DNA of 34,847 nt from Methanobacteriota archaeon (lineage in GTDB: Archaea > Thermoplasmatota > Poseidoniia > Poseidoniales > Poseidoniaceae): contig NZRR01000029.1 of the NCBI GenBank assembly GCA_002696315.1, positions 35,369-70,215 on the forward strand, written 5' to 3'. Made by a program: the position numbers and the translations under genes. Positions within the stretch are counted from its first letter, which is position 1. Each line of letters begins with the position of its first letter. The notes under the pieces are model-generated. The model saw nothing but the letters and a program-made list of their open reading frames with translations, had not been told where the DNA came from and made no database searches. Positions 1 through 34,847 of the stretch are shown one piece after another.

Positions 1-452
1 ACTTCATCTGTATAACTTCCCAAATCTGTAACTACGCATGTTTTATCGCCACCTTTTGTTACTATAGAAAAACCTACATTTTCAGCACCCGAATGAGGTA
101 CCGGAAAAGGTAAAAATGTTACATCTGTTAATGCTTCAATTCTATCTAAATTCTCAAAAACATCTAAATTTTCTTTGTTTAAAAGTCCTAGCTTTTCTGC
201 TGTAAAATAATTACACTTTACAGGAATATCCCATTTCTTCATTGCTATTTCTACTCCGCCTCCATGATCTCCATGGTGATGAGAAATTAGCATACAATCG
301 ATGTCTGTTGGTCTAAGTTCCATACTTGCCAACCTTTTTTCTAATTGCCTCCCTGAAAAACCATTGTCTATCAGCACATTACCATTTTCACTAGAAATTA
401 GTGTTGAATTACCACGACTCCCAGTCCCTAAGTGCGTGATGGACACTGACAT
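1..452 (-). CDS. MBL-fold metallohydrolase, WalJ/YycJ-like (3' end outside window)
   Basis: This is the N-terminal part of a metallo-beta-lactamase-fold hydrolase that runs off the left edge; about 150 residues are visible. The protein opens with MSVSITHLGTGSRGNSTLIS, which matches the first strand and glycine turn of the WalJ/YycJ group. The metal-binding motif SHHHGDHGGG follows near residue 60, and a further histidine lies in the segment VPHSGAENVGF. Family members include 5' exonucleases and other phosphodiesterases; substrate and C-terminal half cannot be judged here. The start is the ATG at 450-452, because an in-frame stop lies 11 codons upstream with no other standard start between. 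The gene is transcribed away from the giant surface-protein gene at 624. The fold is secure; the exact function is not. Confidence 0.85.
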   Translation of the reverse strand, partial: MSVSITHLGTGSRGNSTLISSENGNVLIDNGFSGRQLEKRLASMELRPTDIDCMLISHHHGDHGGGVEIAMKKWDIPVKCNYFTAEKLGLLNKENLDVFENLDRIEALTDVTFLPFPVPHSGAENVGFSIVTKGGDKTCVVTDLGSYTDE

Positions 453-520
453 ACTTTCATACCAAACGCGACAAGACTTTAACTAATCGTAAATGTCAAA
501 TCAAAATCCACGTTTTAGAG

Positions 521-529
521 TATAAATAA
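521..529 (+). promoter_or_regulatory. TATA box for the giant surface-protein gene
   Basis: TATAAATAA is a good archaeal box A. Transcription would begin near 547-550, leaving a leader of about 75 bases before the ATG at 624 that includes the Shine-Dalgarno site at 610-616. It is the best promoter-like element in the 171-base gap between the two divergent genes. Confidence 0.55.
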
Positions 530-609
530 TAAATTGCAAATATTTTGTACGAACATTGTTCCATCAGTCTCATAAGGTATTTGAGTTGGTCAAGTTTTGT
601 CGGGTAGCC

Positions 610-616
610 GAGAGGT
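610..616 (+). promoter_or_regulatory. Shine-Dalgarno site that fixes the start at 624
   Basis: GAGAGGT lies 7 bases before ATG 624. It falls inside the longer frame that could open at TTG 597, and the signal peptide begins at the 624 codon, so 624 is preferred. Confidence 0.6.
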
Positions 617-623
617 AAGCAAG

Positions 624-3600
624 ATGCGTCGAAAACAAACCACCCTTATTGTCACTTCGATTATGATTTTTTCATTACTTACGATATCTCAACTACCTGC
701 AATTCAATCTGTAGAGAATGTACATCCAGAAGATGCTAATCAAGGACCTCCTCCAGTTACAGATACTGATAGAGACGGAATTCCAGATGTATGGGAACAA
801 CAATTCGGAAAATCATGGGAAGCTATTTCGATTGATGGAAGAAGTAAATTTATTCCGGGAATGGACTATACCAACGGTTCTGATGGTATTTATGATCCAG
901 ATGGCTCTTCTGGATTAATTTTAGATATGGATAATGATGGTTTGCAAAATGTAGAAGAGTATTGTTGGCCTTATGTTGTAGTAGATTGTTTTACAAATAG
1001 AACAGGCTTAACTGGTGCAGATCCTCTAGATCCAGAAGGTGGCTTTCGACTTTATTTAGATCCAACACATTCGGATACCGATGAAGATGGAATGCCTGAT
1101 GGATATGAGATTGAAATGTGTATGTCTAACGCTGGAGCAATTGTAGATGGAAGATGGGTTTGTCCCCTTTTTGATCCTTTGAATGGTTCCGATGGTGGTG
1201 AAGATTATGATGAGGATGGATTTGATATTGATAGGGATGGTAGTATTGAGTCAAATGAATATTACAATAATTCTGCGGAATATAATTTTGGAATCCCGCT
1301 AGAATGGATGACTGAATTGGATGGTTTGTGGTTTGGATACATGGAGGATGATGTAGATGAGAGATATACTTCCAGATGGAGAGGAACAGATCCGTTAAAT
1401 CCTGATAGTGATTTCTTTAGATGGTCTGAGATTGGGGGTCTTGAATACTCGCCAGGTGGAGACGAGATTCCTGATGGTTGGGAAGTATATTTTGGACTAG
1501 ATCCACACAATAAAAAGGATAATCTTGAAGATACTGACTCAGATGGTTGGGATTTGACGAATAATGGTGAAGTAACTAGAGATTTGACTACAGATATCGT
1601 GAATACATGTTTCGCAGGAGGCCTAATTGAGTGTGGTGGAGAAGCATTTAGTAATTTAGAAGAATATTTAGTTTCTGAAGATAATGGAGATTCTATTAGA
1701 GGCGGATTGAAAACAGTAGAAGAAGGTTCATTAAAAGACACATTGACGCTATATGATAAAACTACAGAAATTAAAATTTCAAGCCATGATGTTCGTGAAT
1801 TAGCTACATTTGAAGACGCTGAATCATCACTAGTATATGTTGGAACAAAAGTCGGTGTTTCTGTATTTAATATGGATGAATTAATTGTAGAGGATTTATT
1901 ATTACCAAATGGAGTCGAATTCAATGATATGGTTTTAGTCCAAAATGAATTTGGTAGAGGAGCAATAATTGTAGCAACTACAGATGGAATCTATAGTATG
2001 CTTCTCGATAAAGGAGGAGTTCTTAATGGACAAGTAGACCATTTAGATATAGGTCCTATGGATGTTGTAACAACTTTAGTCGAAACTGGAGGGGGCCAGA
2101 GAGTAATAACTATTGGTGAAGAATCTGGATATGTTTTTGAGATAAAGAATTCTGGAGAATTAAAAGAGTCATCTGAAGAGCCATTAGATGAGGGCTTATT
2201 TGATGAATTTAATTCAGTATCTGCTAATCCAACATCTGCAGTTCATGTATTGGTTAATGGTGAACCAACATTATTTTTAGGTACAGATAAAGGGCTAATA
2301 AAATCTGAAACCTCAGATGCTAAAGGTGTTTTAAATTTAGAATGGGTTTTCGATCAGTATAATACAAATAACCTTAGAAATTTGACTTATGAGCACGAAT
2401 TAAATCTATTCGAAGTAAGAACAATTGTTGCTGATGCATCTGTAAACTCTGAAATCAGTCATTTGTGGATTGGTACGGGCTCAGGAATACATTTATTGAC
2501 ACTCAGTAATAATCAATTAACTCATAGTGGGTCTTTAGAACATACCACTAGTGAAGATATGAATAATATCTTTTCAATACTACCTTTAGACAACTATGTT
2601 TTAGTTGGTTCACAAGGAGGTTCATGGAAATTAGTTGGAGGTGCATTAGCATCATTTAATCAAGGAGTACAAGAATCAATTACTGGGAGAGTAGTTTCAT
2701 TAGCTCAAATTGATTTAAACGGAACTGGATATTTGTTAGGTGCAGTTGACCCCGGAAGATTTGCAAATATTGCACTAATAGACCCAGGAAACAATGATTC
2801 TGATTTTGATGGTATTCCTGATGGTTGGGAATATGCTTATGCGCTAGATCCAACTGATCCAACTGATGCTTTATTAGATCAAGATGCAGATGGATTAAAT
2901 CTTGATGGAGAGCAGAATTCATTTTTTGAACAAGATTGGAACAATTTAGATGAATTTAGGTATCAACCTACAACAGAGTCAGGATATCCAAGTACTGACC
3001 CTAGAGATCCAGATACAGATGGAGATGGGATTAATGATGGTATGGAATTTTTTGGATTTTATTACGGATTAAGTGAATTTGATTGTCATTACATTGTTGA
3101 ACATCAGTATGTTTGTGACGAGAATAATGGTGCAGCAGATACATATTTGTTAAGTGGTGGTACCGACTCACCTTTAGATGCAACAAATAATGATACTGAC
3201 GGAGATGGAATGCCTGATGGTTGGGAAATAGAAAATAGAAGATGGGTTGGCACAACTTATACAGGCGGTAATAATTGGACTTTAGACCCTTTAAGGGCTG
3301 ATGATGCATTATGGGATGCTGATGGAGATGGATTAAGCAATATTTGTGAATTTGCTTGGGGCCAAATTTATTTAGAGGCTCTAGCAGGAAATTTATTAGA
3401 AACCTTGGGAGAATCAAGTGAATATGTAGAATCAGATTGGTCTACCCTAGATCCAAATAACATAGATAGCGATGGAGACACTTTACCTGATGGCTGGGAA
3501 GCTCTAGCGAATAATCCAAATGATCCAGATGGTAATTCATGTTATTGGAGTAGTGAGGTAAAGGGAATTAATCCGCTAAATGGTAGTGATGCTACAAATA

Positions 3601-6332
3601 ATCCAGATGGAGATGGTTTTGACGTTAATCATAACGGAATATTGGAACCCGATGAAGAATTTAATAACTATCTTGAATATCATATTAGAGATACATCTTT
3701 TATTGGACAAAATGATAGTGATAGTTCCTCATTACCATTTGGAATATTCACGCAATTATGGCAAAATACAGAGGATGCTGCTGAACCAGTATTCACCTTT
3801 GGTGAATTAACTAGTCCACTCTTATCAAATTCACAAAATGAACAAGATAAAGGTTCGGCAAATCCAATTTCTCCAGATTCAGATGGAGATGGAATGCCAG
3901 ATGGTTGGGAGATTTGGTATGCAAGATGGGATTTAGTTGCTAATGATTGGACCTTGAATCCACTTTCCGAAGGGGATAAGTTCGGAGATCCTGATTCTGA
4001 TGGATATTCTAATTGGGAAGAATATAATTCAATTAACCCAGAATTGAATGAAATACATTTGCAATTCTCACCTAAATATTATATCAAGCAATCAAATACA
4101 ATTAGTGGTTTTGATACTCAGGTATGGGGTAGAATTACTACAAACTTAAGTTTTGGATCATTTATTGATTCAAATATAAGCCAATTTTCAGGAATGACTT
4201 GTGATCCTAATAATCCAGATACTGATGGAGATGGGATGCTTGATGGATTAGAAATGCTACTGACAGATTGGAATTCAAATGATGGACTTTGGACATTAAA
4301 TCCATTAGTTGCTGGGGACGGAGATTATGACGCAGATAACGACGGGTTAACTGATAGGCAGGAATTATCTCTGGTAGAGGGTTTACCCGATAATGGCGTA
4401 TTTCATCCACCCGATGCTCCTATTTTCTATTTAGATGCTGAAGAACAAATGTCTGGAACAGAATTTTCAAGAGTTGGTAATATTCTTAATAATACAGAAA
4501 ACAGAGCCACATTAGTCAAATTAGATTTAATCGACTGGCAATCTGGAAATCCTCCTACATTAATTTTAGAAACTCTTCGTTCAATTACCGATCCAACACA
4601 CAATGATACAGATAGAGATGAAATGTTGGATGGATATGAATATTGGTTTACTGAATGGGATCTGGAAGAAAATCGTTGGTCCATGAATCCTTTGATAAGT
4701 AACGATATTTATCTTGATCTTGATGATGATTCATATGATTGTGATGGTGATGGTGAAATTGCAGTTTATGAAGTATATTCAAATTTAAGAGAATGGCAAG
4801 CTAGAACATATGGTAAAGAAGCAGAAAGATATAATGTTCCTTTAGAATTAGGATTCTATGATTATGCTACTGATGCAATTAATGCACTTTCAGAAGAAGA
4901 AGGACTTGACAATGAGCAAGCAAATAACCGTTTGTATGATTTATTCTCTGAAAAATTACATGACGGATTCCCAGTAACTCAAAATAGATTAGATAAAATT
5001 AATGAATTAAATGAAGATAATTTCAACAATAGTTTGATTGGTATTTCCGATCCAACTCATCCTGATTCAGACAGTGATGGAATGCCTGATGGCTGGGAAT
5101 ATTGCTATTCAACATTTATTTCAGAGCCAATTCCAGTTTCACGTGATGATAATATTTTCACAGTACAAAGTAGATGGGGATTGAATCCATTAAATCCATT
5201 AGATGGTGATTATGATATTGATAATGATGGATGGTATGATCGTTCAGTCGTAGATACTCCGGCTAAACAAGGTAAATGGAATAATCATATTTTTACAATT
5301 TCAGGTGGACAGTATGGTTTAGATAATGTCGATATTCCATTTACAAATTATATGGAATTTGATAATGGTACTTATCCACATTTGAATGATACAGATGATG
5401 ATAGTCAATCTAGAATTAGGGAGGGTACAGAAGAATTTACTCTTAATTATTATCAAGATTTTAGTCTTTCAGACGGACGAGAAATTTTGAAATATGGTAC
5501 AAATCCACTTGATAATGATACAGATTGGGATATGTTACCCGATTGGTATGAATATGCACTAGCATGGAACGAGTCACTAGATAATTTTTCTAGTCAAAGA
5601 TATATTTCTGTAGAATGGGTAGATGTTGGTGCCGAAGAAAGTATTCAGAAAAAACCATTGAAAATAGATGGTACAAACATAATGCGACCCGACTTATCAT
5701 TGGCTTGGTTTACTTTAGATCCTAGAGATCCAACAGACGCTTTGTTAGATCCCGATAATGATGGTGATTGGGATTGTAGTGGAGTTGTATGCGAATATAA
5801 TGAGTATTCCAATTTCCAAGAATTTTATGCAATTACTGATGATACTTATCGTTCAGCAACTTTAGTCCGATCTTTAGATCTGCAGTGGGATGGAGTTCAG
5901 ATTACCGAATGGTGGCAATTCAGAAAATGGTTATTACATTTGGGTGAAGCCGATGAGATGGAAAAAAATTATCTAAAAATGTACAAAAGAGACAGTCAGG
6001 ATTTAATGTATGCTAAAATAATTCAAGACAATGATAATGATTTCTTTGTAATGGATGCAGCAAATGACGAATCTATTTGCAGAGGAGATTGGACTGATAG
6101 TTATGGTTTAGTTTCTAGTACTACAGTTCTTCCAGACATAGGTCGCGGACAATATCCATTTGGTTGGTGGATTCTAGATATTGATGGAGACTTTACAGCA
6201 GAGGGTACTGACCCAACTAATTGGGATACTGATGGAGATTGGATGGTTGATTGGTATGAAGTACACAACGATGAAAATGACGGGGTAAGAGGAGATATTT
6301 CTGCAATTAGATATGATGATCGGACATTATGA
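624..6332 (+). CDS. Giant secreted calcium-binding repeat protein (TSP3-like) with beta-propeller insert
   Basis: A secreted protein of 1902 residues. The signal peptide is MRRKQ followed by a hydrophobic stretch to about residue 30. Two arrays of acidic repeats resembling thrombospondin type 3 or EF-hand loops make up most of it, with cores such as DTDGDGMPDGWEIEN and DSDSDGMPDGWEY. Each core is usually followed 50-100 residues later by LNPL and a second DxDxDG loop ending in an EEY-like motif. Residues ~370-720 lack these loops and instead show propeller-type strands (LVYVGTKVGV, IIVATTDGIY, LFLGTDKGL, LWIGTGSGIHLL, VLVGSQGG), which suggests a six- or seven-bladed beta-propeller. The last repeats are degenerate (DTDWDMLPDWYEY). 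Cysteines tend to come in close pairs, as expected of an exported protein. I see no C-terminal membrane anchor. Likely role: calcium-stabilised surface or extracellular scaffold or adhesin. It is followed after 9 bases by the next gene. The function is inferred. Confidence 0.9.
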   Translation: MRRKQTTLIVTSIMIFSLLTISQLPAIQSVENVHPEDANQGPPPVTDTDRDGIPDVWEQQFGKSWEAISIDGRSKFIPGMDYTNGSDGIYDPDGSSGLILDMDNDGLQNVEEYCWPYVVVDCFTNRTGLTGADPLDPEGGFRLYLDPTHSDTDEDGMPDGYEIEMCMSNAGAIVDGRWVCPLFDPLNGSDGGEDYDEDGFDIDRDGSIESNEYYNNSAEYNFGIPLEWMTELDGLWFGYMEDDVDERYTSRWRGTDPLNPDSDFFRWSEIGGLEYSPGGDEIPDGWEVYFGLDPHNKKDNLEDTDSDGWDLTNNGEVTRDLTTDIVNTCFAGGLIECGGEAFSNLEEYLVSEDNGDSIRGGLKTVEEGSLKDTLTLYDKTTEIKISSHDVRELATFEDAESSLVYVGTKVGVSVFNMDELIVEDLLLPNGVEFNDMVLVQNEFGRGAIIVATTDGIYSMLLDKGGVLNGQVDHLDIGPMDVVTTLVETGGGQRVITIGEESGYVFEIKNSGELKESSEEPLDEGLFDEFNSVSANPTSAVHVLVNGEPTLFLGTDKGLIKSETSDAKGVLNLEWVFDQYNTNNLRNLTYEHELNLFEVRTIVADASVNSEISHLWIGTGSGIHLLTLSNNQLTHSGSLEHTTSEDMNNIFSILPLDNYVLVGSQGGSWKLVGGALASFNQGVQESITGRVVSLAQIDLNGTGYLLGAVDPGRFANIALIDPGNNDSDFDGIPDGWEYAYALDPTDPTDALLDQDADGLNLDGEQNSFFEQDWNNLDEFRYQPTTESGYPSTDPRDPDTDGDGINDGMEFFGFYYGLSEFDCHYIVEHQYVCDENNGAADTYLLSGGTDSPLDATNNDTDGDGMPDGWEIENRRWVGTTYTGGNNWTLDPLRADDALWDADGDGLSNICEFAWGQIYLEALAGNLLETLGESSEYVESDWSTLDPNNIDSDGDTLPDGWEALANNPNDPDGNSCYWSSEVKGINPLNGSDATNNPDGDGFDVNHNGILEPDEEFNNYLEYHIRDTSFIGQNDSDSSSLPFGIFTQLWQNTEDAAEPVFTFGELTSPLLSNSQNEQDKGSANPISPDSDGDGMPDGWEIWYARWDLVANDWTLNPLSEGDKFGDPDSDGYSNWEEYNSINPELNEIHLQFSPKYYIKQSNTISGFDTQVWGRITTNLSFGSFIDSNISQFSGMTCDPNNPDTDGDGMLDGLEMLLTDWNSNDGLWTLNPLVAGDGDYDADNDGLTDRQELSLVEGLPDNGVFHPPDAPIFYLDAEEQMSGTEFSRVGNILNNTENRATLVKLDLIDWQSGNPPTLILETLRSITDPTHNDTDRDEMLDGYEYWFTEWDLEENRWSMNPLISNDIYLDLDDDSYDCDGDGEIAVYEVYSNLREWQARTYGKEAERYNVPLELGFYDYATDAINALSEEEGLDNEQANNRLYDLFSEKLHDGFPVTQNRLDKINELNEDNFNNSLIGISDPTHPDSDSDGMPDGWEYCYSTFISEPIPVSRDDNIFTVQSRWGLNPLNPLDGDYDIDNDGWYDRSVVDTPAKQGKWNNHIFTISGGQYGLDNVDIPFTNYMEFDNGTYPHLNDTDDDSQSRIREGTEEFTLNYYQDFSLSDGREILKYGTNPLDNDTDWDMLPDWYEYALAWNESLDNFSSQRYISVEWVDVGAEESIQKKPLKIDGTNIMRPDLSLAWFTLDPRDPTDALLDPDNDGDWDCSGVVCEYNEYSNFQEFYAITDDTYRSATLVRSLDLQWDGVQITEWWQFRKWLLHLGEADEMEKNYLKMYKRDSQDLMYAKIIQDNDNDFFVMDAANDESICRGDWTDSYGLVSSTTVLPDIGRGQYPFGWWILDIDGDFTAEGTDPTNWDTDGDWMVDWYEVHNDENDGVRGDISAIRYDDRTL

Positions 6333-6341
6333 TGTGTTGAC

Positions 6342-6794
6342 ATGAATTCCATAAATAATGATTCAAATGAAAAGATGTTAATATTGCATCAGAATATTGC
6401 GAATTTAGTCAAGCAATTAAGTATGCCTTTGGTTGAAGTAAGTTTGGTAATTGCTAAGTTTATCAATATCTTAACTGAAAAATTAAAAAAAATAGCATTT
6501 GAAAATAATGAAAAATTACCTGAATTATTAACTACCCCTTGGCCATTAGAATTTTATTCACAGGAAGAATCAGATTCTGAATTAAATTTAGAAAAAGTAA
6601 TTGATGTATTAGATAACGATAGAATTGATATTTTAGACACTTTAATCAGAACCTCAATCAATTTAGAAGAAATACCTCTTTCAGATTCATTACTGGTATT
6701 ACGTAGTTGGGAAAAACTTGTAAGGACACAACTCGCGAAATCAACTAGTCCAGGCCAGTTGTTTTCGACAGTGGAACTTCCAGATGATTTTTGA
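6342..6794 (+). CDS. Small helical protein of unknown function
   Basis: A 150-residue protein I do not recognise. It has no signal peptide or membrane segment. It is mostly amphipathic helix (IANLVKQLSMPLVEVSLVIA, KLKKIAFENNEKLPELL) with an acidic middle. It begins 9 bases after the stop of the giant protein and in the same reading frame, and its stop overlaps the Shine-Dalgarno site of the lipoprotein gene. It is therefore almost certainly co-transcribed with both. No Shine-Dalgarno precedes its ATG, so it may be translated by coupling to the upstream gene. A cytosolic partner or regulator of the envelope cluster is possible, but nothing in the sequence shows this. Confidence 0.75.
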   Translation: MNSINNDSNEKMLILHQNIANLVKQLSMPLVEVSLVIAKFINILTEKLKKIAFENNEKLPELLTTPWPLEFYSQEESDSELNLEKVIDVLDNDRIDILDTLIRTSINLEEIPLSDSLLVLRSWEKLVRTQLAKSTSPGQLFSTVELPDDF

Positions 6795-6799
6795 GGTGA
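6793..6799 (+). promoter_or_regulatory. Strong Shine-Dalgarno site of the lipoprotein gene
   Basis: GAGGTGA lies 7 bases before ATG 6807 and overlaps the TGA stop of the preceding gene, which suggests coupled translation within one operon. Confidence 0.65.
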
Positions 6800-6806
6800 A
6801 GTAATT

Positions 6807-7619
6807 ATGAAACTTAATATTTTTAAAAATACAAAAATTTTCAGCTATTTGTTATTTTTAGTTTTATTTTCAAGTTCTTTTTCGGGATGTTTTTCAAAAG
6901 AAGAGATACTTCCAGAGCCTTTTGGTGTGCCTGGCGGATTAGTTTTAGCTTGTTTAAATTCAACACACTTTACAGAACTTGTCATTGAAATTGATTATGA
7001 AGCAGATCAGAAACCAAGACCTGAAACCCTTGATTTATTAATTGAGCGAATAAATAGTGTATGTGACAAACAATCAGTATCTTATGAATTATCTTTGACA
7101 GATTTTGAACATGAAGGTGTTTGGACTAGTGATGACATCCGACTTAAAGGTAGAGAAACACGTGAAACAAATGCAATGAATGAAAATCAGCTAAGATTTC
7201 ATTTTATGTTTCCAAGTGGGACACATTCAGATAGCGGTGTATTGGGAGTTGCAGTAGATGCATCTACTGTAATGATTTTTGTTGATACCATAAAAGAAGC
7301 TGAAAATTTCATACAAAGACCTAGTTGGGAAGATATAGAAGCTGCAGTCACAGTTCATGAATTTGGGCATCTCGTTGGTTTGGTTAATTTAGTTTATACT
7401 TCAAATGTTGATCATGAAGATCCAGATCATCCAGGTCATAGTTCTAATGAGGATTCTGTTATGTATTGGGCAATAGAGTCTAGTGATATATCAAATATCA
7501 TTTTCGGAACCTTACCAAATGATTTCGATGATGATGATAGGGGTGATTTAATTAATCTAAATAACCAACAACTTCAAGCTCATGATCAATTATGGTATCC
7601 CGAGGATTACTCATATTAG
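6807..7619 (+). CDS. Lipoprotein with metzincin-like zinc protease motif
   Basis: A 270-residue lipoprotein. It has a basic N-terminus, a hydrophobic core at residues 12-25 and a lipobox ending SFSGC with the lipid-bearing cysteine at 28, so it should be tethered outside the membrane. A zinc-binding HEFGHLVG lies at 184-191, and SVMY at 217-220 looks like the Met-turn that closes the metzincin active site. The usual third ligand, ten residues after the first histidine, is Asn194. His203, His208 or His211, in the acidic stretch VDHEDPDHPGH, could take that role. The gene is third in a run with the giant repeat protein and the small helical protein, so processing of surface proteins is a reasonable guess. 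Its 3' end overlaps the convergent gene by 9 bases. Protease family membership is likely; the substrate is unknown. Confidence 0.85.
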   Translation: MKLNIFKNTKIFSYLLFLVLFSSSFSGCFSKEEILPEPFGVPGGLVLACLNSTHFTELVIEIDYEADQKPRPETLDLLIERINSVCDKQSVSYELSLTDFEHEGVWTSDDIRLKGRETRETNAMNENQLRFHFMFPSGTHSDSGVLGVAVDASTVMIFVDTIKEAENFIQRPSWEDIEAAVTVHEFGHLVGLVNLVYTSNVDHEDPDHPGHSSNEDSVMYWAIESSDISNIIFGTLPNDFDDDDRGDLINLNNQQLQAHDQLWYPEDYSY

Positions 7620-7979
7620 ATTACCATTTATTCTATTTAGTACATATTTTTGGGCTTCATTCCAAGCATCGAATATAGACCAAAGATACAAACCAATCCA
7701 AAGAATTCCAGTTAAAGCCAAAGGAATTTGGAGTAGTGCAAAATCAATGCCTTTTTGATGAGATCTATTGAAATGTTGTCCGAGAAATAAGAATGGTACT
7801 AATGAAATTAAGATTGCAATAATTGGCTGAAATGAGCCCCAAAAACCAACTCCAGATGTAATTTGTGCGAAGATTATTCTGAAAATATTACCTCTTTTTT
7901 GGCTCATTTCATTCCTTGGAACTTGAACGACAATCTCAGAATCACTCATCTTATTCAGTATACCTAATGTTTTACCCAT
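7611..7979 (-). CDS. Small integral membrane protein
   Basis: A 122-residue protein with about three hydrophobic segments: one around SGVGFWGSFQ, then PIIAILISLVPFLFLG, and a C-terminal one ending ILWIGLYLWSIFDAWNEA. The ending resembles small TM2-like or DUF5683-like membrane proteins in which a WSxFDAxxxA motif follows the last helix, but I cannot assign it firmly. ATG 7979 lies about 10 bases after the transcription start expected from the box at 8011-8020; a shorter form from ATG 7949 (MSDSEIVV) is possible. It is convergent with the lipoprotein gene and divergent from the peptidase-Nudix fusion. Confidence 0.7.
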   Translation of the reverse strand: MGKTLGILNKMSDSEIVVQVPRNEMSQKRGNIFRIIFAQITSGVGFWGSFQPIIAILISLVPFLFLGQHFNRSHQKGIDFALLQIPLALTGILWIGLYLWSIFDAWNEAQKYVLNRINGNLI

Positions 7980-8010
7980 TGTCAAGTTTTGGCTTTAATT
8001 TAATAGTTTA

Positions 8011-8020
8011 GATATATTAG
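8011..8020. promoter_or_regulatory. Near-symmetric TATA element between divergent genes
   Basis: GATATATTAG on the + strand reads CTAATATATC on the other. It is placed to start transcription near 7989 for the membrane protein (ATG 7979) and near 8041 for the peptidase-Nudix fusion (ATG 8056). Both would be short-leader messages. A second weak + strand candidate, TTTAATAG at 7999-8006, could instead serve an earlier ATG at 8038. Confidence 0.4.
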
Positions 8021-8055
8021 ACAATTCTATTCACTAGATGCACAAGGGCTTGTCA

Positions 8056-9042
8056 ATGAGGATACCAAAGGTTCTGGTAACTGGTTTTGAACCCTTTGAT
8101 AATTCTTCATTTAATATCTCACAGAAATTAGTTTCTGAAATAGAAAGTTTAGAATTTAATAATTTAGAAATGAATACAAAAATATTAACTGTTGATGAAG
8201 CAGGTTCAAAGAAAGTAAGCGAATTGATTTTAGTTGAAGATTTTGATTTCATTTTACATTTAGGATATAGTAATATGGCTCAAAAAATTCATTTAGAATC
8301 TAGAGCAGTAAATAAAATTAATATGAGAATAGAAGATAATTCCGGAAGAGAAATTAAAGAAGGATCTATAATCACAAAGGATACCGAAGAATATATTTCA
8401 ACAGTTGATTTTGGAATATTCTCTCAGTGTTTAAATGAAAATTTTTTAATTTCATCAGATGCTGGTACATTTGTTTGTAATGAAACATATTTTAGAACCT
8501 TAAATACAATTTATGAAACTAATATTCGTGATAGATTTAACAAACTTCTACCTTGTATGTTCGTACATTTACCTTCAGAAAACATTATTTCAATTTCAGA
8601 ACAACTTCAATTAGTTTTAGAGATATTAAATCTAGTTTCAGATAAAAAAATAATTGAGGTTGTTGCAGCAATCATTAGGAATGAACAAGGTGAAATTTTG
8701 GTTGCAAAAAGGGATTCTAATCAACCCCACCCAGGCAAATGGGAATTCCCTGGAGGAAAACTGGAAAAAAATGAAGATCAAATAGATGGTTTAAAAAGAG
8801 AAATTTTTGAAGAATTGAAGATAAATATTGAAATTTCATCATTTTGTGGTGAAGTACAACATTTGTATTCAGAATACTATGTGATTTTAAAAGCAATATA
8901 TGCTAAAATAACAAAGAACTCACCACCTATGGAATTAAATGTACATGATGAAGTTTTATGGGTGGAAGTAGAAAATTTGAGTAAATTTGATTGGTTAGAG
9001 GCAAATAAAAAATTAGTAAATATAATTCAAAACCAATCTTGA
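8056..9042 (+). CDS. Pyroglutamyl peptidase (C15) fused to a Nudix hydrolase
   Basis: A 328-residue two-domain protein. Residues 1-~195 match pyrrolidone-carboxylate peptidase, which removes N-terminal pyroglutamate. The opening is MRIPKVLVTGFEPFD, and the catalytic triad is visible: Glu81 in HLESRAVN, Cys141 in DAGTFVCN and His171 in MFVHLPS. Residues ~200-328 are a MutT-like Nudix domain (VVAAIIRNEQGEILVAKR, then HPGKWEFPGG) with a Nudix box at 234-256. All conserved acidic residues and the REIFEE core are there, but the glycine normally near the end of the box is Lys255. One open frame covers both domains, so this is a true fusion rather than neighbouring genes. ATG 8056 was chosen because family members start close to KVLVTGF; ATG 8038 would add six residues. 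Both enzymes should be cytosolic. A common pathway is not obvious. Confidence 0.88.
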   Translation: MRIPKVLVTGFEPFDNSSFNISQKLVSEIESLEFNNLEMNTKILTVDEAGSKKVSELILVEDFDFILHLGYSNMAQKIHLESRAVNKINMRIEDNSGREIKEGSIITKDTEEYISTVDFGIFSQCLNENFLISSDAGTFVCNETYFRTLNTIYETNIRDRFNKLLPCMFVHLPSENIISISEQLQLVLEILNLVSDKKIIEVVAAIIRNEQGEILVAKRDSNQPHPGKWEFPGGKLEKNEDQIDGLKREIFEELKINIEISSFCGEVQHLYSEYYVILKAIYAKITKNSPPMELNVHDEVLWVEVENLSKFDWLEANKKLVNIIQNQS

Positions 9043-9506
9043 GGGACGCCATCTCTTCTCATTTTTAATTCATCATCAACAGTTCTAGGGATTTCATCCC
9101 TTCCATGATGCCAAGTCATTTCTTCAATCCATGCAATAATATTTGTTGACTCAACCGTTAATTCAAAAAATCCACCTAAGGGGTATTCATTTTCTAAAAC
9201 AAAAGCAATTTTACCAGCTAAAGCAGCTTGACGTGAAATCTTAAAATAAGAAATGTCATTTTGAATATTTTGACTCATACAATCTAATGCTGTATCTGCA
9301 ATTTTATTCATATGTATTTTTTCAAAGAAGAATTCATAATCAATATCCTTGATATAAATGACTTCATTTTTTCCATGAATTGGAAAAGAGGTTTTATCTG
9401 TTATTTCAGCAATATTTGCATTTGGGAAAATTTCTTTAATAGCCATGATTACATTTTCCTTAGAGTCAACTGGACTCAATTTTGCTTCGAGATTCATTAT
9501 CGCCAT
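9027..9506 (-). CDS. UPF0201 family protein
   Basis: A 159-residue cytosolic protein that looks like the archaeal UPF0201 family (COG1931, of unknown function, suspected to bind RNA). Matching features are the opening AKLSPVDSKENVIMAIKEIF, where the family has a strand followed by xxVxxAIxNIFP, and ISRQAALAGKIAFV, which matches the family's conserved LNKQAAxxGxxxF segment. An acidic and aromatic C-terminal tail (TWHHGRDEIP, ending GVPQDWF) extends beyond the family core. ATG 9506 was chosen because a TATA box at 9535-9542 predicts transcription from about 9512; ATG 9518 would lie upstream of that, and ATG 9497 is also possible. The 3' end overlaps the convergent peptidase-Nudix gene by 16 bases. 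Confidence 0.7.
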   Translation of the reverse strand: MAIMNLEAKLSPVDSKENVIMAIKEIFPNANIAEITDKTSFPIHGKNEVIYIKDIDYEFFFEKIHMNKIADTALDCMSQNIQNDISYFKISRQAALAGKIAFVLENEYPLGGFFELTVESTNIIAWIEEMTWHHGRDEIPRTVDDELKMRRDGVPQDWF

Positions 9507-9534
9507 GGTCGTCTTCATGCTTAGACAAAAGGAA

Positions 9535-9542
9535 TAATATAA
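9535..9542 (-). promoter_or_regulatory. TATA box of the UPF0201 gene
   Basis: Read on the minus strand this is TTATATTA. It predicts a start of transcription near 9512 and so a nearly leaderless message beginning at ATG 9506. Confidence 0.5.
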
Positions 9543-9610
9543 TGCAATTGCGGGTTAATCAAAAATAATACCGTTATTTTTACAATGTTGATTAATCCGG
9601 TTATACTACA

Positions 9611-9616
9611 GGAGGG
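9611..9616 (+). promoter_or_regulatory. Shine-Dalgarno site that points to an ATT start codon
   Basis: GGAGGG is one of the strongest ribosome binding sites in the window and lies 6 bases before ATT at 9623. No ATG, GTG or TTG occurs in this frame between the upstream stop (9593-9595) and TTG 9692. That TTG is already inside the conserved glycosyltransferase domain. Confidence 0.65.
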
Positions 9617-9622
9617 ATTAGA

Positions 9623-10657
9623 ATTAGTTCATTACCAAAACTTGTTACTGTCATTCCTACCTTTCATGAAAAGGATTTTATTGAAAAATGTTTGAATAGT
9701 CTATGCAATCAAACCTATCCTTCATCTAATCATCAAATAATTATAGTTGATGGTAATTCAACTGATGGAACACCAGAGATTGTTAAAGAGTATATAGAAA
9801 ATTTAAAAGAAGGGATGCCAGAAATAATATTATTAAATAATCCAAATAGGTATGTATCACAAGCTAGAAATATTGCATTCGATAATCTTCCGGATGAGGT
9901 AGAGTATATTTTTGAAACTGTTGCTCATGCAACCTTTCCAAAAAATCATTTAGAAATTAGGATGAATCAATTTTTAGAATTGCAAGCAAAAAATGCTAAT
10001 AAAATTGCTGCAATAGGTACAATACTCAAACCACCTGTAGAAAAAATGACTTTTATGAGCAATTTGATTGAGGCCAGTTTAGGTAATCCTTTAGGTAGTG
10101 GTCGTGGAGCATATGCTCAATTTAAGGGCCTTCAAAGAACAAGAATTCCCCCTTTAGCAATTTACAGGGTTGATGCTTTAAAATCTGTAGACGGTTATGA
10201 TGATGAATTAATTACAGCACAAGATTCGGATCTTAATATGCGCTTGATAAAGAATGGTTGGCAAATATGGAGGAGTGACATTAGTTGTATACACGTCACC
10301 AAGAGACAGACTTTTTTACAATGGTTAAGATTTGGACATAGAAATGGATTCTGGAGAGTCAAATTAGTTAAAAAACACCCTACAAGATTACCTTTAGGTG
10401 AAATAGCTCCATGGTTTGGATTCCTATTGACATTGAGTTTATTTCTCTCGGGAGTTAATCATTGGTGGATACCGCCTGCATTATATCTAATTGTAATCTT
10501 TTTAGCAGGAATAATTGAGTCGGTTCGTTGGAAAAAACCGCTAATGTTTTTTGGAGTCCCACTTTTGTTATTTAGTTTACATACAACATTTAGTATTGGA
10601 TTTTTGCATGGTTTTTTTGTTAAAGGAAAAGCTCCTAAAGATCGAGTCCAAGTTTAA
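9623..10657 (+). CDS. Family 2 glycosyltransferase with C-terminal membrane helices; apparent ATT start
   Basis: A 344-residue membrane-associated GT2 enzyme of the ExoA-like kind, which transfers sugar from a nucleotide sugar in glycan or exopolysaccharide synthesis. The first strand VTVIPTFHE and the nucleotide-binding IIIVDGNSTDGT are present, as is the acceptor-side TAQDSDLNMRLIKNGW. Three hydrophobic segments follow, from about residue 265 (FGFLLTLSLFLSG, LYLIVIFLAGII, a third ending SIGFLHGFF). At the usual metal-binding VDxHA position the sequence reads TVAHA, so the expected aspartate is valine. The start is placed at ATT 9623: starting at the first standard codon (TTG 9692) would delete the conserved first strand. 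A sequencing or assembly error could also explain the missing standard start. The gene is first of a likely + strand series with the zinc-ribbon protein, though each may have its own promoter. Confidence 0.85.
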   Translation: MSSLPKLVTVIPTFHEKDFIEKCLNSLCNQTYPSSNHQIIIVDGNSTDGTPEIVKEYIENLKEGMPEIILLNNPNRYVSQARNIAFDNLPDEVEYIFETVAHATFPKNHLEIRMNQFLELQAKNANKIAAIGTILKPPVEKMTFMSNLIEASLGNPLGSGRGAYAQFKGLQRTRIPPLAIYRVDALKSVDGYDDELITAQDSDLNMRLIKNGWQIWRSDISCIHVTKRQTFLQWLRFGHRNGFWRVKLVKKHPTRLPLGEIAPWFGFLLTLSLFLSGVNHWWIPPALYLIVIFLAGIIESVRWKKPLMFFGVPLLLFSLHTTFSIGFLHGFFVKGKAPKDRVQV

Positions 10658-10718
10658 TGTAGATAATATTACACATTGACGGGAAAGATTCAATCGTTAA
10701 AACAGATTAGAATTACTA

Positions 10719-11501
10719 ATGCAGGAGAAAAAAAGCAACTTGATTGGATTTGTTTATCTTCTTGCACCAGCCATTGCGTTGTTTTTCTTATTTTATCCTA
10801 GTGTTGGATTTCAACCTGCTCAAATTTTATCAAATGGTGATCCAATGGCCCCATGGGCAGCAGCAATATTTGGTCTAGTTCCTGGTTATATTTTATACAA
10901 AAGAGTAGTCACTGTAAGGGGTCATGAATGGCATAGAGTACAAGCATTAAAAAAACTATCAAAACATTACAAAAATGAAGACTCAGGTGTATGGGAAAAT
11001 AATCAAAATATTACTTTACGTACAACCCAAGGATCTGTAGAGGTTGGGGCTTTAACTGAAAGTGCTCTTCAAAAAATGCAAGGAAAAGTAGGAGATTTAA
11101 TGATGGATAATCTTGATGCTAGTGCCGAGATTGAAAGTAAGGCGGAAATAGATCTGTTAGCTGACAGAGATCATGTTAATCTAGCTGCAGCTAGGATGAG
11201 AGGTGACGATTCATTAGAAAATAAAGTGAAAAAAACTACTGTTGCAGAAAGTAAATCCTCTTTAATGGATAATGTTTTAGATTGGATTGCTTCAAAAATT
11301 TCTAAAAATAAAGCAAAGAATGTAAAAAAGGATGTTATGTCTGAATCAAATTTGGTGGTTGAGAATACAAAAAATCAAAGTTTCTCTACTGGTGCTTCAG
11401 AATATGATAATTTAGTTTCTAATTCTTGGCATTGTAGAAGTTGTGGTCACATGAATTCTATTGATACAAATTATTGTGATGTTTGTGGTTCATCAAAATA
11501 A
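10719..11501 (+). CDS. Membrane protein with C-terminal zinc ribbon
   Basis: A 260-residue protein I cannot name. Two N-terminal membrane helices (FVYLLAPAIALFFLFYP and MAPWAAAIFGLVPGYILY) are followed by a mostly helical, charged region of about 170 residues. The C-terminus is a compact zinc ribbon, WHCRSCGHMN with CDVCGSSK, spacing C-x2-C-x9-C-x2-C, like the short ribbons that bind RNA or proteins. The long tail is lysine- and serine-rich and probably cytosolic. It sits between the GT2 gene (61 bases upstream) and dnaJ (46 bases downstream) on the same strand. An adaptor at the inner face of the membrane is possible, but no motif reveals its job. Confidence 0.75.
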   Translation: MQEKKSNLIGFVYLLAPAIALFFLFYPSVGFQPAQILSNGDPMAPWAAAIFGLVPGYILYKRVVTVRGHEWHRVQALKKLSKHYKNEDSGVWENNQNITLRTTQGSVEVGALTESALQKMQGKVGDLMMDNLDASAEIESKAEIDLLADRDHVNLAAARMRGDDSLENKVKKTTVAESKSSLMDNVLDWIASKISKNKAKNVKKDVMSESNLVVENTKNQSFSTGASEYDNLVSNSWHCRSCGHMNSIDTNYCDVCGSSK

Positions 11502-11547
11502 TGATAATTTTAGCGAATTATTCATAGCAGTCGTGTAGTCCGCATGA

Positions 11548-12684
11548 ATGAGTGTAATGTCAGATAAACGGGACTACTATGAGGTGCTTGGCGTCAAAAA
11601 AGATGCGAATGATAAGGAACTTAAGAAAGCATTTCGTTCATTGGCAAGAAAATATCATCCAGATAAAAACTCAGACCCAGGTGCTGATGATAAGTTTAAA
11701 GAGATCCAAGAAGCATTTGCAGTTTTGTCAGATTCTGAAAAAAGAGCACAATATGATCGATTTGGTCATTCTGGACCACAAATGGGAGGTGGTTTCTCTG
11801 GATTTGATATAAGATATGAAGATTTATTTGGTTCTGGGTTGGATGACTTATTTTCAAATTTATTTGGCGGGGGAGGAAGAAGAAGCAGACCTCGTCAAGC
11901 AAGAGGTCAAAGTATCCTTGTTCGTAAAAAAATACCTTTCCAAATGGCCTTTGAAGGTGGTTCAGAAGAAGTATCTGTTGATACTTTCCTGTCTTGTGAC
12001 ACATGTTCAGGGAGTGGAGGAGCTACTAGTGATGACGTAGAGATTTGTTCAACGTGCAGAGGCACAGGTCAAGTTACACAAACGCGACAAGTCGGACCAT
12101 TTGTCCAGCAAACAAGCGGAATTTGTCCAAATTGCCAAGGTCGTGGAAAGATCATCATCAATCCTTGCAAAGACTGTAGGGGCGATGGGAGGAAGAAGAA
12201 AAAGCAGACGATCAGATTCAATGTTCCTGAGGGTGTAGATACTGGAATGCGACTAAGGATGAGAGGGAAGGGGCATGTACCTCAACAAGGTGGTATTGCT
12301 GGAGATTTAGAGATTGAGTTAATTCTTGAAAACCATCCTTGGTTTGAAAGGGATGGTGCCGAATTATTAATGTCGCTTCCTGTGGGATTTCCTGATTTAA
12401 TGCTTGGTAAAACTGTAACAATTCCTCATTTAGATGATAAACCGCTTGTAATTAAAATACCTGCGAACTCATTAGCAGGACACACACTAAATATTCCTGG
12501 AAGAGGTTTACCTAATGGAAGAGGACGAAGAGGTGATGTGATAATTTTATTAAAATTACACATCCCTAAAAAACCGAGCAAAAATTTAAAATCACAACTT
12601 GAAAATCTTAAATCTGATCTCGGGATTGCAGATGTTGATTTAGAATCTGCAATATTAGATGAGGCTAATGATAGACGCTCATAA
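11548..12684 (+). CDS. dnaJ: Chaperone DnaJ (Hsp40, type I)
   Basis: A 378-residue co-chaperone that stimulates the ATPase of DnaK and delivers unfolded proteins to it. All parts of a type I Hsp40 are present: a J domain ([20 protein letters not shown], with the essential HPD near residue 38), a Gly/Phe-rich linker ([16 protein letters not shown]), and four zinc-binding repeats ([36 protein letters not shown]). The two beta-rich substrate-binding domains follow, ending near [17 protein letters not shown] 11548 is used; ATG 11557 (MSDKRDYY) would remove three residues and cannot be excluded. No dnaK or grpE is in the window, so this copy is not in the usual dnaK operon here. The gene is well within normal family length. 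Confidence 0.97.
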
Positions 12685-12717
12685 ATAAGAAATCCTTGTT
12701 TAATTGATATATTTATG

Positions 12718-12726
12718 TCTTTTTTA
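12718..12726 (+). terminator. Probable T-tract terminator after dnaJ
   Basis: A run of TCTTTTTTA about 35 bases after the dnaJ stop is the sort of pyrimidine tract on which archaeal transcription ends. It lies just before the convergent tRNA gene. Confidence 0.35.
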
Positions 12727-12749
12727 CAATGTATGTTCATCAAAAGAAG

Positions 12750-12822
12750 CGCCGTATGCAGGACTTGAACCTGCGACCTGTCGGTTAACAGCCGACCGCT
12801 CCACCAACTAAGCTAATACGGC
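12750..12822 (-). tRNA. tRNA-Asn (anticodon GUU)
   Basis: A complete 73-base cloverleaf. The acceptor stem is GCCGTAT paired with ATACGGC, followed by discriminator G. The D arm is AGCTTAGTTGGTGGAGC. The anticodon arm GTCGG-CTGTTAA-CCGAC carries GTT, giving Asn. The T arm is GCAGG-TTCAAGT-CCTGC. There is no intron, and CCA is not encoded, so it must be added after transcription, as is common in archaea. It lies 46 bases after the subtilase stop on the same strand and has its own TATA-like element. Confidence 0.96.
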
Positions 12823-12844
12823 AAGCAGTCGACCCACTCAACTT

Positions 12845-12853
12845 TGATATTTC
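12845..12853 (-). promoter_or_regulatory. TATA-like element of tRNA-Asn
   Basis: Read on the minus strand this is GAAATATCA. It is centred about 27 bases before the tRNA 5' end at 12822, the expected distance for an archaeal box A, so the tRNA probably has its own promoter. Confidence 0.4.
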
Positions 12854-12868
12854 ATGCCTTCGATTTAA

Positions 12869-15352
12869 TCAAAGTAATTCTGCTTCAATAATTTCCGCTT
12901 CAATTATCTGGCTTTCAATTGTTTTATCATTTTTTATATTTCGGTTTTTTGATTTTTTATTCCTATAATTTTCACGAATATCTTTGACTATACTTTGATT
13001 TCTTTCATTCAGAACTACTGAAGCAATAATTATTGAAGATATAATAATTAATGGTATCCACCAATTTTCTTGCAACCATTTTATCATTCCTTCAAGGCCA
13101 CTTAATTTTTCAACTTCTTCTTCAAAACTTGGATGAATATATTGTAATCTTTGCATTGTGATTTCAGCAACACCATCACCCATTGATTCCCAACCTCTAG
13201 ATTCATTTATGTCAAGATTAATTTGTGTCGGACTAAATCTCAGATTTATTTCTACTGTATAAGCTGCCCTAGGTCCAAGATCTCCACCTGTTAAACAACT
13301 ACCAATCGATGTTCCTTGAACATCTACGGCCCACCAAGCGCCCTCTTCAGAGCCACCTTCAATTATTATTTCTTGTTCATCAACATCTGTTTCTTCATAA
13401 TTTTCATCACCGTCGGCATCTAATGCTAGTCTAAGTATGCTTGACGTTGGACAGAAAATAGAGGGGGTAATAGGATTATATTCTAAATCGGCATAGACAG
13501 TTGTAGTTCCCTTTGGTACGAAAAACTCCTTTCGATGAGACGATGCAGGAGGTAAATCTGATTCACTAGTAAATACCGCAAAATCACCATCCCAATTTGT
13601 TTTTAATCCAGATGTTGAAAATGTTTCCGTATTAATTTTCATTGTTTCTTTGAATATTTTGAAAGCATCTAGAACTTCAACATCTTCGTTATCGACTAAT
13701 CCATCACCATTTTCATCCCTCATCCGTTGTAAAGTTAATGCTAATGCAACAGCATTATCAGCATTTACTAACCCATAACCTTGAGCATAATCTAAAGCAT
13801 GATTATTTAATCCTAAACTACTATTTCCTGGAAGATTTTCACCTTCAGTAATATAATCAGAAGTTAATTTAAGAATTGCTTCAATTTCATGAATTTCTCT
13901 TTCTGCGACTTGAGGGGGAGAAATTCCACTAGGGTCATGTAAAGTTGGATTGCCAGTAGAATCTAAATCTTCGTCATAATTACTCATTTTTAATGATGGT
14001 GCGGCTTGCCACAATAATGCTGCCAAGCCAGCAACATGTGGTGTAGCCATACTAGTTCCACTAATTGCAAGATAGTAATAATCTAATTCTCCAGAACCTA
14101 AATCTCCTGCACCAGTTCCTGCACCAATCATTGTAGCACGCGCTGCAGCAGACCAGATATCAACACCAGGTGCGGTAACGTCTGGCCAAGTATCTCTATC
14201 CGACATATCACCTCTGCTGGAAAAGTCAGACATTCCAATACCATCTCTATTAGATGCTGCAACCCCAATGGCCGCAGGTACTTTTGCGAAGATGTTAGAT
14301 TGATCTTCATCTCCCTCTCCACCATCATTTCCATTAGCAAAAATGACCGCAACATTATTTTCAATAGTAATTTTTTCAATAATTTGCACAGTTAAATCAT
14401 TAGCATCAATTGAATCAAATGGAAAACCAGGTCCCCATGAATTTGTAACGACTTTAATATTCCATGCTTGTTGGGTAGCCGAACCTGGTTTTGAAAGCTG
14501 GTAAACGTGTTCTAAAGCAGAATATTCATCAATCGTAAATGCTAGTTCGCCCATTGAGAGGCCAATTAGCCATGAATTTGGTGCAATCCCTAATTTATTC
14601 TTAGCAGATGCATCACCATTTCCAGCCACTGTACCTGCACAATGAGTACCATGTCCGCTCGATGTATCCGTATCGGATGCAGGTACCCACAAGAATTCTG
14701 GAGTATTTGATCCAGAGCCCTGATTTAATTTTGCATTATAAATTACTTTGTCATCAGGTTGTGGTTTAATTGGATTATTAGGTGTTTGTGGATTGTAGTC
14801 TAAATCAGGATGTGAAGCATCAATTCCACTATCAACAACCACAACAGTAATTCCATCTCCTTTAATTTTCGTCGATGTTGGATAACCATAAAGATCAATT
14901 AATTGACGATCCCACGCGTCAATTGCTTTGATCGTTTGAATTGTTTGATCCATGTAATATTTCATTGGGGAATTCCATTCAATCCACTTTATCTCCTCAA
15001 TATTAGCTAATGTACTAATTTTCGAAGCAGGTCCAGACGCAAATATTGATGGGATTACGCTGGTTTTGTATATTGGAATAAACCCATTTTCAAGTAATAT
15101 TTTTTCCTCTTTATCTCCATTATTTCTAGAATCAAATTGAACAATGACTTCTATCAATTCTTCATGTCCAATCATAGAAATCTTTTTCCAGAGGGCGTTA
15201 TCTATTGTTTCTTCATTACTTGAGACTAAGAGATTTTTATCTACCTTTTCATGTTCTAAGAACATTTGATTATCTGTATTAATTGAAAATGATGAAAGTG
15301 GTAAAAATAGTATGATTGTTATGATGAATATTACGCATCTCTTCCAATTCAT
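12869..15352 (-). CDS. Secreted, membrane-anchored subtilisin-like serine protease (S8)
   Basis: An 827-residue exported protease. A signal peptide covers about residues 1-24 (MNWKRCVIFIITIILFLPLS). Residues ~65-125 look like an I9-type propeptide. The catalytic domain follows with the full triad: Asp174 in VVVDSGIDASHPD, His234 in SGHGTHCAG and Ser434 in SGTSMATPHVAG, plus the oxyanion Asn342 in FANGNDGG. An EF-hand or dockerin-like loop, DENGDGLVDNEDVEVLDAF, comes after the protease domain, then a beta-rich region. A single membrane helix near 764-781 (WWIPLIIISSIIIASVVL) is followed by a 46-residue basic-then-acidic cytosolic tail. ATG 15352 was chosen because it opens the signal peptide; an in-frame upstream codon at 15403 would add a non-hydrophobic stretch. 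Probable role: surface proteolysis or maturation of envelope proteins. Confidence 0.95.
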   Translation of the reverse strand: MNWKRCVIFIITIILFLPLSSFSINTDNQMFLEHEKVDKNLLVSSNEETIDNALWKKISMIGHEELIEVIVQFDSRNNGDKEEKILLENGFIPIYKTSVIPSIFASGPASKISTLANIEEIKWIEWNSPMKYYMDQTIQTIKAIDAWDRQLIDLYGYPTSTKIKGDGITVVVVDSGIDASHPDLDYNPQTPNNPIKPQPDDKVIYNAKLNQGSGSNTPEFLWVPASDTDTSSGHGTHCAGTVAGNGDASAKNKLGIAPNSWLIGLSMGELAFTIDEYSALEHVYQLSKPGSATQQAWNIKVVTNSWGPGFPFDSIDANDLTVQIIEKITIENNVAVIFANGNDGGEGDEDQSNIFAKVPAAIGVAASNRDGIGMSDFSSRGDMSDRDTWPDVTAPGVDIWSAAARATMIGAGTGAGDLGSGELDYYYLAISGTSMATPHVAGLAALLWQAAPSLKMSNYDEDLDSTGNPTLHDPSGISPPQVAEREIHEIEAILKLTSDYITEGENLPGNSSLGLNNHALDYAQGYGLVNADNAVALALTLQRMRDENGDGLVDNEDVEVLDAFKIFKETMKINTETFSTSGLKTNWDGDFAVFTSESDLPPASSHRKEFFVPKGTTTVYADLEYNPITPSIFCPTSSILRLALDADGDENYEETDVDEQEIIIEGGSEEGAWWAVDVQGTSIGSCLTGGDLGPRAAYTVEINLRFSPTQINLDINESRGWESMGDGVAEITMQRLQYIHPSFEEEVEKLSGLEGMIKWLQENWWIPLIIISSIIIASVVLNERNQSIVKDIRENYRNKKSKNRNIKNDKTIESQIIEAEIIEAELL

Positions 15353-15424
15353 ATGTACTTCCGAGTTATCAAATACGTTTGAATGCCTCGGACAAATGTA
15401 CAAAAATCAATACTATTTATTGAA

Positions 15425-16372
15425 CTACTCCCATTCTATTGTACCAGGTGGTTTATGGGTGATGTCATAAACAACTCTATTAACAGATTCTTTGAGTGAA
15501 TTTGTGATTCTAGTTGAGATTTTTTGTAGAATACTATGTGGTATCTCAGAATAACGCGCACTCATGCCATCTAAACTTTGTACTGCCCTAACAACTACAG
15601 TTTCTCCATATACTCTTACATCTCCGTGAACTCCTACAGACTTAACAGGTAATAGTGCTGCAAAATATTGCCATGGTATCTCCATCTTACCTTCTGAAGC
15701 AGCATTTTCAAATTCTTCTTCAACTATGGCACATGCTTCTCTTACTGCATGAACTCTTTCTTTTGTTAACTCTCCTAAACAACGAATAGCCAACCCTGGA
15801 CCTGGGAATGGTTGTCTTTCTGCAACTTTGATTTCAAGTGTTCGAGCTAAATCACGAACTTCATCTTTATACAAATCACGTAAGGGTTCTACTACCAACA
15901 ATGTCATATCTTCCGGTAAACCTCCAACATTATGGTGACTTTTGATTGTATCTCTGACTCCACCTCCAGATTCAATCCAATCAGGAGCGATAGTTCCTTG
16001 AACTAGGTATTTTGCATTAACTTTAGTTTGTTCTTCTTCAAAAATACGAATAAATAATTCACCAATTATCTTTCTTTTTTGTTCAGGTTCTGTAATTCCT
16101 TTGAGAGCCTCGAAATAACGATTTTCAGCGAATACTGTTGTTAGGTTGAGTCCATGAGTCGAAAGCATAGATTGTATTTCCTCAGTTTCATTTTTTCTCA
16201 TTAAGCCTGTATCAACATAAACACAGTGTAATTTATCTCCAATTGCTTGATTAGCAATTACAGCTGCTACAGTTGAATCTACACCCCCGCTACAAGCAAT
16301 AATTGCAACATCATCAATTTCATCTTTCATTTTTTGAGCGGCTTCTTCAATGAATGATGCCGAATCAAACAT
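15425..16372 (-). CDS. guaAB: GMP synthase, ATP-pyrophosphatase subunit (GuaAb)
   Basis: A 315-residue subunit that adenylates XMP and replaces the adenylate with ammonia to form GMP. The P-loop of the N-type ATP-pyrophosphatase, ACSGGVDSTVAA, lies near residue 28. The C-terminal dimerisation domain ends with ITHKPPGTIEWE, the classic GuaA terminus that contacts XMP. The glutaminase domain is absent, as expected for archaea, where GMP synthase is two proteins; the glutaminase subunit gene is not in this window. The start ATG overlaps the purE stop (TGATG), so the two purine genes are translationally coupled. An upstream TTG at 16375 would add one residue. Confidence 0.96.
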   Translation of the reverse strand: MFDSASFIEEAAQKMKDEIDDVAIIACSGGVDSTVAAVIANQAIGDKLHCVYVDTGLMRKNETEEIQSMLSTHGLNLTTVFAENRYFEALKGITEPEQKRKIIGELFIRIFEEEQTKVNAKYLVQGTIAPDWIESGGGVRDTIKSHHNVGGLPEDMTLLVVEPLRDLYKDEVRDLARTLEIKVAERQPFPGPGLAIRCLGELTKERVHAVREACAIVEEEFENAASEGKMEIPWQYFAALLPVKSVGVHGDVRVYGETVVVRAVQSLDGMSARYSEIPHSILQKISTRITNSLKESVNRVVYDITHKPPGTIEWE

Positions 16373-16854
16373 CAAGCATCCCTACCGTTTACCTCAGCAT
16401 CCATTTTCTTTACTCTTTCAATTTGATCAAGTTTATTTTGCTTTAGTGCGGCAGCATATGTTTCATTTCCAAGTGCTAATATTTGAGTTGCTAAATATCC
16501 TGCATTATCGCCTCTATCTACACCTACAGTTGCAGCTGGAACTCCGGGTGGTAGTTGAGCAATTGATAGTAGACTATCATAAGGTACTTTTCCGCCACAA
16601 GGTACACCAATCACAGGTTTGGTGGTTAGTGCAGCAACCGCACCAGGTAAAGCAGCAGCAAGTCCGGCCATTGCTATGAACACGGTACATCCATCTGCTT
16701 CAGCATCATGTACAATTTGTTCAACAAAAGCTGGTGATCTATGTGCACTAGCCACACGTAATTGGTAAGATACACCGAACTGTTCGAGTATCTTTGTGCA
16801 TTTTTCAGCAACGGGCATATCAGATTTGGAACCAAGTAATATTGTTACGTCCAT
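16372..16854 (-). CDS. purE: Phosphoribosylaminoimidazole carboxylase catalytic subunit / N5-CAIR mutase
   Basis: A 160-residue enzyme of purine synthesis that produces CAIR. Signature motifs are ILLGSKSDMPVAEK at the N-terminus, the catalytic ASAHRSP, AMAGLAAALPG, and the late region VPYDSLLSIAQLPPG. Length is normal. I cannot decide from sequence alone whether it is the class I enzyme (N5-CAIR mutase, working with PurK) or the class II enzyme that uses CO2 directly; no purK is present here. It is first in the operon with the GMP synthase subunit, so an early and a late purine step are made together. A TATA box ends only about 27 bases before the start, so the message is nearly leaderless. 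Confidence 0.95.
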   Translation of the reverse strand: MDVTILLGSKSDMPVAEKCTKILEQFGVSYQLRVASAHRSPAFVEQIVHDAEADGCTVFIAMAGLAAALPGAVAALTTKPVIGVPCGGKVPYDSLLSIAQLPPGVPAATVGVDRGDNAGYLATQILALGNETYAAALKQNKLDQIERVKKMDAEVNGRDA

Positions 16855-16880
16855 ATTGTAAGCGAGTGTGATTAGGTTGA

Positions 16881-16889
16881 AATAAATTT
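16881..16889 (-). promoter_or_regulatory. TATA box of the purE-GMP synthase operon
   Basis: Read on the minus strand this is AAATTTATT. Transcription is expected near 16860, about 6 bases before the purE ATG, with no Shine-Dalgarno site. Confidence 0.45.
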
Positions 16890-16894
16890 CACAT

Positions 16895-17680
16895 TTAATT
16901 TGAATAATATTTTTCTAGAAATTCAATTCCATCTAGCATTTTATTATCAAACTTAGAAATCTTGTATCCGAATCTTTTTGTTAAAGATTGAATGGCCAAT
17001 CCTCTCAATTTTTCTGAAACGAACGGGTCATGTCTGATACCTCCTTTCTGCCACCATGATAAGATTAAAAAATATGAATCATCATCTCTCATTGAAGAGA
17101 GTTCAAGAAATGAATCTTTTGCTTTTTTTACGGCTATTAGAGAATTTATTGGTTTGAGTGAATCAGTCTTCCATTCCCACCCTTTTTCCAACATTTTTTC
17201 CATGGGTAGGTCGAGTTTTTGGTTATATTTGGTTAACCAAATTGCAGATGGTGAACTGAAAAAGAATGAACCAAAAATAAACCATTCTAGCCATAAAATT
17301 AAACTAGGAATAATAATCAAATTCCAAAATATAATATTGGAGGGTCTAAGGAATAATCCGATTAGATATAGGCTAATTAAGATAGAAAACCACATAATCC
17401 TTGTATTTCTTAGCATTCCAATCAATACCAATACGGGTTTTGAATCCTCATGAGAATTTGAAACAATAATGATACTTAATCCCAATGAGAGCGGTCCTAG
17501 TAATAACAGAGTTGCACCAATAAATTCTGAAAAGTTAGTCCTGTGATCAAGAATAGTAAATAGAATACCTAAGGCCAATAAAAACATACTCCAACAAGTA
17601 GGAAATAGAAGTTTTTGTAATAATGGCACGAGCCTTTTTCTATTCCATGATTTTAATTTTTCAGGATGTGTCTCATTCAT
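16895..17680 (-). CDS. Four-helix membrane protein of unknown function
   Basis: A 261-residue integral membrane protein. Four hydrophobic segments fill the first half (CWSMFLLALGILFTIL, FIGATLLLLGPLSLGLSIII, IMWFSILISLYLIGLFL, IIFWNLIIIPSLILWLEWF), followed by a cytosolic domain of about 110 residues with a mixed helical pattern. I do not recognise the family. ATG 17680 is the first standard start, but the frame stays open for 33 more codons upstream. From ATT 17764 it would read NEEGVLILENLEGNPKWWGG, so the true N-terminus may be 28 residues longer. The gene is divergent from the membrane protein at 17840. Confidence 0.75.
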   Translation of the reverse strand: MNETHPEKLKSWNRKRLVPLLQKLLFPTCWSMFLLALGILFTILDHRTNFSEFIGATLLLLGPLSLGLSIIIVSNSHEDSKPVLVLIGMLRNTRIMWFSILISLYLIGLFLRPSNIIFWNLIIIPSLILWLEWFIFGSFFFSSPSAIWLTKYNQKLDLPMEKMLEKGWEWKTDSLKPINSLIAVKKAKDSFLELSSMRDDDSYFLILSWWQKGGIRHDPFVSEKLRGLAIQSLTKRFGYKISKFDNKMLDGIEFLEKYYSN

Positions 17681-17779
17681 TAGAAGCTTGTCGGGAATTC
17701 TTCCACCCCACCATTTTGGATTGCCTTCTAAATTTTCTAAGATGAGAACACCTTCTTCGTTAATACAATCGAAGGAGTA

Positions 17780-17791
17780 TTATTATAAAAT
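17780..17791. promoter_or_regulatory. Shared TATA element between divergent membrane-protein genes
   Basis: The + strand reads TTATTATAAAAT, and the minus strand ATTTTATAATAA; both orientations contain a usable box A. On the minus strand the expected start is near 17762, and on the plus strand near 17812, 28 bases before ATG 17840. Confidence 0.45.
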
Positions 17792-17839
17792 CGTAGACTT
17801 AGACAAGTTGATATGCTGTCTTGAGTCTGTTATGTATTA

Positions 17840-18430
17840 ATGAATACACTTAGTGAAGACGGACAATGGATGTATGATGGAAATAATTGGGTGCCCTCAA
17901 ATCAAAATGGACCTGGAAATCCACCGAGTAATCCACCAATTATTAGGCAGAAAAAACCTCCAAATAGTGGTGAAAGAATGAGTGATGTGGGTTGGTGGAT
18001 AGCTCAAGGAGTAACACAATTTTTCATCTTAATTGGTTTCATTATGTTGATTATGTCTGCTGGATACGCTCATTCAGCTGCTTATACGGAAGGTCCAGTT
18101 CAGCCCGATCAGAATGATTACGATGTTGATGCCAATGGATTAGAAGCTGGAGAGATTGAAAATTTTACTAAAGATTTCGAAGTATATGAAGATTTACAAC
18201 AACAACATTTGAAAGATAGAAATCAAGATACAGGGAATGCAGTTTATTGGTCAGCAGTAGGACCTGGATTTATTGTTTTAGGATTGCTAGTATTTTGTTT
18301 GAATGATAATTCAAAAGAGATGTCAAATAGTTTGAGAATTACAATGATGATTGGTACATTGTATTTACTTTCAAATATGCTATTTGATGGAAGTGCAATT
18401 AATTTCATTGCAGGAATTGGAACGAATTAA
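17840..18430 (+). CDS. Membrane protein with N-terminal WxYDGxxWVP motif
   Basis: A 196-residue membrane protein. The N-terminal motif GQWMYDGNNWVPS resembles the short tryptophan-rich motifs found at the ends of many prokaryotic membrane proteins (DUF2510-like), then comes a proline-rich linker (GPGNPPSNPPII). Membrane segments are FFILIGFIMLIMSAGYA, VGPGFIVLGLLVFCL and a C-terminal stretch around MMIGTLYLLSNMLF. An acidic loop of about 60 residues lies between the first and second. The role is unknown. It probably shares a promoter region with the divergent gene that starts near 17680-17764. Confidence 0.75.
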   Translation: MNTLSEDGQWMYDGNNWVPSNQNGPGNPPSNPPIIRQKKPPNSGERMSDVGWWIAQGVTQFFILIGFIMLIMSAGYAHSAAYTEGPVQPDQNDYDVDANGLEAGEIENFTKDFEVYEDLQQQHLKDRNQDTGNAVYWSAVGPGFIVLGLLVFCLNDNSKEMSNSLRITMMIGTLYLLSNMLFDGSAINFIAGIGTN

Positions 18431-18459
18431 TTATACTGAATTAGAATTTTAGTTACATA

Positions 18460-20457
18460 TTATTCTTCTTCAAGGATAATCATTGAATTAGAAGTTTTTA
18501 CGGCAACAGGTTTTCCTTCTGACATTGCAGAAATATGCATTTGTAGATTTTCTCCACTTCCTTTCAATTCTACTTCCAGAAATACTCGATTTCCTACTTT
18601 TATTGTGTCCAAAAAAATCTCATTATTTCGATAAAGTAAATTTGGTTGTACCGATAATACATTCCATTCTAAGTTCTTTTTAGATTCGAATTTTATAGCT
18701 GCAATTTCCCAATCAGTCTCGTGTGTTTCAATTATAATTAAAATTGGAATACCTCCTTTGCTACTTAATACTGGATCTAATCTCCAAGAATTAATACTAA
18801 TTGATTTAGTTAAATAACTTAAGTCTGGGTTTCCCCAAGTTTCTAAAAGAATATCCCAGTTGACATTTGTAATTGATTTGATAAATAATGATAAGTCTGA
18901 TTTTACATCTTCAATTTCTGAAATTGATGATAATTTTCTTAGTCTTGATAATCTTTTTTTATCATGCAGTAATAATTCCATTCTTAATTTATCTTTTCTT
19001 AAATTAAATAATACCCAAATCATTGGTAAAATAAAACCAATTCCCATTGCCCAGACCAGTATATTATCCCAAAACAATAATTCTTCACTAACTTCAAATG
19101 TTTGATTATTATATGTTTGATTAATTATTGATTTTACTTGAATTTCATAAGTTATAATTGATTTATCTAAATCACCATATGTCCAGTTTTGTGATTGTAT
19201 TAATCTAATATTAATTAATTTGATGTAGTGCGTTCCAGGAGATAATTCCGTTTGTAACTTTTCATAATTAGAAGATGTAGGAACAAGGTATGTTACATTC
19301 ATTGTTCCATTAGAATTCGATGAATGAATTTCTAGCATTATAGAACCAGCATCACATAATAATTCTATTTCTACAATATATGTTTCAAATTCATTTCCAT
19401 TAATCTCGAGGATCCATACATCGGCTTCATCAAATATTCCTAAAGGCATAGTTCCGAGATACCTTAAACCCGTATTTGTCTCAAATTTCGTACACTCAAC
19501 TTCATCACATTGTAAATCAGTTAAATTTCCTGGAGCATCTCCCGCAATTCCTGTGAATGGGTCTCCTTTTTTATTTAATGAATTCTTGACTTCCCAATTA
19601 CCTAACCATAAGTCCATTTCAAGAATTATTTCAATATTTTCAATACCCTTTGGAGAAAAATAATCAAAATTTATTTTATGTATATTTTCAATATTTGTTG
19701 AATTCTTACTGAGACAATTGGTCATTTCTCCTGTATTCAAATGGCATCTTGAATATATTGAATAAGGTGAGTCAGAAACTAATTCCAAATTCCATAGATG
19801 TCCTTCTTCAATGGAATGGTTTAATATTTGTACTGTTGTTTTTCCAAGACTTGAATTTCCATTAATACCTTTGTTGTGATAACTTATGTGTGTTGAATTT
19901 TCAAGAAATTCTTGTCCGATGATTCCAATTTGTTTACTATTAATTGATATAGAGTAATTTCCAGAAGTTGAAAGTGAACTTACTTTAATCCATAATTCTT
20001 CATTATTTTCATTAATGACAGGGTATTTTTTACAAATTGATTCTACTGTTGGTGTGTCAGAAGTTAATATTTCACCATTACTCATCAAATTTTCTGTAGG
20101 ATTTCTAATTGATGGATATATTGAAATAGGAACTGTAGAACGATCAATACAAATTTCGTAAGTAATATTTTTGATTGAAGAATTAGAATGAATCCAATAT
20201 ACGTCTTTATCATTAGAATTTTCAAATTCTCCATCTATCTGTAGAGATTCAGGGTTAAATGAATTAAGAGCACAATTTTTTGGTTCACAGGCATTTACTG
20301 TGTTTGGAATAATTTCATGTGTTTCAAATGGTCCTGGGATATTTTCTGGAGCATCTTCATTTTCTTCTATCTTTTCTGCATAGGAAAAATCACTAATAAT
20401 TGGTAATGCTGAAGAGCATAAAATTATGAAAATTAAGCATAAATTTCTCCAGTGCAT
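18460..20457 (-). CDS. Surface protein with single C-terminal membrane anchor and cytosolic domain
   Basis: A 665-residue exported protein of unknown family. The signal peptide is MHWRNLCLIFIILCSSALPI, with likely cleavage after the SYA near residue 27. The ectodomain (~28-470) is rich in beta strand, Asn and Ser, and has several cysteines that occur close together, suggesting disulfides (NACEPKNC, DLQCDEVEC). It includes a pre-peptidase-like or jelly-roll-like stretch (DADVWILEINGNEFETYIVE). A membrane helix lies at about 480-500 (ILVWAMGIGFILPMIWVLF), leaving about 165 residues in the cytosol that begin with a basic helix. A sensor or envelope-linking role is possible but unproven. The start has GGAGG three bases upstream. 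It is divergent from arcS with only 60 bases between the starts. Confidence 0.8.
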   Translation of the reverse strand: MHWRNLCLIFIILCSSALPIISDFSYAEKIEENEDAPENIPGPFETHEIIPNTVNACEPKNCALNSFNPESLQIDGEFENSNDKDVYWIHSNSSIKNITYEICIDRSTVPISIYPSIRNPTENLMSNGEILTSDTPTVESICKKYPVINENNEELWIKVSSLSTSGNYSISINSKQIGIIGQEFLENSTHISYHNKGINGNSSLGKTTVQILNHSIEEGHLWNLELVSDSPYSIYSRCHLNTGEMTNCLSKNSTNIENIHKINFDYFSPKGIENIEIILEMDLWLGNWEVKNSLNKKGDPFTGIAGDAPGNLTDLQCDEVECTKFETNTGLRYLGTMPLGIFDEADVWILEINGNEFETYIVEIELLCDAGSIMLEIHSSNSNGTMNVTYLVPTSSNYEKLQTELSPGTHYIKLINIRLIQSQNWTYGDLDKSIITYEIQVKSIINQTYNNQTFEVSEELLFWDNILVWAMGIGFILPMIWVLFNLRKDKLRMELLLHDKKRLSRLRKLSSISEIEDVKSDLSLFIKSITNVNWDILLETWGNPDLSYLTKSISINSWRLDPVLSSKGGIPILIIIETHETDWEIAAIKFESKKNLEWNVLSVQPNLLYRNNEIFLDTIKVGNRVFLEVELKGSGENLQMHISAMSEGKPVAVKTSNSMIILEEE

Positions 20458-20460
20458 AGA

Positions 20461-20465
20461 CCTCC
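20461..20465 (-). promoter_or_regulatory. Strong Shine-Dalgarno site of the surface-protein gene
   Basis: On the minus strand GGAGG followed by TCT precedes the ATG at 20457, which confirms that start. Confidence 0.55.
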
Positions 20466-20517
20466 GAAGAGATTCATGTTTTCAAATGATTCAAAGTAAT
20501 GAGTCATATGGGGGTCT

Positions 20518-22275
20518 ATGGACGGGGTTAAACTTGGGCTTGATATTTTTGCTAGGCATCGACATGCCAGAGTTTTTAATTTAGGAGACAGAAAAGACCC
20601 TTGCGCTAAGACTCCAGCACTTATTTTGTTAGATGATGACGTAAATCTACCAGAAAATCTTGCTCCATTTACTTGTTCTAGAATCGATGATAGTCTACCT
20701 CCCTCATTTTTAATCAAAGGAAGAGTTCCTATGTCTCCTCCATTTGAAAAAAATTTACCTAAATGGGAATTTATTCAGGGGCATGTTTATCCTCCATCAT
20801 TAAGTGATACTGATGGTAAGAGCAGTGGTTCGCTGACCCCCGTGCTTTCTTTGTCTTTACAAAGAATGATGCATGACTCAACTATTGTTGAAATCGAGCA
20901 CCCTTCATTGATCATTATCACTGATGCTATACAATTATCGGGTAGATCTAGAGAATTTGTAGAAGCAATACTCACGGTAAGAGAAAAATTTCCGTCTTCA
21001 TTAATTTGGTGTCCTGGATTATCTGGTCCCGACAATCTTGCTTTCTTGACGTGGCTGGGTATAGATTTACATGATCTCTCAAGAACAAGACAAGCTCATG
21101 CAGCTGGTGCGTTATTAACTTCAAATGGTCCAAGGAAAATAAATTTAGATTTGGAGGGTGATTTAAATTTTGACTTACAGATAAATCAATGGATTACTGA
21201 GATTTCAACAATTAGAAATTCAATAGTTAATTTTAATTTAAGAGAATTAGTTGAGAAACGAGTTCTAAACTATCCAAAATCAGTGGAGCAATTAAGGCAT
21301 CATGATTACCTTGTTTTTGAAAGAAAAATGAAGTCCTCAGCACGACATGTTCCTAAGGAATTTACTTTACAGTGTAATTCTCCTCTAGTAAGGACTGATC
21401 CAATTATCAGAGAATGGTCAAATAAAATTTCGACTGAATACACACCTCATGTGTCAAGAAGAAAATTATTGATTTTATTGCCATGTTCGGCTAAGAAACC
21501 ATATAGATATTCTAAATCTCACAGAAGATTTAGTCGAGAAATTAATGATGTTTTAGCAACTGAAATTAGTATTACATCACCATTAGGATTGGTGCCAAGA
21601 GAATTAGAAGAATTATGGCCTGCATCAAACTATGATATTCCTGTGACTGGTCATTGGGACGCTGAAGAAAAATTAATTGTTAAAGATACACTTTCAGGTA
21701 TTTTAAATCGAGTTAGTTTTGAATTAATTATTAATCATTCTGGATTTAGTTTAGGGTCTGAATTTTGTGGTATTAAAGTTATTGAAACAACAAATGAAAC
21801 TTTTCATGAAGAAATAAATAAGGCTAAAGAAGAATTAAATTTAGAAATTCAAAATCCGAAAATAAAGAGACAGATTGAATATGAAATGATTTCCAATTGG
21901 AATTATGGAACCTCTAATTGGTTGGATGGTACCAAATTAAGTGGTAAAGGGCCACACTGGAAGATTGAAAAATTTGGAAAGCCTTTTGCACGTTGGAATC
22001 ATGTTAATTCTAGTTTTTCATTTTCTAAAGCATCTCTACCAGTATTAGCAGAAACAAATACATTGCCTAAAGCTAAAATTAAATTTTCAAAGACTTGGAG
22101 TGGTGATGTATTCGGTCCAATGATTATATCTTTTGATGCTCATATACGGGTGGGGGATGTAGTACTATTATTTTCTGAAGAAAATGATTTAATTGGTTCT
22201 TGTATTGCTCAAGCACCAGCATGGGAATGGAATAATGGTTGTGGAAGATTGGCTAAAGTTAGACATAGACTTTAG
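20518..22275 (+). CDS. arcS: Archaeosine synthase ArcS (TgtA2)
   Basis: A 585-residue tRNA-modifying enzyme that acts on preQ0 at position 15 of tRNA, on the way to archaeosine; in many euryarchaea it adds lysine and a radical SAM partner finishes the job. The N-terminal half is a degenerate tRNA-guanine transglycosylase-like domain without the CxCxxC zinc site. The diagnostic core LLPCSAKKPYRYSKSHRRF lies at about residues 319-337. A PUA-like RNA-binding domain closes the protein from about 514 (KTWSGDVFGPMIISFDAH, GDVVLLFSEENDLIGSCIA). GGGGGTCT directly precedes the ATG. The partner tgtA and the radical SAM gene are not in the window. Assignment to ArcS is more likely than to TgtA because of the core motif and missing zinc ligands. 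Confidence 0.88.
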   Translation: MDGVKLGLDIFARHRHARVFNLGDRKDPCAKTPALILLDDDVNLPENLAPFTCSRIDDSLPPSFLIKGRVPMSPPFEKNLPKWEFIQGHVYPPSLSDTDGKSSGSLTPVLSLSLQRMMHDSTIVEIEHPSLIIITDAIQLSGRSREFVEAILTVREKFPSSLIWCPGLSGPDNLAFLTWLGIDLHDLSRTRQAHAAGALLTSNGPRKINLDLEGDLNFDLQINQWITEISTIRNSIVNFNLRELVEKRVLNYPKSVEQLRHHDYLVFERKMKSSARHVPKEFTLQCNSPLVRTDPIIREWSNKISTEYTPHVSRRKLLILLPCSAKKPYRYSKSHRRFSREINDVLATEISITSPLGLVPRELEELWPASNYDIPVTGHWDAEEKLIVKDTLSGILNRVSFELIINHSGFSLGSEFCGIKVIETTNETFHEEINKAKEELNLEIQNPKIKRQIEYEMISNWNYGTSNWLDGTKLSGKGPHWKIEKFGKPFARWNHVNSSFSFSKASLPVLAETNTLPKAKIKFSKTWSGDVFGPMIISFDAHIRVGDVVLLFSEENDLIGSCIAQAPAWEWNNGCGRLAKVRHRL

Positions 22276-22347
22276 AATTTGAGAATACCTTTCTAGGGCA
22301 ACCGTTCATAAAGGGGAAGTTTTTCGGAAGCACGCTAAGGGGTTTTC

Positions 22348-22803
22348 ATGGCACGTATACACAACGGCAGAAAAGGGAAAAGTGGTTCAAAAAAACCACA
22401 TAATCAAGAATTGCCAGAATGGTCACTAAAAGATGCGAAGGAAATCAAATCATTAGTTTTGGAATTATCTGAAAAAGGCCATAGCACTGCAGTAATTGGT
22501 ACAATTTTAAGAGATCAACATGCTGTACCAGATGTAAGAAAAGCGTGTGGGATGCGAATTAATCAAATACTTTCTGAAAATGGTAAGGCTGCAGAAATTC
22601 CTGAAGATTTAATGAATCTTTTACAAAAAGTACTTTCATTGGTTGATCATTTAGAATCAAATCGTAAAGATATTCATAATTCTCGTCAATTAGAATTAAC
22701 AGAAGCTAAAATTCGCAGGTTAGTAAGATATTACAAAAACAAAGGAGCACTATCTTCTGATTGGAAGTACGAAAGAAAACAAGTAAGGCTAATGGTTGCT
22801 TGA
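22348..22803 (+). CDS. rps15: 30S ribosomal protein S15 (uS15)
   Basis: A 151-residue ribosomal protein of the archaeal and eukaryotic (S13e) form, which has an N-terminal extension of about 60 residues (MARIHNGRKGKSGSKKP) before the bacterial-like core. Typical segments are STAVIGTILRDQHAVPDVRK, the LMNLLQKVLSLVDHLESNRK helix and the C-terminal EAKIRRLVRYYKNKGALSSDW. It binds the central domain of 16S rRNA. AAGGGG lies 6 bases before the ATG. A longer frame opened from TTG 22796 would overlap its stop, so the following gene is probably translated together with it. Confidence 0.97.
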   Translation: MARIHNGRKGKSGSKKPHNQELPEWSLKDAKEIKSLVLELSEKGHSTAVIGTILRDQHAVPDVRKACGMRINQILSENGKAAEIPEDLMNLLQKVLSLVDHLESNRKDIHNSRQLELTEAKIRRLVRYYKNKGALSSDWKYERKQVRLMVA

Positions 22804-22825
22804 ATGGTTAAAATTCAATAACCTC

Positions 22826-23689
22826 ATGATTTCTAATCTATTTGTGGAACCCCTCGTTATATTTCCATTTCTTTCAGAAATATATCCAGATTTAGTTAAA
22901 ATAAAGAAATCAATTTTTTCCTCTGAATCAGTTACTTTAGTTTCTGAACCTAAATTGGGACAATTACTTTCACTTTCATTTTTAGAAGCATCATTTTTAG
23001 ATAAAGGAATTTTATATCATCGTAAAGTAGTGGAAAATCTTAATGATTTTATCTCCGATGAAAAAAACTTATGTATCTTTTTTTCGGAAGAAAATAATTT
23101 ACATAATTCAGGAATCTCTGTAAAGCCTCAAGAAATTAAAATTAACATGGGTGAACAAAAAACTTCTAGAGTTGGGAAATTAGATATCGTTGGGATTTCT
23201 GGATGTTTAGCATTAATGATTGGTGGTGAGAGAGTTAAGAAATTATTAGCATTAATTTTAGCTGGAAATTGGTTGAATTCTAATCTTGATTATACTTACG
23301 ATCCTGTTTTCACATCCTTGAGGGATTCATTGAAAGAAAATGGATTAATTTCAATCGTTTCTATTGTAGATGTTCAAGAACCCGATTTGATTGAATTGCC
23401 AGGAATAGACTCAGTAGAATTAAATTTATTAAGAGATGATTGGAAAAAAATAGATTTGGTCGAACAATCTAAAAGATTATCTGAACTAGTTAAGCCTCTA
23501 CTAACTACTTCAATGGGTGTTGCACGTTTAGAAGAGCTAATTTGGCATCGAATTATAACTACTAAGTGGGATTCAGATTTAGCAAGTCAATGTAGTAGAG
23601 CTCAAAGAGAATTGAATTCAAGTACAAATAAATTAGTTTCTGCTAGCAGATTGATAGATGAAATTATCATGAATGCAAAATTAAATTAA
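22826..23689 (+). CDS. Unknown protein linked to rps15
   Basis: A 287-residue soluble protein, 22 bases after rps15 on the same strand. I do not recognise the family. In many euryarchaea a RecJ-like DHH protein follows rps15, but no DHH motif is visible here. The middle has a glycine-rich hydrophobic segment (GISGCLALMIGGERVKKLLALILAG), then TYDPVFTSLRDSLKENGLI, and the end is strongly helical with a coiled-coil tendency (CSRAQRELNSSTNKLVSASR). A distant or decayed RecJ-like protein is possible. ATG 22826 was preferred over TTG 22796, which would overlap rps15 by 8 bases. The last four bases overlap the convergent surface-protein gene. Confidence 0.7.
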   Translation: MISNLFVEPLVIFPFLSEIYPDLVKIKKSIFSSESVTLVSEPKLGQLLSLSFLEASFLDKGILYHRKVVENLNDFISDEKNLCIFFSEENNLHNSGISVKPQEIKINMGEQKTSRVGKLDIVGISGCLALMIGGERVKKLLALILAGNWLNSNLDYTYDPVFTSLRDSLKENGLISIVSIVDVQEPDLIELPGIDSVELNLLRDDWKKIDLVEQSKRLSELVKPLLTTSMGVARLEELIWHRIITTKWDSDLASQCSRAQRELNSSTNKLVSASRLIDEIIMNAKLN

Positions 23690-25689
23690 TCTACAATCTT
23701 TAGGATTTTTCCACAACCTGTGCAGGATATTCTCAATGGCCTCTCATTAGATGTAATGTTGATTTTTGATGCACAATTTGGGCAATTAAATGATGTAAAT
23801 TTATCAGAACTAAGCCCTTCTGTATCTGTTAATAACTTATTGTCTGAGAGATAATCTGAATCACCTGAGCCTGCAAAGATTGCAGTTATTACCCATAATG
23901 TCGAACTCGAAGCAGCAGCTACTAAAACAACTATGAATTCAATTGATAAATAATAAAGAATGAAACCCAATGAAATTAATATAATTATTTCACTGATTAA
24001 CATGATTTTATTTTTCCCTCTTGATAAAAACCCAGAAATAATTAATCCTAAAAGCGCAATCACTGAACTAATCAAGAAAATTGCTAATGGAGACTCTAAA
24101 GGACTTCCGCCTTGTTGAACCCACAATAATGGGGAATCAGATTGTGTAAATGTAATGCTTGCTGTAATTTTTTCAGTAAAAATAAGCCTAGTTTGTGTAA
24201 ATTCAATTTCAGCAGAATCTCTTAGAAAAACACCGTTAATTGAATCTGTAGTTAACGTTAATTCGAATGTTACCGAAGACCAAATACGATCCCCTTCATC
24301 AAAATATGGTTTGATGAAATTATCTAACATTAGATGTTCTTGACCTGCCGTATTTGTTTGTCTTGTTTTAAAAATCAGTGTTACTGGGTTATTACTTACT
24401 GAATCATCTCCATTTAGTAAAATTTCTACACCTACGTAGTCAAATTCTGCTCTGTCCAATCCAAGTAATCTTTTTGCATCAATTCCAAGGCCTTGACCTA
24501 AAAAGTTATTTAATTCTGTTTGGCGAATTTGTTGCTCAAAACTACTAACTTCTGCATTATCAATGACTCTGTTTTGATAATAATCTGAATTCGTTGGAGC
24601 TAAATTTCTAAGCCATGATGTTGTATTTAAGTTTGGATTACCCATGTTGTCTAGGCCCCATCTGATCCAGAATGCAATATTCTCTTCTAGGTTAAGTTTG
24701 ATAGTTTTTTCAATGTCGGAGGACATATCAACATCAATTTCAACATCTAAATCAGTACCTCCAGTTCTAATAGGTTCTGTTAATGGATAGAAGTAATTGT
24801 TACCCTCACTATCCCCAAATAATATTTCGTATTCAGTGCCTGCATTTACCGTAGTCCCATTTTGAAAACTAACTCTTATTTCAAAGGGGAATGTTCCATC
24901 ATTAATACTGTTGTCTGCTGCCCAAGTCCAAGTCAGTAGATTACCTTGAGTGGATACGGGGAGTTGTTCAATTAAATTTCCATTTGCATAAAATTCAAAT
25001 GATGATTCAGAAATTAATTGTGCACCATAACCAGAACTAAATTTCACAGGAATATGTGCTGATCTCCCTTCTATTATTGGTTCATTAATTTCTATATCAA
25101 AGAGTGGAGCTTCTAAATTAATCGTTCCAAGATATTCTGTAGTTCCCCATAGAAATTCAATAGAGGGATTTGCTCCAGTTGGAAGTAATAGTTCCTGCAC
25201 AGAAAAAATTACGATAATTGAATCCTCAGCTAATAATGTTCCACTAGAAACATCAATTTCCAATTCCAATACACCATTTTCTCCTGGCAAGAATGTTTGA
25301 GGTAAAGGTGTTGAACCTGTATTTACTTCACTTCCTAATCTTAATTCGACAGAAGCATTTATTGTTACACCAGCCCCATCATTTATTCTATATGGTAAAA
25401 CAAATGTTGCAGTATGGCTAGGATATTCACCACCAAAATTAGTTTGACCAGTCCATCTTCCAACTTCGGTTGATTGAGTAATAGCTGAACCGACCTCCGA
25501 TTTTTGTTCACTTCCCAAACTTGATTCAAATGGAGATAACTGACCATTAGATGAGCTTCCAGTTAACATCAAATTATATTGTATTGAATCACAACATACT
25601 ACTTCACTTGATACTACTCCTAAATTAGATGTAGGTAGTCCGATTGATGAAATCATTAAAATCAATAGTATGATTGATGCACGTTTCAT
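23686..25689 (-). CDS. Exported beta-rich protein with membrane helices and C-terminal zinc ribbon
   Basis: A 667-residue envelope protein. The signal peptide is MKRASIILLILMISSIGLPT, and a Cys pair near the mature N-terminus (EVVCCDS) follows. The ectodomain, to about residue 540, is built of beta-rich, probably Ig-like, modules. Three hydrophobic segments follow (FLISSVIALLGLIISGFL, ISEIIILISLGFILYYL, FIVVLVAAASSSTLWVITAI). The protein ends with a cytosolic zinc ribbon, CPNCASK and CTGCGKILK. The layout would place a large domain outside and a small metal-binding domain inside. Function unknown; transmembrane signalling or a scaffold are possibilities. GAGGTGA lies 4 bases before the ATG. 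Confidence 0.8.
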   Translation of the reverse strand: MKRASIILLILMISSIGLPTSNLGVVSSEVVCCDSIQYNLMLTGSSSNGQLSPFESSLGSEQKSEVGSAITQSTEVGRWTGQTNFGGEYPSHTATFVLPYRINDGAGVTINASVELRLGSEVNTGSTPLPQTFLPGENGVLELEIDVSSGTLLAEDSIIVIFSVQELLLPTGANPSIEFLWGTTEYLGTINLEAPLFDIEINEPIIEGRSAHIPVKFSSGYGAQLISESSFEFYANGNLIEQLPVSTQGNLLTWTWAADNSINDGTFPFEIRVSFQNGTTVNAGTEYEILFGDSEGNNYFYPLTEPIRTGGTDLDVEIDVDMSSDIEKTIKLNLEENIAFWIRWGLDNMGNPNLNTTSWLRNLAPTNSDYYQNRVIDNAEVSSFEQQIRQTELNNFLGQGLGIDAKRLLGLDRAEFDYVGVEILLNGDDSVSNNPVTLIFKTRQTNTAGQEHLMLDNFIKPYFDEGDRIWSSVTFELTLTTDSINGVFLRDSAEIEFTQTRLIFTEKITASITFTQSDSPLLWVQQGGSPLESPLAIFLISSVIALLGLIISGFLSRGKNKIMLISEIIILISLGFILYYLSIEFIVVLVAAASSSTLWVITAIFAGSGDSDYLSDNKLLTDTEGLSSDKFTSFNCPNCASKINITSNERPLRISCTGCGKILKIVD

Positions 25690-25693
25690 AAGT

Positions 25694-25700
25694 TCACCTC
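25694..25700 (-). promoter_or_regulatory. Strong Shine-Dalgarno site of the zinc-ribbon surface protein
   Basis: Minus strand GAGGTGA, four bases before ATG 25689. It is identical in sequence to the site before the lipoprotein gene. Confidence 0.55.
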
Positions 25701-25773
25701 AATAAAGAGTGGGCATTGATAACAGGATATGAAACAATCCCTTTTTATTCTGACAAAATACATTAAAATCGAT

Positions 25774-26124
25774 TTAGAGTGCTCTTTCGAGTAATTCACC
25801 TAATTCTTTTTCAAACATATTCATTACTAGTTCTGCAAATTCATGTTGCATTTCTTCTGGAAGAAGATTCATACCTAACTTTAATGCTGATCGACTGGCT
25901 TTTACTTCCGCAAAAGCAGATCTTGCTTTTGCTTCAAAATAATTTTCAATAGTTTCTTTTATCTCAGATTTTAATTCTGGATTTTCATCTATTTTTTGAC
26001 GTATGTAGCCTTTGATTTCATCTTTTACTAAATCTCTTGCTGCTTCCATGATCAAATCTTCTGGGCGCAGTAATTCTTCAATTCTTTCTTGAATAGACCC
26101 GCTTAATAGTCGCTCTATTGCCAT
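25774..26124 (-). CDS. Small all-helical protein of unknown function
   Basis: A 116-residue acidic, highly helical, soluble protein (MAIERLLSGSIQERIEELL, then DLVKDEIKGYIRQKIDENPE and a C-terminal EFAELVMNMFEKELGELLER). The heptad-like spacing of Leu, Ile and Met suggests a helical bundle or coiled coil, perhaps oligomeric. There is no signal peptide and no recognisable active site. ATG 26124 is the first ATG; a TTG at 26184 would add 20 residues and is less likely. It is divergent from the CBS protein at 26229. Confidence 0.65.
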   Translation of the reverse strand: MAIERLLSGSIQERIEELLRPEDLIMEAARDLVKDEIKGYIRQKIDENPELKSEIKETIENYFEAKARSAFAEVKASRSALKLGMNLLPEEMQHEFAELVMNMFEKELGELLERAL

Positions 26125-26228
26125 AAGTAGACCCAAGATGTTGTTCCGTTTCAACCTTACTAATGAAATTTGAGTCTTTGACAAGGTTCATAATACCATT
26201 CTTGTTGTGGGTGTCATAGGCGATTTAA

Positions 26229-26606
26229 ATGAAGGTTTCAGAACTTGTCCTTACAGATGAACACGATACAATCTCACCAGACACATCTTTGGTTGAGGCG
26301 ACTAAGAAATTATTATCACTTCCACGTGGTGTTTTAATCATTTTAGATGGTGACAAAGTACCAAAGGGAGTATTAGCAGACGCACAAATTTTACGTGCTG
26401 TTTCAGAAGGTCTTGATTGTCATCAAGAAACCTGTGCAAGTCACATGAATACAGACATAATGGCAGTAGGCCTAGATACAGATGTTTCCGATATAGTTTC
26501 TGAAATGAATGCAAGAAAACCCCATGCAGTTGTTGCAGTAGATGGCAATGGAGGATTTGCAGGATATTTCAGTCCTAATGATTACAGAGAAGCACTTTCT
26601 AATTAG
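26229..26606 (+). CDS. CBS-domain pair protein
   Basis: A 125-residue protein made of two CBS repeats and little else. Such pairs (Bateman modules) bind adenosyl nucleotides, S-adenosylmethionine or metals and act as regulators. The first repeat runs from MKVSELVLTDEHDTISPDTS to VLADAQILRAVSEG, and the second from CASHMNTDIMAVGLDTDVSD to AGYFSPNDYREALSN. The segment between holds a Cys-x4-Cys (DCHQETCASH), which could bind metal or respond to redox state. No catalytic domain is attached, so it probably acts on a partner in trans. Its 3' end overlaps the convergent GluRS gene by 4 bases. Confidence 0.85.
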   Translation: MKVSELVLTDEHDTISPDTSLVEATKKLLSLPRGVLIILDGDKVPKGVLADAQILRAVSEGLDCHQETCASHMNTDIMAVGLDTDVSDIVSEMNARKPHAVVAVDGNGGFAGYFSPNDYREALSN

Positions 26607-28345
26607 TTGTGGATAAAAATAAGTTTATTTTTGTTTTCAATTTTAGCGTAGCCAATCCTTTCTAATTGGGTTATTTCATTCAATTTGAGTTTTGGAAAAT
26701 TTTCTAATTTGCCCTCGATTAATTGAATTTCATTTTCTCTAGTAATTTCTAATACTGCATCATATGAATTTTTAGAATCAAGCCAATGAATTATTGGTAA
26801 TTTTTCAGAGGGTTCTAAACTTATTATAGAAGCAATATTATCTTTAATTTGAATGTCTGCAAAATCTTTTAATCTAATTTTATTATTATTTTCTTTCGCA
26901 AGTTGTAAATCCTCCTTTTCAAGATAAATTAAATTATTTTCCTTTTGCAATTCCCAGATTCTATATCCTAAATTTTCATCTTCAGGATGAATTTGTGTTT
27001 TGAAATTGGAGGGAATCTGTTCATTTCCGTCAATTAACTCTAGTGGGAATGGATTCTTAACAAAAAATAGCCTAGGAGCTGTTTCATCGATAATTTTTAT
27101 ATTGTGTGAATATATTGTTGCCATAGAAGCAGAAATATCTTTTTGTGTTAATGCTAATTCAATCCAAAAATTACGTAATGCCTCTGGTGAAAAACCTCTT
27201 CTTTGCATACTAGCAAGAGTTGGTAGTCTTGGATCATCCCAGTCAGAATATTTGCCATTTTCAATATCATTTCTCATCCCTGATGTTGAAAAACCACCTA
27301 ACTCATGAATTTTTACCCTCCCCCAGTAAACTGTTTCAGGGTATTCCCATCCGAAATGTTCGTAGAGTAGTGTTTGCTTTCTAGTTGAGTCCATTAAATC
27401 TTTACCCCTAATAATGTGTGTGACGCCTTGCAAATAATCTTCAATTCCACTTTGAAAATCAAGTAAAGGCCAAACTTTGTATTTTGAATTAATATTTTCT
27501 CTGGGGTGTGGATTATTTTCAGTATCTTGAATTCTTAGTGCGGGCCAGTCCCTTAATGCTGGATTGGGTAATGTCATATCTGTTTTAATTCTAACAACTG
27601 CTTCACCAGGTTGAAAATCACCATTTAACATTCTTTCCCATAATTTTAGATTTTCTTCAGGAGAACGGTCTCTATCAGGAGAATTAGATTTTGTCTGCCT
27701 AAATTCCCTAAATTCTTCCGCGCTAAGTGTGCAAATGTAGGCACCACCTTTACTGATTAATTCCGAAGCATATTTGTAATAAGTTTCAATTCTATCAGAG
27801 GCGATTACGATTTTATCTGCGGGTTTTCCAGTAAGCCATTCTACTTCCTCTTGAATTGATTTGTAAGCACTAGGTAATGGTGGTTTTCTTACTGTGTCAG
27901 TATCATCAAATCTTAATATCCATTTTCCCTCATATCTTTTTGCATATTCACTATTAATTACTATTCCTCGAGAATGCCCGAATGATAAAGGTCCATTTGG
28001 ATTCGGTGCGAAACGTAACACAACCTGGCCATTAATTGCATTTTTTAAATCAGGTAAACCAACTCTTTTCTCTTTAATCTTCCTTTCAAGTAGTTGAGGA
28101 GCATTTTGTTCAAGGACTTTTCTTAATTCATTAAGGCCTTTCTTTTTTGCCAGTTCATTAGCTTCTTCGACAAATTTTTTAATTATTACGGTCAGATCTT
28201 TTGCATGTGGCCTTGCTTTTGGATATGTTCCCATTACTTTACCCATAACTGAAGATAATTGTCCTTGGCCATCATAAAGGAGTGAATTTTGAATTGCTAA
28301 ATGATAAATATTTTTTTCTAATTCTGAGTCAGGTACCCAAGACAT
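26603..28345 (-). CDS. gltX: Glutamyl-tRNA synthetase, archaeal type
   Basis: A 580-residue class I synthetase. It has the archaeal and eukaryotic N-terminal domain (MSWVPDSELEKNIYHLAI, SVMGKVMGTYPKARPHAK), the HIGH-type sequence in RFAPNPNGPLSFGHSRG, FDDTDT, and the archaeal WDDPRLPTLASMQRRG. A beta-barrel anticodon domain follows. At the KMSKS position the sequence is GFSTSGMR, so the usual second lysine is a glycine. The start was placed at ATG 28345, where the family's homology begins; the frame can be extended to TTG 28396, which overlaps the RNase HII stop. Archaeal GluRS may charge both tRNA-Glu and tRNA-Gln, with later amidation. It is last in a run of three minus-strand genes. Confidence 0.95.
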   Translation of the reverse strand: MSWVPDSELEKNIYHLAIQNSLLYDGQGQLSSVMGKVMGTYPKARPHAKDLTVIIKKFVEEANELAKKKGLNELRKVLEQNAPQLLERKIKEKRVGLPDLKNAINGQVVLRFAPNPNGPLSFGHSRGIVINSEYAKRYEGKWILRFDDTDTVRKPPLPSAYKSIQEEVEWLTGKPADKIVIASDRIETYYKYASELISKGGAYICTLSAEEFREFRQTKSNSPDRDRSPEENLKLWERMLNGDFQPGEAVVRIKTDMTLPNPALRDWPALRIQDTENNPHPRENINSKYKVWPLLDFQSGIEDYLQGVTHIIRGKDLMDSTRKQTLLYEHFGWEYPETVYWGRVKIHELGGFSTSGMRNDIENGKYSDWDDPRLPTLASMQRRGFSPEALRNFWIELALTQKDISASMATIYSHNIKIIDETAPRLFFVKNPFPLELIDGNEQIPSNFKTQIHPEDENLGYRIWELQKENNLIYLEKEDLQLAKENNNKIRLKDFADIQIKDNIASIISLEPSEKLPIIHWLDSKNSYDAVLEITRENEIQLIEGKLENFPKLKLNEITQLERIGYAKIENKNKLIFIHN

Positions 28346-28392
28346 TGTGGGTTCCACTAAGAACTTATTATTCAAATGGGCGCTTAATAAAT

Positions 28393-29136
28393 TCAAAATT
28401 CACTTAATCGATGTTGATTTACATTTTTCCAATTAGCATCGCTGTAATGCCTTTTTGGAATTTTGATTTTTTTATTCTGAATCCAGTATTTACGGATACT
28501 TGACCAATTCCATCTTAAACAGTTATGTGGTGTATCACCATTACATAATTCGATTAGTGCTGATTTACTTTTTGGATCAGAAGGATAACCAGAACCAATA
28601 TCCAACCCTATTTCTTTTCCTATCTCTTTGATTATTTTATCTCTAGTTACTTTAGCCACAATACTTGCAGCACCAACAATTCTGTGGGTTGAATCAGCTT
28701 TATGTTTGCTAATTAATTTCCAAGAGTTCCATGGCCATTTATGGATTTTTTTTGAAACTCTATCCCCAAATCTTTTTTCATCAATATCACACGCATCTAA
28801 AATAATTTCTCCTTTTCCTTCTGAATTTAAATTTAAGAGATTTATTGATTTAGCAAACAGCTCAGTTTCAAGTATATTCAAATTACTGGTTTCCATTGCC
28901 AAATCAATTTCAATTGCATCACATATTGTAGTATGTATCTTCCAATTTCTTTCTTTAGAATATTTTTCAATTAATTCGAATGACATTTCTCTATTTTTTT
29001 TAGTAACTTTTTTTGAATCTGTAATCTTGTGTTCTTCAAGTAATTGGATATCATCTTCTGGAATAGCAATTGCGGTAACAACTAATGGACCTATCATGGG
29101 CCCTCTTCCTGCTTCATCAACACCAACGTAATACAT
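28393..29136 (-). CDS. rnhB: Ribonuclease HII
   Basis: A 247-residue nuclease that cuts RNA in RNA-DNA hybrids, including single ribonucleotides in DNA. The catalytic Asp-Glu pair is in GVDEAGRGPMIGPLVV at residues 7-8. Further acidic residues lie in ILDACDIDEK and in HKADSTHRIVGAASIVAKVTRD. The C-terminal PHNCLRWNWSSIRKYW is typical of archaeal members. AGGTG is found 5 bases before the start, and the gene follows the surface protein after only 8 bases, so they are co-transcribed. It overlaps or abuts the GluRS frame. Confidence 0.96.
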   Translation of the reverse strand: MYYVGVDEAGRGPMIGPLVVTAIAIPEDDIQLLEEHKITDSKKVTKKNREMSFELIEKYSKERNWKIHTTICDAIEIDLAMETSNLNILETELFAKSINLLNLNSEGKGEIILDACDIDEKRFGDRVSKKIHKWPWNSWKLISKHKADSTHRIVGAASIVAKVTRDKIIKEIGKEIGLDIGSGYPSDPKSKSALIELCNGDTPHNCLRWNWSSIRKYWIQNKKIKIPKRHYSDANWKNVNQHRLSEF

Positions 29137-29144
29137 TTTTACAC

Positions 29145-31142
29145 CTAAAAGTCATATTCCGAATCTTCAGAGTAATTCTCATATGATATACTATTACTAT
29201 TTTTTTCGTTCAAAGTAATTTTATTATTTGCTTTATTCAAAATATCTTTATTTGGTATTTCTATTTCATTAAAAACTTTATTTCCACCTCTATCAGAAAA
29301 CATTTGTTTAAACTCGTTTCTAGTGGTTTTGGGCGAGCTGGTATCAATCGTATTACTCTTTTTTTGGTGAAATGTTGACATCCAATCTTGATTTTGATTA
29401 TTATCAATTTTTTCATCATTAGTTTCTTTTTTAGATCTAATTTTTAGTGCTTGATAAATCATTATACTTGCGATAAATATGGATAATATTGAAAACCCAT
29501 ATTCATTAAATGCGTTTAATGAAGAAATAAAATTTAAATTTTCATTATTTTTGTCGTTTGAAATTATTTCTGATCCTATACCCTCAATCACCCAATTTTC
29601 TTGCCAATTATTTTCAAATGAATCTGAATATGTTGTAACTTCTATTGAAATCCAAAACGGCTCATTTTCAATATTTGATTCTGGGAAGTTCATCCAACCA
29701 GTGATGTTTATATTTTCCTCAGGTAGAATTTCGGATAAATCAAATCCTCTAATTCTTGAGGTATTTTCATCATAAATTGAATCTTCAAGTGGAATTAATC
29801 CATGTGGTACTTCATGACTTACACTTACACCTATGCTAAAACTTTCAGGTAAATTTCCTGAATTCTCAAGAATTATTGAAAGATACAGACTCTCATCTTC
29901 AATCCAAGATGTTACATTGATTATCTGTATTTCTAAATAAGTCTTTATAATCAAGTTTAAATTTTCTGAATCTATAATTTCTAGTTCATTATTGTAATAA
30001 TTACAATTAATTGAAATTATTGTTCCAGAATTAATCATCTTAATTTCAGAATTTAATGAAATTTCAAATTCTATTAATTTGAATTCAAGTGGTTCTAATA
30101 ACTCTGTATTGTATGTTACATCAGAAAGGGTAATTTGATTTAATTCATCTTCTTGAGAATTATTAAAAATTATATAATCTGAGTTTGTAGTACAGTTTGT
30201 ATTTTGAATATATTCTCTATAATTACCCGTATTAGTGATTTTTAATCTTAATTTACACTTATTTTTAAAAATTAATTCATCGCAATTTTCATCCTCTATT
30301 TCTATTTTTGATGTTTTAATGATTGAAATTGAGGTATTTAGGATAATATTTTCTTTAATGCCGCCTTGAGTAGAGTTAATCTGTAATGAGATTGATAAAT
30401 TGCCAGTTGATGAATAAGGAGAATTAACTGTAATTTTTAGAGTTACACTTTCATTAGGTTCTAAAGAGCTTGCCTCAACCCATCCTGAGAGTGTTGCGTC
30501 CCATCCTGCTTCTTCAAATCTATTACTTTCATTTTTAAAAATGAGATCTCCATCTTCTTCAATAGGTGAAATTTCAGTAAGGAATGCCGTTTGAATATTT
30601 CCTGTATTTCTGATTTTAACCTCATGAATTATATTTCCTAACGGTTCGATAATCTCTTTTTCATTAATTTCATCTATCGTAAGTGAATATTTTGGTAAAA
30701 TTGAAATAGCATAATTCCATGTTTCATAAGATTCGGTAGAATTAGATATTTTTAGTTGAAATGGGTATTCAATGTTAGCTAATGGAAAACCATTTTCGAT
30801 TGGTGGAATATAAATTTTTACTGTGATGTTTGTAGATTCACTAGAATCTAATTCAAAAGAATCTTGATTTGAAATTTCAGTATTTTTGATAATAAATTTA
30901 CTCTGATTAATTCCCCAGTTTGTTTCTCCAATGATTTCTATTGCGATTAATTGCGAATTTGATGAAGTACTATTAATTCCGATACTAAATTGAAACCATT
31001 GTTCACTAGGTACAAGAAATGTTATTTCTCCTGAATTTTCCCATTCGATTTCTAAATTTTTTGAGGACTCTTCGGCATAAGATAACGCAGGCAATAATAT
31101 TATGCTCGCCACAAAAATGACCTTGATAGAAAACCGGCTCAC
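29145..31142 (-). CDS. Surface protein with Ig-like modules and C-terminal membrane anchor
   Basis: A 665-residue exported protein starting with GTG. The signal peptide is MSRFSIKVIFVASIILLPAL, with cleavage likely after SYA. The ectodomain (~25-535) is a series of beta-rich modules with phrases like VKIRNTGNIQTAF, LEPNESVTLKITV, LEPLEFKLIEFEI and LENSGNLPESFSI, the pattern of CARDB/NEW3-type Ig-like domains. A membrane helix follows (YGFSILSIFIASIMIYQAL, about 537-555), then about 105 polar cytosolic residues rich in Asn, Ser and Lys that look disordered. The Shine-Dalgarno GGGAG precedes the GTG by 5 bases. It is the first gene of a run with RNase HII and GluRS. Confidence 0.82.
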   Translation of the reverse strand: MSRFSIKVIFVASIILLPALSYAEESSKNLEIEWENSGEITFLVPSEQWFQFSIGINSTSSNSQLIAIEIIGETNWGINQSKFIIKNTEISNQDSFELDSSESTNITVKIYIPPIENGFPLANIEYPFQLKISNSTESYETWNYAISILPKYSLTIDEINEKEIIEPLGNIIHEVKIRNTGNIQTAFLTEISPIEEDGDLIFKNESNRFEEAGWDATLSGWVEASSLEPNESVTLKITVNSPYSSTGNLSISLQINSTQGGIKENIILNTSISIIKTSKIEIEDENCDELIFKNKCKLRLKITNTGNYREYIQNTNCTTNSDYIIFNNSQEDELNQITLSDVTYNTELLEPLEFKLIEFEISLNSEIKMINSGTIISINCNYYNNELEIIDSENLNLIIKTYLEIQIINVTSWIEDESLYLSIILENSGNLPESFSIGVSVSHEVPHGLIPLEDSIYDENTSRIRGFDLSEILPEENINITGWMNFPESNIENEPFWISIEVTTYSDSFENNWQENWVIEGIGSEIISNDKNNENLNFISSLNAFNEYGFSILSIFIASIMIYQALKIRSKKETNDEKIDNNQNQDWMSTFHQKKSNTIDTSSPKTTRNEFKQMFSDRGGNKVFNEIEIPNKDILNKANNKITLNEKNSNSISYENYSEDSEYDF

Positions 31143-31187
31143 ATACTCCCTAGGCCTATTTACCCTAAACTATTTTTCACTCAAAGT

Positions 31188-32948
31188 TTAATGAACTGGG
31201 TCTTGTACTAATTCTCTAAGTTTATCAAGAAATAACTCTGCACCATGAATTGGAACAGTTAATTCAAAGTTTTTGGAAATATGAGGGTCAATTTCTCCAA
31301 TTTCTCCAATTTTAGTGCCCGAAACAATTATTTCTGCACCTCTTCCTTTCAACCAAGGGCCATGATTTTCTTTTGTTTCGATTAATTCATAATTTACATT
31401 GAATTTATCCAGTGCCATGTCTCTCATTATTGCTTGGAGCATTCCCCTTCCTTCTGCAAATCCGCCTGAAGGTGATGCTACTAACCATGAAGCATGTGTT
31501 TTATTAGAGTGGTTTCTAACCACTTCGCCCAATTCATAAATTCTTTGAGGTAATTCATTATGTTTATTTGCATTTAATAATCTTAGTAATCCAGGTAACA
31601 AATTAGTTCTTAGTAAAGTGTGATCAACTGTAATTGGATTTGCAAGAATTGTTGCAATTCCCTTTTCATTCCATCTAACATAATTAAATTGGTCATTTTC
31701 ATTAGAAAGTGTTAGGCTTGTAATTTGTTGTAAACCTAATCCCTGAAGACAATTTGTAAGTCTCCTAGTAAAGTTTGAAGATTTTAATTGAGAACCAGAT
31801 AGGGGCGTTTTTGGAATATCACTACCTAAGTCTTCATAACCATGACCAATTGCAATTTCCTCGACTAAATCGATAGGGTGTAATATGTCAAATCGCCATC
31901 TTGGCATCTCGATCTGAATGATTTTATCACCTAATATTACGTCTCCCATTTTATTTGATTTTTCTAAAGAGTTAGAAGGAGCATCAATTTTACCAAGATA
32001 TGTTCCTCCCATTCTGTTAATTGCCTTTGACAATTCAATTTCATTGAAATCTTTACCCAACATAGATTTCAACAATCTTTCAGTTAATTCATGTTTAATT
32101 GGTTGTCCATTAGGAGTGATTATATTTTGATTATCACAATCATTAATTTCAACACTCTCAATAATTCCTCCTCTAGCAGCCAATTCTAAACAAACGAGTA
32201 AAAGACAACATTCACAAGCTCGAGGATCCCATCCAGTAACATCAATAAAGAAATCTTTTGTTGAATTTTTCACGGTCGTATGATTTCCGTTAATTATGGG
32301 GGGGAATGATAATACGGCATTATTCTCATCAATAATCACAGGATATTTGTCCATTGCTTCTAGTAAATGTGCATAATCTTTACCTTTTGGATGTTCTAAA
32401 AGAATATTTTTTATTTTTATATTTTCATTCATTGCCAGAGGAACAAATTCAAAATCATCCTTAACAGTGACAACCTTGAAATTTGGTTTAATTTCAGAAA
32501 AATCATGTACTCCTATGGAGGCTTTTGATCTTCTTTTTCCCAAGGAGAAATGCAATTTTTCTTGATGGTCCATAATTGTCTGAATAAATTCATTTATCTC
32601 TTCAGAATTTTGACCTGTATCAACATTTCTTACAACTGCAGCATATATGACTGGTCTTATATTTTTCAATGATTCATCTACGTTTAATGAAATACCACTA
32701 GGTTTAATTTCAAGTTTTGGATTTGATTTTTGACCATGAAGAAAAGACCTAGAAGCATGCGCTAATGTGCCAGGAGATAGTAAATCAGCCCTGTCAGGAA
32801 AAATTTCAATTTCAATCATATTTTCATCATTATCTTCTACAGAACAACCAATATCACCAAATCCATCAAGAAGTTTTTTAGAATATTCTATTCCAAAACG
32901 TTCCTGGATTTTAGCAAGATCAGAATGATTAAATTTTACTGTTGGCAT
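31188..32948 (-). CDS. pheT: Phenylalanyl-tRNA synthetase beta subunit
   Basis: A 586-residue subunit of the tetrameric PheRS, which charges tRNA-Phe and edits mischarged tyrosine. It is the shorter archaeal and eukaryotic form: MPTVKFNHSDLAKI, the IEIFPDRADLLSPGTLAHAS motif, the B3/B4 editing region (SLGKRRSKASIGVHDFSEIK, FFIDVTGWDPRACECCLLL) and the B5 and catalytic-like modules (RWRFDILHPIDLVEEIAIGHGY, RIYELGEVV). No tRNA-binding OB domain is present, as expected for the archaeal type. The alpha subunit is not in the window. TGAGGAA overlaps the stop of the upstream GXGXG gene, so the two are probably translated from one message. Confidence 0.96.
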   Translation of the reverse strand: MPTVKFNHSDLAKIQERFGIEYSKKLLDGFGDIGCSVEDNDENMIEIEIFPDRADLLSPGTLAHASRSFLHGQKSNPKLEIKPSGISLNVDESLKNIRPVIYAAVVRNVDTGQNSEEINEFIQTIMDHQEKLHFSLGKRRSKASIGVHDFSEIKPNFKVVTVKDDFEFVPLAMNENIKIKNILLEHPKGKDYAHLLEAMDKYPVIIDENNAVLSFPPIINGNHTTVKNSTKDFFIDVTGWDPRACECCLLLVCLELAARGGIIESVEINDCDNQNIITPNGQPIKHELTERLLKSMLGKDFNEIELSKAINRMGGTYLGKIDAPSNSLEKSNKMGDVILGDKIIQIEMPRWRFDILHPIDLVEEIAIGHGYEDLGSDIPKTPLSGSQLKSSNFTRRLTNCLQGLGLQQITSLTLSNENDQFNYVRWNEKGIATILANPITVDHTLLRTNLLPGLLRLLNANKHNELPQRIYELGEVVRNHSNKTHASWLVASPSGGFAEGRGMLQAIMRDMALDKFNVNYELIETKENHGPWLKGRGAEIIVSGTKIGEIGEIDPHISKNFELTVPIHGAELFLDKLRELVQDPVH

Positions 32949-32957
32949 ATTTATTCC

Positions 32958-34502
32958 TCATTGACTAAACCACATAGGTAGAGCTCTTTCATATCCTGTT
33001 AAACGGATTCCACTAAGTGCAGCGATTTCATAGCTATTGGATCTTAGATGCTTGCGTCCTATTTTCTCTATACTATCTAATCCAAGTTCTTCTAACCAGC
33101 CTCGAAGTTCTTGGTGAATTTCTGATGAAGCTTTCTCCATTTCTTGAATTTCTTTAGAAATTATTCCTGCCGCTCCACAAGCTCTTGCAACTATAATATC
33201 ATTAGATGAAACTTTCCAAGGTACTGAAATAAATGTTGGACATGTTGAACTATCTATTTTTGTTTCAATTATTGAACGACCAATTTTAGGTAAACATGAA
33301 GTAGCATGTAGGCCACTAATGTCCGATAAATCGACTATTAATCCTTGAATTGGATGATTTTTACCACTTGTATGTAAATTATTTACCCTTGACAATCCGT
33401 CTTTAAGTAGAATTGGAATCAATCTTGAACTAATTGCCCTTATTGCAACTAACAATCCATCTAATGAGGGGGGAGACATTGTAGGCATTGATGATAAGTC
33501 AATAATTACTCCACCAGCATTTTTAATATCTTTATGTGAATTTTGAATATTATCTTCATTAATTATTAAAAAATCAGAATCTTTCGGTTTTGAGTTAACA
33601 ATTGTGCTGAATTTTTCAGTAGATTTTTTAGATTCAAAAATCAATGGTAAATCTAATCCCATGCTCTCAATGTTACTCTCCAAACTAGGAATTTCATCAC
33701 CTCCAAGGACTACGATTGTATCTAATGCTTGGCCCTTAACTAGTCTATTTTTTCCAATTTCTGGTACAATTGTTAATTCAGACCAATCACCAAGAGATTT
33801 TTTATTCGGTTGTTTCGTACTAACTTCTATGGAATTATCTGCAACTATACAAACTACATCGTTTGATAGTTTAAGTAATTCATCATTTAGAGATTCATTG
33901 AAATCCTCAATTTCTTTTTTCGAAGGTGTAATCATTTTAGCACCTTCTCCTGGCTTTGGGCATCTTCCACTAACATAGATTCTTCCTCCAGTCATCCTAC
34001 TTCCCACTGAATCGCCAACATCACCAACCACTAGTATGGTTCCTCCTGTCATTCCAGCTCCTACTTGTGATCCTGCATCTCCTCTGATGATTAGAAGACC
34101 ACCTCTTAGAGACGAACCTGCAAATTTTCCACAACCATCTCTGGCTATAATTTTACCATCAACCATGCCATGGCCTATATGGTCACCTACTTTTCTTTCA
34201 ATTACGTGCATACCGCCATTATTCCATGCTCCATGAAAATCTCCAGAACTACCTTCAAGTGAGAATGATCCACCTTGGCATAAAATTCCATTCATATGGC
34301 CAAGTTCACCTAAAATTCTAATTCTACCTTTTTCAGGTAATGCGGGGGCTAAACCAATTTCTCCTTTCTTAGGAATTGGCTCACCTTCTCTAGACCAACC
34401 AATTTTGATAGGTTTATTCAATTCGATGCCTTGTTTGAGCATTTTCGCTAAATCTTTGTTTAACTTCAAACTTCGGACTATCTCTTCACGCATGTTGCCC
34501 AT
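32958..34502 (-). CDS. GXGXG-domain protein fused to a degenerate glutamate synthase barrel
   Basis: A 514-residue protein. Residues ~60-190 form a GXGXG beta-helix (GDFHGAWNNGGMHVIER, GKFAGSSLRGGLLIIRGDAG, GAGMTGGTILVVGDVGDSVG), as in glutamate synthase and the C subunit of formylmethanofuran dehydrogenase. After a linker, residues ~320-514 recall the FMN-binding domain of archaeal glutamate synthase: MSPPSLDGLLVAIRAI matches the SPPxxDDL segment, and EIHQELRGWLEELGLD...GRKHLRSNSYEIAALSGIRL matches its C-terminal helices. The gene lacks the glycine-rich FMN and 3Fe-4S motifs of that domain, so barrel activity is doubtful. Its role may be structural, in a complex, or regulatory. ATG 34502 is used, but ATG 34493 is an alternative. 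Confidence is high for the GXGXG domain and moderate for the barrel remnant. Confidence 0.8.
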   Translation of the reverse strand: MGNMREEIVRSLKLNKDLAKMLKQGIELNKPIKIGWSREGEPIPKKGEIGLAPALPEKGRIRILGELGHMNGILCQGGSFSLEGSSGDFHGAWNNGGMHVIERKVGDHIGHGMVDGKIIARDGCGKFAGSSLRGGLLIIRGDAGSQVGAGMTGGTILVVGDVGDSVGSRMTGGRIYVSGRCPKPGEGAKMITPSKKEIEDFNESLNDELLKLSNDVVCIVADNSIEVSTKQPNKKSLGDWSELTIVPEIGKNRLVKGQALDTIVVLGGDEIPSLESNIESMGLDLPLIFESKKSTEKFSTIVNSKPKDSDFLIINEDNIQNSHKDIKNAGGVIIDLSSMPTMSPPSLDGLLVAIRAISSRLIPILLKDGLSRVNNLHTSGKNHPIQGLIVDLSDISGLHATSCLPKIGRSIIETKIDSSTCPTFISVPWKVSSNDIIVARACGAAGIISKEIQEMEKASSEIHQELRGWLEELGLDSIEKIGRKHLRSNSYEIAALSGIRLTGYERALPMWFSQ

Positions 34503-34589
34503 AACGTTACAAAAGATTATTGCACTTAAATCGACAGGTAATTTTTCATCATTATCAGCCAGTTCAAAACTAAATTAGTATACGCATCA

Positions 34590-34597
34590 TTTATTGA
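34590..34597 (+). promoter_or_regulatory. Possible TATA box of the GAPDH gene
   Basis: TTTATTGA lies about 30 bases before ATG 34627 and would give a very short leader. It is a weak match to the consensus. Confidence 0.3.
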
Positions 34598-34626
34598 TGG
34601 CCAACTCTGAGCCTTGTCTGAAACAC

Positions 34627-34847
34627 ATGGTTACAAGAGTTGCAATTAATGGATTTGGAACAATTGGGAAGAGGGTTGCTGATGCTGTAGATGCCCAAGA
34701 TGATATGGAAATTGTAGGAGTTACGAAAACAAGACCATCTTTCGGATGTGATCTCGCGGTAAAAAAGAATTTTCCTCTTTTTTGTACATTTGATACTCAA
34801 GAAAAAATCGATGCATTCGCAGAGGCGGGTTATGACTGTAAAGGTGG
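34627..34847 (+). CDS. gap: Glyceraldehyde-3-phosphate dehydrogenase, archaeal type II (3' end outside window)
   Basis: The first 73 codons of a type II GAPDH, which oxidises glyceraldehyde 3-phosphate to 1,3-bisphosphoglycerate or works in reverse in gluconeogenesis. The N-terminus reads MVTRVAINGFGTIGKRVADA, the archaeal NAD(P)-binding GxGxIG motif, followed by VGVTKTRPSFGCDLAV, which is typical of the archaeal enzyme. The gene runs off the right edge, so the catalytic Cys region is not seen. ATG 34627 was chosen because type II enzymes begin just before RVAINGFG; an in-frame ATG at 34597 would add ten residues and is less likely. It is divergent from the GXGXG gene. Confidence 0.93.
   Translation, partial: MVTRVAINGFGTIGKRVADAVDAQDDMEIVGVTKTRPSFGCDLAVKKNFPLFCTFDTQEKIDAFAEAGYDCKG

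Follow-up and report, generated by a model that had tools for sequence, protein, structure and literature searches.

What would a peptidase and a nucleotide hydrolase do in the same polypeptide? The question is raised by one gene in a 34,847-nucleotide stretch of DNA (the window) from a member of the Poseidoniales, whose source assembly is archaeal and comprises 1.71 Mb in 59 contigs. Members of this order feed on proteins and rank with the most abundant archaea in surface seawater. A preliminary description, made from the sequence alone, had read a single frame as a family C15 (pyroglutamyl) peptidase joined to a Nudix domain, and both the reading frame and the Pfam matches bear this out. The frame runs uninterrupted from 8038 to 9042 on the forward strand, encoding 328 to 334 residues depending on the start chosen. 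Peptidase_C15 matches residues 11-179 with 67.3 bits (cut-off 22.7) and NUDIX (PF00293) matches residues 208-325 with 60.3 bits (cut-off 21.1). The gene likely starts at ATG 8056, since that is where conservation among congeners begins.

Table 1. Features of the fused gene, in window coordinates. Glu81, Cys141 and His171 are numbered from ATG 8056; the pocket and clade-specific residues cited in the text follow the 334-residue numbering.
Feature	Position	Strand	Remarks
Fused C15-Nudix gene (likely start)	8056..9042	+	328 aa plus stop; 6 aa longer if translation starts at the in-frame ATG 8038
Peptidase family C15 (pyroglutamyl peptidase I) domain	8068..8640	+	Residues 5-195; PF01470 E 2.5e-18; AlphaFold2 model against PCP structures
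Catalytic Glu81 codon	8296..8298	+	Invariant
Catalytic Cys141 codon	8476..8478	+	Invariant save one ambiguous residue
Catalytic His171 codon	8566..8568	+	Invariant
C15/Nudix junction, two residues	8641..8646	+	AlphaFold2 secondary structure; tails of C15-only proteins; linker lengths
MutT/NudG-type Nudix hydrolase domain	8647..9039	+	Residues 198-328; PF00293 E 2.6e-16; NCBIfam; PDB profile matches
Nudix box GKLEKNEDQIDGLKREIFEELKI	8755..8823	+	Metal-binding Glu and Arg residues invariant
Asn317 codon	9004..9006	+	Asp in most family members

An AlphaFold2 model built from a 65-row alignment (mean pLDDT 96.1, pTM 0.84) recovered the folds of both families. In this model the last C15 helix spans residues 180-195, and the first Nudix strand, two residues on, spans 198-208. 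The interdomain spacing is exactly 28 residues in 69 of 87 fused proteins. When the model was used as a Foldseek query, no chain among the PDB chains listed contained both domains.

In almost every Poseidoniales genome examined, the fused frame sits at one and the same conserved position. It is present at all but about 14 of 111 Poseidoniales (Marine Group II) loci, a few being cut by contig ends, and 57 of the 58 related genomes searched contain a match, most of them full length over both domains. The recurrence of the same frame at the same locus in dozens of independent genomes excludes an assembly join, and the orthologues in relatives are not separate genes; the fusion is therefore real. 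Its neighbours are shared across the order: one flank has a small, divergent membrane protein, and the opposite flank has a convergent protein with a weak match to the RNA-binding family PF01877, followed by DnaJ and others; a glycosyltransferase is also among the flanking genes. In the window the PF01877-like gene (9027-9518, weak PF01877/PRK00447 match) converges on the fused gene and overlaps its end, and a homologue is present at 108 of the 111 loci. Outside the genus, identity to the window protein is 27-40%. The C15 catalytic and Nudix metal-binding residues are constant across about 90-100 orthologues, apart from one ambiguous cysteine letter, and their retention in such strongly diverged proteins shows purifying selection on each of the two active sites. 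In one genome (G045, L142:5527-6987) the Nudix half is interrupted by an in-frame TAA, after which Nudix sequence resumes; either the gene is decaying or the stop is an error of sequencing.

Beyond the Poseidoniales, no C15-Nudix fusion was present in the collections searched. Among the matches listed for a full-length profile in two bacterial genome samples, which overlap, all were to a single domain. None of the plasmid or phage records matched over 80% of the query, and the matches in viral contigs were essentially Nudix-only. A peptide-pattern scan of genome contigs had a reach limited to close relatives. Elsewhere in the Thermoplasmatota, C15 is encoded by a gene of its own or is missing; it is missing from the sampled members of the class that lie outside the order. 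The domain order is thus rare and confined to the Poseidoniales within partial bacterial, plasmid, phage and viral samples. No paper found in the open-access literature describes a fusion of C15 and Nudix, and this is apparently a new domain architecture built from two known families.

The reading that we favor, with a probability of about 0.6, is that the protein would be a bifunctional cytoplasmic housekeeping enzyme that removes pyroglutamate (pGlu) from peptides and hydrolyzes damaged or modified (d)NTPs. Its C15 half would be a cysteine peptidase that uses Cys141, His171 and Glu81 to cut N-terminal pGlu off peptides. These three residues, noted as intact in the preliminary description, do not vary in the 65-row alignment, and the catalytic cysteine is present in 98 of 99 rows, the remaining row having an ambiguous X. 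Phe17, Phe20 and Phe145, which we take to be the aromatic positions of the pGlu pocket, are shared with canonical stand-alone C15 sequences, and the catalytic motifs of the fused clade agree with those of the stand-alone C15 proteins of the phylum. Foldseek matched the model to pyroglutamyl peptidases (6ltq and others) with E about 1e-15 and a target TM of about 0.8. The window protein thus has the fold, the Glu/Cys/His residues and the aromatic pocket positions in common with pyroglutamyl peptidase I (PF01470; Fervidobacterium 6ltq, Pyrococcus 1iof), but it bears an extra C-terminal Nudix domain and its C15 half, from a divergent clade, is about 18-27% identical to the solved structures by fold alignment. 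The Pfam C15 score is about 68 bits, compared with 100-240 for many relatives. With two models specific to pyroglutamyl-peptidase I the protein scores 60 bits (TIGR00504, cut-off about 202) and 78 bits (PRK13197, cut-off about 199). Judged by these profiles, it belongs to the C15 family without being assignable to the stricter models.

Because the C15 clade is divergent and has invariant residues of its own, its substrate may have shifted, as the preliminary description had suggested for one of the domains. The enzyme might then act on another N-terminal or free lactam or imide, with the Nudix half carrying out ordinary NTP cleaning. The features that distinguish the fused clade from stand-alone C15 proteins are Gly56, Arg104 and, mostly, Asp53, His74 and Asp141; Gly56, Arg104 and the Asp141 region are invariant here and not fixed in canonical enzymes, and a loop near residues 162-167 is missing from most canonical sequences. 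However, neither the catalytic residues nor the aromatic positions of the pocket have changed, and the model can be superposed on 5z48, a structure with bound pyroglutamate. A new substrate is therefore possible without being required, and we consider it unlikely.

In a C15 tree, made by a quick method with SH-aLRT support only, the sequences of the order cluster together, separate from stand-alone C15 proteins, with the C15-only forms branching at two positions within the fused ones. The tree shows that the fusion is ancestral in the Poseidoniales. On at least two occasions the Nudix half was cleanly deleted at the domain border, and the C15 enzyme that remained was catalytically intact. The C15-only proteins stop at about the domain border. 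Neither a Nudix remnant nor an adjacent Nudix ORF occurs downstream of their genes, and a splitting of the gene in these genomes was rejected on this ground. When the same genomes were searched for a relocated Nudix half, the matches were weak and fell on other Nudix proteins, and matches of this kind also occur in genomes with the fusion. In four further genomes the whole gene is gone, the neighbors adjoining with nothing between them. We found no locus at which the Nudix half was kept and the C15 half lost, contig ends being allowed for. This one-sided pattern of loss indicates that the Nudix half is dispensable and that the peptidase half can stand alone. Two loci have unusual frames. In G087 (L050:1486-2763) the stand-alone C15 frame encodes 426 residues, of which an extra N-terminal stretch may be non-coding, and in G006 (L179:1976-3094) a membrane-protein-like frame, possibly archaeosortase-like by eye, replaces the fusion next to the PF01877-like gene.

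The losses bear on whether the two halves are functionally coupled, either by acting in sequence or jointly on one class of damaged or modified metabolite or by one controlling the other. A nucleotide or peptidyl-nucleotide with a pyroglutamyl or lactam group would be an example of such a substrate. If the two active sites did form a metabolic unit of this kind, it would represent a repair or salvage route that has not yet been described. A single fused architecture with a nearly constant junction persists across most of the order, and both active sites are invariant, as coupling would lead one to expect. Against it, C15 has survived intact at least two losses of the Nudix half, the flanking genes (the small membrane protein, the PF01877-like protein, the glycosyltransferase and DnaJ) suggest no common substrate, and we know of no pathway joining pGlu removal and Nudix hydrolysis. 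Coupling is, in our estimation, quite improbable. The shared role proposed in the preliminary description is weakened by these clean losses and by the absence of the whole gene in four genomes, and a shared pathway is likewise weakened by the repeated separate loss of one half. Since some lineages have dropped the Nudix half, the two halves can exist apart. This speaks against a reaction for which both are obligatory, and they probably work independently.

The tether had a single origin, before the radiation of the order. In the bifunctional housekeeping enzyme that we favor, it would provide co-production and perhaps shared oligomerization, rather than the passing of a substrate between active sites. 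The long retention of one fused architecture counts against this explanation, in that it hints at more than convenience.

The Nudix half would hydrolyze damaged or modified (d)NTPs while tethered to the peptidase. Its Nudix box, G234-x5-E240-x7-R248-E249-x-x-E252-E253, is invariant, and the sole departure is the replacement of a late, weakly conserved Gly by Lys; the initial judgment of a nearly complete box was right. The closest profile matches in the PDB were 5x1x (MutT) and 3gwy and 2rrk (CTP pyrophosphohydrolase/Orf135), and Foldseek separately matched the model to structures of MutT, CTP pyrophosphohydrolase and BdRppH. The best NCBIfam match scored 99 bits, compared with at most 39 for two other Nudix proteins of the genome scanned, which makes the fused domain the most MutT/NudG-like found in its genome. 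Its scores are below the MutT/NudG equivalog cut-offs (TIGR00586, 68 against 97.9 bits; NF007834, 77 against 156 bits), so that by profile scores the domain is related to MutT/NudG without being a member by the equivalog rule. It shares the Nudix box, WEFPGGK and a C-terminal W..AD/AN motif with MutT/NudG (CTP pyrophosphohydrolase, Orf135), but differs in being joined to a peptidase, in having Lys for Gly near the end of the box, and in having Asp or Asn, according to lineage, at the position resembling MutT Asn119. Asn317 presumably occupies this position of E. coli MutT; the residue is Asp in 79 and Asn in 7 of 86 sequences, and the genus of the window has Asn. In the least probable alternative, the main substrate of the Nudix half would be RNA 5' ends or some other molecule that is not a dNTP (as with BdRppH), and the tether would be unrelated to pool cleaning. 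The presence of BdRppH structures among the close sequence and fold matches speaks for it. Against it, a MutT protein and CTP pyrophosphohydrolases head the profile matches, and MutT/NudG types head those in NCBIfam. Nudix specificity is not fixed by sequence alone, and NUDG and MUTT act mainly on noncanonical NTPs (PMC5158307).

Removal of pGlu would probably help to degrade the peptides on which these archaea feed; according to published work, the Poseidoniales have a proteolytic lifestyle and depend on amino acids from outside the cell (PMC6461757). The peptide salvage offered in the preliminary description fits this lifestyle. As a route through 5-oxoprolinase it was rejected: the PxpA subunit was found in none of the 38 genomes searched (that of the window and 37 relatives), and a hydantoinase-B type subunit was found in one (G005). 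These results speak against a complete salvage route for released pGlu, and they count against the favored explanation as well. Damage control, the other shared role suggested, is plausible if taken loosely, in that each half would have a housekeeping function.

Fusions of Nudix domains with thiamin enzymes (Tnr3/Nudix; NF006530, in which the partner is thiamine phosphate synthase) likewise join a Nudix domain to a metabolic enzyme. There the two halves serve a single pathway, whereas the partner here is a peptidase without a known link. The thiamin fusion is interpreted as damage pre-emption (PMC4921024, Table 4 and reference 13 therein).

In the Poseidoniales, a putative nucleotide-cleaning enzyme fused to a peptidase is carried by nearly a whole order, in an architecture undescribed in the open-access literature searched. 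Lineages with both halves, with the peptidase alone, or with neither constitute a natural experiment by which the value of the tether is testable.

Two other genes of the window have no Pfam match. One (597-6332) encodes a 1911-residue protein with many Asp-rich DxDxDG repeats. The other (6807-7619) encodes a lipoprotein-like protein of 270 residues with a metalloprotease-type motif, HEFGHLVGL, and has homologues at 44 of the 111 loci.
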